Shown piece after piece: positions 1-60,936 of a DNA stretch of 60,936 nucleotides. How positions within the stretch are numbered: the first letter of the stretch is position 1; each line of letters opens with the position of its first letter. Origin of the DNA: a virus. The stretch lies in IMG/VR virus record IMGVR_UViG_3300028592_000010, positions 1-60,936 of that record, one strand, 5' to 3'. The position numbers and the translations under genes were made by a program. The notes under the pieces were generated by a model. That model was not told the origin of the DNA, searched no databases, and saw nothing but the letters and a program-made list of their open reading frames with translations.

Positions 1-132
1 CCCCGAGGGGCCCCGGCTGGGGCCCCCTCACTGCATGTGAGGAGGAGTGTGTTGGAACCGGTTCTGGAGCCGTTCATCGGCGACATCCGGGTGCAGGCCT
101 ACACGTTCCCGTCGCTGGCGGGGCGGCTGCCG
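1..132. repeat. left copy of the terminal direct repeat
   Basis: Bases 7-132 are identical to 60811-60936. The match continues outward except that a G run is four long here and five long in the right copy. It contains a terminator hairpin and the start of the first gene. The overlap shows a circular or terminally redundant molecule; the one-base difference suggests a homopolymer error in this copy. Confidence 0.95.
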
Positions 133-249
133 AGGCTGGAGCTTCGCTGCGGCGTGCACCCCGACTGGTCCTCCTCCCTGGGGGAGGTGGTGACGCTGCC
201 CGAGTTGCTGGCGGTCGTCGAGACGCACCTGGAGGAACGGCATGGCTAG
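52..249 (+). CDS. small hypothetical protein at the circular junction
   Basis: This encodes about 65 residues with no family I recognise. An AGGAGG ribosome site at 40-45 best fits the TTG at 52; GTG at 49 or 37 are in-frame alternatives. The start region is repeated at the right end, so in the circular genome this gene follows the DUF932-type gene and its terminator. It overlaps the next gene by eight bases, as is usual in this phage, implying coupled translation. Confidence 0.6.
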   Translation: MEPVLEPFIGDIRVQAYTFPSLAGRLPRLELRCGVHPDWSSSLGEVVTLPELLAVVETHLEERHG

Positions 250-580
250 CCACCGGCGCCGTTCGGTGCCCAGCGCCCCGCCTCTGCCGTACACGGGCCC
301 TGGCCCGGCCGAGCGGAACCTGCTGGCGCGGCTGCACAGCAACGCCACGTACAAGGCCTCGGCGATGGGCTACCGCCTGCTCGACATGCGGGCCTACGAG
401 ATGCTCGACCCCTCTCGGGGGGTGGCCTGGTTCCGGCTGACCTTCGGCAACGTCGTGGTCTGGGCGGACGGGCTGGAGGAGGGGTCGCACTGGTCCGCGA
501 CGCTGGAGGCGGGCGCACAGGAGTACGCCCAGACAAAGGACCGGATCGGGCGCGTGGGGCGCCAGCCCGATGTAGTGTGA
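242..580 (+). CDS. hypothetical protein, 112 aa
   Basis: The ATG at 242 overlaps the previous gene. The N-terminus is rich in Arg, Pro and Ser, and the rest looks like a small globular domain with Trp and Tyr residues. I see no motif I can name. It ends just before the promoter-like TAGTGT box at 571-577 that precedes the ParB-like gene. Confidence 0.6.
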   Translation: MASHRRRSVPSAPPLPYTGPGPAERNLLARLHSNATYKASAMGYRLLDMRAYEMLDPSRGVAWFRLTFGNVVVWADGLEEGSHWSATLEAGAQEYAQTKDRIGRVGRQPDVV

Positions 581-615
581 GGGCAGACAACATGTCACTG
601 GAAGGACTGACGATC

Positions 616-1911
616 ATGACAGACCGTGGCACGGCAAGCATCGAAGAACTCTTGCGCGCGCTGGAAGACGCGCACTTCACCGTGACCTCGGTGGGCGCAA
701 GGTACCGGGTCACCCACCCTGACGGTGGGCGTCCCACCTTCGTACCCAAGCGGCTGCCCAAGGGCGCCAGCCTCAAGCTGGTCATGGGGTCGCTCATGGA
801 CATCGGGTTCGACACGGACTCGGTGGAGCGGGCCCGGGAGGCGCGGCGTAAGGCGCGCGTCGAGCAGGCCCGCAAGGAGGGCGAACGGCTCAACAACATC
901 GCAGCAGCGGCGGCGGCCCAGCGCACGGCCGAGGCGGCCATCGCGACCGAGGCGGCGCGCGACGAGCGCCTGTACCAGGGCCAGCACAAGCTTCCCGACC
1001 TGCTCATCGAGACCCGGCTGCCCCGCACCGACTTCGTGGAGGTCGACGCCAAGTTCGCCGAGGAGTTGCTGCGGGCGAACCGGTTCTACGAGCCCGGGGC
1101 GACCCATGCGGGCAAGACCAACCGCAAGTTCCGGCCCGAGTTGGCCCGCAGGTACCGCGACCAGATGCTGCGCGGCGAGTGGGACCAGTTCACTCACCAG
1201 GCCATCGGCCTGGACGTGGAGGGCGACCTCGTGGACGGCCAGCACCGGCTGGCCGCCATCGTCCTGGCCGGGGAGGTCAAGCCGGACATCCGCATCCCCA
1301 TGCCGATCACCTACGACCTCCCGGTGGGCTCGTTCGACCGCATCGACCTCGGGCTGAAGCGCTCCCTGGGCGATGTGCTGGCCATGCACGGCTTCACCGA
1401 CGTCAACCACATCGGCGCCGTGCTGCGGTGGGTGGCGCTCTACGACACGCTCATCGGCGACCCGCCCGTGCCGTATGACCTCAGCACCTGGAAGCACTTC
1501 GGGCTCTCCGGTGAGCAGGCGTTGCACATGCTTCGTGATGAGCCCACCGTCCCGGAGAACTCACGCGCGGGTGTGCGGTTCCGCAAGATCATGCTGCCTT
1601 CGGCGGCGGGCACTGCCATCCATCTGCTCAAGCGCTACTGGCGGGCCGACCTGGTGGACGGGTTCGTGGACCGGCTGTACTCGGGCTACGACCTCGCGCC
1701 CCGCTCGGCCCTCGGGGCCCTGCGGGACGCCTACGTGACCCAGGCCTCCAACCGGAAGTACAAGCGGACCACGGTGGAGCAGTTGGCCCTGTGGATCAAG
1801 GGGTGGAACCTGCACCTCACCGGCAAGGAACGGAGCTTGCTGACGTGGCGGTCGCACGAAGAGTTCCCGCTGATCGACCTGCCCAAGAAGCGCGAGCACG
1901 AGCCCCGCTAG
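616..1911 (+). CDS. ParB-like nuclease-fold protein with HicA-like N-terminus
   Basis: The ATG at 616 is chosen because GGAAGGA lies about nine bases upstream; ATG 592 and GTG 577 are in-frame alternatives. Residues 1-70 (an IEELLRALED helix, then RYRVTHPDGG) resemble the small HicA-type RNA-binding fold. After an alanine-rich helical linker, residues 140-260 carry a ParB/Srx-like core with the signature DGQHRLAAI. Actinophages often encode such proteins; they may bind or nick DNA, but the function is not established. The stop is TAG, one of the minority of amber stops in this genome. Confidence 0.75.
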   Translation: MTDRGTASIEELLRALEDAHFTVTSVGARYRVTHPDGGRPTFVPKRLPKGASLKLVMGSLMDIGFDTDSVERAREARRKARVEQARKEGERLNNIAAAAAAQRTAEAAIATEAARDERLYQGQHKLPDLLIETRLPRTDFVEVDAKFAEELLRANRFYEPGATHAGKTNRKFRPELARRYRDQMLRGEWDQFTHQAIGLDVEGDLVDGQHRLAAIVLAGEVKPDIRIPMPITYDLPVGSFDRIDLGLKRSLGDVLAMHGFTDVNHIGAVLRWVALYDTLIGDPPVPYDLSTWKHFGLSGEQALHMLRDEPTVPENSRAGVRFRKIMLPSAAGTAIHLLKRYWRADLVDGFVDRLYSGYDLAPRSALGALRDAYVTQASNRKYKRTTVEQLALWIKGWNLHLTGKERSLLTWRSHEEFPLIDLPKKREHEPR

Positions 1912-2111
1912 GGGTCTGGTTCGTCTACCCCGTTCGGGTCGAGGTCGCACCCCGGCCCGAACGGGACGGGCGGGTGCGCCTGGACGTGTGGTGCTTCCAC
2001 CGGCGGAAGTGGACGCTGCACGTCGAGGCGGGCCTGGTGGACTACTGGGTCGCCGACGCCCGCAGCAACCCGTGCCGGATGGCCTCCTGCCCCTTGTGGA
2101 AGCGGTCTTGA
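1845..2111 (+). CDS. hypothetical protein, start uncertain
   Basis: From about 1914 to 2111 one frame reads as a plausible protein with Trp, Tyr and three Cys residues and G/C third positions. There is no start codon just after the previous stop, so I place the start at GTG 1845 behind a GGAG, overlapping the ParB-like gene by 67 bases. The long overlap is unusual here, and an indel near the junction is possible. Confidence 0.4.
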   Translation: MAVARRVPADRPAQEARARAPLGVWFVYPVRVEVAPRPERDGRVRLDVWCFHRRKWTLHVEAGLVDYWVADARSNPCRMASCPLWKRS

Positions 2112-2115
2112 TCTG

Positions 2116-2121
2116 TATAGT
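2116..2121 (+). promoter_or_regulatory. -10 box TATAGT, early-type promoter
   Basis: TATAGT is preceded by TG and followed by C-N4-GAGACA, matching a motif seen before many genes in this genome. TTGTGG at 2094-2099 is a possible -35 with a 16-base spacer. Confidence 0.55.
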
Positions 2122-2126
2122 CAACC

Positions 2127-2181
2127 GAGACAGGCGGCTCCCGGGGAGACCCTGGGGAGGGCACGAGGGGCCGCCTGTCTC
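2127..2181 (+). promoter_or_regulatory. long-stem hairpin in a 5' leader
   Basis: GAGACAGGCGGC at 2127-2138 pairs perfectly with 2170-2181 across a 31-base G-rich loop. It lies in the roughly 125-base leader between the promoter box and the ATG at 2249, so it would form at the very 5' end of the transcript. Transcript stabilisation or attenuation are possible roles. Confidence 0.55.
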
Positions 2182-2248
2182 CGCAGGATCGCGTGGGCGT
2201 CCGGAAGATCCCCCGAGGCCCGGACGCTCACCGCGCGAAGGAGGACTG

Positions 2249-2509
2249 ATGGCTTGGTGGACGCGGGCCCTGGCCCTGCGCGGGCAGGACACGACCCCAA
2301 CGACGCGGCGCGAGCCCTCGCCGGATGGCGTGCCTGACGAGTGGGCCGAGGTGGAGCGCCTGCACAACGTCATCAAGGCCGCCCTGGAGACCGTGGACGA
2401 GATGACCGGCCAGGCCAAGATGCTCCCCGGCCTGACCGATGACCTGCTGGACCTGCGCAAGATCCTGATGGAGGGGGAAGCCCATGCGGTACGTCGCCCT
2501 GGCCGCTGA
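2249..2509 (+). CDS. hypothetical protein, helical, 86 aa
   Basis: The start ATG follows GAAGGAGG. The second half is strongly helical with heptad-like Leu/Val spacing (EVERLHNVIKAALETVDEM), suggesting a short coiled coil. No enzymatic motif is visible. It is the first gene behind the TATAGT promoter and structured leader and overlaps the next gene by 26 bases. Confidence 0.6.
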   Translation: MAWWTRALALRGQDTTPTTRREPSPDGVPDEWAEVERLHNVIKAALETVDEMTGQAKMLPGLTDDLLDLRKILMEGEAHAVRRPGR

Positions 2510-2849
2510 GGCCTTGACCGCCGTACGCCTGTCCGGCCTGCTGGCCGGGCTGGGCCTGATGGGCCTTATGTACCTCGGCGCCCTCGACCGGCTCTACGGC
2601 CCCGGGCGCCACGCCGCTGGGCCTGGCCGCCCGAGTTGCACCGACCCGCGTGCGTGGGTGCGCCGTGTGAGTGACGAGCCCACTATCAGCCTCACCAAGC
2701 CGGCCCCGGGCGCCAAGGTCTACGACCAGTTGGCCCGCACCTCCCGGTTCGCCTCGGCGGTTCGCTCGATGCGCCGCCGCGAGAAGCACTTCACCGAGAT
2801 TGCCACCAGCCCGGCCCCGTGGCTGGTGCCCAACGACGATTGGACCTGA
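2484..2849 (+). CDS. small membrane-anchored protein, 121 aa
   Basis: Residues 10-36 form a hydrophobic segment (LSGLLAGLGLMGLMYLGAL), probably one N-terminal membrane helix. A basic cytoplasmic-type tail follows (RSMRRREKHF). No known family is recognised. An internal GTG near residue 62 could begin a shorter soluble product. Confidence 0.6.
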   Translation: MRYVALAAEALTAVRLSGLLAGLGLMGLMYLGALDRLYGPGRHAAGPGRPSCTDPRAWVRRVSDEPTISLTKPAPGAKVYDQLARTSRFASAVRSMRRREKHFTEIATSPAPWLVPNDDWT

Positions 2850-2855
2850 TCCCCA

Positions 2856-3500
2856 ATGACCGTGCGTGCCCTGTTCATCACCGACGCCTCGGGCTCGATG
2901 CACCGCCTGGCCTCCGACGTGCGTGGCGGCTACAACTCCTACCTGGACAAGGTCACCGGCGAGAGCCCTGAGGTCCGGGTCACCTCCACCGTGTTCAACA
3001 CCGAGGTCCGCATCCTCGACGAGGACGTGGCCGTGGGCGCCGCGACCCGGTTCGACGACCACACCTACGACCCGCACGGCGCGACCGCCCTGCTCGACGC
3101 CATCGGCAACACGGTGAAGCGGCTGCGCCGCGACGTGGCGTTCATGCCCGGCGACCAGACGCTGCTGTTCATCCAGACGGACGGGCACGAGAACGCCTCC
3201 GTTGAGTGGGACCGCGCGGGCGTGGCCAAGCTGCTGGCCGAGGTCGAGGCGGAGGGCTGGAGCGTCATCTACAGCGGGGTGGGCCCGGACGGCTGGGCCG
3301 AGAAGGCGAGCCTGGGCCGCCAGTTCGGCACCTATTCGCCTGCCTCGGCGCAGGGGGTGGCCAGCACATACCAAGGGTACGAGGTTGTGACCCGCTCGGC
3401 GGCGGGCGGCCAGACACTCAACAGCGGCGTGGCCAACAAGATGTCCCAGGAGGTCATCGACGCGACGCCCGGGGCGAGTGAGCCCGATGTCCAGCCCTGA
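2856..3500 (+). CDS. von Willebrand factor A domain protein
   Basis: This 214-residue protein is almost entirely a VWA domain. The metal-ion-dependent adhesion site begins at residue 10 as DASGSM, followed by a conserved Thr in HGATALLDAI and an acidic TDGHEN loop. VWA domains bind protein partners through a divalent cation, so it is probably a scaffold or adaptor rather than an enzyme. It is translationally linked with the following small gene, and its partner in the phage is unknown. Confidence 0.85.
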   Translation: MTVRALFITDASGSMHRLASDVRGGYNSYLDKVTGESPEVRVTSTVFNTEVRILDEDVAVGAATRFDDHTYDPHGATALLDAIGNTVKRLRRDVAFMPGDQTLLFIQTDGHENASVEWDRAGVAKLLAEVEAEGWSVIYSGVGPDGWAEKASLGRQFGTYSPASAQGVASTYQGYEVVTRSAAGGQTLNSGVANKMSQEVIDATPGASEPDVQP

Positions 3501-3783
3501 CCGGGTCGAGCACTTCCGGCGGCGCCGCTACGCCTACTGCCCGCACGAGGGCGTGGCGCGGTTCACGGTCGTCGACTACTGGCTGGCCTACCCGCCGCTG
3601 TACTGGTGCACCGGGTGCGGCTGGTCCTGGGAGCCCGGCGACAAGCCAGTGCCGCCCGAGCCCGGCCAGGGGGCCGTCGCGGCCCGGCGGGCCCACTCCC
3701 TCCTCCCGCCGCTGGACGCGGCGGCGTGGCGCAAGTTCATTCGGCAGATCAGTGAGGACTCAGAGCAGGAGGCAGCAGCGTGA
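3487..3783 (+). CDS. small zinc-ribbon-like protein
   Basis: This encodes 98 residues with a Cys-His pair near the start (YCPHEGVARF) and CTGCGWSWEPGD in the middle, the layout of a short zinc ribbon. ATG 3487 is preferred; GTG 3478 is in frame. It overlaps the VWA stop and the ParB-like start on either side, so it belongs to the same operon. Its function is unknown. Confidence 0.65.
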   Translation: MSSPDRVEHFRRRRYAYCPHEGVARFTVVDYWLAYPPLYWCTGCGWSWEPGDKPVPPEPGQGAVAARRAHSLLPPLDAAAWRKFIRQISEDSEQEAAA

Positions 3784-4466
3784 CCGACCAGCAGGCCAGC
3801 GACCGGGTGACCCACGACCTCAGCGTGGAGTACGTCGACATCGACACGGTGGCCGAGCACCCGGACAACCCCCGGCGCGGCAACACGCAGGTGATCGTTG
3901 AGTCGCTGCGCCGCACCGGTCAGTACCGGCCCCTGATCGTTTCGGCTGCGACGGGCTACGTGGTGGCCGGCAACCACACGCTGCGCGCGGCGCGGCTGCT
4001 CAACTGGGACCGGATCGCGGTCACCTGGCTGCACGGCCTGTCCGAGGAGGCAGAGCACCGCATCCTGGCCGTGGACAACCGGGCTGCCGACCTCGGCGAC
4101 TACGACACCGAGGCACTGATCGCCCTGCTGGACAACCTCGGCGAACTGGAGGGCACCGGCTACTCGGTGGACGACCTGGAGACCTTGCAGGCCCTGGCGG
4201 GCCGCGAGGTCACGTTCGCGGCGGGCGACACCGACGCGCACTACTCGGGCACCGACGCCGAGCGGGCCGAGCGGGCCGAACAGATCGGCAACTACCAGCC
4301 GCTCAAGGCGCAGGGTCTGGCCGAGGTCATCCTGGTGCTCACCGAGGCCAAGAAGACGCAGATGATCGACTGGCTCCAGGTGCTCCGCGCCAAGTGGGGC
4401 GACCAGATGACCAACGGGGAGTTGGTCTACGCGGCCGTGGCTCGCGCGGTGGACGCCGAACAGTGA
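3780..4466 (+). CDS. ParB-like N-terminal domain protein
   Basis: The first 100 residues match the ParB/Srx domain: VEYVDIDTVAEHPDNPRRG, then VVAGNHTLRAARLL and a VDNRAADLG turn. In phages this domain often sits beside DNA-modification genes, and here the next three genes are a modification set, so it may present or nick target DNA. The GTG start overlaps the previous stop. No separate DNA-binding HTH is obvious in the C-terminal 80 residues. Confidence 0.85.
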   Translation: MTDQQASDRVTHDLSVEYVDIDTVAEHPDNPRRGNTQVIVESLRRTGQYRPLIVSAATGYVVAGNHTLRAARLLNWDRIAVTWLHGLSEEAEHRILAVDNRAADLGDYDTEALIALLDNLGELEGTGYSVDDLETLQALAGREVTFAAGDTDAHYSGTDAERAERAEQIGNYQPLKAQGLAEVILVLTEAKKTQMIDWLQVLRAKWGDQMTNGELVYAAVARAVDAEQ

Positions 4467-5410
4467 CCTCGTACGAGATCGGAGAGCGGGCGGGGCGCAT
4501 CGCCAAGCTGTGGACCCCGGGCGTGATCGACGACTACGCCCGGTTCCACTGGCTCGCCCTGGAGACTGGCGACGTGGACCCGGTCTACCCGGTGCTGCGC
4601 AAGCTGGAGATGGGCGTCAGCGACCTGGTGTGGCTGTCCTTCCTGCACGTCGCCTACTACGACCTCGGCTCGGCCCTGCGCGCCTTCGCCCGGCTGTCGT
4701 GGCGCCCCACCGAGGAGGTCCCCAACGCGGTGCTGCACTACCCGTGCGGCACCGAGCGGCGGGCGCACCGCGACCCGAGCCAGTTGCTGCGCCACCTGGA
4801 ATCCCTGCGGGCGCTGGCCGATCACTTCCAGGGCTTGCACCGTTTTGTGACAAGCGCCACCAGCTACGGGGACCTGTTCGGCAGGGTCATCTCCATCTGG
4901 GGTAACGGCCGGTGGGCCGCCTACAAGACCTGTGAGTTGCTGGCCTACGCGTTGGACCGGCCCGAGTGGGAGCCCACCGACATGGGGCACGCCCACTCCA
5001 CCGGCCCCCGCAAGGGGCTCGCGCTGATCTACGGCGGGCGCCTGCCCGAGGGCAACGGGCCCGCCGCCATTCACACCCTCAACACCTTGTCGGGCTGGCT
5101 CGTCAACGAGTTGGGCCGCCGCGACCTGGTTGCCAGTCAGGCGACCGCCGAGACCACCCTGTGCGACTTCCACTCCCTGGCTGGGGGCCGCTACTACGTG
5201 GGGCACGACATCGACCAGATGGGCATGCAGATCCGGCGCGGGCTGGAGACGGAGCGCCTGCACTACGAGGAGGGCCAGTCCGCCGCCCTGCGGTTCCTGC
5301 TCGACGCCAACCAGCGTGCGAGCGCGACGTTCGCCCATTGGGGCAACGACATCGACAAGGGCCGCCGACAGGTCTACAAGTTGACGGGAGAGATCCTTGA
5401 TCCACGTTGA
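4463..5410 (+). CDS. amino acid:DNA transferase-like protein (aGPT-PPlase family)
   Basis: I assign this 315-residue helical protein to the alpha-glutamyl/putrescinyl-thymine pyrophosphorylase group, which has a DNA-glycosylase-like fold and transfers an amine to a phosphorylated 5-hydroxymethyl pyrimidine in DNA. Visible features are a WLSFLHVAYYDLGSALRAF helix, a hairpin-like IWGNGRWAAYKTCELL segment and conserved CDFHSLAGGRYYVGHDID. The assignment rests partly on context: an FAD enzyme and a P-loop kinase follow directly, each overlapping. GTG 4463 overlaps the ParB-like stop. The fold call is a recognition, not a measured match. Confidence 0.65.
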   Translation: MTSYEIGERAGRIAKLWTPGVIDDYARFHWLALETGDVDPVYPVLRKLEMGVSDLVWLSFLHVAYYDLGSALRAFARLSWRPTEEVPNAVLHYPCGTERRAHRDPSQLLRHLESLRALADHFQGLHRFVTSATSYGDLFGRVISIWGNGRWAAYKTCELLAYALDRPEWEPTDMGHAHSTGPRKGLALIYGGRLPEGNGPAAIHTLNTLSGWLVNELGRRDLVASQATAETTLCDFHSLAGGRYYVGHDIDQMGMQIRRGLETERLHYEEGQSAALRFLLDANQRASATFAHWGNDIDKGRRQVYKLTGEILDPR

Positions 5411-6314
5411 GGGGATGGGCTGGTTCGGCGCGGTGACCGCGCTCGCGCTGGAGCGGGCCGGCATCGAGTTCACCTGGTCCGACATCGACTCGCCCACCCA
5501 GGCCTGGAAGGCCTCCACCGGCATCGTCTACCCGGCCGGAGACGACCGCACCGAGCGGGAGCGCCTGTCCTGGACCCGGTGGTGGCTGAGTGACGACTGG
5601 CTGCCCGACCACACGGTGCGGCCCGTCACCTACGGCTTCACCCACAAGGCGCCACCGCATGGCGGCAAGTACGAGTGGGCCCGCTGGTCCTACGTGCCCG
5701 AGGTGAAGATCGCCGCCAAGCACGCCTTCGCGGTCGATGTGCAGGCCATCGTGGTCGAGGCCCGTTCCCGCTTCGCCGAGCGGCGCTGCGAGTACGTGGA
5801 CCCGGCGCGGTCGAAGATTGTCGCTCACGGCGCGCGCCGAGCGGTCGGCTGGGTGTGGGGCTGGAGCCGCAAGGTCAACCTGCGCTGGCCCGGTGGGGTT
5901 GAGGCGGACGGCATGAGCCTGTACGGCAAGGTCCACCGGTTCGGCCTCTGCTACGCCTACCCGGTGGGGGCCCAGCCGGGCTGGTGGTGGGCCGGCTCGG
6001 CCCTGGTCAACGAGAGGCGCCCCCGGGAGCGCGACGGGCGCGAGTTGGCCGACTACTACGAGCGCTGGCGCTCCGACTTCGCCCGGCTCTACCCCGGAGT
6101 GGACGTGGTGGAGTCCGGTCATGAGCCCATCCGGCAGGGCTGGCGGCCCAAGCCAAGCGAGAGCGATCCGGCGCTGCTGGGACTCACCGACACGCGGTGC
6201 GTCTTCCCGGCCCTGTGGCACTCGGGCGTGCGCTGGGCGCCCTCGTTGGTGGAGGGAGCGGTGCAGTGGGCAACTCGCGTGACCTCTTCTACGTCATCGG
6301 CCCTCCAGGCGTAG
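5397..6314 (+). CDS. FAD-dependent oxidoreductase/lyase of the modification pathway
   Basis: TTG 5397 follows GGGAGAG and gives a protein starting with a Rossmann dinucleotide site (VEGMGWFG, then an acidic residue ending the second strand, SDID). STGIVYPAGD and a C-terminal CVFPALWHSGVRWAPS resemble D-amino acid oxidase-like flavoproteins. Flavin-dependent lyases are known to trim amino acids attached to 5-hydroxymethyl-dU in phage DNA, and this gene sits between the transferase-like and kinase genes. It ends in TAG and overlaps the kinase by 49 bases. Confidence 0.75.
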   Translation: MIHVEGMGWFGAVTALALERAGIEFTWSDIDSPTQAWKASTGIVYPAGDDRTERERLSWTRWWLSDDWLPDHTVRPVTYGFTHKAPPHGGKYEWARWSYVPEVKIAAKHAFAVDVQAIVVEARSRFAERRCEYVDPARSKIVAHGARRAVGWVWGWSRKVNLRWPGGVEADGMSLYGKVHRFGLCYAYPVGAQPGWWWAGSALVNERRPRERDGRELADYYERWRSDFARLYPGVDVVESGHEPIRQGWRPKPSESDPALLGLTDTRCVFPALWHSGVRWAPSLVEGAVQWATRVTSSTSSALQA

Positions 6315-6838
6315 GCAAGTCCTCCCTGATGGCCGCCCTCACGGTGCGCTGCCACCGCTGGCCGAACGCCAAGCCGTTCCGCTACGACCTGCTCCGGGGC
6401 CCCTCGGGCTACGAGTTCGTCGAGTTGGGCGGTCAGCGCATCGGCGGGTTCCCCGGCACGGACGGCATGTCGATGTCGGTCCAGCCCCGGGTGGAGGAGT
6501 GGCTGCACCAGACCCGGGTGCCGCTCGTCCTCGGTGAGGGTGACCGCCTGGGCAACACCAAGTTCTTTGAGGCGGCGGTGCACGCAGGGTGGCGCCTGAA
6601 CGTTGTCGCCCTGATGGCCGACCGTAAAGAGTTGGATCGGCGCTGCCGGGAGCGCGGCTCGGAACAGTCCGAGACGTGGCGCAAGGGCCGGTTCACGAAG
6701 GTGGCCAACGTGACCAACTGGCTGACCACGGCCCATCCCGGCAGCGTCCGGCTGGTCACGGCCGACCGAACCCCGGGCACGCTGGTCGCGGCCCTGCGAC
6801 CGAGCTACCCGGACATCTTCGCCCTGCTGGAGGACTGA
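6266..6838 (+). CDS. P-loop nucleotide kinase, candidate 5-hydroxymethyl-pyrimidine DNA kinase
   Basis: GTG 6266 lies eight bases after GGAGGGA. Residues 12-20 are a clear Walker A loop, GPPGVGKSS. An acidic VLGEGDRLG strand could serve as Walker B, and an ELDRRCRERG lid helix is followed by a TADRTPG segment. At 190 residues it is the size of small nucleoside kinases. Next to a transferase-like protein and an FAD enzyme, it probably phosphorylates the hydroxymethyl base in DNA to activate it for amine transfer. An ordinary nucleotide kinase role cannot be excluded. Confidence 0.8.
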   Translation: MGNSRDLFYVIGPPGVGKSSLMAALTVRCHRWPNAKPFRYDLLRGPSGYEFVELGGQRIGGFPGTDGMSMSVQPRVEEWLHQTRVPLVLGEGDRLGNTKFFEAAVHAGWRLNVVALMADRKELDRRCRERGSEQSETWRKGRFTKVANVTNWLTTAHPGSVRLVTADRTPGTLVAALRPSYPDIFALLED

Positions 6839-6984
6839 TGGAGCACTGGGGATTCTGGGCCCGGGCCATGGTGATCGTGCTCGTCGCCTGGGCGACCTGC
6901 GTGGCGCTGCTGATGGCCATGGTCCGCGTGGCGATGCTCGGCGCGGCGCTGACCTCGCTGGCCGCCCGGTCGGTGCGCGTCTGA
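6838..6984 (+). CDS. single-pass membrane peptide, 48 aa
   Basis: The ATG overlaps the kinase stop. One hydrophobic stretch (MVIVLVAWATCVALLMAMV) spans residues 11-29, and the C-terminus is slightly basic. There is no motif beyond the membrane helix. It forms a pair with the next membrane peptide. Confidence 0.55.
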   Translation: MEHWGFWARAMVIVLVAWATCVALLMAMVRVAMLGAALTSLAARSVRV

Positions 6985-7103
6985 TGGAACGCCTGCTGCT
7001 CGGCCTCGTCAACGCGCTCATCGTCGTCATGCTGCTGGCCGTCATCCTCATGCTGGGCCTGGCCGTCCACTTCGCCTACACCGAGAGTTGGGGATGCTCG
7101 TGA
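6984..7103 (+). CDS. single-pass membrane peptide, 39 aa
   Basis: The ATG overlaps the preceding stop as TGATG. Nearly the whole peptide is one membrane helix (LIVVMLLAVILMLGLAV) with a short polar tail. It could act with the preceding peptide. A holin or inhibitor role is possible but unsupported. Confidence 0.5.
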   Translation: MERLLLGLVNALIVVMLLAVILMLGLAVHFAYTESWGCS

Positions 7104-7477
7104 CCACCGTGTTCGTCATGATCGGCAACAGCGACGACAAGCTCTCCCAGGACGACTGGCACCAGTTCTGGGGCGAGACCTCGCAGGTGCTGCTGCCGGT
7201 GATCAAGGCCACGTACGGCGTCTGGTTCTCCGACCCGGTGGCGCGCTACCAGAATGCCTGCTGGGCGTTCGAGCCCTGGCCGCAGCACGAGTCCGAGGCC
7301 AAGGTCCGCCTGGCCCGTCTCGCCAGCAAGTGGGGCCAGGACTCGGTGGCCTGGGCGGAGGCCGAGGACACTGTGTTCCTCGGGCCCGCGTGGCTGTCCC
7401 ACCTCGACCCCGAGGAGGCCGAGGCCCTCGACGACGGGCACGCCTGGGCGGGCCTGGGGACCGAGGAGGGCAAGTGA
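7100..7477 (+). CDS. hypothetical protein, acidic, 125 aa
   Basis: GTG 7100 overlaps the previous stop as GTGA; ATG 7094 is in frame. The protein begins with a hydrophobic strand (TTVFVMIGNSDDKLSQDDW) and is acidic and Trp-rich throughout. A phage protein of this type with an ATP-grasp- or Rossmann-like start is possible, but I cannot name it. Confidence 0.6.
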   Translation: MTTVFVMIGNSDDKLSQDDWHQFWGETSQVLLPVIKATYGVWFSDPVARYQNACWAFEPWPQHESEAKVRLARLASKWGQDSVAWAEAEDTVFLGPAWLSHLDPEEAEALDDGHAWAGLGTEEGK

Positions 7478-7686
7478 GCCCACTTCAGGACTTCGACGAG
7501 ACCACCCCGAGGCCCGTGATCATCGTCTGCGAGACCGGCTCGGAGATGGACGGCATCCAGCGGGCGATCCTGCTGCTCATGAAGTACCCGGGCGTGCTCG
7601 CCGAGTCCGCCGCCGGCTGGATGTTGGTGCCCCGCCAGGCGGCCACCCACATCTCCGTTTCACGTGAAACCAAGGAGGAGAAGTGA
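7474..7686 (+). CDS. hypothetical protein, 70 aa
   Basis: GTG 7474 overlaps the preceding stop. The protein has one alpha/beta-like core (VIIVCETGSEMDGIQRAILLLMKYPG) and no recognised motif. AAGGAGGAGAAG at its end supplies the ribosome site for the next gene. Confidence 0.55.
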   Translation: MSPLQDFDETTPRPVIIVCETGSEMDGIQRAILLLMKYPGVLAESAAGWMLVPRQAATHISVSRETKEEK

Positions 7687-7904
7687 GGCTGTTCCATCTG
7701 GAGCGCACCGAGGACGTGACGGGCGTGTCGGGCACGGGCGTGGTCGCCCAGGGCGTCGAGTTCGACGACCTCACGGTGGTCATCCGCTGGGGAAGCGCCA
7801 CCCCCTCCACGGTGGTCTGGGACCACATCGGCGACGCGATGGTGGTCCACGGCCACAACGGCCTGACCAAGCTGGTCTGGGACGACCGGGGCGACTGGTC
7901 GTGA
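7683..7904 (+). CDS. hypothetical protein, beta-rich, 73 aa
   Basis: GTG 7683 follows AAGGAGGAG. Alternating hydrophobic strands (DLTVVIRWGSATPSTVVW) suggest a small beta barrel or sandwich like many phage accessory proteins. No function can be assigned. Confidence 0.6.
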   Translation: MRLFHLERTEDVTGVSGTGVVAQGVEFDDLTVVIRWGSATPSTVVWDHIGDAMVVHGHNGLTKLVWDDRGDWS

Positions 7905-8149
7905 CCAGCGAGTTCCTCGCCCGGTTCGGCGACGCCCTGGCCGAGCAGGCCGCCAAGCCGCCCAGCGACCCCGTGGCGGCGCTCTCCTACGTCGCCTTCG
8001 CGGCCCTGGCCGTCGCGCTGGGCTGCCCGCCCGAACGGGTCGGAGACCTCCACCGGGACATGCACGCCCTGGCCCTGCCGGCTGGACCGCAGGCGGCGGT
8101 GGACCAGTTCCGCACCCACATCGACCTGTTGAGGGAGGACGGGCTGTGA
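7901..8149 (+). CDS. hypothetical protein, helical, 82 aa
   Basis: GTG 7901 overlaps the previous stop. It is alanine-rich and helical (AALSYVAFAALAVALG), too polar overall to be clearly a membrane protein. No known family is recognised. Confidence 0.55.
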   Translation: MTSEFLARFGDALAEQAAKPPSDPVAALSYVAFAALAVALGCPPERVGDLHRDMHALALPAGPQAAVDQFRTHIDLLREDGL

Positions 8150-8343
8150 CCGAGCCCGAGGAGGAGTGGGTCCAGTTCGCCAAGGGGACCGTACTGTGCC
8201 CCTGGTGCAACGCCGAGGTGCCCGTGCCGGTGCTCGGGCGCATGTTCAACGACGACGAGGGCCGGCTGGCGATGGCCACCAAGCCCGACCTGACCGAGGT
8301 GTGGGCGCACGCCTGGACCCACGAGGAGGACACCGATGCCTAG
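8146..8343 (+). CDS. small zinc-finger-like protein, 65 aa
   Basis: It contains CPWCNAEVP, a single CxxC knuckle, plus two His residues near the C-terminus (HAWTHEE) that could complete a zinc site. The GTG start overlaps the previous gene. It may bind DNA or RNA, but this is unsupported. Confidence 0.6.
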   Translation: MTEPEEEWVQFAKGTVLCPWCNAEVPVPVLGRMFNDDEGRLAMATKPDLTEVWAHAWTHEEDTDA

Positions 8344-8623
8344 CCCAACCGAACGGCTCACCGCCAACCTGACCGACGCCCTCGGGGCAGACGGGGCCCG
8401 GAAGGCGGCCCTCGTCATGGCGGACCTGTTGCTGGAGTTCGCCCAGCACGCCCTGGACCGGGGCAAGGCCTTCGCCCCATTCACCCAGGAGGCGGCCACC
8501 TTCGCCACGCTGTCCGGTTCGTACGTGGGCATGGCCGAGACCATTCACCGAATTGGGTGCGACGCCACCGACTGTGACTTCCTGGTCAACCTGGGGGACC
8601 TCCTCGCCCTGGCCCGCATGTGA
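8336..8623 (+). CDS. hypothetical protein, helical, 95 aa
   Basis: The ATG overlaps the zinc-finger gene by eight bases. The protein is an all-helical domain, and two Cys residues near the end (CDATDCDF) are the only notable polar cluster. Its function is unknown. Confidence 0.6.
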   Translation: MPSPTERLTANLTDALGADGARKAALVMADLLLEFAQHALDRGKAFAPFTQEAATFATLSGSYVGMAETIHRIGCDATDCDFLVNLGDLLALARM

Positions 8624-8856
8624 TGCAGACCCCGTTTCGGGAGACCGACGCCCTCCTGGCCGCCCTCGACAACGACGACGAGGCCCTGCTGGGCCACCTG
8701 GCGAGGATGCACGACGGCGAGGTGAGCAACCTTCGTCGGGCCGCCCTCAACATGGCCTTCGCCGCGCGGGAGGAGTTGGACCGCCGCTGGCAGCAGGCCA
8801 TGCAGGTCAAGCGCGCCATGCAGGTTAAGGCGCTGGACGACGTGGCCGATGACTGA
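8623..8856 (+). CDS. hypothetical protein, helical, 77 aa
   Basis: ATG 8623 overlaps the previous stop as TGATG; GTG 8620 is also possible. Charged helices end in a small internal repeat, QQAMQVKRAMQVKALDD. No motif is recognised. Confidence 0.55.
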   Translation: MQTPFRETDALLAALDNDDEALLGHLARMHDGEVSNLRRAALNMAFAAREELDRRWQQAMQVKRAMQVKALDDVADD

Positions 8857-9073
8857 CCCACTGCTGGCGGCCCTCGACCGGTGCGAGCACGGGCGCCACC
8901 GGGCCGACCGCTGCTTCGACTGCCCGGACCAGTGGAGCACGGGCAACCTGTTCCTGCCGCCCGGCACCCGGATCGGCACCAACCTGTACGGCGACCCGAT
9001 CGTGGCGCCCGAGCAGGACAATCACGAGCGCGGCCAGCCAGCGAACTGGGTCGAGGGTGGGGCATTCAAGTGA
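8849..9073 (+). CDS. small Cys/His protein, 74 aa
   Basis: A Cys/His cluster, CEHGRHRADRCFDC, near the N-terminus could bind zinc. The rest is a short loop-rich region. It overlaps both neighbours and probably belongs to the same early operon. Confidence 0.55.
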   Translation: MTDPLLAALDRCEHGRHRADRCFDCPDQWSTGNLFLPPGTRIGTNLYGDPIVAPEQDNHERGQPANWVEGGAFK

Positions 9074-9468
9074 CCGACTGGGAAGCGCTGACCGCGCTCC
9101 AGATCATTGACCGGCTGCGCGACACGATCGTGGCCATGGGCCAGTACGTGGCCGGCCTGGAGTCCGAGGCACTGGAGACCGAACGCTCGGTGGCGTTCTG
9201 GACCGAGGAGGCCCGGCGCTACGCGGGCAACGCCGACTACTGGCGGGCGCGGACCACCGAGGCGGAGCGGGTCATACAGGCCGCGCGCGCCATGCCGGGG
9301 CACGAGCCGACCGAGGGGGAGCCCATGTGGTGCTGCCGCCTCCAGGACGCCCTGGCGACCTACGATCAGTGGCGGAAGGGGGGTAGCGATGATCGAGTTG
9401 CGAGTGCGGAGCCGACTTCGCCAGGAGGACCTGCTGCCCAAGACCGGCAAGGTGCTGGGCCCGGCTGA
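9070..9468 (+). CDS. helical protein, 3' end uncertain
   Basis: GTG 9070 starts a protein with a long amphipathic helix (ALETERSVAFWTEEARRY). The final 30 residues overlap the dioxygenase gene by 80 bases and look like out-of-frame sequence. A six-G run just before 9384 is followed by TAG in another frame, so the natural end may be near 9386 if that run is one base short. Confidence 0.5.
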   Translation: MTDWEALTALQIIDRLRDTIVAMGQYVAGLESEALETERSVAFWTEEARRYAGNADYWRARTTEAERVIQAARAMPGHEPTEGEPMWCCRLQDALATYDQWRKGGSDDRVASAEPTSPGGPAAQDRQGAGPG

Positions 9469-10270
9469 CTACGACGTGCTGCTCACCGGCCCCGCCAAGG
9501 TGCTCAAGCCGGACGGCAAGCCACTGTGCGTCTACCTTCCCGGCGCCCTCCGCGAATGGTCGCAGAGTGACACCATCTACGCCATTTTGCACGGGCTACG
9601 CACACACACCACCAACAACCGGGGCATGAGCGGCGGCGCAGGCGTCGACACCTCCCCCAGCGGCAAGCGCTACGCCCAGACCACCGCGTCCACCATCATC
9701 GGCGCCTTCGACCCGAACAGTTACCGCCGCTACTGCCGCCTCACCGCCTGGACCGGGCGCAACCTGCCGCAGTGGGAGGCGCTCCAGCCGTTCCTCGCCG
9801 CCATCGCCGAGCGGATGGCCGAGCACGTTCCCGACCGGCACGGGGCCCAGATGGCCGAGGTCATGCGCACCCAGCCCGAGTGGGTCGTGCCGGGCACCCC
9901 GTTCACCACGGTCACGGTCAACAACACCTACCCGACCGGGATGCACACCGACAAGGGCGACCTCGATGCCGGGTTCTCCACCCTCGCCACACTGCGCCGA
10001 GGCGGCGCGTATACGGGCGGCAACCTGATGTTCCCCGAGTACCGGTGCGCCGTGGACATGCGCGACGGAGACCTGCTGCTCATGGACGCCCACGAGTGGC
10101 ACGCCAACGCCGACATCGTCTGTGCCTGCGGAAACTCCATCCGGGCGATCTGTCCGACGTGCGGGGCGGAGCGCATCTCGGTGGTGAGTTACTTCCGCAC
10201 CGACATGGTCAACTGCAAGGACGCGGCCACCGAGGAACGGCGGGCCGCCGAGTGGTGGGCGAAGCGGTGA
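9389..10270 (+). CDS. TET/JBP-family 2-oxoglutarate/Fe(II) dioxygenase
   Basis: The ATG follows GGAAGGGGGG. The protein has 293 residues and a double-stranded beta-helix signature: VNNTYPTGMHTDKGD supplies HxD (H186, D188), DAHEWHAN supplies the distal His (H235 or H238), and ERISVVSYFRTD supplies the Arg near 270 that binds 2-oxoglutarate. This pattern is typical of phage TET/JBP enzymes that oxidise the methyl group of thymine or 5-methylcytosine in DNA. Between the distal His and the Arg lies a CACGN...CPTCG insertion, a likely zinc knuckle. It could supply the hydroxymethyl base used by the kinase/transferase set at 4463-6838. Confidence 0.85.
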   Translation: MIELRVRSRLRQEDLLPKTGKVLGPADYDVLLTGPAKVLKPDGKPLCVYLPGALREWSQSDTIYAILHGLRTHTTNNRGMSGGAGVDTSPSGKRYAQTTASTIIGAFDPNSYRRYCRLTAWTGRNLPQWEALQPFLAAIAERMAEHVPDRHGAQMAEVMRTQPEWVVPGTPFTTVTVNNTYPTGMHTDKGDLDAGFSTLATLRRGGAYTGGNLMFPEYRCAVDMRDGDLLLMDAHEWHANADIVCACGNSIRAICPTCGAERISVVSYFRTDMVNCKDAATEERRAAEWWAKR

Positions 10271-10359
10271 AGTGGCGGGGCTATGTCACTCGGGGTGGGC
10301 TGACCATCGGGTTCGCGTTCCGGGGTTGGCCACGGAAGCGGAGGCGGAGGCGGCGGTGA
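10267..10359 (+). CDS. short basic peptide, 30 aa
   Basis: GTG 10267 overlaps the dioxygenase stop. The peptide ends in a run of Arg and Lys (WPRKRRRRRR). It keeps the overlapping stop-start pattern with the next peptide, the main reason to think it is translated. A nucleic-acid-binding role would be a guess. Confidence 0.4.
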   Translation: MKWRGYVTRGGLTIGFAFRGWPRKRRRRRR

Positions 10360-10454
10360 GAGACTTGGGCCGCGCACTGTGGGTCATGGCCGTGCTGGCC
10401 TACCTGCTGGCCGCCGCCTGCCTGACGGGCGTGCTGGCGCAGGTTCGGCCATGA
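10356..10454 (+). CDS. single-pass membrane peptide, 32 aa
   Basis: GTG 10356 overlaps the preceding stop. One hydrophobic helix (VMAVLAYLLAAACLTGVLA) fills most of the peptide. It overlaps the next gene by four bases. Confidence 0.5.
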   Translation: MRDLGRALWVMAVLAYLLAAACLTGVLAQVRP

Positions 10455-10765
10455 GGGGCTACTGGCCCGAGCCCGGCGACGAGTTGTACTCACCGCTGAC
10501 GGACTACTGGCTGAACGGGCCCGGCCGGGACCGGCTGGCCTTCCACTGGTCTCGCTACATGCGCAGGGAGCACGCCGCCCGGCTGCTGGGTGAGCCGGCT
10601 GAGCACGTGGCGGTGGTCAACATGGCGGGCGAGGTCGTGCTGGACACCGCGCTTCCGCCGCCGGATGGGCCCTCCTACTCGGCCCGCTGGCGGGCCTACC
10701 TGACCGCTGAGGACCTTGACTGGCTGGCGCGGATGTGGCGTGCGGGCGTAAGACATGAGGTGTGA
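10451..10765 (+). CDS. hypothetical protein, 104 aa
   Basis: It begins MRGYWPEPGDELY and is rich in Trp, Tyr and Arg, with an amphipathic helix near the end (LTAEDLDWLARMW). No family is recognised. Its 3' end contains CGTAAGACAT, repeated 224 bases later in front of the ribbon-helix-helix gene. Confidence 0.6.
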   Translation: MRGYWPEPGDELYSPLTDYWLNGPGRDRLAFHWSRYMRREHAARLLGEPAEHVAVVNMAGEVVLDTALPPPDGPSYSARWRAYLTAEDLDWLARMWRAGVRHEV

Positions 10766-11001
10766 TCGCTGACATGAGGTCATACGTGAGTTGGGACGGC
10801 GGCGGCGCCGAGGTCTGCCTCAAGTGGCTGCCCCGCCACCACTGGGTGCGGGCCTTCATCTCCTGGTCAGGAAACTGTGAGCCCGGTCGGGCGTGGATGT
10901 ACCACGGCATGATCCGCCGCGATGCGTGGCGTGTGGGCCGGCTCGGGTTCGGCCTGTTGCGGATGCCGCGCGTAAGACATCACGTCAGCAATATGATGTA
11001 A
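10762..11001 (+). CDS. hypothetical protein, Trp-rich, 79 aa
   Basis: GTG 10762 overlaps the previous stop. The protein is Trp- and Arg-rich with no recognised motif. The last 30 bases contain the repeat and inverted repeat that probably regulate the next gene. Confidence 0.55.
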   Translation: MIADMRSYVSWDGGGAEVCLKWLPRHHWVRAFISWSGNCEPGRAWMYHGMIRRDAWRVGRLGFGLLRMPRVRHHVSNMM

Positions 11002-11011
11002 CGTCTGACAC
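10971..11011 (+). promoter_or_regulatory. operator-like repeats and leaderless promoter of the RHH gene
   Basis: CGTAAGACAT at 10971-10980 repeats 10747-10756. ACATCA (10977-10982) and TGATGT (10994-10999) are inverted over 11 bases. TAACGT at 10999-11004 lies seven bases before GTG 11012, so transcription could begin at the start codon. This suggests autoregulation by the ribbon-helix-helix protein. Confidence 0.5.
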
Positions 11012-11197
11012 GTGAGCCTGGAGAAGTCGAGCCCGCTGGACCGCCAGTCTGGCGTCGAGGTGACCCGCGTGACCTTGTGGGTGCCGACCGAGTTGGTGGA
11101 GGAGGTCGACGCCCGGGCGAAGCGGCGCGGCGTGACCCGTTCCGAACTCATGCGGCGCGTTCTCGCCTACGGGCTCGGCGCGACTCGGGGGCAGTGA
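11012..11197 (+). CDS. ribbon-helix-helix (CopG/Arc-like) DNA-binding protein
   Basis: The 61 residues carry the RHH pattern: a strand VTRVTLWVP, then helices ELVEEVDARAKRRG and TRSELMRRVLAYGL. Such proteins bind DNA as dimers through the paired strands and commonly repress their own genes. No Shine-Dalgarno precedes GTG 11012, and a -10-like TAACGT seven bases upstream suggests a leaderless message. No toxin partner is evident next door. Confidence 0.85.
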   Translation: MSLEKSSPLDRQSGVEVTRVTLWVPTELVEEVDARAKRRGVTRSELMRRVLAYGLGATRGQ

Positions 11198-11199
11198 TG

Positions 11200-11205
11200 T
11201 ATGGT
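11200..11205 (+). promoter_or_regulatory. -10 box TATGGT, early-type promoter
   Basis: TG-TATGGTC-N4-GAGAC lies at 11198-11215, a close match to the recurring early-type motif. It precedes the gene at 11233. Confidence 0.55.
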
Positions 11206-11232
11206 CGGGCGAGACTGACGAGAGGGGCGAAC

Positions 11233-11619
11233 GTGACCGCCAGGCGCCGCCAGCAAGGCCTGTACTACGTAACCCGCAGTGGGCTGGAGATCGACCTGCT
11301 CGAACTCGACGCCCTGGACCAGATTCCCTACCCGGAGTGGCCCGGCCTCCAGGCCGCCGCCCGGTGGCTCTCCGACGAGGTGAAGCGGGCCGAGACCGAG
11401 CGGGTGGCGGTGCGCGACGCGGCGTGGAGCGCGGGCCTGCACGACGCCCAGGGCGCCATGGCTCGCCGCCGCCAGCGCCTCGACCCGCTCAACGGCAACT
11501 ACCCGACCGACACACCGAAGCCGTCTGGCTACTACTGCGAAGACTGCCTGGTGTTCGTGCCGGACGGCATCACCCACCCCCGGTGCCAGCCCGAGCTACC
11601 GGCCGAGGTGGGACCGTGA
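11233..11619 (+). CDS. hypothetical protein with C-terminal CxxC, 128 aa
   Basis: GTG 11233 follows AGAGGGGCG; ATG 11197 upstream would include the promoter box and is less likely. After a strand-rich start and a long helix, the C-terminus has YYCEDCLVFVPDGITHPRC, a likely small zinc ribbon. Its function is unknown. Confidence 0.65.
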   Translation: MTARRRQQGLYYVTRSGLEIDLLELDALDQIPYPEWPGLQAAARWLSDEVKRAETERVAVRDAAWSAGLHDAQGAMARRRQRLDPLNGNYPTDTPKPSGYYCEDCLVFVPDGITHPRCQPELPAEVGP

Positions 11620-11807
11620 CCGAGAGCACCTGGCAGATCCGCCCCAAGCCGGGAATGCCCTCGCTGCATGCCGTCATCAACGACCAGATCTACGACCTCT
11701 CGGAGAACGCCTGGCCGACCGACCCCATGGAGCGCGCCCTGGTGCGGGCCATGGTGATGGAGGTCGCCTCCCGCGCGTCCACGATCCACGTCACCCGGAC
11801 AGCCTGA
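11616..11807 (+). CDS. hypothetical protein, 63 aa
   Basis: GTG 11616 overlaps the previous stop. The sequence looks globular, with a helix MERALVRAMVMEVASRAS. No motif is recognised. Confidence 0.55.
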   Translation: MTESTWQIRPKPGMPSLHAVINDQIYDLSENAWPTDPMERALVRAMVMEVASRASTIHVTRTA

Positions 11808-12055
11808 TGGGCGACGTGCTGACCGAGGCGGGCCTGGTGGAGTTGCTGGCCTCCCAGGGCATGGACACCTCCCACCGCACCCCAGCCTGCCGGTGCGAGG
11901 AGTACGAGGAACGCATCGCGGCCCTGGAGGCCGCCGAGGAGTCCTGGGACATCGCGCTGGACGCCAAGGACGACGAGATCAAGCGCCTCCAGGACCGCCT
12001 CCAGGCGGTGGAGAAGTCGCTGCGCGAGATGGCCGAGGCGGCCCGTGGAGACTGA
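11807..12055 (+). CDS. coiled-coil protein, 82 aa
   Basis: After CRCEEYEERI the protein is one continuous charged coiled coil (DAKDDEIKRLQDRLQAVEKS). It may be a small structural or regulatory oligomer. It overlaps both neighbours. Confidence 0.6.
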   Translation: MGDVLTEAGLVELLASQGMDTSHRTPACRCEEYEERIAALEAAEESWDIALDAKDDEIKRLQDRLQAVEKSLREMAEAARGD

Positions 12056-12311
12056 CCGGCCCATCACGTGGGTTCGGGCGGGGCCGTTCACCTACAAGGG
12101 GTTGAAGCTGAAGATGGCCCGAGACATGCAGATGACCCATCGGTGCGCGCGGTGCGGCCACGGCACCCCGGCGGGAAGCCTGACCGAGTTGCTGTTCGAG
12201 CCACCTACCGAGTGCCCCAACTGCGGTGGGACGATCAAGGTTCAGGCCTACGTCGGCAAGCCCATCGAGGAGGTGGAGGGGAGCGATGGCCCGGAAGCCA
12301 CCGGAGTATGA
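12045..12311 (+). CDS. zinc-ribbon protein, 88 aa
   Basis: Two CxxC knuckles (CARCGHG and CPNCGG) about 27 residues apart make a clear zinc ribbon. The N-terminal part is beta-like. GTG 12045 overlaps the coiled-coil gene, and the end overlaps the candidate small terminase. Nucleic-acid binding is possible. Confidence 0.65.
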   Translation: METDRPITWVRAGPFTYKGLKLKMARDMQMTHRCARCGHGTPAGSLTELLFEPPTECPNCGGTIKVQAYVGKPIEEVEGSDGPEATGV

Positions 12312-12888
12312 CGACTCCGACTTGCCCGACATCGGCACCTCGACCACGTCCGAGTTGCGCGGCGCCCTCGGCCTCGTAGCGCAGCCGGACGGACGGACCG
12401 ACAAGGCGTGGCGCAAGCCCAACACCATGAACGCCCGGGAGCTACGCGCGCTGGAGTTGGTGACCGCCGGGGCCACCTACGCCCAGATCGGCGCGGTCAT
12501 GAACATCACCCGGCGCAGCGCCATGGCGCTGGTCGACCGGGCCCTGGGCAAGCGCGCGCTGGAGATCGACTCCCAGACCCGCTCCCAGACCCGGGCTCTG
12601 GTGCTCGACCAGCTTGACCAACTGTGGCGGCGCTGGTGGCCGCTGGCCCTGGGCGACCCGCGCGCCGGCACGCCGCCCGACAAGGACGCGGCCGACGTGG
12701 TGCTGAAGATCCACGACCGGGTGGTGCGCATCCAGGCCCTCGATGCGCCGATCCAGGTCGAGGTCAACGCCGACATCGTGGTCTCCCTGGAGGACCGGGC
12801 CAACCGGCAGGCCAAGATCCTGGCCGACCTGGCCGAGGTGGCAGCCCGCCAGCAGGCGATCGAGGGCGAGTTCCGGGAGGCGTCATGA
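12286..12888 (+). CDS. HTH protein, candidate terminase small subunit
   Basis: ATG 12286 follows GGAGGGG. Near residues 55-90 there is a helix-turn-helix (ELVTAGATYAQIGAVMNITRRSAMALV). Behind it lie long helices and an acidic coiled-coil-like C-terminus (ANRQAKILADLAEVAARQQAIE). This architecture and the 200-residue length fit small terminases that recognise packaging sites. It lies 11 kb from the large subunit, which is unusual, so a regulator is the alternative. Confidence 0.55.
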   Translation: MARKPPEYDDSDLPDIGTSTTSELRGALGLVAQPDGRTDKAWRKPNTMNARELRALELVTAGATYAQIGAVMNITRRSAMALVDRALGKRALEIDSQTRSQTRALVLDQLDQLWRRWWPLALGDPRAGTPPDKDAADVVLKIHDRVVRIQALDAPIQVEVNADIVVSLEDRANRQAKILADLAEVAARQQAIEGEFREAS

Positions 12889-13229
12889 GCACCCCGATGT
12901 CGGTGCGCGGGTTCTGCCCGCTCGGCTGCGGCGAGACGCTCGTCCTGCTCGGCGAGGAGGTCATGTGCTTCCAGGCCGAGTGCCCCAACCCGTACGCGGT
13001 CACCGCCATCCTGGGCGACCAGGAGACAGAGCATGTCGTACGGGTGGACGACGGTGGGGCCACCATCCGCCACCCGATCAGGGAACGCATCGAGGACGCT
13101 CTGATGGACTGCCACCTCACCCTCAACTGGCGGGCCCGGCTCAAGCCGTACGGGCTCTACCGGGTGACCGGCGAGGGCACCGGCTGGGAGCGCATTGAGG
13201 GCGTCCACCGGGAGGGCACCGATGACTGA
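12885..13229 (+). CDS. small Cys-rich protein, 114 aa
   Basis: CPLGCGETLVLLGEEVMCFQAEC forms a Cys cluster likely to bind zinc, followed by a small beta domain (LTLNWRARLKPYGLYRV). Actinophages commonly carry this kind of protein, but its function is unknown. Confidence 0.6.
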   Translation: MSTPMSVRGFCPLGCGETLVLLGEEVMCFQAECPNPYAVTAILGDQETEHVVRVDDGGATIRHPIRERIEDALMDCHLTLNWRARLKPYGLYRVTGEGTGWERIEGVHREGTDD

Positions 13230-13953
13230 AGCCCTGGCCGAGGCGACCGTCACCGCCCCACCGGCCAACGAAGCCAACGTGCGCATTGGCGTGGTCGCCG
13301 ATGACTCGCCGCTGACCATCACGGTCCAGGACTCCCCGATCGCCTCCCCCGGGTTCCTGTCCGACTGGCGCCCCGTACTCGGCGACAACGTGGCCGTGCT
13401 TCGCCAGGACGAGACGTGGCTGGTCCTGGGGGCGATCCACTCGAACGGCGCCTCCCTGCTCGGACGCGGCGGCACCATCATCGGCGCCAACATCGGCATC
13501 GGCGGCGGCATCCCGGCTAGCTCCGCTGGGGCCGAGGTCGCGTTTCCCTCGGCCAGTTGGGCGGTGGAGTCCACGTACGTGTGGCTGCCTGGCCAGATGT
13601 ACCGGCTGGACTACCAGATGTCCCCCAACTGCTCGGGCGCGGGTGCCCAGTGGGGTGTCTACCGCATCCGTCTTGGTGCACAGTCCACCACCGGCTCGCT
13701 GGTCGGTCAGCACTACGCCCAGTACCCGGCGGGCTTCGCCGACTTCGGCAAGAGTGAGTGGGGCCACCTCTGGCTGTTCAACGCAGGCTCGGTGGCAGTC
13801 TCCAGCAAGCTATCCCTCACAGCCGACTTTGATGTGGGCGTGGGCTCGCTTGGCATCTACGGGGGCGATTCGGACGCCCCCACCTTCATCGTGTGCACCC
13901 ACGTGGGGGCTGTCGCGGACAGCCTGTTCAACGTGGGCTTCCAGGTGGGGTGA
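13222..13953 (+). CDS. beta-rich tail-type structural protein
   Basis: The 243-residue protein has an N-terminal segment with DNVAVLRQDETWLVLG, as in phage minor tail or baseplate proteins. A glycine-rich turn region (IIGANIGIGGGI) and a long beta-sandwich-like domain without Cys pairs follow. It lies outside the main tail cluster, two kilobases before the endolysin. A host-binding or tip protein is likely, but the exact role is inferred. Confidence 0.5.
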   Translation: MTEALAEATVTAPPANEANVRIGVVADDSPLTITVQDSPIASPGFLSDWRPVLGDNVAVLRQDETWLVLGAIHSNGASLLGRGGTIIGANIGIGGGIPASSAGAEVAFPSASWAVESTYVWLPGQMYRLDYQMSPNCSGAGAQWGVYRIRLGAQSTTGSLVGQHYAQYPAGFADFGKSEWGHLWLFNAGSVAVSSKLSLTADFDVGVGSLGIYGGDSDAPTFIVCTHVGAVADSLFNVGFQVG

Positions 13954-13958
13954 GACAC

Positions 13959-14261
13959 ATGGTCGCGTACACCGCAGTTGTCCAGGCCGAGCAGTGGACC
14001 GGCACCCCCGCCGCCCAGCGCGCCATCGAGGACCTCGTGGCCGCCCAGCGGCGAGGCGGGTCCTATGACCAGGTTCAGGTTGCAGGCGAAGACCTTTGGC
14101 TGACGTGCTCGAACCCAAAGCCCAGCGGCATACCTGTCCCGGTCAACGTGCGCATCGGCGAGTGGCTGGTCTATGGGGATGCGCCCCAGCCGGTCGGTCA
14201 CCCGGCGATCTACGACGACACGACGTTCGTTGCCCGCTACGCCCGGGTGCCAGGCGCATGA
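13959..14261 (+). CDS. hypothetical protein, 100 aa
   Basis: The ATG follows the tail-type gene by six bases. Alternating strands (YTAVVQAEQWTG, VPVNVRIGEWLVYG) suggest a small beta fold, similar in flavour to phage DUF-type accessory proteins. Its function is unknown. Confidence 0.6.
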   Translation: MVAYTAVVQAEQWTGTPAAQRAIEDLVAAQRRGGSYDQVQVAGEDLWLTCSNPKPSGIPVPVNVRIGEWLVYGDAPQPVGHPAIYDDTTFVARYARVPGA

Positions 14262-14527
14262 GCGGCCACCGCCCGTTCCGCGACCTGCGGCTGGACTGGC
14301 CCCAGCCGTTCGAGGTCCTGGAGCAGTTCTACTACGAGCACGCGCGGCGCATGAGCGTGCTGGCCGACATGGGCTGCACGGTGTGCGGCGACCCGGCCAC
14401 GGTGCTGATCGAGTGGCCCAAGCACGTCTTCTCCGTCTCCCTCGACCCTGGCGCCCTGCGCGAGACCCGGACCATCACCATCACCGAGGAGGTGCGGTTC
14501 CTGTGCGAGATGCACGCTCGGGCCTGA
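14258..14527 (+). CDS. hypothetical protein with CxxC, 89 aa
   Basis: CTVCGDPATVLIEWP in the middle and a C-terminal FLCEMH could form a zinc site. The remainder is a beta hairpin. It overlaps the previous stop and the next start. Confidence 0.6.
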   Translation: MSGHRPFRDLRLDWPQPFEVLEQFYYEHARRMSVLADMGCTVCGDPATVLIEWPKHVFSVSLDPGALRETRTITITEEVRFLCEMHARA

Positions 14528-14718
14528 CCATCCCGGACGACCAGGCCTGGCACGTCCGGGGCATCCCGACCACCCACCGGGGCCCGTTCAACGACTGGGC
14601 CGCCCGCCCGGATGGGCGGCGCCTGCGGTGCGGGCTGATCATCAACGCCACCTACGTGGCCGGCCCCGCTCCGAGTGGTGAGCCGTGCCCGGAGTGCAGC
14701 CGGTGGACCGATGCGTGA
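14503..14718 (+). CDS. hypothetical protein with C-terminal CPEC, 71 aa
   Basis: GTG 14503 sits behind GAGGAGG and overlaps the previous gene by 25 bases. It has a beta-type sequence ending in PCPECSRW, paired with an earlier RCGL. The function is unknown. Confidence 0.5.
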   Translation: MRDARSGLTIPDDQAWHVRGIPTTHRGPFNDWAARPDGRRLRCGLIINATYVAGPAPSGEPCPECSRWTDA

Positions 14719-14947
14719 GCGTTCGGGTGTGCGCCTGCGCTACCTTCCCCTGGAGGAGGCGACGAGGCCGCCTACGGGCGGGGTGGTCGAGGTCTACACC
14801 GACCGCTGGTGGGCCCATCAGCCCGGCCTGGGCCTGCTGATGTTCGGCAAGGTGCCGCAGTGGACGCCGAACTCATCTACAACTGCGGGGACTACGTATG
14901 ACCGACGATCGCACCCTTCCCGAGGGCCTGACTCGGGCGATGTTTGA
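14711..14947 (+). CDS. hypothetical protein, probably frameshifted near 14857
   Basis: The frame reads sensibly to FGKVPQ near 14857 and then becomes low-quality sequence overlapping the next gene by 50 bases. One frame over, the sequence continues as VDAELIYNCGDYV and ends at 14901, giving an exact ATGA overlap with the next start, the usual pattern here. One extra G at the GTGG would restore it, so a sequence error or a -1 shift is likely. Confidence 0.5.
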   Translation: MRERSGVRLRYLPLEEATRPPTGGVVEVYTDRWWAHQPGLGLLMFGKVPQWTPNSSTTAGTTYDRRSHPSRGPDSGDV

Positions 14948-15434
14948 CGCCATTCGGGACCTGCGCGAGTGGGTCACCCCGCCGCCGGCCCCGGACGCCG
15001 AGGTGCAGGCGTGGCCGCTGTTCAGCGGCTGGGAGTATGGCGGTGTCTACTGCGCCAAGGACGAGTGCGGCTGCGCGGCCGAGGGCAGTGAACTGATCCG
15101 GGGCGACGACCGGATGGGGGACGAGGCCGAGACCTTCACGTTGGCTGACCTCCACCGCCGCATCGGTGGGGCGGGCCGAGGAGGAGGGGGTGTGATGGGG
15201 CGCGGCCAGACCACTGCCGAGTTCGCGGCCAGCCACGGCCCGAACTGGGTCTACGACGGCGGCCTGCCCGGCGATCCCGGCTGGGTGAGCGACGCGGCGC
15301 GCGAGTTCGGGGACCTGCTCGGCCTGGACGCGGAAGCCCTGGACGACGCTGCGGCGGAGCACGGGTGGGAGTTCCATGACCCGGGCTACGACGAGAAGAT
15401 CCAGCAGCTTGCCCTGACGTGGGGCGAACAGTGA
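14898..15434 (+). CDS. hypothetical protein, 178 aa
   Basis: The first half carries VYCAKDECGCAAEG, a Cys cluster. A glycine-rich linker (GGAGRGGGGVMGRG) then leads to an acidic, Trp-containing second half (LDAEALDDAAAEHGWEFHDPG). It may be two fused small proteins; GTG and ATG codons in the linker could start a second product. The function is unknown. Confidence 0.6.
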   Translation: MTDDRTLPEGLTRAMFDAIRDLREWVTPPPAPDAEVQAWPLFSGWEYGGVYCAKDECGCAAEGSELIRGDDRMGDEAETFTLADLHRRIGGAGRGGGGVMGRGQTTAEFAASHGPNWVYDGGLPGDPGWVSDAAREFGDLLGLDAEALDDAAAEHGWEFHDPGYDEKIQQLALTWGEQ

Positions 15435-15703
15435 GCAGCCCGGCCGACCGCCTGGCGGATGGGCGGGGCAGCCTGCGCGACCTGGCCGAGTTGGACCAGG
15501 CCCGGGCGGCCACCGTCGAGGACCTGAACCGCCTGCTGGTCGGCTACGCCCAGGCCATGCGCGACCTCGGGCCCGACCGGGCCCACTGCGCCTACGTCAC
15601 CGGCCTGCTGCGTGACTGGGACGAGGTCACCATGGCCTGCGCCCTCGTCGAGGCAGTGGAGCGCCTGGTGCGGCGCCTGGACGAGCAGGGGGCGCGCACC
15701 TAG
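15431..15703 (+). CDS. hypothetical helical protein ending in an in-frame amber codon
   Basis: GTG 15431 overlaps the previous stop. The 90 residues are helical (YAQAMRDLGPDRAHC, LVEAVERLVRRLDEQ). It ends with TAG at 15701-15703. The next gene starts only four codons later in the same frame, so suppression of this TAG would fuse the two proteins. The TAG is also part of the -10-like TAGTCT for the next gene. Confidence 0.65.
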   Translation: MSSPADRLADGRGSLRDLAELDQARAATVEDLNRLLVGYAQAMRDLGPDRAHCAYVTGLLRDWDEVTMACALVEAVERLVRRLDEQGART

Positions 15704-15712
15704 TCTGGTGTC

Positions 15713-15943
15713 GTGACAGACACGACGGAGCCATACGACCACGACCCGAACTACGACCCGGCGGCGGCCCGCAAGGCCGAGAAGCACGAGGCCTTCGTGG
15801 CCGAGTACCAGACCCGCTACGGCGGCGCCGGGCGTGACGCCGAGTCGGTGGCCAGAGTCTTCGGCCTGGAGGGCGAGCCGCCCAGCAACGAGGTCGAGGT
15901 GGACCCGGACGCCGAGTCGTCCCCCAACGTCGGGCACAAGTAG
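15713..15943 (+). CDS. hypothetical acidic protein, TAG-ended
   Basis: GTG 15713 has no ribosome site and lies six bases after TAGTCT (15701-15706), consistent with a leaderless message. It encodes 76 acidic residues (TDTTEPYDHDPNYDP). It is in frame with the preceding gene across one TAG, and its own stop is TAG immediately before the endolysin. Confidence 0.65.
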   Translation: MTDTTEPYDHDPNYDPAAARKAEKHEAFVAEYQTRYGGAGRDAESVARVFGLEGEPPSNEVEVDPDAESSPNVGHK

Positions 15944-15945
15944 CC

Positions 15946-16827
15946 ATGACGGGCATCGCGCCCATCTGGGCCGGCTACCCCAAGTCGTACACGCCCGGGC
16001 GCGCGCGAGCCCCCAAGCTGTGCGTCATCCACTACACGGCCGGCAACGCTGGCCCGACCGCCGCCGAGGCGGGCGTGGACTACGACAAGCGGCGCACGGA
16101 CGGCACCTCGTGCCACATCTTCGCCGACTCGCTGGGCACCCCGCTGATGGAGGTGCCGCTGGGCGACCGTTCGCACAGCGCCTACTTTCACGGCAACGAG
16201 ATCGGCGTGCACATCGAGACGTGCGACACGGTGCAGAGCCGAGCCGGCTGGCTGGACGCGGTCAGCTACCCGACCATCGTCAACGCGGCCGGGACGGCCC
16301 GGTGGGTGTGCGACACGCTGGGCCTTCCCTTGCGGCGGATGACGGTGGCCCAGGTGCGGGAGGCGTACTACGGCAGCGACCCGGGCGGCATCTGCGACCA
16401 CTGGGACGTGACCCGGGCGTTCCCCGAGGACGGCGGCAACCACACCGACATGGGGCCCGAGTTCCCGTGGGATGTGTTCATGGAGTTGGTGCTCGACCAG
16501 GACACGAGAAGGGACTACGGCATGCTGCTGTTCGGGAAGTCAGGCGCGGGCCAGTTCGGCGAGGACACCGACCACTCCCGCTGGTGGGTGGGCGACGGCC
16601 TCCACCACACCGAGCGCACCGAGGAACAGGCCAGCCTCCTCCTCGGTGCGGTGAACAAGTACTACGGCCTCAAGCTGGAGATCATGTCGTGGGGCGACAC
16701 CAGCCCCGAGTGGATGCAGGGCATCGTCGGCCCCGTGCCAGCCGGGAGCGGGGGCGTCGGGGGTCTGGGCTTCGCCGAGGTCGTGGAGGCGGCCCGCCAG
16801 GGCGCCGAGAAGGCCGAGGACAGCTAG
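15946..16827 (+). CDS. endolysin, N-acetylmuramoyl-L-alanine amidase
   Basis: The first 160 residues are an amidase-2/PGRP-type domain: H29 in VIHYTAGN, E91 in VHIETCD, and H152 and D154 in DHWDVTRAF. These match the zinc ligands of enzymes that cut the amide bond between MurNAc and L-Ala in the host wall. The C-terminal 130 residues have no recognised wall-binding motif and end in a helical tail. There is no signal peptide, so a holin must release it. The stop is TAG. Confidence 0.9.
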   Translation: MTGIAPIWAGYPKSYTPGRARAPKLCVIHYTAGNAGPTAAEAGVDYDKRRTDGTSCHIFADSLGTPLMEVPLGDRSHSAYFHGNEIGVHIETCDTVQSRAGWLDAVSYPTIVNAAGTARWVCDTLGLPLRRMTVAQVREAYYGSDPGGICDHWDVTRAFPEDGGNHTDMGPEFPWDVFMELVLDQDTRRDYGMLLFGKSGAGQFGEDTDHSRWWVGDGLHHTERTEEQASLLLGAVNKYYGLKLEIMSWGDTSPEWMQGIVGPVPAGSGGVGGLGFAEVVEAARQGAEKAEDS

Positions 16828-16863
16828 CCCGCGCGGGCGCTACGCGCGGTGATCGCTAGCTGG

Positions 16864-16869
16864 TACGCT
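16864..16869 (+). promoter_or_regulatory. late-type -10 box TACGCT
   Basis: GGTACGCTGC at 16862-16871 matches boxes before the terminase, capsid and tape measure genes. It lies 35 bases before ATG 16904. Confidence 0.55.
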
Positions 16870-16903
16870 GCGCCCAACCGCCCAGCGACCACTGGAGCAT
16901 GCG

Positions 16904-17413
16904 ATGGCCCTCACCACCAGCATCGGCCTGTCCATCTCGGCCGATCTCGTCAAGGCGCTCGACCTCGCCGAGGCGCGCGTACCACTGGTCAAGACCTACA
17001 CGGCGGCCCTCACCAACGGCGTCCTGGCCGGCCAGGCCGACCTCGTCTTCCACGACACCCGCACCATCGCGCCCTCGTCCAACGACGACCTCGACCTGGC
17101 GGGCGTCCTGCTCGACCCGGTGTGCACCCTGCTCACCTTCATCCGAGTCAAGGCCCTGATCGTCGCGGCGGCGGCGGCCAACGCCAACAACGTGGTCATC
17201 GGCGCGGCGGCGGCCAACCCATGGGTCGGCCTGATCAATGCCACCGGCACCATCACCCTCAAGCCCGGTGGGGTGCAGGCCTACTTCGCGGGCCAGGCGG
17301 ACGCGGTGGCCTCTACGGTGATTGCGGCCACCGGCGACATCCTGCGCGTGGCGAACTCGGGCGCCGGCACCAGCGTCACCTACGACATCATCATCATCGG
17401 CGCCTCGGCCTGA
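16904..17413 (+). CDS. putative virion decoration/structural protein
   Basis: The 169 residues form alternating beta strands and Ala/Thr-rich turns with DLDLAGVLLDPV, FIRVKALIVAAAAAN, VRVANSGAG-like and YDIIIIGASA segments. This is a common actinophage virion-type pattern, possibly a capsid or tail decoration. It has its own late-type promoter box, consistent with a structural role, though it lies apart from the main head and tail genes. There is no catalytic motif. Confidence 0.55.
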   Translation: MALTTSIGLSISADLVKALDLAEARVPLVKTYTAALTNGVLAGQADLVFHDTRTIAPSSNDDLDLAGVLLDPVCTLLTFIRVKALIVAAAAANANNVVIGAAAANPWVGLINATGTITLKPGGVQAYFAGQADAVASTVIAATGDILRVANSGAGTSVTYDIIIIGASA

Positions 17414-17414
17414 C

Positions 17415-17624
17415 GTGATCACCAAGCGCAAGAGCAGCCACTCCGCCGAGAGCGCCAACTGCGTTGCGCTGTGGGACTTCGGCGACGAGGTGGCCCTCGG
17501 CGACACCAAGGGCCCCAACTGGCAGATGGCCTGGTTCGACCGGGCGGCCTGGACCGACTTCGTCCAGGCGGTCGGACGGGGCGAGTTCGACCGGCCACGA
17601 GGCCGTGCTGCGCCGTCTCTGTAA
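17415..17624 (+). CDS. DUF397 domain protein
   Basis: GTG 17415 gives 69 residues: KSSHSAESANCVALWD, then VALGDTKGPNWQMAWF and AWTDFVQAVGRGEFD. This is the DUF397 pattern found in Streptomyces and related actinomycetes, where such proteins usually pair with an XRE-family regulator. No XRE gene is adjacent; the nearest XRE gene is 20240-20482 on the other strand. A host-acquired antagonist or regulator is a fair inference. A strong terminator follows. Confidence 0.8.
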   Translation: MITKRKSSHSAESANCVALWDFGDEVALGDTKGPNWQMAWFDRAAWTDFVQAVGRGEFDRPRGRAAPSL

Positions 17625-17689
17625 GGTGTGAACGCGAGGGCGCCGCCGAGAGGCCCCTAACCCCCACGGCCCACTCCCCTACGGACCAA

Positions 17690-17728
17690 CGAGAACGGCC
17701 CCGAGCTTGATGCTCGGGGCCGTTCTCG
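17690..17728. terminator. bidirectional terminator hairpin
   Basis: A perfect 17-bp stem (17690-17706 with 17712-17728) has a TTGAT loop. It separates the plus-strand DUF397 gene from the minus-strand tRNA region and can stop transcription from both sides. Confidence 0.8.
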
Positions 17729-17744
17729 GTCCATGACGGGAACG

Positions 17745-17815
17745 GGACCGCACGGGGAGTCGAACCCCGCCTAGGCGCTTTAGAGGCGCTTGTGCTGCCG
17801 ACACACCCTGCGGTC
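17745..17815 (-). tRNA. suppressor tRNA, anticodon CUA (reads UAG)
   Basis: Read on the minus strand, GACCGCA pairs with TGCGGTC over seven bases. The D stem is GTGT/GCAC with GG in the loop. The anticodon arm is AGCGC-CTCTAAA-GCGCC with U33 followed by CTA, and the T arm is CGGGG-TTCGACT-CCCCG. The anticodon (17781-17783) is CUA. Weak points are an A-C mismatch closing the anticodon stem, G at position 8 and a four-base variable loop. CCA is not encoded. Charging specificity cannot be seen. Confidence 0.7.
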
Positions 17816-17839
17816 AAGGCGGTGCCCGAGGTCAAGGCG

Positions 17840-17963
17840 GCTCGGCGCCTTGTTCGGCTGCTCTACCGGGCTGAGCTACCCCACTCCCCGAGGGGAGCGT
17901 GGCGGGATTCGAACCCGCGACCTGCCGATTACCTGTGAAGTAAGCCGGGCCTGCGCACCGAGC
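17840..17963 (-). tRNA. candidate circularly permuted tRNA (3' half before 5' half)
   Basis: On the minus strand a canonical 3' half comes first (TCGGC-AGGTC, T arm GCGGG-TTCGAAT-CCCGC, CACGCTC; 17928-17895). A canonical 5' half follows after about eight bases (GAGTGGG, D arm GCTC..GAGC, GCCGA; 17886-17854). GCCGA and TCGGC form a perfect anticodon stem, and the acceptor strands pair at six of seven positions. Outside them GCGCCGAGC (17848-17840) pairs with GCTCGGTGC (17963-17955). The anticodon cannot be read, and one extra G sits after the acceptor strand. Two degenerate tRNA fragments are the alternative. Confidence 0.35.
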
Positions 17964-18033
17964 ACCACCACCGGACGATCGCCGACACGTGCGGGCCAGC
18001 GAGGTTTCCGGGTACCTCTTGAGTTGTGCACCC

Positions 18034-18087
18034 GGGGCCACCCGAAGGCGATCTTCCCGCAGCGTCCTATCCACGACCACGTGGCCC
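18034..18087 (-). ncRNA. tRNA-like element with acceptor and D arm only
   Basis: On the minus strand GGGCCAC and GTGGCCC form a perfect seven-base stem. They enclose a D-arm-like hairpin (GGTC-GTGGATA-GGAC) and one short hairpin. The space is about 20 bases too short for normal anticodon and T arms. It is probably a decayed or minimal tRNA. Confidence 0.35.
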
Positions 18088-18218
18088 GGGCCAACTTGGG
18101 GCCCTCCGAGAAATTGCACCTCGCCTTCGCCCCCCGAAGGGCGCGTGCTCTGGTTACACCTGAGGGCCATGGGGGCCGGTCTGGGCCCGGGGCAAGCTAG
18201 CCTCCCAGACCGGCACCG

Positions 18219-18294
18219 AAACGGGAGTCGGATTCGAACCGACGACCTCCAGCTTATGAGGCTGGCGAGCACAACCGAACTGCTCCATCCCGTC
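18219..18294 (-). tRNA. tRNA-Met (CAU)
   Basis: All arms are present on the minus strand: acceptor GACGGGA/TCCCGTT (first pair G-U), D arm GAGC..GCTC, anticodon arm CCAGC-CTCATAA-GCTGG, variable AGGTC, and T arm GTCGG-TTCGAAT-CCGAC. The anticodon is CAU. The regular first pair argues for an elongator rather than initiator tRNA. CCA is not encoded. Confidence 0.93.
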
Positions 18295-18538
18295 AGGCGC
18301 CCGTGGAGTCGTTACGGTCCTCCTCGGGCGTGTCGACCCTACCATGACAGGACTTCCCGCGCTTGCGATCCACCTCAGCCTTAGTGCGAGAACTAAGGTG
18401 GTAGCCCCCGGCGACCGGGCACCAGTAGACCCGGCCCTCCTCGGTCGGGGGCAGCCGACTCAGCGCGTGCTTGCCCATCTCGTAGGTGCGGTAGGTGTTC
18501 TTGCGGCACCGCTTGCACTTGGCCTTGTGGTTCCGCAT
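18293..18538 (-). CDS. small zinc-ribbon protein, 81 aa
   Basis: It begins with CKRCRKNTYRTYEMGKHAL and has a later YWCPVAGGYH, a pattern seen in small actinophage zinc proteins. It is very basic. The stop overlaps the first base of the tRNA-Met gene, so the tRNAs may be processed from this operon transcript. The function is unknown. Confidence 0.65.
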   Translation of the reverse strand: MRNHKAKCKRCRKNTYRTYEMGKHALSRLPPTEEGRVYWCPVAGGYHLSSRTKAEVDRKRGKSCHGRVDTPEEDRNDSTGA

Positions 18539-18541
18539 GGA

Positions 18542-18688
18542 CTACGACCACCAGATGTCGCGCTTCACGGCCCTCTCCTTCCGTCGTCTCCAGGTGAGCA
18601 CACCGAACAGTGTGCCCAGGGTCGCACCCAGCACGATGAGCATGTAGCCCATCAGGCGAACGACCTCGACGCGGTCCTGCCAGGTCAT
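18542..18688 (-). CDS. single-pass membrane peptide, 48 aa
   Basis: One membrane helix (MLIVLGATLGTLFGVLTW) is followed by a strongly basic tail (RRRKERAVKRD). It overlaps the upstream gene by four bases and ends in TAG. The basic tail suggests an inside C-terminus. Confidence 0.55.
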   Translation of the reverse strand: MTWQDRVEVVRLMGYMLIVLGATLGTLFGVLTWRRRKERAVKRDIWWS

Positions 18689-19113
18689 CGCCACTTCCTC
18701 CACTTTCGTGCCCGCTTAGGCCGCGTGTGCAGGCGCCTCATGGCGTCGAGGTCGGCCGCGAACACTGCGCCCCGGAATGGGCCCCACTCGCGCGACTTGT
18801 CCGTGTCGGTCCAGTGGTAGTGGCCCCGCCCACCGGTGGCCCGGATGCAGGTCCAGGCGCCGTGGCGCCAGCGGTAGCCCCGCCGGTGCATGCGGCGCCC
18901 TTGCATGTCGACGATGAAGACCCGCCGACGACGGGCGCGGCGGCGCTCACCGTGGTCCATCTGCCGGGGCCGCCAGTACTGGTAGCCCTTGCGCCGGCAC
19001 GGCCTGCGGAACCAGCGGTCGCCCAGGCGGGGATCCTCGCGCCACGCCCAGAGCCGCTTGACGTGGGGCGGCGGTTCTGGGTCGTAGGTGAGGTTGTAGC
19101 GGTAGACGATCAC
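18685..19113 (-). CDS. basic Trp/Tyr-rich protein, 142 aa
   Basis: GTG at 19113 overlaps the upstream stop as GTGA. The protein is unusually rich in Arg, Trp and His (RRPCRRKGYQYWRPRQMDHG, RRGYRWRHGAWTC). It may bind nucleic acid, but there is no named domain. The sequence stays open far upstream, so a longer N-terminus cannot be ruled out. Confidence 0.6.
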   Translation of the reverse strand: MIVYRYNLTYDPEPPPHVKRLWAWREDPRLGDRWFRRPCRRKGYQYWRPRQMDHGERRRARRRRVFIVDMQGRRMHRRGYRWRHGAWTCIRATGGRGHYHWTDTDKSREWGPFRGAVFAADLDAMRRLHTRPKRARKWRKWR

Positions 19114-19358
19114 CACTTCACCCGCAGCAGGGAGGCTCGGTGCTCCAGCAACATGCGCAGCACCTCGTCCACGGTGCCGCCGGGCAGGGAGGCCAGCAGC
19201 GCGTTGACGATGGCGCGCGCATCCAGCCGGTGCAGCCTGCGCCCATCCGCCCGGTCGAGGTTGTCCGGCATCGGCATGTCGGCCTCGATGCGCAGGTCCT
19301 CCACCTCCTCGGCGCCGTGTGGCTGGGCCTTCCACACCCAGACCGGCTCGGCGCTCAT
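19110..19358 (-). CDS. hypothetical protein, 82 aa
   Basis: ATG at 19358 overlaps the upstream stop. The C-terminal half is helical (DARAIVNALLASLPGGTVDEVLRMLLEH). It is an operon member with no recognised motif. Confidence 0.6.
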   Translation of the reverse strand: MSAEPVWVWKAQPHGAEEVEDLRIEADMPMPDNLDRADGRRLHRLDARAIVNALLASLPGGTVDEVLRMLLEHRASLLRVKW

Positions 19359-19693
19359 GGCCGCTTCCAGACCCACCGCCCGGGGCGGCGCGGGTCGGGG
19401 TACGGCACCAGGTCCCACGTGTAGACCAGGTAGCCTGCCGAGCCGAACGCCACCAGGATCAGGAACATCCCTCCGGCGACCGGGTAGGCAATGGGCGCCT
19501 CCTCGCCGAACGTCGTGGACAGGGCGTAGCCGAAGAGGCTGAGCATCGACGCGCCGAACATCGCCATGGCGGTGCGGCGAGGGAAGGGGCGGAACCGGCC
19601 GAACACCGACCGCCAGGCGTCCAGCGCGTAGGCCGGGACGCCGATGGTGATGCCCGCCAGCAGCAGGGCCACCCCAACGTCATGCGCGGTCAC
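19355..19693 (-). CDS. integral membrane protein, 112 aa
   Basis: There are three likely membrane helices: residues 5-23, about 42-60, and 71-90 (AGGMFLILVAFGSAGYLVY). It lies among other small membrane genes of the minus-strand operon. A role in superinfection exclusion or envelope change is possible but unproven. Confidence 0.6.
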   Translation of the reverse strand: MTAHDVGVALLLAGITIGVPAYALDAWRSVFGRFRPFPRRTAMAMFGASMLSLFGYALSTTFGEEAPIAYPVAGGMFLILVAFGSAGYLVYTWDLVPYPDPRRPGRWVWKRP

Positions 19694-19818
19694 CTGTCCT
19701 CACCCCTCTTCTTGGCGATGGCGGCTGCGATGAAGAACGCGGAGAGCGCCCAGGCGATGCTGCAAACGAGGGCGACTCCCTCGACGGCCTCGGGCCAGGT
19801 GTCACTTGCCAGGATCAC
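19690..19818 (-). CDS. single-pass membrane peptide, 42 aa
   Basis: GTG at 19818 starts a peptide with one helix (ALVCSIAWALSAFFIAAAI) and a KKRGEDR tail. It overlaps genes on both sides. Confidence 0.5.
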   Translation of the reverse strand: MILASDTWPEAVEGVALVCSIAWALSAFFIAAAIAKKRGEDR

Positions 19819-19972
19819 GGAGCGCCTCCTCGTGCTTGGCGGGCCTGATGGGGCGCTCGGTCCTCCTGGACCACTTGATCTCGGGCCCGCTGGCGAGGAA
19901 CACCAGCCCGAGCAACAAGAAGACCACCGACACGATGGCGGTAGCGGCGACGAACGCTTCGGGCCAGTTCAT
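19802..19972 (-). CDS. single-pass membrane peptide, 56 aa
   Basis: The ATG at 19972 follows AGGAGGGTCCCC on the minus strand. The helix is AIVSVVFLLLGLVFLASG, followed by a basic charged tail. It overlaps the next peptide by 17 bases. Confidence 0.55.
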   Translation of the reverse strand: MNWPEAFVAATAIVSVVFLLLGLVFLASGPEIKWSRRTERPIRPAKHEEALRDPGK

Positions 19973-19982
19973 GGGGACCCTC

Positions 19983-20243
19983 CTACAGGTCGTGGGCGCA
20001 GAACGGGCAGACGTGGATGTCCTCCACCCGCGTGTTGGCAATGAGGAACGGCTTGCTCACCGAGGGCACCACCTCGGCGGCCATCCGCTCAGCGTGGGCC
20101 TCGATGAGGGCCGCCTCGGTGGGGAACCAGTGGAAGCACTCCCCGCACAGGGTGCCGGTGGTGAGGTCGGTCTGGGGCTCGTCCTCGTTGTGGAAGTGGC
20201 AGTGGTCCTGGTCGCAGGCGCGGGTCGGTTCGTGGGGCATCAT
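19983..20243 (-). CDS. Cys/His-rich zinc-binding protein, 86 aa
   Basis: It has CDQDHCHFHNED, LCGECFHWFPTEAALIEAH and CPFCAHDL, enough ligands for two zinc fingers. The middle one resembles a C2H2-like unit. The ATG overlaps the XRE gene stop behind GGAGG. It ends in TAG. DNA or RNA binding is likely. Confidence 0.65.
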   Translation of the reverse strand: MMPHEPTRACDQDHCHFHNEDEPQTDLTTGTLCGECFHWFPTEAALIEAHAERMAAEVVPSVSKPFLIANTRVEDIHVCPFCAHDL

Positions 20244-20482
20244 GACCTCCACTCGATGCGCAGCCGCCCATCGAGGGCGTCCACCAGGCGGACGAGGGTC
20301 AGCGTCTCGGGCACGACCTCTCCCATTTCGATCTCGCTGATGCTGCTCTGGACGATGCCCGAGATGGCCTCCAGTTCCCGCTGGCTCAGGCCGAGCCGCA
20401 GGCGGCGCAGCTTGAGTTGCTGGCCCAGGAGGCGCACTTCGAACTCGTCGGTCGCGAACGACCCGCGCGGACTGCGGGGCAC
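20240..20482 (-). CDS. XRE-family helix-turn-helix regulator
   Basis: Eighty residues contain one HTH (KLRRLRLGLSQRELEAISGIVQSSISEIEMGEVVPETLTLVRLVDAL), the classic Cro/CI-type spacing. GTG 20482 overlaps the TAG of the upstream gene by one base. It may control the minus-strand block or interact with the DUF397 protein at 17415; both are inferences. Confidence 0.85.
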   Translation of the reverse strand: MPRSPRGSFATDEFEVRLLGQQLKLRRLRLGLSQRELEAISGIVQSSISEIEMGEVVPETLTLVRLVDALDGRLRIEWRS

Positions 20483-20904
20483 TACTTCAGCCGCCGGGGC
20501 AGCTTGAGCCGCAGGTCCTCGTAGCGGCGGAACGCCTGCCACCGGTGGGCGTGGCTGGAGACGTTGTAGAACACCAACTGCTCGTTGATCCCGGTCGGGA
20601 CGTACAGGGTGGCGTCGATGAGCCACCAGGTGACCGGCAACGTCCGATTCCAGTACTTCAGGTCCATCGCCCACAACTGCACCCCCACGGGCGAGCCCGT
20701 GCCCGGCGCGTCCTCGGCGGCCTGAACCTGCTGCTCCATACGGCACCGGGCCCACTGCACGTTCCACCAGCGCGGCGAGAATGCCGCGTTGCGCAACTGC
20801 GGGTCGACCTCGTCCACGTAGTCCACGAGGATCTGGCGGGCCCACCGACCGGCCTTCGGCCAAGAGGCCATCCGGCCGGTCTCCAGGTAAGCGTCAGTCG
20901 TCAT
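20482..20904 (-). CDS. hypothetical protein, 140 aa
   Basis: It begins MTTDAYLETGRMASW and is rich in Trp, Tyr and Arg with no Cys-metal motif. Strand-like VTWWLIDATLYVPTG suggests an alpha/beta domain. It ends in TAG. No family is recognised. Confidence 0.6.
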   Translation of the reverse strand: MTTDAYLETGRMASWPKAGRWARQILVDYVDEVDPQLRNAAFSPRWWNVQWARCRMEQQVQAAEDAPGTGSPVGVQLWAMDLKYWNRTLPVTWWLIDATLYVPTGINEQLVFYNVSSHAHRWQAFRRYEDLRLKLPRRLK

Positions 20905-21247
20905 ACGAGCCCACCCTGGCCAGCCGTGCCTTCCACTGCCGGGTCAACTCGTTGTAGGCCGAGAAGTCCGAGGCCGAGAAGCCGTGCCGGACGGACCATG
21001 AGGTGGAGCCGATCCAGTGGTCGGCGGCCGGCCCGTCGTAGTTCGCGGTCACCCGGTGGTAGGCCCGGGCCCGAATGTCCTCGGTCTTCCCGCCCGAGGC
21101 CCAGCCCAGCACGCAGTTGCACGGCTGCACCAGGTCGAGGTCGTCCATGTGGTCGAGCACGTTGTCCAGCTTGAGCCCGGCCAGGCCGCCGTGCTTGCGC
21201 AGCCAGCGCAGGCCCCGCTCGATCTGCTTGCTGTAGTCGACGCTCAC
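20894..21247 (-). CDS. hypothetical protein, paralogue A of tandem pair
   Basis: GTG at 21247 gives 117 residues. It aligns with the adjacent protein 21244-21648 along its length: a helical IERGLRWLRKHG start, a CVLGWASG block, AYHRVTANY, and a WKARL end. The pair looks like an old tandem duplication. No catalytic residues are evident, and the function is unknown. Confidence 0.65.
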   Translation of the reverse strand: MSVDYSKQIERGLRWLRKHGGLAGLKLDNVLDHMDDLDLVQPCNCVLGWASGGKTEDIRARAYHRVTANYDGPAADHWIGSTSWSVRHGFSASDFSAYNELTRQWKARLARVGSYDD

Positions 21248-21648
21248 CGGTGGTCCTCCTCGCACAGCGGCGCCAGGGCCGCCTTCCACTCGGCCGTGAG
21301 GGCCTCGTAGTCGGCCAGGCTGTGGGGCTCGTCGTCGCCGAGGCGGAAGCCCCGGTTCGCCGCCCAGCGGTAGCCGACGCTGCGATCGAAGCCCTGGGCG
21401 CGGATGCGGGCGTGGTAGGCGTGGGCGCGGTCGACCTCACTGCCGAACCCGCTGGACCAGCCGAGCACGCACGACTCGGGCATGTTCACGTCCAACTCGT
21501 CGAGGTGGACGCACAGGTTCTGGAGGAGGTGGTCATGCAAGGGCCCCTCGGTGATGAGCCAGGCGATGCCGGCCTGCACCCGCTCGGCGTAGCTCGCGTC
21601 GGTGTTGGGCCGGTCCTGTTCCGTGTAGACGGCAAGGTCGCTGTCCAT
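21244..21648 (-). CDS. hypothetical protein, paralogue B of tandem pair
   Basis: ATG at 21648 follows GAAGGGAGC, a leader also seen before other minus-strand genes here. The 134 residues share VQAGIAWLITEG, CVLGWSSG, AYHARI and WKAAL blocks with paralogue A. It is the first gene after the TATGGT promoter box at 21684-21679. Confidence 0.65.
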   Translation of the reverse strand: MDSDLAVYTEQDRPNTDASYAERVQAGIAWLITEGPLHDHLLQNLCVHLDELDVNMPESCVLGWSSGFGSEVDRAHAYHARIRAQGFDRSVGYRWAANRGFRLGDDEPHSLADYEALTAEWKAALAPLCEEDHR

Positions 21649-21678
21649 GTCCGTGCTCCCTTCGGTTTGTGTCCCCCG

Positions 21679-21684
21679 ACCATA
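21679..21684 (-). promoter_or_regulatory. minus-strand -10 box TATGGT
   Basis: On the minus strand TG-TATGGTC-N4-GACACA precedes the ATG at 21648. It is one of the recurring early-type boxes, here driving the operon that runs down to 18293. Confidence 0.55.
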
Positions 21685-21702
21685 CACGATCCCCCGAAAC
21701 CG

Positions 21703-21747
21703 ATGAAGCCCCCCCACGTCATCTCGCGATGCGTGAGGGGGCTTCAT
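21703..21747 (-). terminator. terminator hairpin after 21752-21943
   Basis: ATGAAGCCCCC (21703-21713) pairs with GGGGGCTTCAT (21737-21747), with a further internal stem. It lies just downstream of the minus-strand gene ending at 21752 and just before the next operon's promoter. Confidence 0.7.
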
Positions 21748-21751
21748 GGTC

Positions 21752-21943
21752 CTACAGGATGATCGTCGCCTGGACCCGCTTGACCTCCACGAGCCCGTCC
21801 CACTTGCCCGAACCCAGGTAGTTCTCGGTCGTCCGGAGTTCCCGCAGGGCGTCCTTGAGCGCCTCAGCGGTGGTGTTCCAGTGGTACTCGGCCTGCCAGT
21901 CGTCCACGTTCACGTCGAGGTCGAGGGTGACGGTGATCTTCAC
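21752..21943 (-). CDS. hypothetical protein, 63 aa
   Basis: GTG at 21943 follows GAAGGGAGC. The sequence starts with a strand (KITVTLDLDVNVDDW) and then a helix (TAEALKDALRELRTTENY), like a small ferredoxin-like or phage DUF fold. The function is unknown. Confidence 0.6.
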   Translation of the reverse strand: MKITVTLDLDVNVDDWQAEYHWNTTAEALKDALRELRTTENYLGSGKWDGLVEVKRVQATIIL

Positions 21944-21986
21944 GGCCGTGCTCCCTTCAGTGCTCCCGCCCGGTAGCGGGGAGACG

Positions 21987-22057
21987 TGGACCCGGCGGGA
22001 TTTGAACCCGCATCCTCCGGCCGATCGCCGGTGCTCTACCAGTGAGCTACGTGGCCC
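21987..22057 (-). tRNA. degenerate tRNA, anticodon not readable
   Basis: The minus strand shows a canonical D arm (GCTC-ACTGGTA-GAGC) and T arm (GCGGG-TTCAAAT-CCCGC). The acceptor pairs only partly (GGGCC with GGTCC). The anticodon stem CCGGC/GCCGG leaves a five-base loop, GATCG; forcing seven bases gives no U33. It is probably a pseudogene or a tRNA with a deleted anticodon loop. Confidence 0.5.
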
Positions 22058-22084
22058 TGGCCGCCCCCGAGGGGGCGGGTGGTG

Positions 22085-22342
22085 CTACACCTCGTCCAGC
22101 CAGGACCCGGTGGTCTTGCTGTGCTCGGGCACGACGGCCCAGGAGTTGGCGTCCGTGGTCAGTTCGACCTGGTTGCCGCACTTGGTGCAGATGCGGGTGA
22201 GCGTCCGGTTCGGCACGCGCCGGTCGGCGCTGTCGGTGACCTTGACGCGCCGACCGCCCTGCGTGCACCGTCTGGCCGCCATGTACTCGTCCCGCATCCG
22301 CTGGCCATCGGCGACTACGTCCGACCAGTCCAGGTCTCGCAT
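22085..22342 (-). CDS. small protein with CTKCG knuckle, 85 aa
   Basis: ATG at 22342 follows GAAGGGAGC. The protein is basic near the middle (RRCTQGGRRVKV) and has ICTKCGNQVEL, half of a zinc ribbon. A Ser/Thr-rich tail follows. The function is unknown. Confidence 0.6.
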   Translation of the reverse strand: MRDLDWSDVVADGQRMRDEYMAARRCTQGGRRVKVTDSADRRVPNRTLTRICTKCGNQVELTTDANSWAVVPEHSKTTGSWLDEV

Positions 22343-22421
22343 GATGCGCTCCCTTCGTTGGGCCCTCCGGTAGGGCCTCCGCGCCGTCCGAGGTGTCGAA
22401 CCCCGGTGCCTGTCTGGTCTG

Positions 22422-22427
22422 ACCATA
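22422..22427 (-). promoter_or_regulatory. minus-strand -10 box TATGGT
   Basis: TG-TATGGTC-N4-CAGACA on the minus strand lies about 80 bases before ATG 22342. The leader between them contains a T-arm-like hairpin (CGGGG-TTCGACA-CCTCG) and a GGCCCT/AGGGCC hairpin. Confidence 0.5.
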
Positions 22428-22457
22428 CACGCACGCACCTGCGACAGCAACCCTCAG

Positions 22458-22646
22458 CTACTTCTTGCCACGGCCACCAACGCCGTAGCCCTCGGTGTCA
22501 GGGTCATCGGTGGAGCGACCCTTGCCGCCCCCCGAGGCCGGCGACTTGCCCGTACCCTTGCCCGGCCGACCGCCCGGCGGGATGTCGCGACCCCGCTTGG
22601 AGTCGTCCGTGTTGCCCACGCCGTAGCCTTCGTGTTCCTGAGCCAT
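22458..22646 (-). CDS. low-complexity Gly/Lys protein with repeated GYGVG motif
   Basis: ATG at 22646 follows GAAAGGGG. The 62 residues contain EGYGVGN near the start and EGYGVGG near the end, separated by a Gly/Pro/Lys-rich segment. It is probably disordered. It may be a peptide tag or an RNA-binding protein; neither is supported. Confidence 0.55.
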   Translation of the reverse strand: MAQEHEGYGVGNTDDSKRGRDIPPGGRPGKGTGKSPASGGGKGRSTDDPDTEGYGVGGRGKK

Positions 22647-22694
22647 CCGTTGGCCCCTTTCTTCCGTGCTGGGCCAGGCGGCGCCTGGCCTCGT

Positions 22695-22739
22695 CCCCAC
22701 CTCGGGGCTCGAACCCGAAGCGCTCCACCAGCGGTGGGG
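22695..22739 (-). ncRNA. tRNA minihelix-like element without anticodon arm
   Basis: On the minus strand CCCCACC and GGTGGGG form a perfect seven-base acceptor stem stacked on a perfect T arm (TCGGG-TTCGAGC-CCCGA). Only 14 bases resembling part of a D arm (GCTGGTGGAGC) remain between. This is the top half of a tRNA with the anticodon arm missing. Confidence 0.5.
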
Positions 22740-22744
22740 TAGAA

Positions 22745-22773
22745 CCAGGGGCCCGCTGAGCGCGGGCCCCTGG
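22745..22773 (-). terminator. terminator of the membrane/HTH gene
   Basis: A perfect 12-bp stem (22745-22756 with 22762-22773) lies directly after the stop of the minus-strand gene 22781-23545, with a TTCT stretch downstream. Confidence 0.75.
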
Positions 22774-22780
22774 GTTTCGC

Positions 22781-23545
22781 TCACTCCGCCAGTTCCTCTT
22801 CCATCTCGGCGATGGTCGTGGAGGCGTACGTGTCGATGATCCGCTTGGCCGCGTTGCGACCAATACCGCCTGCCGCTGCCAACTGGGCGACGGTAAGACC
22901 CGGGTTCGCCGCGTAGAGGCGGCGCGCGTTCGCTGCGTTGATCCGAGCCTGCTTGGCGCGAGTCCGCTGGGCGGCCTCGCTACTGGCGCTGCTCTCGGTC
23001 GGGGTGGACACCTGCTGAGTGATGCTCAACTCCAGGGCCTCGATCTTGGCGAAATCGGGGTTCTGGGACGCGACCCGCACCGCCTGGCTCATCGGGATCA
23101 GTACGACAGCGACGCCGAACAGAACTCGAATCAGAACAGGCGCGGGAGCCAGGACGTTGACCGCCCCGCTCACGCCAACCGGGAAGAGCATCACGCTGAA
23201 CGCGGTGCGCTTCGCGGTCCTGGACGCGGCCACAGCGGCCATCGTCCGGATGCAAATCAAGATCAGGTAGTCCACTGCGACCGGGATGCCGAAGGCACCA
23301 GCGATCAGAGTGAGCGACTCCAGCCAACCGATCATTACGGCAGCAGCGCCGCCGGTGGTCGGGAAGTGGAGGGGAACCAGACCGAGGATGAACGCGATCT
23401 GGTGAGGCATGCTTACCCCGAGGGCGATCTTGGTGACCGTCTCGGCGTTCCGCGCGTTGCGTCGGATGTTGCTAAGCGACTCTTCGGCGGCCGTCTTCGC
23501 GTGCTCAGCGGCGAAGATCGAAGCCTGCGTGACGTGCTGGCTCAT
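22781..23545 (-). CDS. multi-pass membrane protein with C-terminal HTH
   Basis: ATG at 23545 follows GGGAG; an upstream start at 23557 is possible. After a helical cytosolic segment there are about four membrane helices (residues 45-165). A polar linker (TPTESSASSEAAQRTRAKQ) leads to an HTH-like end (GLTVAQLAAAGGIGRNAAKRII). This resembles DUF2637/Spd-type actinomycete plasmid proteins. Third-position GC looks lower than in neighbours, suggesting a different origin. It is driven by the strong promoter at 23868-23896. Confidence 0.7.
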   Translation of the reverse strand: MSQHVTQASIFAAEHAKTAAEESLSNIRRNARNAETVTKIALGVSMPHQIAFILGLVPLHFPTTGGAAAVMIGWLESLTLIAGAFGIPVAVDYLILICIRTMAAVAASRTAKRTAFSVMLFPVGVSGAVNVLAPAPVLIRVLFGVAVVLIPMSQAVRVASQNPDFAKIEALELSITQQVSTPTESSASSEAAQRTRAKQARINAANARRLYAANPGLTVAQLAAAGGIGRNAAKRIIDTYASTTIAEMEEELAE

Positions 23546-23596
23546 GACGACTCCCATTCGTCTTGAGTGCCGATCACCCCGGTAGGTGATCGATCG

Positions 23597-23630
23597 TGAC
23601 CTCGGCGGGACTCGAACCCGCTCCGCTGTC
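23597..23630 (-). tRNA. partial tRNA: T arm and 3' acceptor strand only
   Basis: The minus strand shows a perfect T arm (GCGGG-TTCGAGT-CCCGC) followed by CGAGGTC. No GACCTCG 5' partner or D arm is found within 250 bases on either side. It is probably a tRNA fragment. Confidence 0.4.
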
Positions 23631-23854
23631 TCGCCCGCCCCGCCGGTACGGGGGGCTTGATTACGGGCCTGGCGCCCGACTGACGTATCTGTGCGGCTGC
23701 AACCTGCTGCCGAAGCCTCGGGCCCGGGGGGAGTTTCCCGGGCAGACCGCGTTCTCTCAGTGGCGCCTGGTGGCTGCTCTCGTGAGGTGGGTGCGGTGAC
23801 CCCTGCGACTGTGAGCGTCGGATCCAGTTGTCAAGATTCAAGTTCCCCCGTTTT

Positions 23855-23877
23855 GCTGTATACCCTAAGTATACAGC
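23855..23877. promoter_or_regulatory. operator palindrome over the minus-strand promoter
   Basis: GCTGTATAC-N5-GTATACAGC is a perfect nine-base inverted repeat overlapping the -10 box of the minus-strand promoter. It is a likely repressor site. Confidence 0.65.
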
Positions 23878-23896
23878 CTCCCCATACGCCTGTCAA
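23868..23896 (-). promoter_or_regulatory. consensus sigma-70 type promoter, minus strand
   Basis: On the minus strand TTGACA (23896-23891), a 17-base spacer and TATACT (23873-23868) give a near-perfect housekeeping promoter. It reads into the tRNA fragment and the membrane/HTH gene 22781-23545. Confidence 0.8.
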
Positions 23897-23915
23897 CCCA
23901 GACCAGACAAGGAAG

Positions 23916-23931
23916 TGTCCAGTTCTGGACA
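23916..23931. promoter_or_regulatory. second operator palindrome
   Basis: TGTCCAG-TT-CTGGACA is a perfect seven-base inverted repeat lying between the minus-strand promoter and the terminase promoter box. It may bind a repressor controlling one or both directions. Confidence 0.5.
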
Positions 23932-23956
23932 GAACGGTTGCGGCGACCTTGGGGGT

Positions 23957-23962
23957 TACGCT
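23957..23962 (+). promoter_or_regulatory. late-type -10 box TACGCT before terminase
   Basis: GTTACGCTGC at 23955-23964 matches the boxes before capsid and tape measure genes, 35 bases upstream of the terminase start. The stretch 23546-23996 otherwise holds only operators, promoters and a tRNA fragment. Confidence 0.5.
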
Positions 23963-23996
23963 GCTGGTCAGCACTTAGAACCGAGGGGGCCGCCCG

Positions 23997-25427
23997 GTGA
24001 GTCTGTCTGCCAAGATGCGCCTGGCCCTGCTGCCCCCGGCGCTGCGCCGCGCCTGGCTGTTGGACCAGGAGGAGTGGGTCTTCCTGGACGTGGAGGCTGA
24101 CGCCTGGTGGTGGACGGCCCGGCCCGAGCAGATGGCCCCCGAGGGTGACTGGTTCATCTGGCTGCTACTCACCGGCCGAGGGTTCGGGAAGACCCGCTCG
24201 GGCGCCGAGTGGCTGGTGGAGCAGTTGCTGCGCTATCCCCGCGACCGCCACGGCAACCCGACCGAGTGGGTGGTCATCGGCCACACCCTGACCGACGTGC
24301 GGGCGTTCTGCATCGAGGGCCCCTCGGGGATCCGGGCCTGCCTCAACCGGCGCAAGATCGTGCACCACTACCAGAAGGCGCCCAAGCCGGTCATCCGCAT
24401 CGGCGGTGGGGAACAGGTCATCTGGTTCGAGGGCGCGGACAACGAGGACACGGGCCGTGGCTACACGGCGGCGGGCGCGTGGCTGGACGAGTTGGGGAAG
24501 TGGCGCTACACCGAGGCCGTGTGGCGCGGCGGCATCATGCCCTCACTGCGCGCCGACCTCCCCGGCGGCGGGCGGCCCCGAGCGGTCGTCACCACCACCC
24601 CCAAGTCGATCAAGCTGCTCAAGACGTGGGTGAAGCGCGCACGCGAGGGCGACACCACCATCCGGCTCACCACCGGCTCCACGTTCGAGAACTTCGCCAA
24701 CCTCTCGCCCAGCCAGTTGGCCGAGTTCCGCAAGGAGTACGAGGGCACGACCCTGGGCCGGCAGGAGTTGCACGGTGAACTGCTGGACGAGGTCGAGGGC
24801 GCGCTGTGGTCGCACGCCATCATCGAGAAGTACCGCGTCAAGCGCGACGAGGTGCCCGGGCTGCACAACATCGTGGTGGGCGTAGACCCGGCCGGCACCG
24901 GCACCGGCGACGAGATGGGCCTGGTGGCGGTCGGGCGGGCCGAGAACGACGAGGACTACGTGCTGGCCGACTGGTCGATCCGCATGGCGGGCCGACCGGC
25001 GGCGCGGCGCGCGTGGCGCCTGTTCCGGGCCGTGGACGCCGACCTGCTGGTCTACGAGGACAACCTCGGCAAGGAGTGGCTGACCCAGGTGCTCAGCGAC
25101 GCCTACAAGGAGATGCAGCACGACGGGGAGTTCCCGCCCGGCGGCGCCCCGCCGATGAAGGCGGTTGTGGCCATGAAGGGCAAGCGGCTGCGGGCCCAGC
25201 CAACCGCCATGCGCTACGAGCAGGGCCGCGTGCACCACGTCGGGACGTTCGCCGAACTGGAGGACCAGCAGGCCACCTGGGTGCCCGACGACGACCCCGA
25301 CAGCCCGGACCGGGTGGACGCCCTGGTCCACGCCCAGGCGTACCTGCGCTCCCGGGAGCGCTTCGCCTCGGAGATCCACGAGCCCGAGGGAACGCTGGAG
25401 CGCGCGGGCGCCTACATCGGCGGCTGA
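23997..25427 (+). CDS. terL: terminase large subunit
   Basis: GTG 23997 follows a GAGGGGGCC run. The 476 residues contain the packaging ATPase: Walker A TGRGFGKT near 59-66, Walker B AWLDE near 161-165 and a coupling VVTTTPKS near 197-204. The C-terminal RNase H-like nuclease has VVGVDPAG near 293-300 (catalytic Asp 297), LVYEDN, and DRVDALVHA. It translocates DNA into the prohead and cuts it. It is the first gene of the head operon, directly after the regulatory region. Confidence 0.95.
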   Translation: MSLSAKMRLALLPPALRRAWLLDQEEWVFLDVEADAWWWTARPEQMAPEGDWFIWLLLTGRGFGKTRSGAEWLVEQLLRYPRDRHGNPTEWVVIGHTLTDVRAFCIEGPSGIRACLNRRKIVHHYQKAPKPVIRIGGGEQVIWFEGADNEDTGRGYTAAGAWLDELGKWRYTEAVWRGGIMPSLRADLPGGGRPRAVVTTTPKSIKLLKTWVKRAREGDTTIRLTTGSTFENFANLSPSQLAEFRKEYEGTTLGRQELHGELLDEVEGALWSHAIIEKYRVKRDEVPGLHNIVVGVDPAGTGTGDEMGLVAVGRAENDEDYVLADWSIRMAGRPAARRAWRLFRAVDADLLVYEDNLGKEWLTQVLSDAYKEMQHDGEFPPGGAPPMKAVVAMKGKRLRAQPTAMRYEQGRVHHVGTFAELEDQQATWVPDDDPDSPDRVDALVHAQAYLRSRERFASEIHEPEGTLERAGAYIGG

Positions 25428-25450
25428 TACCGCCGGCCCCGCTTGATCGC

Positions 25451-25456
25451 TACCCT
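25451..25456 (+). promoter_or_regulatory. -10 box TACCCT of a leaderless gene
   Basis: TACCCT ends seven bases before ATG 25463, which has no ribosome site, so transcription would start at the start codon. Confidence 0.5.
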
Positions 25457-25462
25457 GGGCCC

Positions 25463-25783
25463 ATGCCGCTGTGGGTTTCGCTCGTCGTCTACGCACTAGC
25501 GGTGGCCCGCGTGACCGGGCTGATCACCGCCGACCAGGTCACCGCCGATGTACGCGCCTGGGCCGTGAAGCGCCTGATGCCCGAAGCGCAGGCACTTGAG
25601 GTGGGCTGGCGGCGCGAGGTGGTTTACCTGCTCACCTGTGCCTGGTGTGTCTCGATCTACGTGGGTGCAGCCGCCGCGCTGGTGTGGTACACAGTCGGCA
25701 ACCAGCCGGTCCTGATCGTGTGCGCCGTGGCACTGGCCTTCAGCCAGGTTGCCGGGATGCTGTCTGGGGTGGGGAGGGACTGA
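25463..25783 (+). CDS. DUF1360-like membrane protein
   Basis: It encodes 106 residues: an N-terminal helix VVYALAVARVTGLITAD, then LLTCAWCVSIYVGAAAALVWY and a third helix VLIVCAVALAFSQVAGML. The RVTGLI...CAWC pattern is that of DUF1360 proteins common beside actinophage terminases. The role is unknown. Its stop is followed directly by the portal start, and the start looks leaderless. Confidence 0.75.
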   Translation: MPLWVSLVVYALAVARVTGLITADQVTADVRAWAVKRLMPEAQALEVGWRREVVYLLTCAWCVSIYVGAAAALVWYTVGNQPVLIVCAVALAFSQVAGMLSGVGRD

Positions 25784-28759
25784 GTGGCCCGTGCTCGCAC
25801 CAGCGCCATCGCCGTAACGGAGGACCCGGCCCTCACCGCCGCCGCCACCCCGATCGCCCTCGACGGGACCTCGTGGCGCGCGTTCAAGCTCGGCGACCAG
25901 CGCTGGCAGGAGGAGGCCTGGCGCCACTACGACATCTGCGGCGAGTTGCGTTACGCCTCCAACTGGCTCGCGAACGCGGTGAGCCGGTGCCGCCTGTACG
26001 TGGCCGAGGTCGACAAGCGGGGGCGCCCCGGCGAGGAGACCAAGGACGCCGAGGTCCAGATGCTCGCCGAGTCGATGTTCGGCGGACCGGCCATGAAGGC
26101 CGAGGCGCAGCGCCTGCTCGGCATCGGCCTGTACGTGCCCGGTGAGAGCTACATCGTGGCCGAGGACGTTGCCAGCGCCAGCAAGGACATCTGGTACGTG
26201 TGCTCCACGTCCGAGGTGCACCGCGACGGCACCGAGGGGATCTCGGTGGACCGGTCCAACCTGTACGGCGGCGGACGGGTCAAGCTCCGCAAGGGCAAGG
26301 ATCTGCTCATCCGGTGCTGGACCCCGCACCCGCGTCGCTACGACGCGGCCGACTCGTCGGTGCGCGCGGTGCTCCCGGTGTTGCGCGAGATCGAGCAGTT
26401 GACGAAGAAGGTCTTCGCCGAGATCGACTCCCGGCTGGCCGGGGCCGGCATGGTGTTCGTGCCCGAGGAGATGAGCTTCCCGGCCGGCCCGAAGGATCCC
26501 CCGGGCGTGGGCGGGCTGGCCGCCAAGATGATCCGCGCGGCCCAGCAGTCACTCCAGGACCAGTCGTCCGCCTCGGCGCTGGTGCCCCTGTTCGTCACCG
26601 CCCCGGGCGAGTTGCTGGACAAGGTCAAGCACATCACCTTCGCCACGCCCATGCAGGCCGAGACGCTGACCAAGCTGGACAACGCTATCCGCCGCCTGGG
26701 CCTCGGCCTGGACATTCCGCCCGAGGTGCTGCTCGGCCAGGGCGACACCAACCACTGGTCGGCGTGGCAGATCGAAGAGTCGACCATCAAGATCCAGGTC
26801 GAGCCGATCCTGGTGCGCATCTGCCAGGCGCTGACCGAGGGTTACCTCCAGGCCGCCCTGAAGATCGCCGGCAAGGACCCAGAGAAGTACGTCGTCTGGT
26901 ACGACGCGGCGGCCCTGGCCGTGCGGCCCAACCGCGAGGCCGACGCGCGCGAGTTGAACGCCATGGGCGTCGTCTCGGATGAGACCGTGCGCACCGAGGG
27001 CAACTGGGGCGACGAAGCGGCCCCGGACGACGAGGAACGGGCCCGCAAGCTCGCCGAGAAGCTGGTGCTGGCCCAGCCGGCCCTCATCTCCAACAAGGAC
27101 ATCCAGAAGGCTCTCGGGGTGGACTGGGAGATCCAGGACCCCAACGCGGCTCCGGACCAGGGCCTCGGGCCGGACGAGTTCGGGCCCCCCGGGGAGGACA
27201 ACGGCCGGGCACTGCCGCAGTTCCCGGCCGACGAGACCCCCGCCCAGGAGGCGGCGCTGCTCATCGGGGCCGACTTCATCGTGCGTCGCGCGCTGGAGCG
27301 CGCGGGCGCGCGCCTGCTCACGCGCGCGCGCAAGGCTTCCGGTCAGTTCACCTCCACCCCGGCCCTGGAGGTCCACCTCCAGGTGGCCATCCCGGCCGAG
27401 GAGGCGCCCCGCCTGCTGGACGGTGCGTTCGTCTCGGTGCCGGACCTGGCTGGCCGGGTCGGCATGGAGGCGCCCGTCCTGGAGGACATGCTCACCGTCT
27501 ACACGACCGCCCTCCTGGTGCGCAACCAGCCCCACGACTACGAGGGGTTCTGTACCTACGTGGACCAGGCGCTGGAGTTGATCGGCCACCAGCGGTGCGG
27601 CCAGTTCTGTCGCAACCCACTTCACCCCGGACCTTGCAAGGGGTGGCGGCATCAGATGGACGTGGCCCCGGCCGACCGCCGGGACCACACCCCCGACCGC
27701 ACTCGCCAGCGCGACCGCAACCGGGCCATCCGCGAGCAGCGGCGTTCCCAGCGTCAGCAGACCACTACCTCGCCACCCGCCAAGAAGGCTCCGGCCAAGC
27801 GTGCGAGTGAGTCGGCCCGTCACGCCCTGCCCTCCGGGGAGCGGGGTAACGACGGCTTCGAGCCGGCCACCGAGGGCCGCAACCTTGGTGAGCCCGACCG
27901 ACTGGAGCAGGTCTCCCGCTCGATGCAGTCGCTGATGCAGGACTGGTCGCGGGCGGAGCGCGAGCGCATTGATGCGCTGAGCCAGAACATGAACGAAGGC
28001 TGGCCGCGCACCGACGCTGAGCTACCGCCCGGGCCACCCAACAACGGCTACCAGGGCAACGCGGCGATGGCCGCCCAGCAGGGGTTCGACGGACTGCCCC
28101 TGGTGGCTACCGAAGGAGACCTGGACCGGGCGGTGCAGGCCGGTGGCGTCGAGTTCTGGCGTGGCGTGGGCGACGGCTGGGGGGGCTTCGACCAGCGCTT
28201 CTCCCAGCAGGGCCAGTCCACCACCGGCGAACAGATGATCGAGCAGTTGCGCACCGGCACCGCCTACTGGGGCTACGGCGTGTACGGCAACGGCATCTAC
28301 GGCGGAGACGACCAGATCGTGTCCCGGGAGTATGCGGCCGGCACCCGGTTCGGCTACCCCACCGGCGGCCCGGCGACGCGCAACGGGGCCGTGGTGCGGA
28401 TGGTGCTGCGGCCGGGCGCGCGCGTCATCGAGTACGACGACGCCAAGACGGCCCGCCAGGAGTGGATTCGGCGCATGCGCGACGTTCCGGCCCAGCGGCG
28501 CATGACCCCGTCCGAGCGAAGCGACTGGGACACTCACATCCAGCGCACCTCCACCGACCTGGGCGTGTGGGCGGCCATGATGGGCTACGACGCCATCTAT
28601 GCCGATGAGGCCCAGTACGTCCGTTCCGAGGGCGACAACTCACGGCATTGGAACATCCTGAACCGTACGGCGGTCCTGGTGTCCGAACACACCGAAGTGG
28701 TGGAGCGCGGCGTGACCCGCACCCCTGAGGGCGCTAGCCAGCGACGGAGAAGGTACTGA
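25784..28759 (+). CDS. portal protein fused to an ADP-ribosyltransferase-like domain
   Basis: GTG 25784 follows GGGGAGGG. Residues 1-450 read as a portal protein (RWQEEAWRHYDICGELRYASNWLANAV, then PPEVLLGQGDTNHWSAWQIEE). Residues 480-600 continue the usual actinophage portal C-terminus. Near 604-617 comes the Cys/His motif CGQFCRNPLHPGPC and a basic KKAPAKRA linker. Residues 760-990 look ART-like: VEFWRGVGDG, YWGYGVYGNGIYGG, MGYDAIYADE and NILNRTAVLVS. At 991 residues it is about twice a normal portal. The ART part may modify host proteins if delivered with DNA. Confidence 0.8.
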   Translation: MARARTSAIAVTEDPALTAAATPIALDGTSWRAFKLGDQRWQEEAWRHYDICGELRYASNWLANAVSRCRLYVAEVDKRGRPGEETKDAEVQMLAESMFGGPAMKAEAQRLLGIGLYVPGESYIVAEDVASASKDIWYVCSTSEVHRDGTEGISVDRSNLYGGGRVKLRKGKDLLIRCWTPHPRRYDAADSSVRAVLPVLREIEQLTKKVFAEIDSRLAGAGMVFVPEEMSFPAGPKDPPGVGGLAAKMIRAAQQSLQDQSSASALVPLFVTAPGELLDKVKHITFATPMQAETLTKLDNAIRRLGLGLDIPPEVLLGQGDTNHWSAWQIEESTIKIQVEPILVRICQALTEGYLQAALKIAGKDPEKYVVWYDAAALAVRPNREADARELNAMGVVSDETVRTEGNWGDEAAPDDEERARKLAEKLVLAQPALISNKDIQKALGVDWEIQDPNAAPDQGLGPDEFGPPGEDNGRALPQFPADETPAQEAALLIGADFIVRRALERAGARLLTRARKASGQFTSTPALEVHLQVAIPAEEAPRLLDGAFVSVPDLAGRVGMEAPVLEDMLTVYTTALLVRNQPHDYEGFCTYVDQALELIGHQRCGQFCRNPLHPGPCKGWRHQMDVAPADRRDHTPDRTRQRDRNRAIREQRRSQRQQTTTSPPAKKAPAKRASESARHALPSGERGNDGFEPATEGRNLGEPDRLEQVSRSMQSLMQDWSRAERERIDALSQNMNEGWPRTDAELPPGPPNNGYQGNAAMAAQQGFDGLPLVATEGDLDRAVQAGGVEFWRGVGDGWGGFDQRFSQQGQSTTGEQMIEQLRTGTAYWGYGVYGNGIYGGDDQIVSREYAAGTRFGYPTGGPATRNGAVVRMVLRPGARVIEYDDAKTARQEWIRRMRDVPAQRRMTPSERSDWDTHIQRTSTDLGVWAAMMGYDAIYADEAQYVRSEGDNSRHWNILNRTAVLVSEHTEVVERGVTRTPEGASQRRRRY

Positions 28760-31700
28760 TGGACGTTGCACTGTCGCGCCGGCTGGCGCGAGCCCTCCAG
28801 CACGAGGCCGATATCGAGGAACAGGACTCGGTGGTCGAGGAGGCCCAGCTTGTCGACACCTGGGAGCAGTTGCCCCAGGACATCCGCGAACTGATCGAGG
28901 ACCTGGAGGACCGCCCCTACCGGGAGGGCGTGCCCTACGCCTGGCTGGGCGACCCGCGCGAGACCGAGAAGGCCTGGGCGCTGGAGGCCCAGTCGCACAA
29001 CCGAAGCATGACCGCCTCGGCGGGTGACTACCACGAAGAGTTCTGCCGCAACCCCTTGCACCCGGGCCCGTGCAAGGGGTGGAGGCAGGCGCTGCCCGAG
29101 GGCGACTCCCGGCGGCGGCCCCGCAAGGACGTGGCCCCGGCCGAGTCGTCTCGTCGTCGCAAGCGTGAGGTCACCCAGCGCCTGGACACCAAGGCCGTGG
29201 AGGACGAACTGCGGCGCATCCAGGACACCGCGCCACCGAGCGTGCTCCCACCCGATGCCGCCCAGGCCGCCTATGCCGACCTCCAGGCCGCCGCCGGGGG
29301 CGACACTGGCGCCCAGGAACGCATCACCGCCCTGGCCCGGACCACCTATGAGTACCAGGACGATGGGGTGGACGGGCTCCAGGCAATCGTGCGCAGTGTC
29401 GTGCCGAGCAGGGGGACCTCCAATCGCGGCGCCGGCATGACGGTCAGCGTGGAGATCCTGGACCGGCAGGGCCGCCACGTCGGGATGGCCACCCGTTCCT
29501 GGCGCGTGCCGCCCGGCTCGGACAAGGTGCAGGTACGCCACTCGTCCTTCAGCCTCAACGACAACGTGCAAGGCGGCGGGTTCTCCCGCCGCTACAACGC
29601 TCGGGCCTACCAGGCCTACCGCGAGATGGGCGTGGGCCGAGTCGGCCTCACCGCCGACGATACGGTGGGCGGCGCGGCCTGGGCGCTGGAGGGCTACGAC
29701 TGGACCGACCAGGCCGACCTGGAGGCCGTCGCCAACCGCTGGCGGCGCGTGCACGGTCGGCTCCAGCCGGGGCCGATCCGTGACCAGATCAACGAGTTGC
29801 TGCTGCGCACCCGCCGGGAGGACTGGGATGCGGGCCGGCACCCTTCGCCGTATGAGTTCGCCATGATCGGCTCCGAGTTCACGACCCAGCGGCCCATCCG
29901 GGGCACCAACCGCACCTACACCTCGTGGATCGGCAAGGAGGTCATGGCCCAGACCGAGTGGGAGGGCGCCCTCGGCATCACCGAGCCCAACCGGCCCGAG
30001 GCGAACCCACCGGGGCGCACCGCCGCCGCCGAACCCGACATGGCCGGCTGGGACGAGCGCACCGAGTTCCTGCAAGCGGTCAACGAGTTGGCCCTGGCCT
30101 ACGCCAACACCGTGGCCGAGGACGTTGCCGCCGAGGACCTGTATGACCCACCGGGCGACTACCCAGAGCACCACCACCTGTTCGCCGCCGACGAGGAGAC
30201 CTCGGACGTTTACACCGACCTCGCCGATGACCTGATGTCCGAGTGGGGCCGTGACCAGCCGGACACCGAAGAGGACGACCCGGATGCCCTGGTGGCGCAC
30301 GCGGGCTGCGCCGAGTTCTGTCGCGCGCCCTTGCATCCTGGCCCGTGCCGGGGCTGGCGCTCCCGGCTGCGGCAGAAGAACCCCGAACGGGCCCGCAAGC
30401 TCGACGAGCGCGACCGGGCCCGGCGGGAAGGCCGCACCCCCGCCAAGAAGGCACCCGCCAAGAAGGCCGCCCCGGCGGCACCGACTGAGACTCCCCAGCA
30501 GCGCCAGGCGCGGCTGGACCAGGAGCAGTTGGAGACCGCGCGCCTGGGCGCCGAGGCCCAACGGCAGCGCGAACTCCTGCGTACGCGACCCATGGAGCGG
30601 GTGAGCCCGGAGGGTTACAGCACGGCGCGCTTCCAGGACGACCTCTATGTGGCAGCGCGCGCCCAGAACCCCCGAGGCCTCACCCAAGAGGAACGCACCC
30701 GAGCGGCCGAGGCGAACCAGCGCCTGACCGCCTGGGCGCGAGCCGTCTGGCAGCACGATGACCCACAGAGCGGCCTGCGGGCCGAGGTCCAGTACGTCAC
30801 CGCAAGTGCGCCCTACGGCCAGCCGGACCGGCCGAACATGCAGATCAACCTTGTCATCCGCGATGCTCGTGGCCGACAGGTGGGCACCTCTACGCGCCAG
30901 GTCGGCGTCGGCGTGCTGGCCAGCGGTGGGCGGGACACCTTGCAGGCCTATCACGCCTTCTTGCGGCTCGACCCAAGTGTCCAGGGCGGCGGCTTCGCTG
31001 ACCGTTACAACGCGCGCGCCTACCAGGCGTACGCCGAGATGGGCGTCACCCGCGTCGGTGTCCACGCGGACATCGACGTGGGCGGTTACACCTGGGCGAC
31101 GCAGGGGTTCGACTTCGAGACCAGACGCGACTTGGATGGGTTCGTCAGCCGAGCCACCTCGGTACTGCGTTACGGCAACCCGGACCCGGCGACACGGGCC
31201 GAGGCCCAGCGGCTGATTGACCGTTCGACCGAGGCGCACTGGCGGGCTGGCACTCACCCGACTCCGTACGAGTTCGCCATGTTGGGGCGGGAGCAGGTCA
31301 GCCTGCGCCAGGCTGGGCGGAACCCGGACGGAACGGTGCGGCACATCGTGACGTGGCCCGGCAAGGACATGCTGCTCGGCTCGTCCTGGCACGGGGTTCG
31401 GCCGATCACCTTGCCGGTGCGCCGTGGCGGCCCGTCGCCGTTCACGCGCGCAGGTCGGCCCCGTAAGGCCGCCAAGAAGGCTGTGACGGCGGCGGCGGAG
31501 GCACCCATGGTGGAGGAGTTCCCAGAGGACCCGAGCGGACCGGGCTGGGACGACCGGGCTGGGTTCCTGGACGCGGTGGGCGAGTGGGCCTCGGCGTGGG
31601 CCAACACGGTCGGCGACACCGTGCCGGTACACCAGGAGGACGCGCACCCGAATCGGGACGGGGAGACCGACTACTACGCCAACCAGCACCTCATCTCGGC

Positions 31701-31878
31701 CAGCCCGGCTGAGCAGCAGGCGTTCCTTGACATCGCCGAGGAGGTGCTGGCCGAGTGGGGACGCGACGATCAGGGAGAAATCCCGCTGGAGCCCGAAGCC
31801 GATGAGCAGCCCGGAGGGGTGACGGCTTCGGGCGAGCCCACGGCCCCGTTTCCCGGGCCACCTGACCTTTTGCCGTAA
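28759..31878 (+). CDS. head-associated protein with two GNAT-like modules
   Basis: The 1039 residues contain two similar units of about 400 residues. Each starts near a Cys/His motif (FCRNPLHPGPC at about 95, FCRAPLHPGPC at about 520) and a basic KKAP-type linker. Each then has a core with VQGGGF..RYNARAYQAY, a VGGxxWAxxGxD turn, HPSPYEFAM or HPTPYEFAM, and a WxGKxM strand. The QGGGF loop and following helix resemble an acetyl-CoA site of GNAT enzymes, a tentative fold call. Each unit ends in an acidic tail. ATG 28759 overlaps the portal stop. Confidence 0.6.
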   Translation: MDVALSRRLARALQHEADIEEQDSVVEEAQLVDTWEQLPQDIRELIEDLEDRPYREGVPYAWLGDPRETEKAWALEAQSHNRSMTASAGDYHEEFCRNPLHPGPCKGWRQALPEGDSRRRPRKDVAPAESSRRRKREVTQRLDTKAVEDELRRIQDTAPPSVLPPDAAQAAYADLQAAAGGDTGAQERITALARTTYEYQDDGVDGLQAIVRSVVPSRGTSNRGAGMTVSVEILDRQGRHVGMATRSWRVPPGSDKVQVRHSSFSLNDNVQGGGFSRRYNARAYQAYREMGVGRVGLTADDTVGGAAWALEGYDWTDQADLEAVANRWRRVHGRLQPGPIRDQINELLLRTRREDWDAGRHPSPYEFAMIGSEFTTQRPIRGTNRTYTSWIGKEVMAQTEWEGALGITEPNRPEANPPGRTAAAEPDMAGWDERTEFLQAVNELALAYANTVAEDVAAEDLYDPPGDYPEHHHLFAADEETSDVYTDLADDLMSEWGRDQPDTEEDDPDALVAHAGCAEFCRAPLHPGPCRGWRSRLRQKNPERARKLDERDRARREGRTPAKKAPAKKAAPAAPTETPQQRQARLDQEQLETARLGAEAQRQRELLRTRPMERVSPEGYSTARFQDDLYVAARAQNPRGLTQEERTRAAEANQRLTAWARAVWQHDDPQSGLRAEVQYVTASAPYGQPDRPNMQINLVIRDARGRQVGTSTRQVGVGVLASGGRDTLQAYHAFLRLDPSVQGGGFADRYNARAYQAYAEMGVTRVGVHADIDVGGYTWATQGFDFETRRDLDGFVSRATSVLRYGNPDPATRAEAQRLIDRSTEAHWRAGTHPTPYEFAMLGREQVSLRQAGRNPDGTVRHIVTWPGKDMLLGSSWHGVRPITLPVRRGGPSPFTRAGRPRKAAKKAVTAAAEAPMVEEFPEDPSGPGWDDRAGFLDAVGEWASAWANTVGDTVPVHQEDAHPNRDGETDYYANQHLISASPAEQQAFLDIAEEVLAEWGRDDQGEIPLEPEADEQPGGVTASGEPTAPFPGPPDLLP

Positions 31879-32032
31879 TCCTCTCCACCCGGGCCCGTGC
31901 AAGCGCATCTTCGACCGGATCAAGTACCGCAAGCGGCGGCCCCTCACGGGCCATTACACCTTCGGGCGCAGTCGTTGGTGGGATGCGGTTCCCGAGGACG
32001 ACGAGCGGCCGACGCCAGTCAGGGACCTGACC

Positions 32033-32851
32033 GTGCAGTTGGCGACCCGGGACTACACGATCCGCAACGGCACCGCGTACAAGATCGACGGCGTGGCCTA
32101 CCTGGTGGAGCACGACGACACCCCGGACGGCATCCGGGTGGGTCACGAGGTGCTTCAGCACGTGTTCAACTTGCACCGCGACAGCGTGGGCCCGCACGAC
32201 CCTGGCTACCAGCGGGCCTACCTGGTGGCCGAACGGGAGAGCCCGGCCGAGGCGTTGTACCGCCAGGCAGGCCGGTTCGGCAACGACCCGGACCAGCACC
32301 TCGCCGCAACGGCCGGTGACGGCTCGTCGTCGATCTGGGGCTACACCAGGTCGTGGTTCCGCCACGACCGCCTGGGCCCGGTGCTCCAGCACGAGTACGG
32401 CCACAACGTCGGCGCCCTGGCCCCCCGCATGCCCAGTGGTGAGCGGGTGGACGATTCCCCCGAGTGGCACGCGGCCGGTATGCAGGACGTGCGCGGCGGC
32501 GGCCCGTCACAGCGGGTGAGTAACGGGCGCATCATCCCCGGCACGGCGATGGGCAACCGGGGGCTGTATATCAACGCGGGCGCGATCCCGGGCACCAAGT
32601 ATGAGATCGGGGTCACGCCCTACGGGACCAGCAACCAGCGCGAGGACTTCGGCGAGTCCGTGATGATGTACCTGCACGGACAGATCGGGGTGGGCGTGCC
32701 GCAGGGGCACTCGGGTGAGGTGCCGATCTACTTTCGGGACTTCTTCCCGCACCGGGCCGCCATGCTCGACGCCCTGTTCCCCGATCACGCTACTGAGCAG
32801 TTGGCTCAGATTGCACGAGAGCGGACTTCCCCGACTCAGGGAAGTAGCTGA
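32033..32851 (+). CDS. zincin metallopeptidase domain, upstream part out of frame
   Basis: GTG 32033 is the first start codon in frame. Coding clearly begins earlier: from 31868 this frame encodes FCRNPLHPGPCK, the fourth copy of the local motif, but no start codon lies between it and a stop at 31822. The product is probably joined to the preceding gene by a +1 shift at CTTTTG (31867-31872) or by a sequence error. The protease part has HEYGHN (H120, E121, H124 from GTG 32033), the zincin zinc site, and a later MMYLHG segment. It may process head or host proteins. Confidence 0.65.
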   Translation: MQLATRDYTIRNGTAYKIDGVAYLVEHDDTPDGIRVGHEVLQHVFNLHRDSVGPHDPGYQRAYLVAERESPAEALYRQAGRFGNDPDQHLAATAGDGSSSIWGYTRSWFRHDRLGPVLQHEYGHNVGALAPRMPSGERVDDSPEWHAAGMQDVRGGGPSQRVSNGRIIPGTAMGNRGLYINAGAIPGTKYEIGVTPYGTSNQREDFGESVMMYLHGQIGVGVPQGHSGEVPIYFRDFFPHRAAMLDALFPDHATEQLAQIARERTSPTQGSS

Positions 32852-32951
32852 TGGAGAACGCCTCGTCGTCCTCGACCTCCACCGACGCGGCAGGCGCGGC
32901 ATCGGTGACCGGCAGGCCGGTCTCGTCGTGGTACTGGACCTCTTCACTCAT
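32790..32951 (-). CDS. possible small acidic antisense gene, 53 aa
   Basis: A minus-strand frame begins ATG at 32951 and reads as an acidic protein (SEEVQYHDETGLPVTDAAP) ending in TAG inside the metallopeptidase gene. A competing plus-strand frame (32851-33006) overlaps the peptidase stop as TGATG but is Ser/Thr-rich and less protein-like. Both share third positions, so codon bias cannot decide. Confidence 0.35.
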   Translation of the reverse strand: MSEEVQYHDETGLPVTDAAPAASVEVEDDEAFSISYFPESGKSALVQSEPTAQ

Positions 32952-32968
32952 GACCCTGAGTATGGAGC

Positions 32969-33616
32969 GTGTCGGTGATCCAGAGCACGCACGCCTCCTG
33001 CACTGAGCAGTTCTGCCGCGCGCCGCTGCACCCCGGCCCGTGCAAGGGCTGGAAGCGCCAGCTTGACGTGCCCTCGGCCCAGCGGCGGACCAAGAGGCAC
33101 GAGGCGGACGTGCGGGTGGTTCCGCTGGGACGCGGCGCGGGGCGGCGCGTGCGACCGCCCAGCGGTGTGCGGCGGCGCCCGGACGCGAGCTACCGCGACC
33201 TCCCCGCCGAGGCGCAGGCCCAGGAACGCCAGCGGGTAATCAACGCGGCGCTACCTCATGCGGACCTGGCCGCCCAGATCGACCAGATGGTCCAGAACGG
33301 CGGTAGCGCCCGGGCGCTGCGCCACACCCTGTCGGGCGCCCTGGGCGAGCACCTGAGCACTCGCCAGCGCAACGCGCTGCTCGCGCTGGTGGACCGGCCC
33401 GAGGACCTGCGGGCGGCGGTTCGGGCCCAGGCGGCCCGGGAGGGCGTGGAGGTGCTGGGCCGCACCGAGGACGCGGCGCGGTTCGACCAGCGGCTGCACG
33501 AGTCGATCGGACCAGCCATCGCGCCCGGCGCACCCGTTACCGTGGTGAGACCCGGAGCCCGCCTGTGGATCGGGGAGGACGTGCTGATGCACAGTCGGAT
33601 GCAGGTGCAGGAATGA
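32969..33616 (+). CDS. Cys/His-motif head protein with GrpE-like C-terminus
   Basis: GTG 32969 gives 215 residues. CTEQFCRAPLHPGPCKGW at about 10-27 is the fifth motif copy, followed by a basic segment. The C-terminus (GVEVLGRTEDAARFDQRLHES, then APVTVVRPGARLWIGEDVL) resembles the beta domain of GrpE-type exchange factors. That match is weak, so I call it only GrpE-like. It overlaps the MuF-like gene. Confidence 0.6.
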   Translation: MSVIQSTHASCTEQFCRAPLHPGPCKGWKRQLDVPSAQRRTKRHEADVRVVPLGRGAGRRVRPPSGVRRRPDASYRDLPAEAQAQERQRVINAALPHADLAAQIDQMVQNGGSARALRHTLSGALGEHLSTRQRNALLALVDRPEDLRAAVRAQAAREGVEVLGRTEDAARFDQRLHESIGPAIAPGAPVTVVRPGARLWIGEDVLMHSRMQVQE

Positions 33617-34494
33617 CCGACCCGTTCGTTAAGGACCAGTGGCTGCCGGACCGCATGGCCGCCCTGGGCATCCTGCTGCCCGGCGAGCGCGACATCTTCC
33701 AGGACTATGTGCGCCTGCTGGACGGGTTCTTTGCGGTGGTGCGGGGCGAGGTGCTCAAGCCGCTACTGAAGATCATCGACCCGTTCGGGGTGTTCCATGG
33801 CGTGGCCACGTTCAACCGGCTGCTCACCGACTTCCTGACCGGCGGCATCTCCAAGATGCTGGAGACCTCCTACGGGCGCGTCCTCGGGGAGCGCTACCCG
33901 TTCACCAACCGGCCCTACGTCGCGCGCCACCTGGAGGAGGTGCGCAACCGAATGGTGCGCATCCCGGAACAGGTGTTCGACCTGGTCCGCACCGAGGTGG
34001 ACGAGGGAATCAACGCGGGCGAGGGCGTGCCCGAACTCGCCAAGCGCATCGACGCCACCCTGCTCAACAGCGGCTCGGAGCGCTGGAAGAACCGGGCCGT
34101 GGTGGTCGCCCGCACCGAGTCCATGGGCGCGTACAACGGGGGCACCCTCGACGCTTTCAAGGTCATCCAGGAGGAGACCGACGAGAAGCTGGAGAAGGTC
34201 TGGCTGGCGACCATGGACACCCGCACCCGGGACACCCACTTCATCGCGGACGGCCAGCGGGTGCCCTTCGCGGCCCCGTTCATCGTGGGCGGCTTCCCGG
34301 GCATGTTCCCGGGCGACCCGACCTTGCCGGCCCAGGAGGTCATCCAGTGCCGGTGCACGTTCCTGGTGGTGGAGCCCGGCGAGGTCACCGACCTGTCCCA
34401 CCGGGGCTGGAAGCCCAACGCCAGCACCTCGGCGGAGGTTGCACGCAGGGCCGCACGTGGGATCATCCGTACGAGCGATCAGGAGGGGACATGA
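33613..34494 (+). CDS. MuF-like minor head protein
   Basis: ATG 33613 overlaps the previous stop. The C-terminal half has the phage Mu F pattern: VVVARTESMGAYNGG, KVWLATMDTRTRDTHFIADGQRVPF and VIQCRCTFLVV. Such proteins sit in the head near the portal. The N-terminal 150 residues are helical. Unlike its neighbours it lacks the Cys/His motif, so here MuF and effector domains are on separate proteins. Confidence 0.85.
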   Translation: MTDPFVKDQWLPDRMAALGILLPGERDIFQDYVRLLDGFFAVVRGEVLKPLLKIIDPFGVFHGVATFNRLLTDFLTGGISKMLETSYGRVLGERYPFTNRPYVARHLEEVRNRMVRIPEQVFDLVRTEVDEGINAGEGVPELAKRIDATLLNSGSERWKNRAVVVARTESMGAYNGGTLDAFKVIQEETDEKLEKVWLATMDTRTRDTHFIADGQRVPFAAPFIVGGFPGMFPGDPTLPAQEVIQCRCTFLVVEPGEVTDLSHRGWKPNASTSAEVARRAARGIIRTSDQEGT

Positions 34495-36422
34495 CCGAGG
34501 CGCTGGTAGCGGCGGCTGTGCCGGGCCACATGCCCGAGCGGCTGGCCGAGTACTGGGTCCATGGCAAGGGGGCCCTCAAGATCCGCTGGGGCACCCCGGG
34601 CGACTTCAAGCGGTGCGTGCGCAACCTGCGCAAGTACTTCCCGACCAACCCCGAGGGGCTGTGCAACCGCCTCCACACGCGCGCTCTCGGCGTGCCGCCA
34701 GGCCAGGAGCACGCCCTGGACGGGCTGGAGCCCGGCGGCGTGTTCCGCAACGTGTCCACCGAGGAACGCAAGCGCCTGGCCGAGAAGGGCCACGCCATGC
34801 CGGACGGCTCGTACCCGATCGAGACCGAGGCCGACCTGGCCAACGCCATCCAGGCGGTGGGGCGGGCCAAGCCATCCGACCGGGCCGCCGTGCGTCGGCA
34901 CATCATCAAGCGTGCGCGGGCCCTTGGGGCCGAGGACAAGATCCCCGAGGCCTGGCTGAAGCGCTCCGCCCTGGAGGCCAGCCAGTTCGCCTACTACGAC
35001 GAGATGGCCGAGGACGACCTTTTCGACGAGACGCTGTACGAGGAGGAGGCCGCCCTCGTCCCCATGAAGCGGATGTGGCGCGGTCGCCTGGCCCCGATCG
35101 GCGCCCCGACCGGCGACCGCCGCCGCTTCGCCGAGGGCGGCATCAGCCACCGCGACCTCCCGCTGGCCCTGCTCTACCAGAAGATGACCGGCGAGGGACA
35201 CTCCTCCTCGGTGGTCGTGGGCCGCATCCTCGCTGTAGACGTGCGCCCGGACGAGGCCTACGGGTGGGGCGACTGGTTCGACACCGACGATGCGCGCGAC
35301 GCCCAGGCGCTGACCGACTCGGGCGTGGGCGGGCCCTCAGTCGACCTCGACGACATCGAGTACGAGTTGCGGGTGCCCGGCACCGACCAGCAGTGGCTGG
35401 CCAACGAGCAGTGCTCGGCGGACACGGGCGAGTGCAGCGTGCACGAGTTCGTGGTCACCAAGGGCCGCATCTCCGCCGCGACCATCGTGGCCATCCCGGC
35501 CTTCGCCGAGGCCAAGCTGGAGACGTACGACGCACCCGACGAGGAGGGCCTGCTGGCCGCCTTCGACGCGATGCCGATGGCCGTGGAGGACGACTCGTCG
35601 TGCGGGTGCGGGATGGCCGCCTCGGCCATCGAGGCCTACTGCGTGCCGGCCCCGGCGCTGACGGCGGCGGTCGCCACCACCTTCGCCCCGCCGGGTGCCG
35701 CGTTCACCGACCCCGGGTTCACCGAGTTCGCTGAGGCGATCCGCCTGGACGAGCACAAGTTCCCCGGGTACGTGGCCATCTACGGGCACGTCGCGCCGTG
35801 GCGCCTGCCGCACGTTGGCGTGCGCCAGGAGGCGCCACGCTCCCGTTCCGGGTACGCCTACTTCCACGTGGGCGAGGTCTACACGGCCGAGGGCGACTCG
35901 CTGGCGGTCGGAAAGATCGTGTACGCGGGCAAGCACCCGAGCCTCGACGTGGGGCTGCGCGCGGCGGTTCAGCACTACGACGACACGTCCAAGGCGGTCG
36001 CGGTCGTACGCGCCGGGGAGGACCGGTTCGGGATCTGGGTGGCGGGCGTCCTGCTGCCCTGGGTGGATGACCACACCAAGCTGGACCTGGGTTTGTCGCC
36101 GCTGTCGGGCGACTGGCGCCGGGTGGGTGGCGCGTACGAGATGATCGCCGCTCTGGCCGTGAACTTCCCGGGCTTCCCGGTGGTGCGCGAGCGCATGGAG
36201 GAGGGGCGCGGCGTGGCGCTCGTGGCCTGCGCGGGCACGTACGGGATGTTGGAGGACCCGGGCGAGTGGCGCATCCTGCGGGCCGAGGCGGGCCGTCTCG
36301 TGGTGCGTGACGGGGGGGGCAAGGAGTACCGGCTGGCGTACGAGCCGGTGCCGGTGGAGCCGCCGCCGGTGGACCGGGTGGCGGAGTTGTACGCCCTGTT
36401 CGGGGCGGGCAAGGAGGACTGA
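34491..36422 (+). CDS. capsid maturation protease
   Basis: ATG 34491 follows AGGAGGGG. The first 150 residues (HGKGALKIRWGTPGDFKRC..) are a common N-terminal extension. Residues 190-350 carry the actinophage protease pattern: APIGAPTGDRRRFAEGGISHRDLPLALLYQ, VVVGRILAVDV, and a Ser/His-rich EFVVTKGRISAATIVAIPAFAEA. A second alpha/beta region lies in the last 280 residues. It cleaves capsid scaffolding during head maturation. At 643 residues it is long for the family, suggesting a fused extra domain. Confidence 0.8.
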   Translation: MTEALVAAAVPGHMPERLAEYWVHGKGALKIRWGTPGDFKRCVRNLRKYFPTNPEGLCNRLHTRALGVPPGQEHALDGLEPGGVFRNVSTEERKRLAEKGHAMPDGSYPIETEADLANAIQAVGRAKPSDRAAVRRHIIKRARALGAEDKIPEAWLKRSALEASQFAYYDEMAEDDLFDETLYEEEAALVPMKRMWRGRLAPIGAPTGDRRRFAEGGISHRDLPLALLYQKMTGEGHSSSVVVGRILAVDVRPDEAYGWGDWFDTDDARDAQALTDSGVGGPSVDLDDIEYELRVPGTDQQWLANEQCSADTGECSVHEFVVTKGRISAATIVAIPAFAEAKLETYDAPDEEGLLAAFDAMPMAVEDDSSCGCGMAASAIEAYCVPAPALTAAVATTFAPPGAAFTDPGFTEFAEAIRLDEHKFPGYVAIYGHVAPWRLPHVGVRQEAPRSRSGYAYFHVGEVYTAEGDSLAVGKIVYAGKHPSLDVGLRAAVQHYDDTSKAVAVVRAGEDRFGIWVAGVLLPWVDDHTKLDLGLSPLSGDWRRVGGAYEMIAALAVNFPGFPVVRERMEEGRGVALVACAGTYGMLEDPGEWRILRAEAGRLVVRDGGGKEYRLAYEPVPVEPPPVDRVAELYALFGAGKED

Positions 36423-36423
36423 C

Positions 36424-36588
36424 GTGGGTTGCGGATGTGGGGCGGGTGCGGCTGCGGCCGACACGCAGTGGATCATCAAGTTCACTGACGGGTCGCAGAG
36501 CACGACCAAGTACGCGAACGAGACCGAGGCCCGGGTGGCCCTGGCTCGTACCGGAAAGACCGGTATCGTGAGGTCGGTGCCCAAGTAA
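36424..36588 (+). CDS. small CGCG protein, 54 aa
   Basis: GTG 36424 starts MGCGCGAGAAAAD, followed by a small beta hairpin domain (QWIIKFTDGSQSTTKYANETEARVAL). Actinophages commonly have this small Cys-start protein after the protease. The function is unknown. A terminator-like hairpin follows. Confidence 0.7.
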   Translation: MGCGCGAGAAAADTQWIIKFTDGSQSTTKYANETEARVALARTGKTGIVRSVPK

Positions 36589-36603
36589 GGGTGCCCTCAG
36601 ACC

Positions 36604-36643
36604 AGTGACCGCGCGAGCTTCCCCCCGTTGCCGCGCGGTCACT
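36604..36643 (+). terminator. inverted repeat terminator
   Basis: AGTGACCGCGCG (36604-36615) pairs perfectly with 36632-36643. It lies between the head operon and the next promoter box. No U tract follows. Confidence 0.6.
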
Positions 36644-36647
36644 GCTG

Positions 36648-36653
36648 TATGGT
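36648..36653 (+). promoter_or_regulatory. -10 box TATGGT before the HTH gene
   Basis: TG-TATGGTGGGCGCAGACA matches the recurring early-type motif and precedes ATG 36678 by 25 bases; AGGGGGG is the ribosome site. Confidence 0.55.
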
Positions 36654-36677
36654 GGGCGCAGACATAAAGGGGGGCGC

Positions 36678-37139
36678 ATGGACCAGGCTGAGCTAGTGCT
36701 GGCCGACCTTTACCGCGAGACGATGCCGCTGGTGCACCGCATCGACGTGCTGACGGGTGGGAGCCTCTACGCCGACACGGTCCTGCTCGCGCGCCTGCGC
36801 GGGCTCGCGCGCGCGCTGGCGGACGTGAACCCCTCCCCCGAGGCGGCCTCATGCGTCATGGCCGCCCTGTTCCCATACGCCGACCCGCCACTGTCCTGGT
36901 GGTCGACCAGCGCGGGCCAGGCCGTCGCCCAGGCGATCGGCTACCACCGCTCGGTCTGCCCGGCTGGCCAGGCGGCGGCCATCCTCAACGTGAGCCGCCA
37001 GCGCATCACCCAGTTGGTGGCCGAGGGTCGCCTGGTCGAGGTGGCCTGGTCGCGCATGGCAGTGGCCGCGCCTTCCGTCCGGGATGAGTTGCTCCGGTAC
37101 GGCCGACGCGGCCAGGGGTTGGTCGCTAGATCCTCGTGA
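36678..37139 (+). CDS. HTH DNA-binding protein, 153 aa
   Basis: After a helical N-terminal domain, residues 100-140 form an excisionase/MerR-like HTH: GQAAAILNVSRQRITQLVAEGRLVEVAWSRMAVAAPSVRDELL. It stands alone with its own promoter between two terminators or convergent genes, so it is a likely regulator of the late switch. Its 3' end overlaps the minus-strand lipoprotein gene by 14 bases. Confidence 0.75.
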   Translation: MDQAELVLADLYRETMPLVHRIDVLTGGSLYADTVLLARLRGLARALADVNPSPEAASCVMAALFPYADPPLSWWSTSAGQAVAQAIGYHRSVCPAGQAAAILNVSRQRITQLVAEGRLVEVAWSRMAVAAPSVRDELLRYGRRGQGLVARSS

Positions 37140-37266
37140 TGGTGGTAGTGGAGCGCGGGGTGTCCTGCGCCCAGTCGCATGCGACGACCGACAGCAAGAT
37201 GACGCCGACGAGCACGGCCGTCTGGCACCAGGCCGCCAGGATGCGTGTGTTCACGGTCCTAAGCAT
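37126..37266 (-). CDS. small lipoprotein-like peptide, 46 aa
   Basis: ATG at 37266 gives MLRTVNTRILAAW followed by a hydrophobic stretch ending VVAC, a plausible lipobox with Cys 30, then a short polar tail. It is the last gene of the minus-strand HicA-like operon and ends in TAG. Surface exclusion of other phages is a possible role. Confidence 0.5.
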   Translation of the reverse strand: MLRTVNTRILAAWCQTAVLVGVILLSVVACDWAQDTPRSTTTITRI

Positions 37267-37269
37267 GGC

Positions 37270-37608
37270 TCAGGCCAGCCCCGGGAGGCGTGCCTTGACC
37301 CAGGCCTCAGCCTCGGCCTCGGAGATGTCCGGCTCGACCTCCACGCGCAGGTACCGAACCTCCTCGTCCTCCATGTGGAGCCAGGTGGCCAGCCGGTAGC
37401 TGATGGCCGTGAGGGCCGCAAACGGGCTCTCGTGCATCTCGGGTGCGGCGTGCGCGTGGACCCTGCTCAGGCCCTCCCCGTAGCTGACCACCGAGCCGCC
37501 CACGGGCTGCATCCAGTCGTGGAGCCGGCTGATCTGTTCCCCCGTGAGGTTGAGCCGCACCTCGATGGTGACGGCCCAACCCCATGGCGCCTGCTCGTTC
37601 ATGGTCAC
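37270..37608 (-). CDS. hypothetical protein, 112 aa
   Basis: GTG 37608 overlaps the HicA-like stop as GTGA; ATG 37602 is in frame. It starts with strands (WAVTIEVRLNLTGEQISRLHDWM) and ends with an acidic helix (DISEAEAEAWVKARLPG). HicB antitoxins would be expected here, but no HicB pattern is visible. Confidence 0.6.
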   Translation of the reverse strand: MTMNEQAPWGWAVTIEVRLNLTGEQISRLHDWMQPVGGSVVSYGEGLSRVHAHAAPEMHESPFAALTAISYRLATWLHMEDEEVRYLRVEVEPDISEAEAEAWVKARLPGLA

Positions 37609-37805
37609 TTCCCCTTCCAGGTGAAGCCGGCCCTGCGGAGCACGGCGATCGCGTTCTTGAGGCTGCGCCAGTCGCTCGGGCTGGCCGGCAGGGTGGTGAC
37701 CACCTTGCCGTCTGGTCCCCAGACCAGGTAGTGGCCGCTCCCGGTTCCCCGGTAGGTGAAGCCTTGCCTAGCCAGTTCTCGGAGCAGCTTGTTGATGTCG
37801 CTCAT
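37605..37805 (-). CDS. HicA-like toxin/RNA-binding protein
   Basis: ATG at 37805 follows GAGGGGG. The 66 residues match HicA: NKLLRELARQGFTYRGTGSGHYLVWGP, then a SDWRSLKNAIAVLRRAGF helix. In HicA toxins the His in the GSGH loop is catalytic for mRNA cleavage. No HicB antitoxin is adjacent, so it may be an orphan with another role. It is the first gene of a divergent minus-strand operon. Confidence 0.8.
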   Translation of the reverse strand: MSDINKLLRELARQGFTYRGTGSGHYLVWGPDGKVVTTLPASPSDWRSLKNAIAVLRRAGFTWKGK

Positions 37806-37837
37806 GTGAGCCCCCTCGGTCTCGGAACCCCGGTAGG

Positions 37838-37865
37838 TTCCTGTATGATCCGAGTATACATGTAC
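37838..37865. promoter_or_regulatory. divergent promoter region
   Basis: The plus strand carries CTGTATGATCCGAGTATACA, an early-type box; the minus strand carries TATACT over the same bases. It separates the HicA-like operon from the plus-strand gene at 37892. Confidence 0.5.
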
Positions 37866-37891
37866 GGTGCGACAACACAAGGGAGGGCCCG

Positions 37892-38299
37892 ATGGCACGG
37901 CGCGTGGTGCTCGGTGAGGCGGACGAGCGCGAGATGAAGTTACCCGCCTGGGCGCGGGCTGAACTGGCTGCGCTGCGGGCGCGCGTGGGCGCGCTGGAGG
38001 CGGCCCGGCTGGAGGAACGGGCCAAGCTCCCCGTGAACTCCAAGGTCATTCTGGACCGCTACGGGGACTGGGGGCTCAACCTCCCGATCATCGGCCTCGA
38101 CGAGCGGGCTGAGGTCACGTTCTGGCTCGGCCGGACCGGTTCGCCCGACTGGGCCCACCGGGGCGTGGAGAACGAGGTCTCGGTGCGCCTCCAGCGCGAC
38201 CACGAGGACGTCCCGTACGTCAACGTCATCGGCTCGTCGCTCATCACGCTGGAGCCTGCGGCCTCCAACGTGATGCGGGTGAAGCTGGTGGCGCGGTGA
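37892..38299 (+). CDS. hypothetical protein, 135 aa
   Basis: ATG 37892 follows GGGAGGGC. The N-terminus is a short coiled coil (RAELAALRARVGALEAARLEE), and the remainder is beta-type (GDWGLNLPIIGLDERAEVTFWL). It overlaps the next gene by four bases. No family is recognised. Confidence 0.6.
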   Translation: MARRVVLGEADEREMKLPAWARAELAALRARVGALEAARLEERAKLPVNSKVILDRYGDWGLNLPIIGLDERAEVTFWLGRTGSPDWAHRGVENEVSVRLQRDHEDVPYVNVIGSSLITLEPAASNVMRVKLVAR

Positions 38300-38517
38300 T
38301 CGCGGGGGCGCGGCGGCTGCGGTTCTGGCGCTACCGCGAGACCCGCAACAAGGTTGTCTTCCAGGAGGAGTTCCCCCGGGGCGACCGCCCGGTGATCGGG
38401 CAGATCTACGTCGACAAGGACGCCCTGGCAGCGTGGGGCGACCCGACCGAGTTGGAGGTCACGGTGGCCCCGGCTCCGGCGAGTGCGGCGCCCGTGATGC
38501 GGGGCGGGCTGAGCTAG
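38296..38517 (+). CDS. hypothetical protein, 73 aa, TAG-ended
   Basis: GTG 38296 overlaps the previous stop. It is beta-rich and basic (RRLRFWRYRETRNKVVFQEEF, then PVIGQIYVDKDAL). It forms a gene pair with 37892-38299. It ends in TAG. Confidence 0.6.
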   Translation: MIAGARRLRFWRYRETRNKVVFQEEFPRGDRPVIGQIYVDKDALAAWGDPTELEVTVAPAPASAAPVMRGGLS

Positions 38518-38663
38518 CTGTATCGTGTGATGTGACAGCGTGGGCGTCTGGCTCCCAGACTCCCGAGCGGGCTGGCCGGCACCGGCGGTTACCTGATCTC
38601 CCTTCGGTCGCCGCCGGGCATCAAGCCCGCTGATCGCGTGCTCTGGCATGGGGCGCGCGGTCC

Positions 38664-38695
38664 GAGACCCCGAGGTCCGGTAACCTCGGGGTCTC
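38664..38695 (+). terminator. hairpin before the capsid gene
   Basis: A perfect 13-bp stem (38664-38676 with 38683-38695) has a six-base loop. It probably insulates the capsid promoter from upstream transcription. The rest of 38518-38798 shows only a weak TATCGT box near 38520 and the late box. Confidence 0.7.
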
Positions 38696-38717
38696 GTCAT
38701 GTTCGGGATCTCTCTGT

Positions 38718-38723
38718 TACGCT
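38718..38723 (+). promoter_or_regulatory. late-type -10 box TACGCT before capsid gene
   Basis: GTTACGCTGCG at 38716-38726 is nearly identical to the terminase box. It would give a leader of about 70 bases. Confidence 0.6.
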
Positions 38724-38798
38724 GCGCGTGATCGTCGCGGGTGCTGTGCTGTGGGCCGACCGGGCGGATTCTGTCCGTGTCGCTGCCTTGGAGCACCC

Positions 38799-40421
38799 AT
38801 GTTCGAGTTCCCACTCCCGGCGGACTTCGACTTCGCCGCCCTGTCCAGTGTGCAACTGGACGAGTTGGAGGCTGCCGCTCGTGAGGCCGCGCAGCCGATC
38901 ACCCAGACCGAGCCAGGCGAACTGACCGACGAGCAGGTCACCCTGCTGGAGTCGCTGGGCGCCACGGTTCAGTCCGTCGCCGCCGCCCGCACCGTGCTCG
39001 CCGAGCGCGACGCCGAGGCTGCCCGCGCGCTGGCCGAGCGCACCGAGCGCATCTCCAGCCTCGCTACAATCCTGGCCGTTCCGGCCCCCGAGACCACCAC
39101 CACGGCCAGCGCCCCCGGTCAGACCCTGACCGTACGGGTCGGCCAGGTCGCCGCCGTGGCCACCCCGGCTCCCGTGCCGGCCCGCACCGGTCCGGCGCTG
39201 CTCACCTTCGGCGAGCACGTGTTCAACGCCGACGTGGACCGGGAGTTCACCGGCTGGGACGACGTGGCCAAGTACGCCGAGCGGAAGCTGGCCGCGTACT
39301 CGGGCATGTCCGGCTCGGGCCGCTCCAGCATCGCCACCCTGCGCCGCACCTTCGACGACGACCTGCGGCAGTCCTCGGGCGCCTCGGAGGACGACCGCCT
39401 GGTTGCGTTCGCCACCGACCCCTCCCGCCTGCCCGGCGGCGCCCTGACGGCTGCGGCCGGCTGGTGCGCCCCGTCGCAGACCATCTACGACCTGTGCGAA
39501 CTGGAGACCACGGACGGCCTGGTCGACATCCCGGAGATCCAGATTTCACGCGGTGGCCTGCGGTTCACTCCCGGCCCGGACTTCGCCACCATCTTCGGCG
39601 GCGCGGGCTACTTCCACCAGACCGAGGCCCAGGTCATCGCCAGCACGACCAAGCCGTGCATGGAGATCCCCTGCCCCGCCTTCACCGACATTCGCCTGGA
39701 GGTGGAGGGCGTCTGCATCACCGGCTCGATCCTCCAGCGCCGGGGCTACCCCGAGTTGGTGGAGCGGTTCATTCGGGGCGCGATGGTCGCGCACGTGCAC
39801 AAGCTGAACGCCTTCGTCATCGCCCAGATGGTCGCCGGCTCCACGGTGGTCGACCTCAACCCGCCGACCGACATCCCGCTGGACGTCTCGGCCACCTCGC
39901 ACACGCTCTCGGCCGTGGAGATGCAGGCGTGGGACCTGCGCTACCGCAACCGCCTGCGCCAGGACGCCATGCTGGAGGCCGTGTTCCCGGCCTGGAGCAA
40001 GGCCCTGTTCCGGGCCGACCTCTCGCGCCGGCAGGGCCTGCGCGAGTTCGAGGTCACCGACGCGATGCTGGAGGCCTGGTTCAGCCTGCGCGGCGTGCGC
40101 CCGCAGTGGGTGTACGACTGGCAGGACACGTTCAGTGGTCTGGCCACCGGCCCGGGTGGGGCGGTTCCGCTCACCCTGTGGCCCAACTCGTTCTTCTTCC
40201 TCATCTACCCGGCCGGCACCTGGCTGCGCGGCTCGGACGACACGATCCGGCTGGAGACCATTTACGACTCGACCAACCTCGCCACCAACCGCTACACCGC
40301 CCTCTTCACTGAGGAGGGCGTGCTCGTGGCGCAGGTGTGCAACGGTGGATCGCGCATCGTCGAGGTCCAGGCCTGCCCGAACGGCATCACCGCCGCTCCG
40401 GTCGCGTTCGTCTGTGCCTGA
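38799..40421 (+). CDS. major capsid protein, HK97-like
   Basis: ATG 38799 follows TTGGAG. Residues 1-130 are helical and acidic, like the delta/scaffold region removed at maturation (QLDELEAAAREAAQPIT, AAARTVLAERDAEAARALAE). The remaining 410 residues are the capsid fold with a Cys-containing core (PCMEIPCPAFTDIRLEVEGVCITGS) and a SFFFLIYPAGTWLRG strand. Strong late box and insulating hairpins on both sides suit a highly expressed gene. Confidence 0.85.
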   Translation: MFEFPLPADFDFAALSSVQLDELEAAAREAAQPITQTEPGELTDEQVTLLESLGATVQSVAAARTVLAERDAEAARALAERTERISSLATILAVPAPETTTTASAPGQTLTVRVGQVAAVATPAPVPARTGPALLTFGEHVFNADVDREFTGWDDVAKYAERKLAAYSGMSGSGRSSIATLRRTFDDDLRQSSGASEDDRLVAFATDPSRLPGGALTAAAGWCAPSQTIYDLCELETTDGLVDIPEIQISRGGLRFTPGPDFATIFGGAGYFHQTEAQVIASTTKPCMEIPCPAFTDIRLEVEGVCITGSILQRRGYPELVERFIRGAMVAHVHKLNAFVIAQMVAGSTVVDLNPPTDIPLDVSATSHTLSAVEMQAWDLRYRNRLRQDAMLEAVFPAWSKALFRADLSRRQGLREFEVTDAMLEAWFSLRGVRPQWVYDWQDTFSGLATGPGGAVPLTLWPNSFFFLIYPAGTWLRGSDDTIRLETIYDSTNLATNRYTALFTEEGVLVAQVCNGGSRIVEVQACPNGITAAPVAFVCA

Positions 40422-40433
40422 TCCTGACGGACT

Positions 40434-40458
40434 GGTGCCCGGGCTCGGCCCGGGCACC
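40434..40458 (+). terminator. hairpin after the capsid gene
   Basis: GGTGCCCGGGC pairs perfectly with 40448-40458 around a TCG loop, eleven base pairs. It probably lowers read-through from the abundant capsid message. Confidence 0.65.
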
Positions 40459-40481
40459 ACGACCCGAGGGAAGGAGGGTCG

Positions 40482-41312
40482 ATGACTACACCGCTGGTCC
40501 CCCCGATGTTGATCGACCCGCCGCCGCCCCCGGGCGTCAACTACGGTCTGCTCACCGTCGCCACCGGGCCGATGGAGTTGCCCGTCCATGCGGCGGGCGG
40601 CGGCCTGGAGTGGATTCCCGACTCGTGCGGCGTGGTGCGGCTGTACCAGAACGTCTGCGACCCCACGCCGCAGGTCAAGACCTTCGACCCCATCGACACC
40701 AAGGCGAACGCGACCCCGTACAAGATCTACTCGACGATCAAGTGCGGCACGCTCGGGTTCTCGTTCGATGAGTTCGAGGGTCGTGTTCGGCGGCGTCTGT
40801 CCTCTGTGGAGCAGGCCGGTATTGAGGCTGCGTTCTGGGGCGCCGAGGTCGGCGACAACCAGGGCTACCTCCAGTCGGCGGCCATCACGGTTACCGACAT
40901 CGGTGCGACGACCACTCCGGTCCAGGCCATCGCGCGCCTGGAGCAGCAACTGGCGACGTGCTACCCGAGCAAGGTGGGCGTCATCCACGCGCGGCCGATC
41001 ATGGCCGCGTACCTGTCCAGCAACCGGCTCATCTACTGGCGCAACGACCGGTGCTACACCTACCGGGGCAACCTCGTCGTCTTCGGTGACGGGTACTCGG
41101 GCCTCGACCCGGCGGGCGTCGCGCCCGACGCCACCCACGAGCACATCTTTGCCACCGGGCGCGTGCTGATCTGGCGCTCCCCCGACGTGTTTGTGCCCGA
41201 CCCACGCCAGACGCTGGACCGTACGCTGAACCAGCAGAACCTGCTCGCCGAGCGGGACGTTGCGGTGGCAGTGGAATGCTGTGCCGCGTTCACGAGGGTG
41301 ACCCTGCCATGA
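40482..41312 (+). CDS. head protein, likely capsid-associated
   Basis: The ATG follows AAGGAGGG. The 276-residue protein begins Pro-rich (PPMLIDPPPPPG) and continues with a conserved-looking GVIHARPIMAAYLSSNRLIYW and GYSGLDPAGVAPDATHEHIFATG. Actinophages often have this type right after the capsid gene, where it may be a cement or head-closure protein. The precise role is inferred from position. Confidence 0.6.
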   Translation: MTTPLVPPMLIDPPPPPGVNYGLLTVATGPMELPVHAAGGGLEWIPDSCGVVRLYQNVCDPTPQVKTFDPIDTKANATPYKIYSTIKCGTLGFSFDEFEGRVRRRLSSVEQAGIEAAFWGAEVGDNQGYLQSAAITVTDIGATTTPVQAIARLEQQLATCYPSKVGVIHARPIMAAYLSSNRLIYWRNDRCYTYRGNLVVFGDGYSGLDPAGVAPDATHEHIFATGRVLIWRSPDVFVPDPRQTLDRTLNQQNLLAERDVAVAVECCAAFTRVTLP

Positions 41313-41542
41313 CCGAACGCATCTACCTCGGTAGCGACGAGGACCCGGGCGAGGTCCTGCGCGCCCTGTTCGACATCCTGGGCCCGGAGGCCGACCAGCG
41401 TTCCATCGTCTGGGTGCCCGAGGAGTACGCGGTGGACGTGCCGGACGAGGTCGCGACCGAGTACACCAAGCCCAAGAAGGCCGTGAAGGCCACCAAGGCG
41501 GCCAAGTCCACGCCGCCCCCGCCCCCGGACAAGGAGGAGTGA
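41309..41542 (+). CDS. small head-region protein with Lys/Ala/Pro tail
   Basis: ATG 41309 overlaps the previous stop. An acidic globular half is followed by a low-complexity tail (KKAVKATKAAKSTPPPPPDK). Such tails occur in actinophage head decoration or assembly proteins. The function is unknown. Confidence 0.6.
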   Translation: MTERIYLGSDEDPGEVLRALFDILGPEADQRSIVWVPEEYAVDVPDEVATEYTKPKKAVKATKAAKSTPPPPPDKEE

Positions 41543-41545
41543 CCT

Positions 41546-42250
41546 ATGAGCACTGAATGCCTCCAGCCGGTCGGCGGCACGGTCATGCGCGCCCTCAAGC
41601 TGGACGCCTGCGGCAACCCGCTCACGGGCGTCGGCTCGTGCAAGGTCGTCTCCGAGGGCTTCATCTCGGTGGAGCGCACGGCCGAGTACGCCGACCCGGA
41701 CCAGTTCATCCAGAAGAACGCTGCCGGCAAGGTGTGCCTCAAGCACCGGACCGCCCCGCAACTGCTCTGGTACACCTACAACATCATGTTCTGTGAGGTC
41801 GACGTGGACCTCTACACGATGCTGTCCGGCTCCCAGGTCGTGCTCGACGACACCCCGGTGACCCCCAACCACATCGGCTGGTCCACCCGGACCAGCCTGA
41901 TCGGCACCACCAACTGGTCGCTGGAGTTGTGGCTGCCGCTCTCCCAGGAGGCGTGCGTCGGCGCGAACGTGCCGTACCTGTACTGGGTCTCCCCGTGGAT
42001 CCACCAGGGCACCATCAGCACCCCGCTGACCGTTGAGAACGGGCCAGTGACCTTCGGGGTCAGCGGCGCCAAGACGCAGTTTCCCTCGCCGTGGGGCGTG
42101 GGGCCCTACAACGTGCAGTACGACCAGTTCGCTGCGCCCGAGAAGCTGTTCACCGCTATCGTCTCGGACGAGGCGGACCGCTTCTTCCGCACCGAACTGG
42201 CGCCACCGACTGCGGCCTGTGGCTGCACCACCGTCACACCGGACGCCTGA
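41546..42250 (+). CDS. major tail protein
   Basis: The 234 residues have the pattern of actinophage tail tube proteins: CLQPVGGTVMRALKLDACGNP, a KVVSEGFISVERT strand, LLWYTYNIMFCEVDVDLYTM and a PVTFGVSGAKTQFPSPWGVGPYNV tail. Conserved Cys residues recur. It precedes the connector and chaperone genes, as is common in this phage type. Confidence 0.65.
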   Translation: MSTECLQPVGGTVMRALKLDACGNPLTGVGSCKVVSEGFISVERTAEYADPDQFIQKNAAGKVCLKHRTAPQLLWYTYNIMFCEVDVDLYTMLSGSQVVLDDTPVTPNHIGWSTRTSLIGTTNWSLELWLPLSQEACVGANVPYLYWVSPWIHQGTISTPLTVENGPVTFGVSGAKTQFPSPWGVGPYNVQYDQFAAPEKLFTAIVSDEADRFFRTELAPPTAACGCTTVTPDA

Positions 42251-42261
42251 GGAGGATAGCG

Positions 42262-42807
42262 ATGGCTGGTGGCACGATTCGCGTCGAGGTCGACACCTAC
42301 GGCCAGTTGACGGCTGTGGCGCAGCGCGTGCTGTGCTGGGCGCTGACCGACAAGGGCAAGGTCCGCCTGGACACGCAGGCCAACGTTCCGGCCGTGGTCA
42401 TCCCCGAGGAGATCATGGGCGGCAAGGGCGCGCTGCTGCTCAAGCGGGGCGGCACCGACCTCACCTCTGGCTACGTGGCCGGCACCAACGTGGTCTTCAA
42501 GTTCGGCAACAACGTGCTGCCGATGGGCCAGGACGTGAACACCTGCCCGTCCTCGGCGGCCATGCCGAACTCGACCTCCATCGCCACCAACGTGGGCGGC
42601 AACCCGCTGGCAACCACCCTCACCTACGCCAACGTTGGCGCGGCGGGCACGGTGGACATCTTCTGGGGCGACGGCACCTCCACCCTGGGCGCGGCCGAGT
42701 CGGGCACCTCCAACCACACCTACGCCTACCCTGGGGAGTACACCGTCCTGGTGCGCGACGCTTCCGTCCCGACTGACATCGGGACGGCGGTCGTCCGCGT
42801 TCCCTGA
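42262..42807 (+). CDS. structural protein with PKD-like domain
   Basis: ATG 42262 follows GGAGG. After an N-terminal KRGGTDLTSGYVAGTNVVFKF region, the C-terminal 80 residues form a PKD-type beta sandwich (GTVDIFWGDGTSTLG, SNHTYAYPGEYTVLV). PKD domains on virions usually bind surfaces. It is likely a decoration of head or tail. Confidence 0.65.
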   Translation: MAGGTIRVEVDTYGQLTAVAQRVLCWALTDKGKVRLDTQANVPAVVIPEEIMGGKGALLLKRGGTDLTSGYVAGTNVVFKFGNNVLPMGQDVNTCPSSAAMPNSTSIATNVGGNPLATTLTYANVGAAGTVDIFWGDGTSTLGAAESGTSNHTYAYPGEYTVLVRDASVPTDIGTAVVRVP

Positions 42808-42822
42808 CCCTGGGAGGCGCCC

Positions 42823-43620
42823 GTGACTGAGCCCTGTGACTGGACGCTCGACACGACGTGCTGTCCCGAGTGGGCTACGACCGACCCGGGGATTCAGGCC
42901 CTGGCCACGTCGTGGTCGAGCTACATCCTGTGGGCCCTCACCGGCCGTCAGTTCGGCCTGTGCGACATCACCGTCCGGCCGTGCTACCGGCGCTGCACGC
43001 CACGCTCGTACGCCACCTTCGGGGTCTGGATGGAGTCCCCGTACGGGTCGGGCAACGGCTGGCTGCCGTTCGTGGACGACGTGGGCGAGTGGCGCAACTG
43101 CGGCTGTTGCGGCGTGTGCTGCTGTGGCGCCTCGTGCGAGGTGTGGCTTCCGGGCCCGGTCGCCTCGGTGACCTCGGTGCTGGTCGACAACGTGGCCGTC
43201 GCCCCGGCGGCGTACCGCATCGACAACATGGACCTCCTGGTGCGCCAGGACGGGAGTTGCTGGCCCGAGTGCAACAACATGGACGTGCCCCCGGCCTCGA
43301 CGGATGGCACGTTCGTGGTCACCTACAAGCGGGGCAAGGCGCTGCCCGTCGCGGCCGAGATGGCCGTGGGTGAACTGGCGTGCGAGATCGCCAAGGGCTG
43401 CTCCGGGGGCGCCTGCGGCATTCCACAGCAGGTCCGCTCCATCAACCGCGCGGGCGTGTCCTTCGAACTGGTCAACCCAAGCGACATCTTCCGCTCGGGC
43501 CTGACCGGGCTGGACAATGTGGACAAGTTCATCCGCGCGGTCAACCCGTACGGGCTGGCCCAGGAGGCCACCGTGCTCAGCCCCGACCTGGTGCAGCCGC
43601 GCCAGCAGACGTGGCCGTGA
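42823..43620 (+). CDS. Cys-rich head-to-tail adaptor
   Basis: GTG 42823 gives 265 residues with dense Cys (NCGCCGVCCCGASCE) and an ALTGRQFGLCDITVRPC segment typical of actinophage head-tail connector proteins. A C-terminal SGLTGLDNVDKFIRAVNPYGL also fits. It is the first connector gene after the tail protein. Confidence 0.65.
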   Translation: MTEPCDWTLDTTCCPEWATTDPGIQALATSWSSYILWALTGRQFGLCDITVRPCYRRCTPRSYATFGVWMESPYGSGNGWLPFVDDVGEWRNCGCCGVCCCGASCEVWLPGPVASVTSVLVDNVAVAPAAYRIDNMDLLVRQDGSCWPECNNMDVPPASTDGTFVVTYKRGKALPVAAEMAVGELACEIAKGCSGGACGIPQQVRSINRAGVSFELVNPSDIFRSGLTGLDNVDKFIRAVNPYGLAQEATVLSPDLVQPRQQTWP

Positions 43621-43623
43621 CCC

Positions 43624-44145
43624 GTGCCCGACATCATCGCCGAGGTCGCCGAGGACCTGTACGCCTGCGTGTGCGCACAGGTGGCGCTGCTGGCTGACCC
43701 GCCCAACCGCTGCTGCCTGCTGGCGGGCGCGACGTTCGAGTTGGGCGTGGCCATCAACGAGGACATGTGCCGGTGCGGCACCGCCTGGGTGCGGGTCGCC
43801 TCGGTGGCGCCCTCGGTGACGTTTCCCTCCGTCCAGGAGGAACCCCGTAACTGCCGGCCTCCGATGTACGCGGTGACGCTGGAGATGGGCGTCGCCCGGT
43901 GTCCGCCGATCGGCACCACCCAGGACCTGCCGACGTGCCCCGACTGGCTGGCCTACAGCCGCAAGGTGCTCGACGACGCGGCGGCCCTGCGCAAGGCCGT
44001 GTTCTGCTGCTTCGGCCCGATGCTCTCGTCCCGGGGTCTGAAGTACGTCCTGGGGGCCTGGGAGCCGTTTGGGCCCGAGGGGCTGTGCGGCGGCGGCATC
44101 CAGAGCGTCACCGTGCCCGTGATGGCGTGCGACGAGTGTGGCTAA
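43624..44145 (+). CDS. head-to-tail connector, second protein
   Basis: The 173 residues are rich in paired Cys (NRCCLLAGATFEL, MCRCGTAWVRV). They have the order expected for the stopper-type connector following the adaptor. The C-terminus is GGGIQSVTVPVMACDECG. It overlaps the next gene by eight bases. Confidence 0.6.
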   Translation: MPDIIAEVAEDLYACVCAQVALLADPPNRCCLLAGATFELGVAINEDMCRCGTAWVRVASVAPSVTFPSVQEEPRNCRPPMYAVTLEMGVARCPPIGTTQDLPTCPDWLAYSRKVLDDAAALRKAVFCCFGPMLSSRGLKYVLGAWEPFGPEGLCGGGIQSVTVPVMACDECG

Positions 44146-44551
44146 CATCCGCGTCGACATGAACCGGGCTACCCTCCAGCGGGTGGCCTCGACGGCGGCG
44201 GGGAAGCTGGTCCTGTCCACGACGCGGCGCGTGCTCAACCGGGCGAAGGTCCTGTGCCCAGTGGACACCGGCACCCTGCGGGCGAGCCAGACGATGGAGG
44301 TCCGCACCCTCGCCAGCAAGTCCACCGGGCGCGTCTCCACCTGGATCAACTACGCCCTGCCGGTGCACGAGGGCGTGGATCATCCGGTGGTCATCCGGCC
44401 CCGCCGGGCCAAGGCGCTCCGGTTCGTGATCAACGGCCGGGTCGTGTACGCCAAGAAGGTCACCCTCCCGCCCCGGCGCGGGCGCCCGTGGCTGCGGCGC
44501 GCGCTGATCGAGGTCGCGATCCCAGCCGGGTTCACGGTGACGCGGGTCTAA
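44138..44551 (+). CDS. tail completion protein (HK97 gp10-like)
   Basis: The 137 basic residues include VDTGTLRASQTMEV, a hallmark of HK97 gp10-type neck/tail-completion proteins, then INYALPVHEGVDHPVVIRP and PRRGRPWLRRAL. GTG 44138 overlaps the previous gene. Confidence 0.8.
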   Translation: MANIRVDMNRATLQRVASTAAGKLVLSTTRRVLNRAKVLCPVDTGTLRASQTMEVRTLASKSTGRVSTWINYALPVHEGVDHPVVIRPRRAKALRFVINGRVVYAKKVTLPPRRGRPWLRRALIEVAIPAGFTVTRV

Positions 44552-44554
44552 GCT
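44549..44554 (+). promoter_or_regulatory. -10 box TAAGCT of a leaderless gene
   Basis: TAAGCT ends seven bases before ATG 44562, which lacks a ribosome site. Transcription may begin at the start codon. Confidence 0.45.
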
Positions 44555-44561
44555 GGCCTGT

Positions 44562-44921
44562 ATGGCAGAGACTGACGACCCCAACGTCCGGAAGATCACC
44601 TGGCGCGACCGGGAGTGGCGGGTGTCCGAGCCCAGCCCCGAGCAGATCGCGGTGATCTACCGCATGAGCCGGCTGCGCCCTGCCGCCGAGACCTCGATGC
44701 CACGCCAGTTGGCGACCCTCAACCGGGTGCCGACCCTGCTGGAGGCGCTGATCGTGGACGAGGCCGACTGGGACGACATCGAGGACGACCTGGCCGCCAA
44801 GCGGGTCACGGTCGGCGAACTGATCGAGCCCATCACCGAGGCCATCCGCGTGTGGGCTGCCCCGGCCAACCGGGCGACCAAACGGGCCGCCGCCAAGAAG
44901 ACCACGGCCCGCGCGCTGTGA
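44562..44921 (+). CDS. tail assembly chaperone, first protein
   Basis: Its 119 residues are helical, with LLEALIVDEADWDDIEDDLAAKRV and a basic KRAAAKKTTARAL end, located before a second chaperone-like gene and the tape measure. Actinophage tail chaperones come as two overlapping frames. Here the overlap is a simple GTGA and I see no slippery heptamer. Confidence 0.6.
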   Translation: MAETDDPNVRKITWRDREWRVSEPSPEQIAVIYRMSRLRPAAETSMPRQLATLNRVPTLLEALIVDEADWDDIEDDLAAKRVTVGELIEPITEAIRVWAAPANRATKRAAAKKTTARAL

Positions 44922-45466
44922 GCGTCGACCCGCTGGCGTCGCTGCGCGTGCGGCCCATCGGGGTCGCCTGCGGCGGGCGCGAGTGGGTGATCCCGGCACT
45001 GCCAGCCGCCGACTGGTTCGAGGCCGTGCTGGCCGGTGGCTCCCTGCCGATCGTGCCCGGCATGCTCGACCCGGGCGACGAGGAGGAGTTCCTGGACCTC
45101 ATGCTGGCCGGCACCATCACCGAGGCGCAGGCGCTGCGCGCGAACCGGGACGCCCTGGGTGTCGCCTCGGGCTGGAAGTGGTGGGAGGCCGAGCGGCTGA
45201 TCGTGTCCATCGCCCACGACTGGAAGGTGGTCGGCGGCCTGCTGCTCCAGTCGGGCATCGACTTCCAGGCCTCCCCCATCGGTGCCGTGCTCGCCACCAC
45301 GTACTCGCTGGCCGTGCAGAACCTGAGCAAGGAGGACCGCTTCCGCCTCGATGCCCAGTTGACCCGGGCGCCAGTCGAGGCGATGGCGGGCGCCGACTGG
45401 TTCGAGCAGGGCGGATTCGCCGAGTCGTTCCGGGCCCTGGTCTCCTCGGCTTCCACCGGCGGGTAA
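44918..45466 (+). CDS. tail assembly chaperone, second protein
   Basis: GTG 44918 overlaps the previous stop. The 182 residues (ALPAADWFEAVLAGGSLPIVPG, SGWKWWEAERLIVSIAHDW) match second-chaperone proteins by position and helical content. Whether it is also made as a fusion is not visible. Confidence 0.6.
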   Translation: MSVDPLASLRVRPIGVACGGREWVIPALPAADWFEAVLAGGSLPIVPGMLDPGDEEEFLDLMLAGTITEAQALRANRDALGVASGWKWWEAERLIVSIAHDWKVVGGLLLQSGIDFQASPIGAVLATTYSLAVQNLSKEDRFRLDAQLTRAPVEAMAGADWFEQGGFAESFRALVSSASTGG

Positions 45467-45503
45467 GCGGCTGCACTGCTGGTGGTAGGCCTCGGCCGGC
45501 CCG

Positions 45504-45509
45504 TACGCT
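45504..45509 (+). promoter_or_regulatory. -10 box TACGCT directly before tape measure
   Basis: CCGTACGCTGCCGCT ends at GTG 45516, placing the transcription start at the start codon; the message would be leaderless. Confidence 0.55.
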
Positions 45510-45515
45510 GCCGCT

Positions 45516-46922
45516 GTGACCAACCCGCTCAACCGGGTGGCCAAGGCGTACGTCGAGATCACCGCCGACTACGACAAGTTCCGCGACGAGGCGACCACAA
45601 AGATCAACGCGGCGCTGCGCGATGTCGGGCGGAACCTCCACACCGACGCGGTGCGCGACAAGCTGGGCGACGCTGGGCGCGAAGCGGGCCAGGTGTTCAG
45701 CAAGGAGTTCGACGACACCATCCGCAACGAGTTCCGCACCTCGGCGCGCAACGCGGTGCGGGTCATCTCATCTGAGGCGAATAGTGGCGGCAACCGGTCA
45801 CTGCTGCGCCGCACGTTCGGTGACATCGGCCGCTTCGCCGCCCTGGCCCTCGGTTCCGGGATCGCGGGCGTGATCGGGGGAGGCTCGGGCGTCGGCAAGG
45901 TGTTCGAGGCATTCAAGGCGGGCGGCTCGATTCTTTCGGCCGTGTTCGACTCGCTGGGCTCGGGCTTCGGCCAGTTCCTGATCAAGGCGGGCCTGGGCAT
46001 CGTCATCATCCCGCACCTGGCGGGCGTGATTCTGGTGCTCGTCGCCAACCTGACCTCGCTGATCGGCCTGCTCAACGTCCTGCCCGGGGTGACTGCGCTG
46101 GCCCTCGGCGCGCTCATCCCGTTGATCATCGCCTTCCAGAACTTCGGCGGCGCGCTTCAGGCCGTGATGGAGGGTGACCCGGAGAAGATCAACGAGGCGC
46201 TCAAGAAGCTCGCGCCCTCGGCGCGCGCGGTCGTCAAGGAGTTCCAAGGTCTCCTGCCAGTGTTCCGCGCGATTCAACTCGCCACTCAGCAGGCGTTCTT
46301 CGGCCCACTCCAGGGCGTGCTTTCCGAAGTCATCAGCGTTATCGGCCAGGGCCGCATCACCCAGGGCCTGGTCAACGTCGCCGACGCCTGGGGCAAGTTC
46401 CTGGCCGTCATCCTGCGGGTCGGGGAGAGCCCGGCCTGGATGCGGCTCAACGAGACCATCTTCGGCAACTCGGAGCAGGCGGGTGCCATCGCTCGGGCGC
46501 TCGGCGCTATCGGGCCGCCGCTAGAGCACCTGCTGGAGGCGTTCGCCAACGCGGCCACCACCTCCATGCCAATCATCGAGAAGCTGGTGGCCGCGTTCGG
46601 CCAGGCCATCGACAACTTCGCCGAGTTCATCCAGGGCACCGTCGAGGACGGCTCGTTTAACCAGTTCCTGCGCGACGCGCTTCAGACCACCGGCGACTTG
46701 AAGGATCTGGTGCACGAACTCCTCGCCCTGTTCTACGCGATCTTCCAGGCGACCGACGACGGCGGGGAGCGGTTCCTCCAGAAGGTCACCAAGGCGATCC
46801 ACGAGTTGACGGAGTTCTTCCAGTCGGAGGACGGCAACGGGCCATGGAGGCGATGGTCTCGCTGGCCGAGGCGTTCGCCTACTTCCTGGGCCTGGCCGCC
46901 AAGGCCCTGGCCGGCATCCTGA
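45516..46922 (+). CDS. tape measure protein, N-terminal part (frameshifted)
   Basis: GTG 45516 has no ribosome site. The frame encodes a helical protein with long hydrophobic segments (ALGSGIAGVIGGGSGVG, GLGIVIIPHLAGVILVLVANL) typical of tape measures. After SEDGNGP near 46843 the frame turns into Arg/Trp-rich nonsense while the next frame carries the real continuation. A missing C in GGGCC[C]ATGG would restore one protein of about 596 residues. It sets tail length and is ejected with the DNA. Confidence 0.8.
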   Translation: MTNPLNRVAKAYVEITADYDKFRDEATTKINAALRDVGRNLHTDAVRDKLGDAGREAGQVFSKEFDDTIRNEFRTSARNAVRVISSEANSGGNRSLLRRTFGDIGRFAALALGSGIAGVIGGGSGVGKVFEAFKAGGSILSAVFDSLGSGFGQFLIKAGLGIVIIPHLAGVILVLVANLTSLIGLLNVLPGVTALALGALIPLIIAFQNFGGALQAVMEGDPEKINEALKKLAPSARAVVKEFQGLLPVFRAIQLATQQAFFGPLQGVLSEVISVIGQGRITQGLVNVADAWGKFLAVILRVGESPAWMRLNETIFGNSEQAGAIARALGAIGPPLEHLLEAFANAATTSMPIIEKLVAAFGQAIDNFAEFIQGTVEDGSFNQFLRDALQTTGDLKDLVHELLALFYAIFQATDDGGERFLQKVTKAIHELTEFFQSEDGNGPWRRWSRWPRRSPTSWAWPPRPWPAS

Positions 46923-47302
46923 ACCTCCTGGGGAAGGTCAACGAGGCGAGCGGTGGCCGGCTCGGGCCGGCTGCGCTCACCGGGACGCTTGGCGCCCTTG
47001 TCAACTACGGCCGGCAGGCCTTCGCCGAGGGCGGCGTCATCAGCCGCCCCACGTTCTCGCTGATGGGCGAGGCTGGACCCGAGGCGGTCGTGCCGCTCAA
47101 CGACCCGACCCGGGCCGCCCAGGTCATGCAGGAGGCGGGCCTGGTGCCGCTGGCCGAGTCGATGGGCGGCGCGGGCGGGCTGATCGTTCACGTGTACCTG
47201 GGCACGCAGGAGATCACTGACATCCTGGACGCGCGGGTTGACCGCAAGCTGGTCAGCACCGGGCGGGCGATCTTCAACCGGCCGAGGGGAGTGGGTTACT
47301 GA
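46844..47302 (+). CDS. tape measure protein, C-terminal part
   Basis: This frame continues the tape measure: MEAMVSLAEAFAYFLGLAAK, then FAEGGVISRPTFSLMGEAGPEAVVPLNDP, a classic tape measure C-terminal motif. ATG 46844 is probably an internal Met of the full protein, not a true start. It ends with an overlap to the next gene. Confidence 0.75.
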   Translation: MEAMVSLAEAFAYFLGLAAKALAGILNLLGKVNEASGGRLGPAALTGTLGALVNYGRQAFAEGGVISRPTFSLMGEAGPEAVVPLNDPTRAAQVMQEAGLVPLAESMGGAGGLIVHVYLGTQEITDILDARVDRKLVSTGRAIFNRPRGVGY

Positions 47303-48894
47303 TGCCGACCGTAAGCGCCACCCCGTTCCCGGACTCGGGCCACGTCCTGGTCCAGGTGGTGGCCCCCGACGATGGTGTGGCGTCCTGTGTGCAGGTGCGC
47401 CGCGTGGTCGACGCCACCGGCGAGACCACGCCCCTGCGCCCGTACGTGTGGCCCTGCGCCGAGGCGGGAGAGTACCTGCACCTCTCCGGCGGCCAGGCCT
47501 GGTTCTGGGACACCGAGGCGCCCCTGGATGTGGCGTTCCACTACGAGTTGACCGTGCTGGACGCCCTGCTCAGCCCGCTCATCGTTATCGACACCTTCAC
47601 CCGCTCGGTGGCGGGCGGGTGGGGGACGGCCGACACGGGCCAGGCCTACGACGTTAACGCCGACACCAGCGTGACGAGCAATCAGGGCAGGCTCACCCAC
47701 TCGGCGGTCAACACCTTCATCGAGCAGCACCTCAACACCAGCCTGGGCAACTTCGACCTTGAGATCACCCTGGACCCGATCGTCTCGACCGGTGCGGGGA
47801 CGGGAGCCTACGGTATCCGGGCCCGCATCAACACAGACGCGGCGGGCGACGACTACGTGGAGTTCCGGGTCTTCGATAACCCCGGCTCGGCCTACACGGT
47901 CAACATGCGCGAGGTCGTCAACAGCGTCCAGACGCAGTTCGACCCGAACTTTCCGAGCGTGCCCAACGTGGCTGCGGGCGGGCAGATACGGATTCGCCTC
48001 CAGGTGGATGGGGCCCTCGCGCGCGCGAAGGCGTGGGCCCTGGGGGCGGCGCAGCCCGACGCCTGGATGACCCAACTCACCACGGTCGCCACGACCATCC
48101 CGGGCCGGCCAGCGTTCAACTCGTCCGTGCCAGCCGGCTGGACCAACGTTCCGCCGTTCAGCACCATCTGGGACGACCTCCAGATCAGCAGCCTGACCGA
48201 GACCGACGCGACGATCGCCGTGTCTGGCTCCATCACCCTGTCCAGCGAGGGCGGGTTCTGGCTGCGCGACCCGGTGCGACCCTGCAACGACGTGCGGCTG
48301 GGGCTGTGCTTCGATGACCCCGAGTGCGGTGCCAACGGCGGCGTGTTCTTCGCCGACATCGGCCAGCAGGAGAGTTACGCGAGCAATTCGGTGCTGGCCC
48401 TGCCCACGAACGCCAGGCGGCCCATCGCCCTGTCCCGGGAGCGGCGCGACGCCAGCGCCACCCTGACGGTGGTCAGCGCCACCTTCGCCGACCGGGACGC
48501 GGTGAAGGCCGTCAACCAGCCGGGCTCACCGCTCCAGTTCGTTGCCCCGCCCGCGTATGGCGTGGAGGACCGTTATATGAGCGTGGGCGGCGTGCTCGTA
48601 TCGCGAGGGCTGCCCGACCACACCTTCCAGCCGCGCCTGATTCAGATGCCCTACGACGTGGTGGACCGACCGGTCGGCCCGAGTGAGGGCGTGTGCGGGG
48701 CGCGGTTCGCCGACCAGTGCGACCTGTACGCCACGTGGGCCGCCGCCGACGCGACGGACCTGGCGTGGGCGTCGCTCATCATCGGCACCCCGGGTGCGGA
48801 CGGCTTCCGGACGTGGGGTCAGGTCAACTCGACCTTCGCCAACTGGACCGCCGTTCTCGCTGCCGGCACCTGGCAGGTGATCCGCAGTGCTTGA
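47302..48894 (+). CDS. minor tail protein with lectin-like insert
   Basis: Of 530 residues, the flanks form a distal-tail type protein (VLVQVVAPDDGVASCVQVRRVV and PLQFVAPPAYGVEDRYMSVGGV). Residues 95-300 are an inserted concanavalin-like beta sandwich (VIDTFTRSVAGGWGTADTGQ, DLEITLDPIVSTGAGTGAYG, WDDLQISSL). The insert could bind host glycans. Confidence 0.75.
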   Translation: MPTVSATPFPDSGHVLVQVVAPDDGVASCVQVRRVVDATGETTPLRPYVWPCAEAGEYLHLSGGQAWFWDTEAPLDVAFHYELTVLDALLSPLIVIDTFTRSVAGGWGTADTGQAYDVNADTSVTSNQGRLTHSAVNTFIEQHLNTSLGNFDLEITLDPIVSTGAGTGAYGIRARINTDAAGDDYVEFRVFDNPGSAYTVNMREVVNSVQTQFDPNFPSVPNVAAGGQIRIRLQVDGALARAKAWALGAAQPDAWMTQLTTVATTIPGRPAFNSSVPAGWTNVPPFSTIWDDLQISSLTETDATIAVSGSITLSSEGGFWLRDPVRPCNDVRLGLCFDDPECGANGGVFFADIGQQESYASNSVLALPTNARRPIALSRERRDASATLTVVSATFADRDAVKAVNQPGSPLQFVAPPAYGVEDRYMSVGGVLVSRGLPDHTFQPRLIQMPYDVVDRPVGPSEGVCGARFADQCDLYATWAAADATDLAWASLIIGTPGADGFRTWGQVNSTFANWTAVLAAGTWQVIRSA

Positions 48895-49996
48895 GGGCGG
48901 GCTGGACCTGCTGTACCGCCAGGCCCTGGCGGCCCCGCACGAGCCGTACATGCGCACCGAGGTCTGGTCGGGGGGCACCCGGATCATCGACGACCTCGTG
49001 CTTCAGTCGGGCAACGTCGGGGAGACCCTGACCTCTCGCGTGTCGCGCGTGTATGACTTCACGGTCACCGAGGATCTGTACCCGGTGGACCCGGGCGATG
49101 CGCTGGCCCCGTTCGGCAACCATGTCCAGGCCTACCGGGGCATCCGGTTCGCCGAGGGCACCACGTACTCGTGGCCCGTGTTCCGGGGAAAGATCGACGA
49201 GGTGCACCTGGACGACCAGGGCCTGGTAACCGTGCACTGCGAGGACCGGGCCGCCGAGGTCATTGACGATACGTTCGAGGTGCCGCGCAACTCGGACGTG
49301 GGCGACCTCGCCACGACGCAGGTACGCACCCTGATCGACGAAGCCCTTCCGGATGCGCAGTTCGGCCCGTTCGATGAGTTCTTCAACCGCATGCCGATCC
49401 TGACCTGGGAGCACGACCGGGGCAACGCCCTGGACGAGATCGCGACCTCCCTCGGCGCGTTCTGGTACCCGCTGGCCGATGGGCGCTTCGTGCTGCGGCG
49501 CTACCCCTGGACCGTGCCGGGCACGCCCGTCGTCACGCTGGCGGACGGCCCGGGCGGGACCATCACCGGCTCATCGGCGGTGCGGGACCGGCACCGCATC
49601 TACAACTCGGTGACCGTGACGGGGGAGCGCGCGGACGGCACGCCACCCTCGTTCGCCACCGTCCACGACGACGACCCGACCAGCCCCACGTTCATTGACG
49701 GCCCGTTCGGGCGGCGCAACCTGCTCCGCAAGCTGCGCACGCCGCTGAACAGTGAGGCGTGCCGGGCAGCGGCGCGGCAACTGCTGCACCGGGCGACCGC
49801 CCTCACCGAGGCGTGGACGTTCTCGGCCGTGCCCGACGCGGCGCTGGAGTTGGGCGACGTGATTGCGCTGGACGTGCGGGGTCGCCAGGGCGTTGTGCAG
49901 GTCGTGGCGTCAATCTCGATGCCCATGGACACCAAGGGGATCATGAACGTAGGCTGCCGGGCACTCGTGGTAGGCCAACTGGAGGAGGTCGGATGA
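48887..49996 (+). CDS. minor tail protein, hub-like (DUF5047 type)
   Basis: GTG 48887 overlaps the previous gene. The 369 residues include GNVGETLTSRVSRVYDFTV, VTVHCEDRAAEVIDDTFEVP and a LTWEHDRGNALDEIATSLGA segment, as in actinophage tail-hub proteins. The C-terminal LELGDVIALDVRGRQGVVQVV is a typical strand set. Confidence 0.75.
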   Translation: MLEGGLDLLYRQALAAPHEPYMRTEVWSGGTRIIDDLVLQSGNVGETLTSRVSRVYDFTVTEDLYPVDPGDALAPFGNHVQAYRGIRFAEGTTYSWPVFRGKIDEVHLDDQGLVTVHCEDRAAEVIDDTFEVPRNSDVGDLATTQVRTLIDEALPDAQFGPFDEFFNRMPILTWEHDRGNALDEIATSLGAFWYPLADGRFVLRRYPWTVPGTPVVTLADGPGGTITGSSAVRDRHRIYNSVTVTGERADGTPPSFATVHDDDPTSPTFIDGPFGRRNLLRKLRTPLNSEACRAAARQLLHRATALTEAWTFSAVPDAALELGDVIALDVRGRQGVVQVVASISMPMDTKGIMNVGCRALVVGQLEEVG

Positions 49997-50637
49997 CGCT
50001 GGAGACTGCCATCTACGGCCTGCCCTACCAGGAGGCTACCGATGCACCCTGCGACGCGCCCGAGGTCTGGTGCGACCTTGCCAGCCGGGTCAACGAGGTG
50101 ATGACGGGGTCCAAGAATGTGATCGACCGACTGGAGCCCACCGTGCCGCTGGCGGTCGTAACCCGCACCACCCAGCAGGTGTTCGACACCAACACGGGCC
50201 CGATCGTCTGGGACACGGTCGAGGCCGACACGGATGCCATGGTCGACTTCGACGCCTCGGCCGTGTTCGTCTTCCCTCGCCGCACGGGCATCTACGAGGT
50301 GAGCCTATGGGCCCAGGTGTTCAGTTCCACCACCCCGATCGACACCCTGCTCCAATTGTTCATCGTCTCGGCCCTGACCAACTTCCCCACGCCCTTCTCG
50401 GCGTCGGGTTCCGCCAGCCTGTCCGGCCTCGGCCAGGACGACTTCGGCTCGTTCGCCCCGGGCGCCAACAACCGCTACCACATCCGCGCTTTCTCCAGCG
50501 TGCTGGTCGACGACTCGTTCCTTAACCAGAGCGCGTTCAACAGCGGTGGGTTCGGGGCGGCCATCAGCCTGGCCAACGGCGTCACTGTCGTCGAGGCGGC
50601 CCGGCTGTCCGCGTACTACGTGCGGGAGGCGCTCTGA
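49993..50637 (+). CDS. minor tail protein, beta-rich
   Basis: ATG 49993 follows GGAGGAGG. It starts IYGLPYQEATDAPCDAP, similar to the starts of the next two proteins (FDLPCPSPNDY, FGLPYPHMSDP), which suggests a family of tail-tip proteins with a short shared N-terminal plug and variable jelly-roll heads. It is likely a receptor-binding component. Confidence 0.65.
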   Translation: MTLETAIYGLPYQEATDAPCDAPEVWCDLASRVNEVMTGSKNVIDRLEPTVPLAVVTRTTQQVFDTNTGPIVWDTVEADTDAMVDFDASAVFVFPRRTGIYEVSLWAQVFSSTTPIDTLLQLFIVSALTNFPTPFSASGSASLSGLGQDDFGSFAPGANNRYHIRAFSSVLVDDSFLNQSAFNSGGFGAAISLANGVTVVEAARLSAYYVREAL

Positions 50638-51287
50638 TGGACAGCACCGGCCCGAGCTTTGACCTGCCCTGCCCGAGCCCCAACGACTACGCGGCGCTCC
50701 CGCTCTACATGCAGCGCCTGGCCGAAGAGGTTGAGGCGGACCAGGTGGCCCTGCGGTCACGCATCTCGGCGGCCTACCGTCCGCCCATCGCCATCTGGCG
50801 CAGGGCCCCGGCCGGCACGGTCGGGTTCGGAAGCTCCGGCATGGAGATCAGCTTCTCGGCGGCGGACCTGGTGTTCTACAACTACCTGAGCCTGATCAAC
50901 CAACCGCCCCAGATGGACACCTTCGCCCTCAGCGTGACCCGGCCTGGCCTGTGGCGCCTCGGGTGGTTCGCCAACACCCAGGCGACCGGGGCCGTCACGG
51001 CCGGCTCGACCCGCATCCTGGACGTGGGCGTCGGTCGGCAGGATCCGACCGGGAGCAGCAAGACCATCGTGGGCGTGGCCAGCCGCTACGTGCGTGAGAC
51101 GCAGTCCTTCTTCGCCTCGGGCGAGTTCTTTGGTTCGGACACGGGGTTCGTGGTCGACACCGATCCGGACCGCTACAGCGCGGTGTTCCGCTTCACCCAC
51201 GGCAACGCGGCGAGCACGGTTCAGGTCGTGAGCATCACCGCCTGGCTGCGGTTCGTGGGCGCCCCCGAGCCGATCGAGGTGACGTGA
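50637..51287 (+). CDS. minor tail protein, second of the tip family
   Basis: ATG 50637 overlaps the previous stop. The 216 residues have an N-terminal LPCPSPNDYAALPLYMQRLAEE plug and a beta-sandwich body (GLWRLGWFANTQATGAVTAG). See the preceding gene for the shared layout. Confidence 0.65.
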   Translation: MDSTGPSFDLPCPSPNDYAALPLYMQRLAEEVEADQVALRSRISAAYRPPIAIWRRAPAGTVGFGSSGMEISFSAADLVFYNYLSLINQPPQMDTFALSVTRPGLWRLGWFANTQATGAVTAGSTRILDVGVGRQDPTGSSKTIVGVASRYVRETQSFFASGEFFGSDTGFVVDTDPDRYSAVFRFTHGNAASTVQVVSITAWLRFVGAPEPIEVT

Positions 51288-51835
51288 TGGCCGGCACCAC
51301 CCCCGTGTTCGGGCTGCCGTATCCGCACATGTCAGATCCGATCGACCCGGCGGCGTTCGCCGCCCTGGCCAGCGCCATCGAGGCCGTGCTGGCCGGCACC
51401 CAGCAGTTGCTCGATCTGCGCCTGCGGCCACCCACCGTGGCGCTCCAAATCTCCTCGGTTGCCGTGATCGCCCCGGCCACGCCCACCACCCTGTCGTTCG
51501 GCAGCGAGTTCTACGACTCGCACGGCATGTGGTCGTCCGGCACGAACGTGACGGTCCAGCTAACCGGCATCTACCACGTGGGCTTCACTGACGCGGTCAT
51601 GGCCGGCTTCGCCACCCACACCAGCACCGAGTTCATCATCCGCGTCAACGGCGTCAACACGCTCACCGAGCGGCGGTTCGCGTCGCTGGCCTCCTCGGAG
51701 AACCTGTCGTTCGGGGGCCTGCTCATTCTCAACGCGGGTGACGTGATCACCGTGCAGTGCCAGTTCTCGGGCACCGGCAACAGCAACTTCCAGGTCGGCC
51801 ACTTCTACGCTGACTTCATCGCTCCACTGGTCTAA
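51287..51835 (+). CDS. minor tail protein, third of the tip family
   Basis: ATG 51287 or GTG 51284 overlaps the previous stop. The protein starts VFGLPYPHMSDPIDPAAFAALA and then has a C1q/TNF-like jelly-roll pattern (VQLTGIYHVGFTDAVMAG, IRVNGVNTLTERRFASL, LILNAGDVITVQCQFSG). Such domains are common in trimeric tail-tip adhesins. Confidence 0.7.
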   Translation: MAGTTPVFGLPYPHMSDPIDPAAFAALASAIEAVLAGTQQLLDLRLRPPTVALQISSVAVIAPATPTTLSFGSEFYDSHGMWSSGTNVTVQLTGIYHVGFTDAVMAGFATHTSTEFIIRVNGVNTLTERRFASLASSENLSFGGLLILNAGDVITVQCQFSGTGNSNFQVGHFYADFIAPLV

Positions 51836-51846
51836 GGAGGACGGCT

Positions 51847-52527
51847 ATGCCAGTGAACTCGGCCGACCAGCAGATCACCACCCCGGTGCTCGGCGACCCG
51901 GCCAACATCGTTACCGCCTTCGGCGACTACACCACCGATGTGGAGCCACGGCTGGTCAAGAAGTACGCCGACGCGGCCGACCGTACGGCCCGCAACGCGG
52001 CGCCCACCAACGGGGAGGTCAGCTTCCTGACCAACCCGGGCCGCTACGAGGTCTGGATGGCGCCGGTGGTTTCGGCCTGGTGGGAGATGCGCAAGCTCTA
52101 CATCACCAAGGCGACGGAGACTCAGGTGGTCAACAACTCGACCGCCCTGGTGAACGACTCGCACCTGCTGCTGCCGTTGCAGATCAACGCCCGGTACGAA
52201 CTCAAGGGCATGATCGTTCTCGACACGGGGACCACCTCGGACTTCAAGTGCGACTGGACCGGCCCGGCCGGCTTCTCCATGCCGCGCTGGCTCACCCAGG
52301 CGCCCGACACGGCGGCCAACGTTAACCGAGGCTCGGCTGCCGCCAGCAACGTGCAGACGGTTAACGGGGCAGGCATCGGCACCTTCCTGTACGTTCCCAT
52401 CACAGGCATCGTCGTCACCGCCGGTACCGCCGGCAACCTCCAGTTCCGCTGGGCCCAGAACACTCTTGAGGCCGTCAACACCCGCGTGAAGACCGACTCC
52501 TACATCGCGCTCACCCGCGTGGGGTGA
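51847..52527 (+). CDS. tail-associated beta protein, 226 aa
   Basis: The ATG follows AAGGAGG. It begins with PVNSADQQITTPVLGDPANIV and has beta strands with LLPLQINARYELKGMIVLDTG, as in phage tail-fibre or decoration proteins. It is the last gene of the tail-tip group. No enzymatic site is visible. Confidence 0.6.
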   Translation: MPVNSADQQITTPVLGDPANIVTAFGDYTTDVEPRLVKKYADAADRTARNAAPTNGEVSFLTNPGRYEVWMAPVVSAWWEMRKLYITKATETQVVNNSTALVNDSHLLLPLQINARYELKGMIVLDTGTTSDFKCDWTGPAGFSMPRWLTQAPDTAANVNRGSAAASNVQTVNGAGIGTFLYVPITGIVVTAGTAGNLQFRWAQNTLEAVNTRVKTDSYIALTRVG

Positions 52528-52591
52528 CTCCCGTAGGGGAGGACCATCTGCCATGATCGCTACAGGACTGCGGCGGGTGGGGAGATGGTGC

Positions 52592-53002
52592 ATGGATGTC
52601 GAAACGGTCGTGGTCGCGGCGTTGAGTGCCATCTTTGGGGGCGGCACCGCTTCGGCGATCACGACAGCGGTCTCTCGCCGTCGCCTGACCAAGGCCGAGG
52701 CTGCCGACTCCCTCACCGACTCGGCCATCGAGTTGCTGAACACCGTCAAAGCCGACGCCCGAGCCGACCTGACCGCGATGCGCACCGAGGTGGCCGAGGC
52801 CCGCCGCGAGACCGCCGAGGCGCGGCGGGAGGCCTCGGAGCTACGCCAGCAACTGCGCCAGGTCTCCATCGACGCCGAGGTGCTGGTCAAGTACCTCAAC
52901 CGGGTGGTGAGTGCCATCCACGACCCGGACATGACCATGGAGCGGCTGCGCCTGCTGGTCGGTTCCGGGCCGCCACCCAACGGGCGTAGCCTGCCAGCAT
53001 GA
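52592..53002 (+). CDS. membrane-anchored coiled-coil protein, lysis candidate
   Basis: ATG 52592 follows GGGGAG; an upstream ATG 52553 is in frame. A short hydrophobic N-terminus (TVVVAALSAIFGGGTASAITT) precedes a long charged coiled coil (EVAEARRETAEARREASELRQQL). It precedes a two-helix membrane protein, an arrangement seen in actinophage holin loci. Spanin- or holin-like function is an inference. Confidence 0.6.
   Translation: MDVETVVVAALSAIFGGGTASAITTAVSRRRLTKAEAADSLTDSAIELLNTVKADARADLTAMRTEVAEARRETAEARREASELRQQLRQVSIDAEVLVKYLNRVVSAIHDPDMTMERLRLLVGSGPPPNGRSLPA
52987..52992 (+). promoter_or_regulatory. -10 box TAGCCT of a leaderless gene
   Basis: TAGCCT ends six bases before ATG 52999, which has no ribosome site. 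Confidence 0.4.
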
Positions 53003-53241
53003 GTGGTGATCTTCTTTCGGTGCGGGCCGACGCCCAGGACCGCAGTTGGCGCACGTTCCTCCAGGGCCTCGGCATCGACCTGGTGACCGCCGCCGTGATC
53101 GTGCTGGCCATGAACATGGCCGACCTCCAGTGGACGGCGGCGTACTGGGCCGTGATCGGGACGACGGTGGCGAAGAGTCTGGTCCAGGCGTTTGTTGCCT
53201 ACTGGATGCGTATGTTCGTCGCGCCCAAGCCGCCCCGTTGA
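52999..53241 (+). CDS. holin-like membrane protein, 80 aa
   Basis: It has a charged N-terminus, then two membrane helices (IDLVTAAVIVLAMNMADL and YWAVIGTTVAKSLVQAFVAYW) and a short basic end. Size and topology fit class II holins. It lies 36 kb from the endolysin, so the assignment is tentative. Confidence 0.6.
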   Translation: MSGDLLSVRADAQDRSWRTFLQGLGIDLVTAAVIVLAMNMADLQWTAAYWAVIGTTVAKSLVQAFVAYWMRMFVAPKPPR

Positions 53242-53255
53242 CCAGGGCAACCCTG

Positions 53256-53261
53256 TATTGT
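53256..53261 (+). promoter_or_regulatory. -10 box TATTGT, early-type promoter
   Basis: TG-TATTGTC-N4-GTGACA fits the recurring motif and precedes ATG 53294 with its GGAGGG ribosome site. Confidence 0.5.
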
Positions 53262-53293
53262 CGTCTGTGACAACGACTAGGCTAGGAGGGCCG

Positions 53294-53560
53294 ATGCAGG
53301 ATCAACTGGTCGACCTTGCCGGCATTGCTGACCTGCTGGGCGTCGCCTCGGTGACACCGCAGCAGTGGCGCCAGCGCAACCAGTTGCCCGAGCCGGATGT
53401 GCCCGACTTCCCGGACAAGCCCCTGTGGAAGGCTTCCACGATCGTCGCGTGGGCTCGGGCCACCAACCGGTGGCCACCGGGTCGAGCGGCTCGACCGGCC
53501 ATGCAACGTCGCGAGCGACCGCAGCGCAGCGTCGACTTGATCGACACCAACGAAGTGTGA
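53294..53560 (+). CDS. small HTH DNA-binding protein, 88 aa
   Basis: DLAGIADLLGVASVTPQQWRQRNQLPEPDVPDFPDKPLWKASTIVAW is an AlpA/excisionase-like winged HTH, nearly the whole protein. The C-terminus is basic. It has its own promoter and precedes the secreted lectin, so it may regulate neighbouring early genes. Confidence 0.75.
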   Translation: MQDQLVDLAGIADLLGVASVTPQQWRQRNQLPEPDVPDFPDKPLWKASTIVAWARATNRWPPGRAARPAMQRRERPQRSVDLIDTNEV

Positions 53561-53589
53561 CGCCCCACGTCTTGAGAGGGGTAGAGGAA

Positions 53590-54138
53590 ATGAAGCTCAG
53601 AACGAGAATTGGCGCGGTGCTTGTCGCCGCGCTCGTCGGCCTCGGGGTGGCTGCGTCACCGGCCTACGCCGGCTCGTACCTGCACGTGGTGCGGCACTTC
53701 AGCAACGGGTGGTGCCTGGAGGTTCCGTTCGATCCAGCCACCGGCGGCGGCTCGATGGTGATGGGCGAGCAGTTGCGCATGGGTGTCTGCGGTCCGCAGA
53801 CGACGTGGTACCAGAACTTCTGGTTCGAGGACGCGGGAGCGCCGTGGCTGTACTTCCTGCGGCCGGGCCACAACCTGTGGTGCGTGCAGCCCGGCGTGGT
53901 CAGCCTGCAACGCTCAACGCTCATTCAGTGGGCGTGCACCTGGGGCAACGAGCAGAAGTGGCTGCTGGAGCAGGTGGCCCCCGGGTCGTCGGGCTATACG
54001 TTGAGGAACGCCCAGTCGGGAATGTGCCTCACCGTTGAGGACGACAACCTCGGGCAGTACGTCCGGCAGAGCCTCAACTGTGCACACGGGCTCGATCCAC
54101 TGCGGAGCACTTGGCGACTGCCGCTCCCCGGGCACTGA
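53590..54138 (+). CDS. secreted ricin-type beta-trefoil lectin
   Basis: ATG 53590 follows AGAGG. A signal peptide (RTRIGAVLVAALVGLGVAASPAYA) covers residues 4-27 with cleavage after AYA. The mature 155 residues have repeating trefoil units with paired Cys: GWCLEVPF, LRMGVCG, NLWCVQPG, IQWACTWG, GMCLTVEDDN and SLNCAHG. There is no enzyme domain. A phage-encoded exported carbohydrate-binding protein could coat the host wall or bind released polymers. A strong terminator follows. Confidence 0.8.
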   Translation: MKLRTRIGAVLVAALVGLGVAASPAYAGSYLHVVRHFSNGWCLEVPFDPATGGGSMVMGEQLRMGVCGPQTTWYQNFWFEDAGAPWLYFLRPGHNLWCVQPGVVSLQRSTLIQWACTWGNEQKWLLEQVAPGSSGYTLRNAQSGMCLTVEDDNLGQYVRQSLNCAHGLDPLRSTWRLPLPGH

Positions 54139-54142
54139 GCCA

Positions 54143-54182
54143 CCAACCCAGCCTGTTACAGCCAGGCTGGGTTGGTCTTTTT
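54143..54182 (+). terminator. intrinsic terminator
   Basis: A perfect 13-bp stem (54143-54155 with 54163-54175) is followed by TCTTTTT. It ends the lectin transcript. Confidence 0.9.
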
Positions 54183-54213
54183 CCGGGGCCTACCGCCTGG
54201 GCGGCACCGGCGG

Positions 54214-54219
54214 TATGGT
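54214..54219 (+). promoter_or_regulatory. -10 box TATGGT for the replication operon
   Basis: GGTATGGTCTCGCCACCAGA resembles the early motif with wider spacing. A 10-bp G/C hairpin (54241-54268) lies in the leader before TTG 54355. Confidence 0.5.
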
Positions 54220-54354
54220 CTCGCCACCAGAGACAGTGCAGCGGCCCCCGGGGGGGCTCGGGGGCCGCTTCGTGGAAGGACTGACGGGTCACTTCGGCAT
54301 TGACCATACCCTCTGCCGTCGCGGCCCGTGTAGGACACGACGAGGAGGGGCGCC

Positions 54355-54690
54355 TTGCAGTCTGCGTGGACACCGCGTTTCAACGCGCTGGAGCATGGCC
54401 TGTTCCGCTGGGTGGTGGAGCGGGTTGCGATCGACGAGTATCAGTGGAACCGGGCCCGGGCCGAGTCCGGGCTGGTCGGTACATGCCGCCTCTGCGGCGG
54501 CCACCTGCGGCCCCTGCCCACCGAGCCTGAGGGAACCTCGGCCATCGCCTGGCTGGAGGCCCGGTGTGTCCTGTGCGGGCACGAGATTGCCTCCCCCGGG
54601 GGGCGGGTGCTGCGCCGCTCGTCTCGCCGCTCGGAGCAGCCTCCCGGCTGGTGGGAGTGGCGTGAGTCCCAACTGACTGACCGGGACTGA
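54355..54690 (+). CDS. zinc-ribbon protein, 111 aa
   Basis: TTG 54355 follows GAGGAGGGG. Two knuckles, CRLCGGHL and CVLCGHEI, about 30 residues apart make a zinc ribbon, and the C-terminus is basic (RRSSRRSEQPPGW). As the first gene of the replication operon it may regulate or assist initiation. Confidence 0.65.
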   Translation: MQSAWTPRFNALEHGLFRWVVERVAIDEYQWNRARAESGLVGTCRLCGGHLRPLPTEPEGTSAIAWLEARCVLCGHEIASPGGRVLRRSSRRSEQPPGWWEWRESQLTDRD

Positions 54691-54693
54691 TCA

Positions 54694-55602
54694 GTGCCGC
54701 GCTCCCGTGCCATGATCCTGACCACCATCTGGGCAGACGCCGACTTCGTGGCCCTGTCCCCGGACGCCAAGCTGGTCTACCTGCTGCTGCTCTCCCAGCC
54801 CGACCTGAGCCACCTCGGCGTGCTCTCCCTGGCCCAGCACCGGTGGGCGCGGGCGGCGGGTGGCACCCCCGAGTGGGTGGAGGACTGCCTCACCGACCTG
54901 GCCGCCGCGCGGTTCATCGTCCTGGACGTCGAGGCCCAGCAGGTGCTCATCCGCTCGTTTCTGCGCAACGACCAGGTGTGCCGCCAGCCCAACGTGCTCC
55001 GGGCGGCCTGCTCGGCCATCGCCATGGTCGCCTCCCGGCGCATCGCGACCGCCTTGCTGGACGAGGTGGCCCGGATCAGTGCCGAGGAACGCACCGAGAA
55101 GACGGGCCCAGTCCTCGACGAGATGAAGGCGCTGCTTGGAACCCTCGGCGAAGGGTTTCCGGAACCGTTCGGCGAAGGGTTCGCCAAACCCCACGCGAAG
55201 GGTTCGGAGAACCCTTCGGGGAACCCTCTAGGGGATAGGGGAAGGGGTAAGGGGGTTACTGGAGAGGTTGCGGTTCGCGCGCGCGCGCGAGGCAGCCGCA
55301 TCCCCGACCCGTTCCCGATCACCCCGGAGATGGTCGCCTGGGCCCGGGAGCGCGTGCCGCAGGTCGACGGCAAGCGCGAGACCGAGAAGTTCGTGAACTA
55401 CTGGACCGCCAAAACCGGCGCCCAGGCGACCAAGCTGGACTGGCCGGCCACGTGGCGCAACTGGATGCTGGGTGCCGCCGAGAGGTTGCGCAGCCCGGGC
55501 TCGGCCCCGTTGGCTTCGACGACGGACGCGCGGGTGGCGGCGGCCCTGGAGGTCGGGGAGCGCCTGCAACGGCAGATGGAGGGCGGCGGTGAACCTCGCT
55601 GA
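54694..55602 (+). CDS. replication initiator, lambda O-like
   Basis: The 302 residues start with a winged-helix type domain (TTIWADADFVALSPDAKLVYLLLLSQPDLS, SLAQHRWARAAGGT), the replisome-organiser pattern. The middle is low-complexity and is encoded by iterons and a G-rich run, so the origin probably lies inside the gene as in lambda O. The C-terminal part (FVNYWTAKTGAQATKLDWPATWRNWML) is a conserved phage initiator/DUF domain. A helicase-loader-like gene follows with an overlap. Confidence 0.75.
   Translation: MPRSRAMILTTIWADADFVALSPDAKLVYLLLLSQPDLSHLGVLSLAQHRWARAAGGTPEWVEDCLTDLAAARFIVLDVEAQQVLIRSFLRNDQVCRQPNVLRAACSAIAMVASRRIATALLDEVARISAEERTEKTGPVLDEMKALLGTLGEGFPEPFGEGFAKPHAKGSENPSGNPLGDRGRGKGVTGEVAVRARARGSRIPDPFPITPEMVAWARERVPQVDGKRETEKFVNYWTAKTGAQATKLDWPATWRNWMLGAAERLRSPGSAPLASTTDARVAAALEVGERLQRQMEGGGEPR
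55150..55218. repeat. iterons of the putative origin
   Basis: GCGAAGGGTT-type units occur with GAAGGG at 55150, 55174 and 55197. Each continues into a GGGTT-N5-AACC dyad; the last is a perfect palindrome (CGAAGGGTT-N5-AACCCTTCG, 55196-55218). Spacing of 24 and 23 bases is about two helical turns, fitting cooperative initiator binding. Confidence 0.65.
55231..55255 (+). other. G-quadruplex motif next to the iterons
   Basis: Four tracts of four or five G separated by two or three A/T bases lie within the initiator gene just after the iterons. This is an ideal intramolecular G4 sequence on the plus strand. Confidence 0.6.
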
Positions 55603-56041
55603 GGTGGCCCAGGTGCTCGCCAAGGCGGCGGCGTTCGACCGCCGCACGGTGGGCGAGGCCGACGTGATGGCCTGGTGGGAGGCCATCAACGACCTGGACG
55701 TGGCCGATGCCCTCGTGGCGGTCACCCGCTGGTACCGGGACCGACCCGACTGGCTGATGCCCTCGCACCTGCGGGAGGCGGTGCGGCTGGTCGAGGCCGA
55801 CCGGGCGAAGGCCGAGCGGCTGGCCCAGGCCGAGGCCATGGCGGAGTCGGCCATCCTGCCCGCCCAGCGCCCCGCTGGCGGCCCGTTCGCCGAACTCCCG
55901 CCGGATGTGCAGGCCGACCTCTCCGAGGCTTCTAGGGGGCTTCTCCGGGCGGTCCTCGACGAGCGGTTCTCCGAGCCGCCACGTCCGGCGCCCTCCGTCC
56001 TCGATGTGTATGCTCGGCCGAGACAGGAGGGGGAGCGATGA
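55589..56041 (+). CDS. helicase loader-like protein
   Basis: GTG 55589 overlaps the initiator end. AAAFDRRTVGEADVMAWWEAINDLDVADALVAVTRWYRDRPDWLMPSHLREAV is the pattern of phage G40P-loader/inhibitor type domains that recruit the host replicative helicase. The C-terminus is a loose helical region. Position directly after an O-like gene parallels lambda P. Confidence 0.7.
   Translation: MNLAEVAQVLAKAAAFDRRTVGEADVMAWWEAINDLDVADALVAVTRWYRDRPDWLMPSHLREAVRLVEADRAKAERLAQAEAMAESAILPAQRPAGGPFAELPPDVQADLSEASRGLLRAVLDERFSEPPRPAPSVLDVYARPRQEGER
56008..56013 (+). promoter_or_regulatory. -10 box TATGCT, early-type
   Basis: TG-TATGCTC-N4-GAGACA fits the recurring motif closely and lies just before ATG 56038 with AGGAGGGG. 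Confidence 0.5.
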
Positions 56042-56310
56042 GCAGGGCAACTGGACTCACGTACGAGCAGCGCACCGGCCGCATGGAGGCCGCGATCGTG
56101 GCCGGCAAGGGGTTCACACCGCGCCAGTGGCGCCGCCACGAGAAGAAGCTCGCCAAGATCATGCACATGGACCGCCCCGGGTGGCGACCGGCGCGACCCG
56201 AGGAGACCCCGGGGCAGATGGGGCCTGAACTGGTCGTGCCGGTGGAGGCCGACACCGTGTACCGGGTCGAGACCCGCTTCGGTGGCCGGCAGGGAGGGCG
56301 GAGCCGGTGA
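56038..56310 (+). CDS. hypothetical basic protein, 90 aa
   Basis: ATG 56038 overlaps the previous stop. The basic helical first half (RQWRRHEKKLAKIMHMDRPGW) and strand-like second half suggest a small nucleic-acid-associated protein. No family is recognised. Confidence 0.6.
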   Translation: MSRATGLTYEQRTGRMEAAIVAGKGFTPRQWRRHEKKLAKIMHMDRPGWRPARPEETPGQMGPELVVPVEADTVYRVETRFGGRQGGRSR

Positions 56311-57410
56311 GCACCGATGTGGTGCTGCGCCGCTCTGACGTGCCGGGCGACTTCCAGGCCCAGGTCGAGATGGCCAAGTACCTGGCCGGGTCCAGCCTGC
56401 TGCCGGCCCACCTGCGCGGCCAGCCGGCCAACGTGTTCGTGGTGCTCCAGGGGGCGCGCGCGCTCGACGTGAGCGCGTTCTGGGCCCTCCAGTCGATGCA
56501 CGTCATCGACGGCAAGCTGAGCATGGCGGCCGAACTGATGCGGGCCCTGGTGAACCGGGCCGGCCACCGTGTGCGGGTGGTCGAGCGGACCAGCCAGCGG
56601 GCTGTGGTGGAGATCCAGCGCTCCGACCGGGACGAGCCCTACCGGGCCGAGTTCACCTGGGAGGATGCCAAGGCGGCCAAGCTGACCGGCAAGACCAACT
56701 GGCAGGGCTACCCCAAGTCGATGATGGTGGCCCGGGCGACCGCTATCGCGGTTCGGGACGAGTGCCCGGATGTGCTGTTCGGAATGGTCTACACCCCGGA
56801 CGAGTTGGGCGCGATCACCAACGAGGACGGAGAGCCCCTCACCGACGCCGAGGGCAAGCCGATGGTGGACGCCGTGGAGGTCGTGCCGTTCAACGACGAC
56901 GAGGCCCTGGAGGTCGCCGCCGCACTGGCCAACGCCGACCTGGCCGAGGTGGTCGCCACCTGGCAGCGCACCCTCGACCGAGGCTCGGCGCTGGTGCGCG
57001 TGCCCGAAAGCGATCAGTCACTGGCCGACTACTTGTACGCCCGCCTGGCCATCGAGGCCCAGGTGGCCGGCACCAAGGCCGAGGCGCGCGTGTTGTGGGA
57101 CGTGGCCAACCTGTGCAAGGTCGACAACACCGTCACCGTCACCATCGGAGGCGAGGAGTGGGCGTTACGCGCCTACCTGGTGCAGGCCGGCAAGGCCCTG
57201 CCCGAGGTGGCCGAGCCGGAACCGGAGCAGCCGCCCGAGACCGATCACGCGCGCAAGCTCCGGGAGGACGCCGAGGCGTCGTGGGCGACCCAGGAGGCGG
57301 CCAACCGGGAGAAGGCGTTCGACGATCTGGCCGCCCACCGCAAGGAGGCGGCCGAACGGCTCGGGCGCAACCTGCCCGAGCCCGTTGTGGAGGGGGAAGT
57401 CGTTGAGTGA
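56307..57410 (+). CDS. RecT-like single-strand annealing protein
   Basis: GTG 56307 overlaps the previous gene. Residues 10-170 carry the RecT/Bet-type pattern: FQAQVEMAKYLAGSSLLPAHLRG, ANVFVVLQGARALDVSAFWALQSMHVIDGKLS, then TNWQGYPKSMMVARATAIAVRDECPDVLFGM. The C-terminus is acidic and coiled. It pairs complementary single strands in recombination and possibly in concatemer formation. No RecE-type exonuclease is visible nearby. Confidence 0.85.
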   Translation: MSTDVVLRRSDVPGDFQAQVEMAKYLAGSSLLPAHLRGQPANVFVVLQGARALDVSAFWALQSMHVIDGKLSMAAELMRALVNRAGHRVRVVERTSQRAVVEIQRSDRDEPYRAEFTWEDAKAAKLTGKTNWQGYPKSMMVARATAIAVRDECPDVLFGMVYTPDELGAITNEDGEPLTDAEGKPMVDAVEVVPFNDDEALEVAAALANADLAEVVATWQRTLDRGSALVRVPESDQSLADYLYARLAIEAQVAGTKAEARVLWDVANLCKVDNTVTVTIGGEEWALRAYLVQAGKALPEVAEPEPEQPPETDHARKLREDAEASWATQEAANREKAFDDLAAHRKEAAERLGRNLPEPVVEGEVVE

Positions 57411-57966
57411 GCCGAGCCTGCGCACCCTCACTGAAGAGGCTGCCATCTGGTCCGCCGTGAAGGACGCGGTGCTGAAGCGCTACGCACACGCGCGCAGGGC
57501 CGTCGAGGAGGCGATGCGCGACGTGGGGGCCGAGAAGATGCGCGCCCGGGACGCGGGCGGGGAGGAGATCGGCACGCTCACGATCGGCGAAGGCCGCTAC
57601 GTGGCCGAGATCGAGGACCTCGATGCCCTGGTGAAGTGGGTGGTCCGCAACCGACCGGACGAGGTGCACCAGGTGGTTACGGACACCATCCGCCCGGCCT
57701 ACCTGGCCTGGATCATCACGCAGGCCGAGTCGAACGCGGCCGACCCAGAGGGCCCTGGCCCGGTGGCGGTCGACCGGGAGACGGGTGCGGTCATCCCGGG
57801 CGTGAAGGCCACGTGGCGAGACGGCAGTCTGCGGGTGCTCGCGACCGGGGGCGCCAAGCAACGGGTGGCGGCCATCGTCGAGCGCACCCGTCTCGCCATC
57901 AGCCCCGCCCCGGAGGACGCTGGTGTATGGTCGGACGAGACAACCGACCCCGAGGAGGGACCGTGA
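57403..57966 (+). CDS. hypothetical protein, recombination operon
   Basis: TTG 57403 follows GAGGGGGAAG and overlaps the RecT-like gene. The 187 residues begin SLRTLTEEAAIWSAVKDAV with a long helix. They continue with GTLTIGEGRYVAEIEDLDALVKWVV and VIPGVKATWRDGSLRVLATG, a pattern commonly found after RecT-like genes in actinophages. The role is unknown. Confidence 0.65.
   Translation: MSEPSLRTLTEEAAIWSAVKDAVLKRYAHARRAVEEAMRDVGAEKMRARDAGGEEIGTLTIGEGRYVAEIEDLDALVKWVVRNRPDEVHQVVTDTIRPAYLAWIITQAESNAADPEGPGPVAVDRETGAVIPGVKATWRDGSLRVLATGGAKQRVAAIVERTRLAISPAPEDAGVWSDETTDPEEGP
57927..57932 (+). promoter_or_regulatory. -10 box TATGGT inside 57403-57966
   Basis: TG-TATGGTC-N4-GAGACA at 57925-57942 is the best match to the recurring motif. 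It precedes GTG 57963. Confidence 0.55.
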
Positions 57967-58358
57967 CCAGTACCGACCTGGCCCAGAACGGCAACGTGCG
58001 CCTCATGCCCCAGCACCCGCTCGGCCGTGGCGTGGGCGTGTCCTACGAGGAGGCCGCCGACTTCGGCGCGCTCGCCGCTGCCGCAGGCCTGGAGCGGGCC
58101 GAGATCACCGGCATCTCGCACGCCATCCAGGAGGCCGCGTTCGAGGTGTGCCAGCGGGTCACGCCCGAGATCCTCAAGCGGGTCAACGCGGCGGCGGCCC
58201 GTCGCCTGGACCGGCTGGCCCAGGCCGTTCGGGTCCTGGCCTCGCCGCAGACCGGCGCGGTGAGCACGCTGTTCAGCGGCTACGCGCGCGACGCGCTGGT
58301 GTCGCGCCAGGAGGTTCTGCTGCTCATCGAGCAGGCCAAGGCGGCCAGTTCGGTCTGA
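57963..58358 (+). CDS. hypothetical helical protein, 131 aa
   Basis: GTG 57963 follows GAGGAGGGACC. It is mostly helical and alanine-rich (ITGISHAIQEAAFEVCQRV, AAARRLDRLAQAVRVLA), probably an oligomer. It overlaps the HNH gene. The function is unknown. Confidence 0.6.
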   Translation: MTSTDLAQNGNVRLMPQHPLGRGVGVSYEEAADFGALAAAAGLERAEITGISHAIQEAAFEVCQRVTPEILKRVNAAAARRLDRLAQAVRVLASPQTGAVSTLFSGYARDALVSRQEVLLLIEQAKAASSV

Positions 58359-58747
58359 TGGAGTGGTACGCGGCCAAGGCCCTGGCCCTCGTGCGGGCAC
58401 ACCAACTGTGCGAGGGCTGCGGGACCGCGTTCGCTGACGACGTGCACCACAGGCAGCCCCGTGGAATGGGTGGAGTCCACGGGGCTGCCGCACGTGAGGC
58501 CCACCGGGGTTACAACCTGCTGGCCCTGTGCCGCCGCTGCCACGACCTCACCGAGGCGGAGCCCGCGCTATGTCGAGCCCAGGGCTGGCTCGTGCCCCAC
58601 CCCATCCAGGTGGCGCTCATCCCGGCGCTCATCGTGCCCATCTACGGGCGGGCCTGGTACTACCTCGATGCCGAGTTCGGCTACCGCCCCTGCAACCAGC
58701 ACCGGGCGAACGGGATCCTGCGCGGCTACGGCCTGGTAGCGCCCTGA
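58358..58747 (+). CDS. HNH endonuclease
   Basis: ATG 58358 overlaps the previous stop. The 129 residues show a zinc-supported HNH fold: CEGC (C18, C21), VHHRQPRGMGG with H30/H31, N53 in YNLLALC, and CRRCHDL (C58, C61, H62). Phage HNH proteins nick or cut DNA and sometimes assist packaging. It is far from the terminase here and lies in the recombination operon. Confidence 0.85.
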   Translation: MEWYAAKALALVRAHQLCEGCGTAFADDVHHRQPRGMGGVHGAAAREAHRGYNLLALCRRCHDLTEAEPALCRAQGWLVPHPIQVALIPALIVPIYGRAWYYLDAEFGYRPCNQHRANGILRGYGLVAP

Positions 58748-58861
58748 TTCCCTTGCGGCAGTGGGGAACCCAACCGGCGGTTCTGTATGTCGAGGGTTGA
58801 CAACGGCATGGTGAACCTCAATCCTTTGTCTGGACACGACAGACAGGAGAGGGGGGCAACC

Positions 58862-59134
58862 GTGCTGGCAGAGTCGGCTGGCATCGCGGCGGCCATGGGG
58901 GAGCACTGGGCCGAGGTGGGCGTTACGGGATCCGCCGTCTGGCTCGCATACGTAACGCAGTTCCCGTACCACGTTCGGCGGCGCCACGTCGCCAAGGTCA
59001 GGCGGGTCTGGGTGGTCATCGTCGACCGCACCGGGCACCGCGTCCGGTGGCTCTGCTGGCAGGTCACCTACTTCATGCCCGGGCGCGAGCGGCGCCCGTG
59101 GTTCTACCGCGACGACGACTCCGAGGAGGAGTGA
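58862..59134 (+). CDS. hypothetical protein, 90 aa
   Basis: GTG 58862 follows GGAGAGGGGGG. An earlier ATG 58787 in frame would lie on top of a promoter-like TGTATGTCGAGGGTTGACA and is unlikely. Strand-rich and basic (VAKVRRVWVVIVDRTGHRVRW), it resembles a small beta-barrel protein. The function is unknown. Confidence 0.6.
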   Translation: MLAESAGIAAAMGEHWAEVGVTGSAVWLAYVTQFPYHVRRRHVAKVRRVWVVIVDRTGHRVRWLCWQVTYFMPGRERRPWFYRDDDSEEE

Positions 59135-59136
59135 GC

Positions 59137-59484
59137 ATGTGCATCATGGAGGTTCGGCCCGAGCAGCACCACGCGACCATCGCGCAGGCCATGGCCCACA
59201 ACACGTCCACCATCGACCGCGACCTGGAGATGTTCGTGGAGGTGCTGCGGGCGCGCTCGCACCACGACCCCGAGGTCATCGCCGCCCTGGACAGCGTCCT
59301 GTCGGCCCAGAGCCAGGTGCATAGGGCCTACGCCCAGTTGCTCACCGTCTTCGGCGAGATGGTCGCGGCGGGCGTCGCCACCACCGAGGGCCACGTTCAC
59401 GAGCACGACCACGGCAACGAGCGCTCGTTTGTCGAGGCGGTCCAGGCCGCGACCCGCCGGGCCCGGCGGTTCGAGACCCGCTGA
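59137..59484 (+). CDS. hypothetical helical protein with His-rich segment
   Basis: ATG 59137 follows GAGGAGGAG. The 115 residues are helical with a HVHEHDHGNE stretch near the C-terminus that could bind metal. No family is recognised. Confidence 0.6.
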   Translation: MCIMEVRPEQHHATIAQAMAHNTSTIDRDLEMFVEVLRARSHHDPEVIAALDSVLSAQSQVHRAYAQLLTVFGEMVAAGVATTEGHVHEHDHGNERSFVEAVQAATRRARRFETR

Positions 59485-59614
59485 CCCACGAGCCAGTAGC
59501 TGCGCCCGTGCGGCTGGTCGACAAGCTGCGCTATCGGTGGGCCACACCGTGGTGCGGGTTCCTGTTGATCGACTGAAGCGGAAGGGAATTGATCCCCCGG
59601 ACGCACGCGGGACA

Positions 59615-59646
59615 GCCTGACCGGACGGGTACCCGTCCGGTCAGGC
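59615..59646. terminator. 32-base perfect palindrome, terminator or operator
   Basis: Bases 59615-59630 are the exact reverse complement of 59631-59646, centred on GGTACC. It lies between 59137-59484 and the next promoter. The rest of 59485-59776 holds the promoter and no convincing gene. Confidence 0.65.
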
Positions 59647-59693
59647 CTCGGGGGCCCCCTAGTCGTACGGCCAAGATTTCTGTATGGCGCGGG

Positions 59694-59723
59694 TTGACAG
59701 GGCCCGGATCCTCCCCGTATGGT
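59694..59723 (+). promoter_or_regulatory. promoter TTGACA-N18-TATGGT
   Basis: A consensus -35 (59694-59699) and TATGGT (59718-59723) lie upstream of ATG 59777. It is the only TATGGT-type box with a full -35. Confidence 0.75.
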
Positions 59724-59776
59724 TTAGGCATACACAACGGGCCGCCGGGGCCCGGGAAGACCGAAGGGAAGAGATC

Positions 59777-60799
59777 ATGGCTCACAACCTGGAGATCCGC
59801 GCAGACGGCACCGCCTCGTTCGTTGGCGCTCGCGAGTCCGCATGGCACCGCCTGGGCAAGATCTACGAGGACCGCGATGGCCTGACCATCGCCGAGGTCC
59901 TGAAGGACCTGGACTGCGGCACGATCATGACCGGCCCGGTTCACGGCACCCTCATCACCGAAGATGGCGTGGCCCAGGTTCCCGACTCCACCCGCAAGAT
60001 GACGATGCGTGTGCGCACCGGCGGCGAGATCACTCCGCTCGGCGTGGTCAAGCAGCGCTACCAGGTCGTGCAGGAGTCCGAAGCGTTCGGCTTCATCGAC
60101 GCGGTCGTGGACGCGGGCGAGGGCATCGTCTCCTCGGCCGGCCTGCTCGACGGCGGGCGCCGCGCGTTCTGCTGCCTCAAGCTCCCCAGCAACATCCTCA
60201 TCGGCGGCGTGGACGCGGTCGACATGTACGTCTTCATCGCCACCAGCCACGACGGCACCCTGGCCACGACCGCCGCCGCGACCCCCATCCGGGTGGTCTG
60301 CCAGAACACCCTCACCTACGGCCTCCAGCAGGCCACCCACGTCTGGAAGGTTCGGCACAGCACCAACGCTCTGGGCCGCATCTCCGAGGCGCGGCGCGCG
60401 CTGGACCTGACCTTCAAGTACGAGGAGGCCTGGAAGGTCGAGGCCGAGAAGCTCATCGCCATCAAGATCACCAAGCGGCACTTCGAGCGGATGGCCGGCA
60501 AGCTGTTCCCGGCCCCCAAGGCCGACGCTGCCAAGCTGAGCAAGCTGGCGCACGAGAAGACCATGGACACCCTGATGGGCCTGTGGACCGCCGACACTCA
60601 GGTGGACATCAAGAACACGGCGTGGGGCGCGTTCAACGCTTTCGTCGAGTTCGAGGACTGGTTCACCGGCACCCGGGGCCAGGACGACGCCCTGGCGCAG
60701 CAGTTCTACACCTCGCTGACCTCGGGCCACGGCACGGTCCGCACCAAGGCCGACTTCAAGGACAAGGCCCTGGCCGTGGTCAACGCGGCCACCAAGTAA
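59777..60799 (+). CDS. DUF932-family phage/plasmid-like protein
   Basis: ATG 59777 follows GAAGGGAAGAG. The 340 residues match the DUF932/TIGR03299 type: SFVGARESAWHRLGKIYEDRDGLT, GVVKQRYQVVQESEAFGFID and PIRVVCQNTLTYGLQQA, then a helical C-terminus. These proteins are widespread in phages and plasmids; the function is unknown. It has the strongest plus-strand promoter in the window and its own terminator, so it is probably highly expressed early. Confidence 0.85.
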   Translation: MAHNLEIRADGTASFVGARESAWHRLGKIYEDRDGLTIAEVLKDLDCGTIMTGPVHGTLITEDGVAQVPDSTRKMTMRVRTGGEITPLGVVKQRYQVVQESEAFGFIDAVVDAGEGIVSSAGLLDGGRRAFCCLKLPSNILIGGVDAVDMYVFIATSHDGTLATTAAATPIRVVCQNTLTYGLQQATHVWKVRHSTNALGRISEARRALDLTFKYEEAWKVEAEKLIAIKITKRHFERMAGKLFPAPKADAAKLSKLAHEKTMDTLMGLWTADTQVDIKNTAWGAFNAFVEFEDWFTGTRGQDDALAQQFYTSLTSGHGTVRTKADFKDKALAVVNAATK

Positions 60800-60803
60800 G
60801 GAC

Positions 60804-60936
60804 CCCCGAGGGGGCCCCGGCTGGGGCCCCCTCACTGCATGTGAGGAGGAGTGTGTTGGAACCGGTTCTGGAGCCGTTCATCGGCGACATCCGGGTGCAG
60901 GCCTACACGTTCCCGTCGCTGGCGGGGCGGCTGCCG
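60804..60936. repeat. right copy of the terminal direct repeat
   Basis: Identical to the left end apart from one extra G in the hairpin G run. It re-enters the first gene, so the true circular genome is about 60.8 kb. Confidence 0.95.
60808..60833 (+). terminator. terminator hairpin after the DUF932 gene
   Basis: A perfect 11-bp stem (60808-60818 with 60823-60833) has a GGCT loop, nine bases after the stop. The left copy has one G fewer in the stem. Confidence 0.8.

What the first reader, a model, noticed from the sequence alone, without database searches (positions are those of the whole stretch)
4463..6838. DNA-base hypermodification set: transferase-like protein, FAD enzyme and DNA kinase
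Three overlapping genes encode a protein I assign to the aGPT-PPlase/amino acid:DNA transferase group, a Rossmann FAD enzyme and a P-loop kinase (GPPGVGKSS). Known thymidine hypermodification pathways in phages phosphorylate 5-hydroxymethyl-dU, attach an amino acid and trim it with, among others, flavin-dependent lyases. The same three activities in one operon predict an amino-modified pyrimidine in this phage's DNA. The transferase assignment is the weakest link.
Basis: partly seen in the sequence, partly recalled or inferred. Interest (0 to 1): 0.85.

Follow-up and report, generated by a model that had tools for sequence, protein, structure and literature searches.

The report
Phage thymine-hypermodification cassette with TET oxygenase
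This soil actinobacteriophage carries a five-gene set that very probably turns some thymines of its DNA into amino-bearing thymines to dodge bacterial restriction enzymes, and it appears to start from ordinary thymine with a TET/JBP oxygenase rather than from the special nucleotide used by the studied phages.

Summary
The three genes are real and correctly read. The 'weakest link', 4463-5410, is an amino acid:DNA transferase (PF18724, E=1e-13); its model matches the solved PaMx11 5-phosphomethyl-dU glycinyltransferase (Z 21.1). 5397-6314 has the DAO/glycine-oxidase fold and distantly resembles the phage flavin-dependent lyases. 6266-6838 is a P-loop kinase (PF18751). The window has 126-nt direct terminal repeats, so the genome looks complete; it has no C5-methyltransferase, no thymidylate-synthase-type hydroxymethylase and no HMUDK_hel protein. 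The same set recurs in Gordonia, Rhodococcus, Mycobacterium and Microbacterium phages and viral contigs: 29 of 37 non-redundant neighbourhoods carry ParB+TET+ADDT+FAD+kinase; TET and the TS/HMUDK_hel route never co-occur. Most likely: TET/JBP hydroxylates T to 5hmdU, the kinase phosphorylates it, ADDT adds glycine, the flavoenzyme trims it to 5-aminomethyl-dU. The enzymology is inferred from homologues; no nucleoside was measured. The cassette type was annotated in 2025 for Rhodococcus phage Tonitrus, so this is a new member of a TET-entry variant of a known kind. Most interesting open claim: a phage TET that hydroxylates thymine, like kinetoplastid JBP.

The parts
3780..4466 (+). ParB-like protein (228 aa), first gene of the set; role inferred: DNA binding/targeting
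   Evidence: PF02195 E=1e-3, below Pfam cut-off; phrog_723 ParB-like E=4e-38; near the set in most relatives
4463..5410 (+). Amino acid:DNA transferase (ADDT, formerly aGPT-PPlase2), 315 aa; probable 5-PmdU glycinyltransferase
   Evidence: PF18724 E=9.8e-14; family profile hits PDB 25qc 1.7e-41 and 8z2m 3.2e-28; model pLDDT 90.8 matches 8z2m Z 21.1
5397..6314 (+). FAD enzyme of the DAO/glycine-oxidase fold (305 aa); probable flavin-dependent lyase
   Evidence: model pLDDT 86.1; DAAO, iminodiacetate oxidase, glycine oxidase, MnmC at Z 20-22; hhalign with the PaMx11-lyase-type family E 1.3e-5, prob 80; that family hits 'Flavin-dependent lyase' 8z2o 5.9e-61
6266..6838 (+). P-loop DNA kinase (190 aa), probable 5hmdU DNA kinase; start GTG 6266 by homologues
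   Evidence: PF18751 Ploopntkinase3 E=6.8e-23 (given from 6260); GPPGVGKSS; its family profile also recovers the M6 and PaMx11 kinases at E<=1e-5
9389..10270 (+). TET/JBP 2-oxoglutarate/Fe(II) dioxygenase (293 aa); probable thymine hydroxylase that makes 5hmdU in DNA
   Evidence: PF12851 E=2.8e-16, 59.6 bits, cut-off 34.9; HTD (H186, D188) and RISVV (R262) motifs; a TET lies within 6 kb of ADDT in 31 of 37 neighbourhoods

Best explanation
A post-replicative thymine hypermodification pathway. Step 1 (inferred): the TET/JBP dioxygenase hydroxylates the methyl group of thymine in phage DNA, giving 5-hydroxymethyl-dU. Step 2 (inferred from homologues): the P-loop kinase phosphorylates it to 5-phosphomethyl-dU (5-PmdU). 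Step 3 (inferred from family and structure match): ADDT replaces the phosphate with glycine, giving N-alpha-glycinyl-thymine. Step 4 (inferred from fold and gene pairing): the flavoenzyme oxidises the glycine and releases it as glyoxylate, leaving 5-aminomethyl-dU (5-NmdU). The ParB-like protein probably targets or holds the machinery on DNA (speculative). The positively charged base would block host restriction. My odds: DNA base hypermodification 0.93; thymine as the target 0.8; glycine as donor 0.7; aminomethyl as end product 0.6.
For: Families: ADDT, Ploopntkinase3, TET/JBP above Pfam cut-offs, ParB by PHROG. Structures: ADDT closest to the 5-PmdU glycinyltransferase gp46/PUGT of PaMx11; FAD enzyme closest to amine/amino-acid oxidases including glycine oxidase and MnmC, which trims glycine from a modified tRNA uridine (MnmC chemistry from my knowledge). 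The GxRP arginine is invariant in the window-type FAD family (R250) and in the PaMx11-type family; in DAAO and glycine oxidase this arginine binds the substrate carboxylate (my knowledge). PaMx11 has ADDT-FAD-acetyltransferase-kinase-HMUDK_hel-TS in a row. Entry by TET: no PF00145 and no PF00303 in the window or in five complete relatives; 126-nt direct terminal repeats suggest a complete genome. Of 37 non-redundant neighbourhoods, 31 have TET, 3 have TS plus HMUDK_hel, none has both. Whole-record searches find TS and HMUDK_hel only in the TS-type set. Two TET clades split by a 100/100 branch alternate on the ADDT tree, at least 3 changes forced by supported branches: the TET is swapped yet a TET stays.
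Against: No nucleoside or enzyme has been measured. The TET sits 2.5 kb from the kinase behind small genes, and its clade also occurs in phages in which no ADDT was seen nearby (Cr30, HTVC112P, P12024L). The kinase belongs to Ploopntkinase3, not to the HMUDK_HMUD1 family of M6, and HMUDK_hel is absent. The window FAD family resembles the PaMx11 lyase only distantly (BLAST E=1e-3 over 57 residues; hhalign prob 80), and the lyase entries 8z2o/8z79 are not among the 50 structures shown for its model. The ADDT search was seeded with TET-linked ADDTs, so TS-linked ones are under-sampled.
Confidence: 0.65

Rival explanations
1. Cytosine route: a host or unrecognised methyltransferase makes 5mC, TET oxidises it to 5hmC, and kinase, ADDT and FAD enzyme build an amino-modified cytosine.
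For: Phage TETs are described as working with C5-methyltransferases and glycosyltransferases on cytosine (PMC12730594, citing others; Burke et al. 2021 is known to me by title only). 6 of 40 related records do carry a PF00145 match. P12024L, of the window's TET clade, has TET next to a glucosyltransferase and an annotated methyltransferase.
Against: No PF00145 in the apparently complete window genome, in five complete relatives or in 34 of 40 contigs; none in P12024L, Cr30, DLP_6 or HTVC112P either. The solved ADDT relative is named for a thymine-derived substrate, 5-PmdU. TS-type 5hmdU synthesis and TET exclude each other in the sets.
Confidence: 0.12
2. Same thymine pathway but a different end product: another amino acid donor, or a FAD enzyme that oxidises without cleaving (for example to a keto or imino product), or the glycine adduct remains.
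For: Window-type FAD proteins are a distinct subfamily, tryptophan-rich, with only distant similarity to the PaMx11 lyase type. FAD types alternate on the ADDT tree (5 changes). Other sets carry a GNAT gene, or rSAM/PLP genes instead, and LilMcDreamy has an Asp/Arg-hydroxylase-like gene there.
Against: Both FAD subfamilies occupy the same place near ADDT, share the DAO fold or family and the GxRP arginine; the closest ADDT structure uses glycine by its title.
Confidence: 0.2
3. The set modifies something other than virion DNA (RNA or host DNA), or is decayed.
For: ADDT has no activity shown in this phage group; 2OG oxygenases and DAO enzymes also act on RNA or small molecules (general knowledge; one search lists MnmC and small-molecule oxidases).
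Against: All five frames are intact and conserved across phages of several host genera; ADDT belongs to a DNA-acting family and its fold is shared with DNA glycosylases.
Confidence: 0.05

Closest known systems
Pseudomonas phage PaMx11 thymidine hypermodification cassette (gp46 glycinyltransferase, gp47 flavin-dependent lyase, gp48 acetyltransferase, gp49 kinase, gp50 HMUDK_hel, gp51 TS; PDB 8z2m/8z2n, 8z2o)
   Same: Homologous ADDT (PF18724), DAO-type FAD enzyme and P-loop kinase in the same order
   Different: Window has TET/JBP and ParB; lacks the TS-type hydroxymethylase, HMUDK_hel and a recognisable GNAT; its kinase is Ploopntkinase3; its FAD enzyme is a distant subfamily
Rhodococcus phage Tonitrus putative thymidine hypermodification system (PMC11955845, 2025) and the uncharacterised equivalents in Gordonia (CaiB group), Mycobacterium (Phelemich, Reprobate) and Microbacterium (Kozie) phages
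   Same: TET/JBP, ADDT, P-loop kinase, FAD enzyme, and ParB-like gene except in Kozie
   Different: In the window TET is downstream and belongs to another TET clade; gene order differs; neither system has been tested as far as I found
Pseudomonas phage M6 and Salmonella phage ViI pathways (5-NedU, 5-NeOmdU)
   Same: ADDT family (M6 gp51, E=1.4e-46) and DNA kinase; amino acid-derived thymine adducts
   Different: M6 has TS-type hydroxymethylase, HMUDK_hel, rSAM and PLP enzymes and no TET
Kinetoplastid base J pathway (JBP1/2 + glucosyltransferase)
   Same: TET/JBP dioxygenase hydroxylating T in DNA, then decoration (works like; inferred)
   Different: Decoration by phosphorylation and an amino acid, not by glucose
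Phage TET / C5-methyltransferase / glycosyltransferase cytosine systems (Burke et al. 2021, title only read)
   Same: Phage TET
   Different: No PF00145 methyltransferase in the window genome

Membership tests
Amino acid:DNA transferase (ADDT, PF18724) | Profile score above the curated cut-off | tested here: met
   52.1 bits against 26.2, residues 34-240
Amino acid:DNA transferase (ADDT, PF18724) | Fold of the solved glycinyltransferase PUGT/gp46 | tested here: met
   8z2m Z 21.1, 244 residues, rmsd 2.7; next family Z 11.1
Amino acid:DNA transferase (ADDT, PF18724) | Transfers an amino acid to phosphorylated 5hmdU in DNA | not testable with these tools
   needs enzyme assay
Phage flavin-dependent lyase (PaMx11 gp47 type) | DAO-superfamily FAD fold with GxGxxG and GxRP motifs | tested here: met
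Phage flavin-dependent lyase (PaMx11 gp47 type) | Clear sequence membership in the same subfamily | tested here: inconclusive
   BLAST E=1e-3; hhalign prob 80, E 1.3e-5; 8z2o/8z79 not among the structures listed for the model
TS-entry thymidine hypermodification pathway (M6/ViI/PaMx11) | Thymidylate-synthase-type dUMP hydroxymethylase | tested here: not met
   PF00303 absent in the window record
TS-entry thymidine hypermodification pathway (M6/ViI/PaMx11) | HMUDK_hel protein (PF18723) beside the kinase | tested here: not met
   absent in window and all TET-type records searched, present in M6, PaMx11, L063, L065
TS-entry thymidine hypermodification pathway (M6/ViI/PaMx11) | HMUDK-type P-loop kinase | tested here: inconclusive
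   window kinase hits PF18751, with no PF18748 match listed, but the family profile recovers the M6 and PaMx11 kinases
TET/JBP dioxygenase (PF12851) | Profile score above cut-off | tested here: met
   59.6 bits against 34.9; whole-record search 61.9 bits
TET/JBP dioxygenase (PF12851) | HxD iron ligands and 2-oxoglutarate-binding Arg | tested here: met
   HTD (H186, D188) and RISVV (R262); the distal His was not placed with certainty
TET/JBP dioxygenase (PF12851) | Substrate thymine (JBP-like) or 5mC (TET-like) | not testable with these tools
   inferred as thymine from gene context only
TET + C5-methyltransferase cytosine system | C5-cytosine methyltransferase in the phage | tested here: not met
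   PF00145 absent in the window

The most novel reading that the evidence does not exclude
A phage TET/JBP enzyme hydroxylates ordinary thymine in finished DNA (a prokaryotic counterpart of JBP1/2) and thereby replaces the whole nucleotide-pool route (hydroxymethylase, and its HMUDK_hel partner) as the entry to amino-thymine hypermodification in a widespread group of actinobacteriophages.
Probability: 0.68. Interest if true: 0.7.

Novelty: new variant of a known kind. Interest (0 to 1): 0.52.

Why it matters
In the studied phages, 5hmdU is thought to be made as a nucleotide and incorporated by the phage polymerase (PMC6449724), so the phage must rebuild its thymidine pool. A TET-entry route needs none of that: it would let a phage that replicates with host enzymes install a charged thymine after replication, possibly at chosen sites. 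It would also be a bacterial-virus counterpart of the thymine hydroxylation known from kinetoplastid base J, relevant to where TET/JBP enzymes come from. The gene sets occur in cultured phages of Gordonia and Mycobacterium smegmatis, so one LC-MS run can decide it.

Tried and rejected
Nucleotide-level search of the first 20 kb against known phages gave no useful relative. BLAST of the kinase against the PaMx11 kinase gave nothing; only the family profile links them. ADDT is not the HMUDK_hel protein: no similarity to PaMx11 gp50. phmmer of the TET against PDB found nothing significant. The FAD family alone hits no PDB sequence significantly; structure was needed. In VIA, the lyase entries 8z2o/8z79 did not appear among the 50 rows shown for the FAD model; this is not evidence against. 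Considered and set aside: queuine-type modification (phrog_6059 'queuine tRNA-ribosyltransferase', and the DUF2419 queuine salvage fold match at Z 11) because the TET profile and the PUGT match are far stronger. The pathway papers of Lee et al. 2018/2022, Iyer et al. 2013, Burke et al. 2021 and Wen et al. 2024 are not held in full; statements about them rest on citing papers or on my memory and are marked so.
Full report
WHAT WAS CLAIMED.

All three frames are open, overlap and read on the + strand. 4463-5410 scores 52.1 bits against PF18724, amino acid:DNA transferase (cut-off 26.2, E=9.8e-14); the kinase scores 81.6 bits against PF18751 Ploopntkinase3 (E=6.8e-23). The FAD gene has no Pfam match of its own, but relatives exist in seven Gordonia phages and Rhodococcus phage Tonitrus at 38-45% identity. 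Homologues place the kinase start at GTG 6266.

TWO MISSED PARTNERS. Directly upstream, 3780-4466 is ParB-like (phrog_723 E=4e-38). Downstream, 9389-10270 is a TET/JBP dioxygenase (PF12851, 59.6 bits, cut-off 34.9) with an HTD iron-ligand motif and a RISVV arginine motif.

THE WEAKEST LINK IS STRONG. A model of the transferase on 34 sequences has mean pLDDT 90.8. Its best match in the PDB is 8z2m/8z2n, '5-phosphomethyl-2'-deoxyuridine (5-PmdU) glycinyltransferase gp46/PUGT' of phage PaMx11 (Foldseek E 9e-6; VIA Z 21.1, 244 residues, rmsd 2.7 A). The next families, the queuine salvage enzyme DUF2419 and HhH DNA glycosylases, are at Z 11 and below. The family profile also hits 25qc (1.7e-41) and 8z2m (3.2e-28) by sequence.

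THE FAD ENZYME. The model (mean pLDDT 86.1) is a DAO-superfamily flavoenzyme: D-amino acid oxidase, iminodiacetate oxidase and glycine oxidase at Z about 22, MnmC at 20.4. A second FAD family stands in the same place in most related sets and includes PaMx11 gp47; its profile hits the PDB entries 'Flavin-dependent lyase' 8z2o and 8z79 at 6e-61 and 9e-61. The window family aligns with it along its whole length (hhalign prob 80, E 1.3e-5) and shares the G-x-R-P arginine, invariant in both alignments. In glycine oxidase and DAAO this arginine holds the substrate carboxylate (my knowledge), which fits a glycine adduct. Lyase activity is inferred, not shown.

A RECURRENT SET. 58 viral contigs encode a relative of the transferase. 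Profiles built here find, next to it, ParB, TET, FAD and kinase genes again and again. After removal of near-copies and of truncated neighbourhoods, 37 remain: 29 have ParB+TET+FAD+kinase, two more have TET with kinase, three have thymidylate synthase plus HMUDK_hel, three have neither. No neighbourhood has both TET and TS. Whole-record searches agree: thymidylate synthase in 2 of 40 records, both of the TS type; HMUDK_hel in 4 of 41, namely M6, PaMx11, L063, L065; no TET in M6, PaMx11, L063 or L065. The seed alignment was made of TET-linked transferases, so TS-linked ones are under-sampled; the exclusion matters more than the percentages.

TET IS REPLACED BUT NOT LOST. The TETs form two clades separated by a fully supported branch (100/100); the window TET belongs to the one that also holds TETs of Caulobacter phage Cr30, DLP_6, HTVC112P and P12024L, the TETs of Tonitrus, CaiB, Phelemich, Kozie and LilMcDreamy to the other. 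On the transferase tree the TET-I label needs 6 changes, of which 3 are forced by supported branches. So the TET was exchanged several times while the association stayed, as expected if it supplies a needed step.

WHY THYMINE. The window ends in a 126-nt direct repeat (7-132 = 60811-60936), so the genome appears complete at about 60.8 kb. It encodes no PF00145 C5-methyltransferase and no PF00303 protein, and neither do five complete relatives. A C5-methyltransferase match occurs in 6 of 40 related records. With no phage 5mC, T is the simplest methyl-bearing substrate. The scanned genes give a replication initiation protein/helicase loader and a RecT-like protein but no DNA polymerase, which fits modification after replication by host enzymes; not every small gene was scanned.

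MECHANISM. T -> 5hmdU (TET) -> 5-PmdU (kinase) -> N-alpha-glycinyl-thymine (ADDT) -> 5-aminomethyl-dU + glyoxylate (FAD enzyme). Shown here: gene identities, folds, linkage, absence of the other entry route. Inferred: every reaction. Speculative: ParB as targeting factor. In the studied phages the kinase seems to set a TG/TC preference (PMC6449724).

WHAT IS KNOWN. A 2025 genome note lists for Tonitrus a ParB-like gene, a TET-like gene, an aGPT-Pplase2 gene, a kinase and a hypothetical protein as a possible thymidine hypermodification system (PMC11955845). Wen et al. [quoted passage not shown] Iyer et al. 2013 predicted phage TET/JBP roles in complex base modification (memory; full text not held). 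The window is therefore a new member of a TET-entry variant that has been annotated but, as far as I could find, not tested.

VERDICT.

Noticed in passing
window 7-132 and 60811-60936: Identical 126-nt direct repeats at both ends: the record looks like a complete genome with terminal redundancy or a circular assembly.
   Followed up: yes
window 592-1911: About 440-aa protein with a DGQHR-like motif (weak DndB hit, phrog_5931 E=1e-35); it lies upstream of the ParB gene and might belong to DNA modification or its sensing.
   Followed up: no
L003, L005, L007, L008, L074 annotations; phrog_800 and phrog_6059: The set's kinase is widely annotated as 'terminase small subunit' and the TET as 'queuine tRNA-ribosyltransferase' or 'SNF2 DNA repair protein'; these names look misleading.
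   Followed up: partly
L005:2656-3759 (Mycobacterium phage LilMcDreamy): In place of the FAD enzyme stands an Asp/Arg beta-hydroxylase-like protein (PF05118 E=1.5e-10), suggesting a different finishing step.
   Followed up: no
L053, L059, L060, L061, L062: Sets with rSAM and/or PLP enzymes instead of the FAD enzyme; L053 combines them with TET, which would predict a TET-entry analogue of the M6 base. L059 and L060 have ParB and kinase but no TET or TS found.
   Followed up: partly
L033, L035, L038, L042, L044, L047, L051, L058: A GNAT acetyltransferase gene lies beside the TET-type set (profile seeded with PaMx11 gp48), which would predict an acetylated aminomethyl-dU.
   Followed up: no
window 17744-17815, - strand: ARAGORN calls a tRNA with anticodon CTA (labelled Pyl); TAG is the stop of 15 of 102 predicted genes, so suppression is unproven. 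A tRNA-Asp with the odd anticodon ATC is at 21986-22056.
   Followed up: partly
window 45516-46922: Tape-measure-like frame of only 468 aa that ends in implausible composition; a frameshift (sequencing or programmed) is likely near its end.
   Followed up: no
L069 (Streptomyces africanus contig NZ_MUKA01000058), L070 (Brevibacterium sp. contig): Only two relatives of the transferase were found in the bacterial genome collection; the first appears to be the same contig as IMG/VR locus L019.
   Followed up: no

What the first reader, a model, noticed from the sequence alone, without database searches (positions are those of the whole stretch)
9389..10270. TET/JBP dioxygenase as likely source of the hydroxymethyl base
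The HxD..H..R pattern and YPTGMHTDKGD loop mark a TET/JBP enzyme. No dUMP/dCMP hydroxymethylase and no cytosine methyltransferase are visible in the genome. Oxidation of thymine in DNA (JBP-like) would be the first step for the kinase/transferase set at 4463-6838, unlike phages that start from a hydroxymethylated nucleotide pool. An internal CxC..CxxC zinc knuckle between the distal His and the Arg is unusual.
Basis: partly seen in the sequence, partly recalled or inferred. Interest (0 to 1): 0.8.

Follow-up and report, generated by a model that had tools for sequence, protein, structure and literature searches.

The report
Phage TET enzyme starting thymine hypermodification
This virus of (probably) actinobacteria carries a TET/JBP-type oxygenase that most likely puts the first hydroxyl group on bases already in its DNA, probably thymine, so that neighbouring enzymes can attach and trim an amino acid, instead of making a modified nucleotide beforehand as the classical hypermodified phages do.

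Summary
The ORF at 9389-10270 matches Pfam Tet_JBP well over the cut-off. Its AlphaFold model is closest to TET2, NgTet1, CMD1 and CcTet. The catalytic H186, D188, H238 and R262 are invariant in 42 of 42 relatives. The Cys4 knuckle is real but is an optional insertion, absent from many relatives that keep the active site.

No thymidylate-synthase-fold hydroxymethylase, ThyX or C5-cytosine methyltransferase is found in the record, nor in five complete genomes of cultured actinophages that share the TET / amino acid:DNA transferase (ADDT) / kinase set. Across IMG/VR, ADDT phages with a TET never show a hydroxymethylase; most ADDT phages without one do (M6, ViI and W-14 show a hydroxymethylase and no TET). 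Two distant TET subfamilies are interchanged within the same module.

New here: the ORF at 5397-6314 is a DAO/glycine-oxidase-fold flavoenzyme, which gives a full candidate route: T, 5hmU, phosphorylated 5hmU, aminoacyl-T, trimmed base.

Thymine (rather than 5mC) as substrate is inferred, not shown. A five-gene thymidine hypermodification system with a TET-like gene was already proposed, untested, for Rhodococcus phage Tonitrus (PMC11955845). This is therefore a TET-initiated variant of a known kind of system.

The parts
9389..10270 (+). TET/JBP-family 2OG-Fe(II) dioxygenase, 293 aa
   Evidence: PF12851 60.5 bits; phrog_24024 2e-47; model closest to TET2/NgTet1
9944..9952 (+). HxD iron-binding motif (H186, D188)
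   Evidence: invariant in 42/42 relatives
10100..10102 (+). distal iron-binding H238
   Evidence: invariant in 42/42 relatives
10121..10162 (+). Cys4 knuckle C245xC247...C255xxC258, optional insertion in the H-R loop
   Evidence: full Cys4 in 9/25, other Cys/His forms in 6/25, none in 10/25
10172..10174 (+). 2-oxoglutarate-binding R262
   Evidence: invariant in 42/42 relatives
3780..4466 (+). ParB-like protein, constant neighbour of the module
   Evidence: phrog_723 4e-38; next to TET/ADDT in most loci
4463..5410 (+). ADDT, amino acid:DNA transferase (ORF open from 4394)
   Evidence: PF18724 51.7 bits, cut-off 26.2; same Pfam family as M6 gp51
5397..6314 (+). DAO/glycine-oxidase-fold flavoenzyme, predicted to trim the attached amino acid
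   Evidence: no Pfam hit, but N-terminal GMGWFG; model pLDDT 86.8 matches D-amino-acid oxidase, IdaA, glycine oxidase, MSOX, MnmC at Z 20-22; proteins in the same slot in relatives are DAO PF01266
6197..6838 (+). P-loop kinase, Ploopntkinase3 (true start perhaps 6266), predicted kinase of the hydroxymethyl base in DNA
   Evidence: PF18751 81.2 bits, cut-off 27; Walker A GPPGVGKSS

Best explanation
The TET/JBP enzyme hydroxylates the 5-methyl group of thymine in finished phage DNA, giving 5-hydroxymethyluracil (JBP-like chemistry). The P-loop kinase phosphorylates that hydroxyl, ADDT displaces the phosphate with an amino acid, and the flavoenzyme at 5397-6314 oxidatively trims it (if the amino acid is glycine, to 5-aminomethyl-uracil, by analogy with the DAO domain of MnmC). 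The ParB-like protein may load or guide the set on DNA. The likely benefit is protection from host nucleases. Shown here: family membership, conserved active site, linkage, absence of other hydroxymethyl sources. Inferred: thymine as substrate, order of steps, identity of the amino acid, benefit.
For: PF12851 and fold, catalytic residues invariant. ADDT PF18724 is the family of M6 gp51, from a phage whose thymines are hypermodified (PMC6449724, PMC9476957). No PF00303 in 34 records, most of them with TET relatives, none in 22 further TET+ADDT records, none in five complete cultured actinophage genomes. PF00303 present in 3 of 5 ADDT records without a TET over the cut-off, and in M6, ViI and W-14, which have no TET. 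No ThyX in 28 records. C5-MTase absent from the window and nearly all relatives. Gene maps of about 70 loci show the ParB-ADDT-(flavoenzyme)-kinase-TET set, whole or in part. Two TET subfamilies are mixed on the ADDT tree, so a TET is kept while its type changes. No DNA polymerase among the Pfam matches of 76 window ORFs, in line with modification after replication.
Against: No activity data. The kinase is Ploopntkinase3, not the HMUDK families (PF18748, PF18723) that M6 carries. A C5-MTase lies 4-6 kb from the TET in two related records, L050 and L055, and far away in one jumbo phage. Many IMG/VR records are fragments, so absences there are weak. The base-contact residues cannot tell T from 5mC with the data on hand.
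Confidence: 0.68

Rival explanations
1. The TET oxidises 5-methylcytosine made by a host or unrecognised methyltransferase; the kinase, ADDT and flavoenzyme then build a hypermodified cytosine.
For: The TETs with solved structures found here were solved with 5mC or its oxidised forms in DNA. Phage TETs shown to be active work on 5mC next to a phage C5-MTase (Burke 2021, as described in PMC12730594; paper itself not held). C5-MTase in L050 and L055.
Against: No C5-MTase in the window, in 33 of 34 records of the first set (the one hit is weak, 23.5 bits) or in the five complete cultured genomes. ADDT is known from thymine hypermodification.
Confidence: 0.18
2. The hydroxymethyl base comes from a nucleotide-pool hydroxymethylase outside the recovered sequence or of an unknown family, and the TET acts at a later or separate step.
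For: The record is not proven complete; the tailoring slot varies among relatives.
Against: Five complete cultured genomes with the same set also lack PF00303 and ThyX. PF00303 is easily found where TET is absent, so the search works.
Confidence: 0.1
3. The enzyme oxidises a small molecule, RNA or protein and has nothing to do with DNA modification.
For: The wider 2OG-Fe(II) superfamily has such members (established knowledge).
Against: Fold closest to DNA-acting TETs; constant linkage to ADDT, kinase or TET-associated glycosyltransferase.
Confidence: 0.04

Closest known systems
Thymidine hypermodification cassettes of Pseudomonas phage M6, Salmonella phage ViI and Delftia phage W-14
   Same: For M6: ADDT family, a P-loop kinase, tailoring enzymes; modification of a 5-hydroxymethyl base in DNA.
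   Different: All three carry a thymidylate-synthase-fold hydroxymethylase and no TET. M6 uses the kinase families HMUDK_HMUD1 and HMUDK_hel, and radical SAM, PLP enzyme and Nmad5 for tailoring. The window has TET, Ploopntkinase3 and a flavoenzyme, and no polymerase was recognised.
Five-gene thymidine hypermodification set of Rhodococcus phage Tonitrus (PMC11955845)
   Same: ParB, TET-like protein, aGPT-Pplase2/ADDT, kinase and the homologue of ORF 5397-6314.
   Different: The TET belongs to a distant subfamily (profile E about 1e-10 against 1e-140 for the window). The gene order differs. The fifth gene was 'hypothetical' there; here it is assigned a DAO-like flavoenzyme fold.
Phage TET with C5-methyltransferase and glycosyltransferase (cytosine hypermodification, Burke 2021, as described in PMC12730594)
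   Same: A phage TET/JBP oxygenase that starts base hypermodification in DNA.
   Different: No C5-MTase; partners are ADDT and kinase rather than glycosyltransferases.
Kinetoplastid JBP1/JBP2
   Same: TET/JBP family; proposed hydroxylation of thymine in DNA.
   Different: No J-binding domain was sought or seen; the next steps are phosphorylation and amino-acid transfer, not glucosylation. No sequence comparison with JBP was made.

Membership tests
TET/JBP dioxygenases (PF12851) | profile match over the curated cut-off | tested here: met
   60.5 bits against 34.9
TET/JBP dioxygenases (PF12851) | HxD...H iron triad and 2OG-binding Arg | tested here: met
   H186, D188, H238, R262 invariant in 42/42
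TET/JBP dioxygenases (PF12851) | double-stranded beta-helix fold closest to TETs | tested here: met
   TET2 Z 21.8 over 257 residues; AlkB-type 14.8 and below
TET/JBP dioxygenases (PF12851) | hydroxylates a 5-methylpyrimidine in DNA | not testable with these tools
   needs an enzyme assay
JBP-type thymine hydroxylase | substrate is thymine in DNA | not testable with these tools
   inferred from missing C5-MTase and from partners
Thymidine hypermodification systems (M6/ViI type) | ADDT family transferase | tested here: met
   PF18724 in the window and in M6 gp51
Thymidine hypermodification systems (M6/ViI type) | thymidylate-synthase-fold hydroxymethylase | tested here: not met
   no PF00303 in the record; present in M6, ViI, W-14
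Thymidine hypermodification systems (M6/ViI type) | 5-hmdU DNA kinase of the HMUDK families | tested here: not met
   kinase is PF18751; no PF18748 or PF18723 among 76 window ORFs
Phage cytosine hypermodification with TET (Burke type) | C5-cytosine methyltransferase in the phage | tested here: not met
   no PF00145 in the record
DAO/glycine-oxidase flavoenzymes (ORF 5397-6314) | DAO fold with N-terminal dinucleotide-binding motif | tested here: met
   Z 20-22 to DAAO, IdaA, glycine oxidase, MnmC; GMGWFG at the N terminus; no Pfam match of its own

The most novel reading that the evidence does not exclude
Phages have a JBP-like thymine hydroxylase that replaces the nucleotide-pool hydroxymethylase and starts amino-acid hypermodification entirely on finished DNA; in sister phages the same TET type is paired with a TET-associated glycosyltransferase, which would give a phage counterpart of base J.
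Probability: 0.5. Interest if true: 0.72.

Novelty: new variant of a known kind. Interest (0 to 1): 0.56.

Why it matters
If the enzyme acts on thymine it would be a prokaryotic counterpart of the kinetoplastid thymine hydroxylases. It would also show a second, post-replicative way to hypermodified thymine that needs neither a modified dNTP pool nor, perhaps, a phage polymerase. Complete genomes of cultured phages on Gordonia, Mycobacterium smegmatis, Microbacterium and Rhodococcus carry the set, so it can be tested at once by mass spectrometry of phage DNA. A small (293 aa) thymine-specific TET would be a useful reagent.

Tried and rejected
Rejected: the zinc knuckle as a mark of substrate choice (it is optional). 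Rejected: a hydroxymethylase or ThyX hidden in the record (six-frame searches with ringing controls). PHROG names 'queuine tRNA-ribosyltransferase' (phrog_6059) and 'terminase small subunit' (phrog_800) for the TET and the kinase: rejected as inherited misnomers, because the same proteins match Tet_JBP and P-loop kinase models. Led nowhere: sequence search of the PDB with the TET profile gave no hit at E up to 1; NCBIfam gave none for the TET. Reading T against 5mC preference from residues D191, Y268 and R270 was considered, but the needed sequence facts (TET2, NgTet1, JBP) were not in the held papers and the two TET subfamilies differ at D191 and R270, so nothing is claimed. Iyer 2013, Lee 2018, Lee 2022 and Burke 2021 are not held.

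Full report
WHAT IS THERE. The ORF 9389-10270 (+ strand, 293 aa, ATG) matches Pfam Tet_JBP at 60.5 bits against a cut-off of 34.9. In PHROGs it matches phrog_24024 (unknown function) and, more weakly, phrog_6059, whose name 'queuine tRNA-ribosyltransferase' seems inherited. From an alignment of 25 sequences the AF2 model reaches pLDDT 87.5. Its best PDB matches are TET2 (Z 21.8, 257 residues, rmsd 3.5), NgTet1 (18.9), CMD1 (18.8) and CcTet (17.6); AlkB-type enzymes start at 14.8. H186, D188, H238 and R262 are invariant in 42 of 42 relatives.

THE KNUCKLE. In 25 non-redundant sequences the loop is a 23-residue Cys4 form in 9, a longer Cys3 plus His-type form in 6, and has no such cluster in 10, some with only 13 residues between H and R. 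It is a removable insertion and not part of catalysis. Zinc binding is inferred from the pattern only.

THE MODULE. Upstream on the same strand lie a ParB-like gene (3780-4466), ADDT (4463-5410, PF18724), ORF 5397-6314 and a P-loop kinase (6197-6838, PF18751). HMMs made from these genes, run over the fetched loci, show the set ParB-ADDT-(flavoenzyme)-kinase-TET again and again, mostly within about 4-8 kb, on one strand, with changes of order. It is also at the left end of complete genomes of cultured phages: Gordonia phage CloverMinnie, Rhodococcus phage Tonitrus, Mycobacterium phages Phelemich and LilMcDreamy, Microbacterium phage Kozie. There the TET is annotated 'oxidoreductase', 'Tet-like J-binding protein', 'queuine tRNA-ribosyltransferase' or 'hypothetical'; it scores 17.7-32.2 bits on Tet_JBP, under the cut-off but in the right place. 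In Kozie no ParB-like gene was picked up by the HMM. Close relatives of the TET also occur in contigs of Haloechinothrix, Actinomadura and Streptomyces genomes, which suggests an actinobacterial host.

THE FIFTH ENZYME. ORF 5397-6314 has no Pfam match. It begins with a dinucleotide-binding motif, and its model (pLDDT 86.8) matches D-amino-acid oxidase, iminodiacetate oxidase, glycine oxidase, monomeric sarcosine oxidase and MnmC at Z 20-22. In relatives the same slot holds clear DAO proteins (Kozie gp3, L004, L012, L050), and others have a PLP enzyme (L006) or an amidoligase-like protein (L011). So the slot looks like one for trimming the attached amino acid. An oxidase that cuts an N-substituted glycine, as MnmC does in tRNA, would turn glycinyl-thymine into 5-aminomethyl-uracil; this last point is inference.

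WHERE DOES THE HYDROXYMETHYL GROUP COME FROM? Six-frame searches with family profiles found no PF00303 (thymidylate synthase and dUMP/dCMP hydroxymethylases), no PF02511 (ThyX) and no PF00145 (C5-MTase) in the window. PF00303 was absent from all 34 records of the first set, from 22 further ADDT records that hold a TET and from the five complete cultured actinophages. It was present in three of five ADDT records without a TET over the cut-off (two of the five have a partial match of 17.8 bits, one of them with a hydroxymethylase), and in M6, ViI and W-14, which have no TET. A Fisher test gives about 0.001 for the metagenomic records and 7e-6 with the three isolates (counts approximate, rows are related, many records are fragments). 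M6 gp51 is ADDT by Pfam, which ties the window's transferase to a phage with established thymine hypermodification (PMC6449724, PMC9476957); ADDT in ViI and W-14 was not tested here. On a tree of ADDT the two distant TET subfamilies are mixed: phages swap the type of TET but keep one. These results fit a TET that takes the place of the hydroxymethylase. One TET-bearing phage outside this group, Caulobacter phage Cr30, does carry PF00303; no ADDT was sought there.

THYMINE OR 5mC? This remains inference. For thymine: no C5-MTase in the window or the five complete genomes, and the partners. Against: a C5-MTase 4-6 kb from the TET in L050 and L055, and the fact that phage TETs with shown activity act on 5mC (Burke 2021 as described in PMC12730594). 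The kinase is also of another family than the M6 5hmdU kinase, so its substrate is not established either. Some window-type TETs lack ADDT and kinase and instead neighbour a TET-associated glycosyltransferase, again with no C5-MTase found.

WHAT IS KNOWN. Daspit et al. [quoted passage not shown] From memory, and not checkable here, Iyer et al. 2013 predicted hypermodification systems that start from TET/JBP-made hydroxymethyl bases. So the idea is not new. What this study adds: the window's member with a different TET subfamily, the exclusion pattern against hydroxymethylases, the mixing of TET types within one module, the flavoenzyme assignment, and the finding that the knuckle is optional.

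VERDICT. Substrate and chemistry need an enzyme assay or mass spectrometry, and cultured phages for that exist.

Noticed in passing
L026:1019-1906, L028:854-1639, L030:623-1507, L038:9123-9995 (weaker: L027:8723-9598): Window-type TETs without ADDT or kinase neighbour a TET-associated glycosyltransferase (PF20691), and no C5-methyltransferase is found in their records: a possible phage counterpart of base J. Some of these records are short fragments.
   Followed up: partly
L050 (contig bases 42-215), L055:1-579: A C5-cytosine methyltransferase lies 4-6 kb upstream of the TET-ADDT-kinase set in two related phages, so 5mC cannot be ruled out as substrate there.
   Followed up: partly
L073:13996-17398 (327-kb record): A jumbo-phage record carries two TET copies, each next to ParB-like genes, plus ADDT, flavoenzyme and kinase and a distant C5-methyltransferase.
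   Followed up: no
window 6197-6838 and 9389-10270: PHROG family names mislead: phrog_800 'terminase small subunit' matches the kinase and phrog_6059 'queuine tRNA-ribosyltransferase' matches the TET. The wrong names recur in phage annotations (M6 gp54, LilMcDreamy gp02 and gp05).
   Followed up: partly
window 17744-17815 (-), 18218-18294 (-), 21986-22056 (-): ARAGORN calls three tRNAs on the minus strand: one labelled tRNA-Pyl (anticodon CTA, not seen by Rfam), tRNA-Met, and tRNA-Asp with the unusual anticodon ATC.
   Followed up: no
L049:2656-3756: In LilMcDreamy the tailoring slot between ADDT and kinase holds an aspartyl/asparaginyl beta-hydroxylase-like protein (PF05118) instead of a flavoenzyme.
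   Followed up: no

What the first reader, a model, noticed from the sequence alone, without database searches (positions are those of the whole stretch)
17745..17815. Phage-encoded amber-suppressor tRNA
All four arms fold and the anticodon loop is CTCTAAA, giving anticodon CUA after U33. Such tRNAs decode UAG as an amino acid. In some phages stop-codon recoding is proposed to time late or lysis gene expression. Here most genes end in TGA, and a minority end in TAG.
Basis: partly seen in the sequence, partly recalled or inferred. Interest (0 to 1): 0.8.

Follow-up and report, generated by a model that had tools for sequence, protein, structure and literature searches.

The report
Phage amber tRNA among tRNA mimics
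This bacterial virus carries a real gene for a transfer RNA that should read the UAG stop signal, but it shows no sign of a rewritten genetic code, and the gene sits beside stranger tRNA look-alikes that cannot read any codon.

Summary
A tRNA gene on the minus strand at 17744-17815 has a canonical CTCTAAA anticodon loop (CUA), and shuffled sequence gave no CUA call. The proposed role, stop-codon recoding that times lysis, is not supported: no conserved gene has an in-frame TAG, TAG is an ordinary stop (14 of 105 genes), sequence after TAG is not coding, and TAG usage in relatives does not track presence of a CUA tRNA. Amber tRNAs of this type are common in viral contigs, so this is a new member of a known kind. 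Its amino acid and targets are unknown.

Its setting is the more interesting part. The gene is an insertion of about 86 nt into a conserved non-coding unit: a tRNA-bodied RNA with a closed anticodon arm (94% identical in the nearest relative), a Y-RNA-like RNA without a Ro60 gene in the record, and a hairpin. The nearest relative carries a different CUA tRNA elsewhere, suggesting separate acquisition. In related actinophages 30 of 42 tRNA-family RNAs lack a usable anticodon loop, against 8 of 116 in tRNA-rich relatives; one closed family shows clear covariation. Their function is unknown.

The parts
17744..17815 (-). amber (CUA) tRNA gene; anticodon loop CTCTAAA at 17779-17785
   Evidence: ARAGORN; RF00005 40.1 bits; no CUA call in 100 shuffled windows
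17821..17966 (-). Y-RNA-like RNA: T-arm, then hairpin, then D-arm, closed by a long stem (GGTGCTCG / CGGGCACC)
   Evidence: RF02553 YrlA 38.3 bits at 17834-17948, below the gathering score of 69; core nearly identical in L085 and the closing stem keeps pairing there
18097..18168 (-). tRNA-like RNA with a closed anticodon arm (about 4-nt loop in a TTCG context); no usable anticodon
   Evidence: 94% identical to L085 c11315-11386; fold with acceptor and T arms imposed; its unconstrained fold is not a cloverleaf
18218..18294 (-). tRNA-Met (CAU), initiator-like body
   Evidence: ARAGORN; RF00005 60.3 bits
21986..22056 (-). tRNA-like RNA with a 5-nt loop (CCGGC-GATCG-GCCGG); ARAGORN's 'Asp(atc)' label is an artefact
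   Evidence: RF00005 52.6 bits; fold; classed non-canonical
17690..17728 (-). terminator-like hairpin (17-bp arms) ending the array
   Evidence: inverted repeat; conserved in L085 with paired changes
15431..15703 (+). gp38, ends in TAG; the TAG lies in TAGTCT, a possible -10 box of leaderless gp39
   Evidence: same arrangement in L085; TANNNT peak 12-13 nt before starts
15713..15943 (+). gp39, in frame with gp38 behind its TAG, ends in TAG
15946..16827 (+). endolysin (Amidase_2), ends in TAG; 74% identical orthologue in L085 ends at the same place

Best explanation
It is a genuine phage amber (CUA) tRNA gene that most likely works as a weak-to-moderate, non-essential suppressor. It would be transcribed with the adjoining ncRNA unit up to the hairpin at 17690-17728, matured and given its CCA end by host enzymes (CCA is not encoded), charged by a host aminoacyl-tRNA synthetase, and compete with release factor 1 at UAG, giving some C-terminally extended proteins. 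The phage keeps the standard code and no identifiable phage gene needs the tRNA. Shown: gene, fold, loop, separate presence in a relative, absence of recoding. Inferred: transcription, charging, read-through and any benefit to the phage.
For: tRNA call and chance control. The loop CTCTAAA recurs in seven CUA tRNAs with otherwise different bodies: window, L085, L226, L227, L231 and two in L138. The window gene is an insertion of about 86 nt between the Y-RNA-like RNA and the hairpin, while L085 has a CUA tRNA of a different body at another place; the two are 69% identical, within the range seen between unrelated tRNAs here. This suggests two acquisitions of the same anticodon. The standard code is kept: no split conserved genes, non-coding sequence after TAG, TAG usage independent of CUA presence.
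Against: U8 and A14 are missing, the anticodon stem has 4 pairs, a non-cloverleaf fold is predicted to be more stable, and C73 without G-1 matches no common identity set (identity sets from general knowledge). The better-conserved RNAs beside it cannot decode. No expression data.
Confidence: 0.6

Rival explanations
1. Non-decoding tRNA mimic: the CUA tRNA belongs to a set of tRNA-bodied RNAs whose job is to engage enzymes that recognise the tRNA body or tail (host nucleases, toxins, modifying enzymes), and CUA is kept because it disturbs sense decoding least.
For: It lies in an array with a closed-anticodon tRNA-like RNA and an orphan Y-RNA-like RNA; 30 of 42 tRNA-family RNAs in relatives lack a usable anticodon loop, against 8 of 116 in tRNA-rich relatives; odd body and C73. 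Defences that attack tRNA bodies or tails exist (PMC12851939).
Against: The loop is a perfect canonical CTCTAAA and is the same in CUA tRNAs with different bodies, as selection for decoding would give.
Confidence: 0.2
2. Stop-codon recoding (code 15 type) that times late or lysis genes.
For: A CUA tRNA is present; the endolysin and the two genes before it end in TAG in both the window and L085; gp38-TAG-gp39 is in frame in both.
Against: No in-frame TAG in any conserved gene; extensions are not coding on average; the gp38/gp39 register is explained by a -10-like TAGTCT 12 nt before the gp39 start; TAG is common as a stop in CUA-bearing relatives.
Confidence: 0.06
3. Decaying tRNA gene without function.
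For: Low score (40 bits against 62.6 for the L085 gene), U8 and A14 missing, alternative fold.
Against: Acceptor, D and T stems fully paired and loop intact in a compact, 92% coding genome.
Confidence: 0.14

Closest known systems
Predicted amber suppressor tRNA of Stenotrophomonas phage Summit (PMC9022506)
   Same: One CUA tRNA among a few tRNAs, standard code, some TAG-ended genes, no target found
   Different: There no TAG gene is followed by an in-frame gene; here gp38-gp39 is, though a leaderless start explains it; here the tRNA sits in an array with tRNA mimics and a Y-RNA-like RNA
Code-15 recoded phages (PMC9523058, PMC10879173)
   Same: Phage-encoded CUA tRNA
   Different: Those have many in-frame TAGs, notably in structural and lysis genes, and some have theta ribozymes beside the tRNA; none seen here
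Anticodon-loop-altered phage tRNAs of mycobacteriophages (PMC10264068)
   Same: Actinophage tRNAs departing from host anticodon loops
   Different: Those are reported as loop mutations in tRNAs that still decode; the tRNA-like RNAs next to this gene and in relatives have closed, extended or missing anticodon arms
Bacterial and phage Y RNAs (YrlA, RF02553); matches lie next to Ro-like genes in phages A3Wally and Sparky
   Same: T-arm then D-arm order, tRNA-like module
   Different: No Ro60 (TROVE) gene in this record or in G002, G003, G030; score below the family cut-off

Membership tests
Phage amber suppressor tRNA | tRNA cloverleaf | tested here: met
   ARAGORN and RF00005 40.1 bits; but U8 and A14 absent and the cloverleaf is not the predicted minimum-energy fold
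Phage amber suppressor tRNA | 7-nt loop with U33, CUA and purine 37 | tested here: met
   CTCTAAA
Phage amber suppressor tRNA | recognisable aminoacylation identity | tested here: inconclusive
   C73 without G-1; no clear identity set
Phage amber suppressor tRNA | reads UAG in cells | not testable with these tools
   needs expression and a reporter
Code-15 recoded phage | in-frame TAG in conserved genes | tested here: not met
Code-15 recoded phage | TAG no longer a common stop | tested here: not met
   14 of 105 genes
Pyrrolysine tRNA (ARAGORN label) | pyrrolysyl-tRNA synthetase in the genome | tested here: not met
   no PF01409 match in the record; the host was not examined
Pyrrolysine tRNA (ARAGORN label) | 5-nt D-loop lacking G18G19 | tested here: not met
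   7-nt D-loop with GG; defining feature from PMC7609411
YrlA Y RNA (neighbour) | score above the RF02553 gathering threshold | tested here: not met
   38.3 against 69 bits
YrlA Y RNA (neighbour) | T-arm, hairpin, D-arm order inside a closing stem | tested here: met
YrlA Y RNA (neighbour) | Ro60 gene nearby | tested here: not met
   no TROVE domain in the record
Theta-ribozyme-associated suppressor tRNA | HDV-like ribozyme adjoining the tRNA | tested here: inconclusive
   no HDV-like match in the Rfam scan of 17500-22500 at E<=10, but it was not checked that Rfam holds a theta-ribozyme model

The most novel reading that the evidence does not exclude
The amber tRNA is part of an undescribed class of phage non-coding RNAs that keep a tRNA body but have had the anticodon arm closed, extended or removed. 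A clade of actinophages carries several per genome, sometimes with an orphan Y-RNA-like RNA, and uses them as tRNA mimics: decoys for enzymes acting on the tRNA body or tail, or ribosome binders. One extended-arm subfamily presents an invariant GUUACGAC loop, exactly complementary to the 16S rRNA segment next to the decoding site.
Probability: 0.35. Interest if true: 0.82.

Novelty: new member of a known kind. Interest (0 to 1): 0.5.

Why it matters
Phage amber tRNAs are often read as signs of recoding; this case shows one without any recoding, apparently gained separately in two related phages, which makes 'what is a non-recoding suppressor for?' testable. The surrounding RNAs matter more if confirmed: tRNA bodies stripped of their anticodon, kept by selection in many actinophages, would be a new kind of phage RNA and a lead to host factors that recognise tRNA shape.

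Tried and rejected
Recoding: rejected. gp38-TAG-gp39 as programmed read-through: the frame is conserved in L085, but the TAG lies in a -10-like TAGTCT and the linker is not conserved. gp44-TAG-gp43 (TAG TCC ATG) in frame: 2 of 8 close TAG pairs in the window are in frame, as chance gives. TAG avoidance in late genes (1 of 47 against 13 of 58, Fisher p=0.003): not matched in CUA-bearing relatives, where 7 of 16 late orthologues in G027 end in TAG, and UAG is generally avoided in highly expressed bacterial genes (PMC8954436). Coding extensions after TAG 4 of 14 against 7 of 83 after TGA: p=0.05, explained by neighbouring genes in frame. Pyrrolysine: rejected. Permuted tRNA reading of 17834-17948: replaced by the Y-RNA-like match. 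Near DNA search in isolated phages: one 45-base match, uninformative. A first version of the anticodon-arm classifier was too strict on controls and was replaced. The gene caller failed on AT-rich contigs, so recoding was not assessed there. PADLOC scan of ten window proteins, most of them flanking the array: nothing.

Full report
WHAT IS THERE. The window is a whole IMG/VR record of 60,936 bases, classed linear, so it may still be a fragment of the genome. GC is 0.695, and it encodes an actinophage: terminase, portal, major capsid protein, tape measure, RecT-like protein and an Amidase_2 endolysin. Capsid relatives are phages of Microbacterium, Mycobacterium, Gordonia, Streptomyces and Actinoplanes and sequences in Streptomyces, Actinoplanes, Rhodococcus, Nocardia and Gordonia genomes. 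At 17744-17815, minus strand, ARAGORN calls a CUA tRNA, and RF00005 gives 40.1 bits. The loop is CTCTAAA. One hundred shuffled windows gave 7 tRNA calls and no CUA. The body is somewhat odd: G8 and G14 in place of U8 and A14, a four-pair anticodon stem, C73, and an alternative fold predicted to be more stable than the cloverleaf.

THE ARRAY. On the minus strand, in order of transcription, lie tRNA-Met (18218-18294), a closed-arm tRNA-like RNA (18097-18168), a Y-RNA-like RNA (about 17821-17966), the CUA tRNA, and a terminator-like hairpin (17690-17728). A further tRNA-like RNA with a 5-nt loop lies at 21986-22056. In the nearest relative, L085 (23 kb record), the closed-arm RNA, the Y-RNA-like RNA and the hairpin are conserved in the same order, but there is no CUA tRNA between Y RNA and hairpin: in the window it is an insertion of about 86 nt. 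L085 has its own CUA tRNA (62.6 bits) upstream of the unit. The two CUA tRNAs are 69% identical, within the range between unrelated tRNAs here, whereas the closed-arm RNA is 94% identical. The simplest reading is separate acquisition of CUA tRNAs beside a conserved unit; strong divergence with relocation of one gene is the alternative.

IS THE CODE CHANGED? No. My own gene caller finds 105 genes, 92% coding, ending TGA 83, TAG 14, TAA 8. Structural genes align with orthologues without a TAG break. Extensions past TAG score as non-coding on average. TAG is rarer in genes 59-105 (1 of 47) than in genes 1-58 (13 of 58), but relatives with CUA tRNAs do not avoid it: TAG ends 21-45% of genes in G021, G023, G027 and G030, and 16-28% in the seven relatives without a CUA call. 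TGA dominance is partly due to overlapping stop-start codons: most close TGA pairs are in the register expected for ATGA or GTGA overlaps. The endolysin and the two genes before it end in TAG in both phages, and gp38 and gp39 are in frame across the TAG. This TAG lies in TAGTCT, 12 nt before the gp39 start, where TANNNT motifs peak in several of these genomes, so a leaderless promoter explains the spacing.

HOW COMMON ARE CUA tRNAs? Of the 85 loci then checked (80 from that scan plus five others already in hand) ARAGORN confirmed a CUA tRNA in 67. The kind is well known; phage Summit (PMC9022506) is a close parallel with the same negative search for targets.

THE TRNA MIMICS. Among RF00005 matches above the gathering score in tRNA-poor relatives plus the window, 30 of 42 unique sequences have no 7-nt U33 loop on a paired stem. 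In six loci from tRNA-rich relatives the same test fails 8 of 116, and several of those eight are near-normal loops with C33. The odd RNAs fall into closed arms with 3-5-nt loops, arms extended by 20-50 nt, and RNAs of 58-59 nt with no anticodon arm at all. One closed family with a TCAC loop is found in 11 viral stretches. An alignment of 11 distinct sequences of this type has 99.6% paired cells and 8 pairs with changes on both sides, two of them in the closed arm; no shuffle of 500 reached the observed covariation. Most of these sequences were chosen by the closed-arm motif, so the inner three pairs are fixed by the search and say nothing; acceptor-stem and outer-arm changes are free of that. 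Relatedness inflates shuffle tests, but sliding the pairing by 1-3 columns abolishes the signal.

AN UNEXPLAINED MOTIF. Six unique extended-arm RNAs from relatives share an invariant GUUACGAC loop; five were found without using the motif. It is the reverse complement of the universal 16S segment GUCGUAAC (from my own knowledge of 16S rRNA; not aligned here). An 8-mer match to a 1.5-kb RNA is not rare (about 2%), so this is only a lead. The motif is not in the window's array.

Y RNA. The Y-RNA-like RNA scores 38 bits, below the family cut-off, but BLAST from this region hits unannotated stretches beside Ro-like genes in phages A3Wally and Sparky, which supports its identity. TROVE domains are present in tRNA-rich relatives G021, G023, G027 and G028 and absent from the window, G002, G003 and G030. 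Records may be incomplete, so absence is provisional.

HOW IT MOST LIKELY WORKS. Shown: a tRNA gene with a canonical amber loop, a standard code, and no identifiable phage target. Inferred: co-transcription with the ncRNA unit, host processing and CCA addition, charging by a host synthetase, and partial read-through of UAG in competition with release factor 1. I rate this at 0.6. The main rival is that it belongs with its neighbours as a tRNA-shaped RNA that does not act by decoding (0.2).

LIMITS. One genome and one fragmentary close relative; no expression data; gene calls and the anticodon-arm test are my own scripts; the library searched is open-access PubMed Central only, and the main bacterial Y RNA paper (Chen 2014) was not held, so novelty of the mimics is not established.

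Noticed in passing
window 18097-18168 (-), 21986-22056 (-); L218-L225, L234, L087: tRNA-bodied RNAs with closed, extended or missing anticodon arms, recurrent in related actinophages; 30 of 42 tRNA-family hits against 8 of 116 in tRNA-rich relatives.
   Followed up: partly
window 17821-17966 (-); L085 c11155-11303; G002:C1:4323-4384: Y-RNA-like RNA in phages with no detectable Ro60 (TROVE) gene in the record.
   Followed up: partly
L218 15717-15811, L222 c13111-13208, L223 9197-9299, L395, L403, L468: Extended-arm tRNA-like RNAs with an invariant GUUACGAC loop, complementary to 16S rRNA GUCGUAAC near the decoding site; may be chance.
   Followed up: partly
L220 15359-15416; L225 c11978-12036: tRNA-family matches of only 58-59 nt (55 and 51 bits) with no anticodon arm.
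   Followed up: no
window 9476-10270 (+): Tet/JBP-type 2OG oxygenase domain (Pfam E=1e-16), suggesting base hypermodification; one of its PHROG matches is labelled queuine tRNA-ribosyltransferase.
   Followed up: no
G027 (record of L038): A CUA-tRNA-bearing phage that ends 45% of its genes in TAG, more than any other stop codon.
   Followed up: partly
L223 9467-9538: ARAGORN 'tRNA-Pyl (cta)' here has a 5-nt loop and no U33, so it is not a suppressor; such labels need checking.
   Followed up: yes
window 15700-15715 (+): TAG stop of gp38 embedded in a -10-like TAGTCT before a leaderless-type start of gp39, same in L085.
   Followed up: partly
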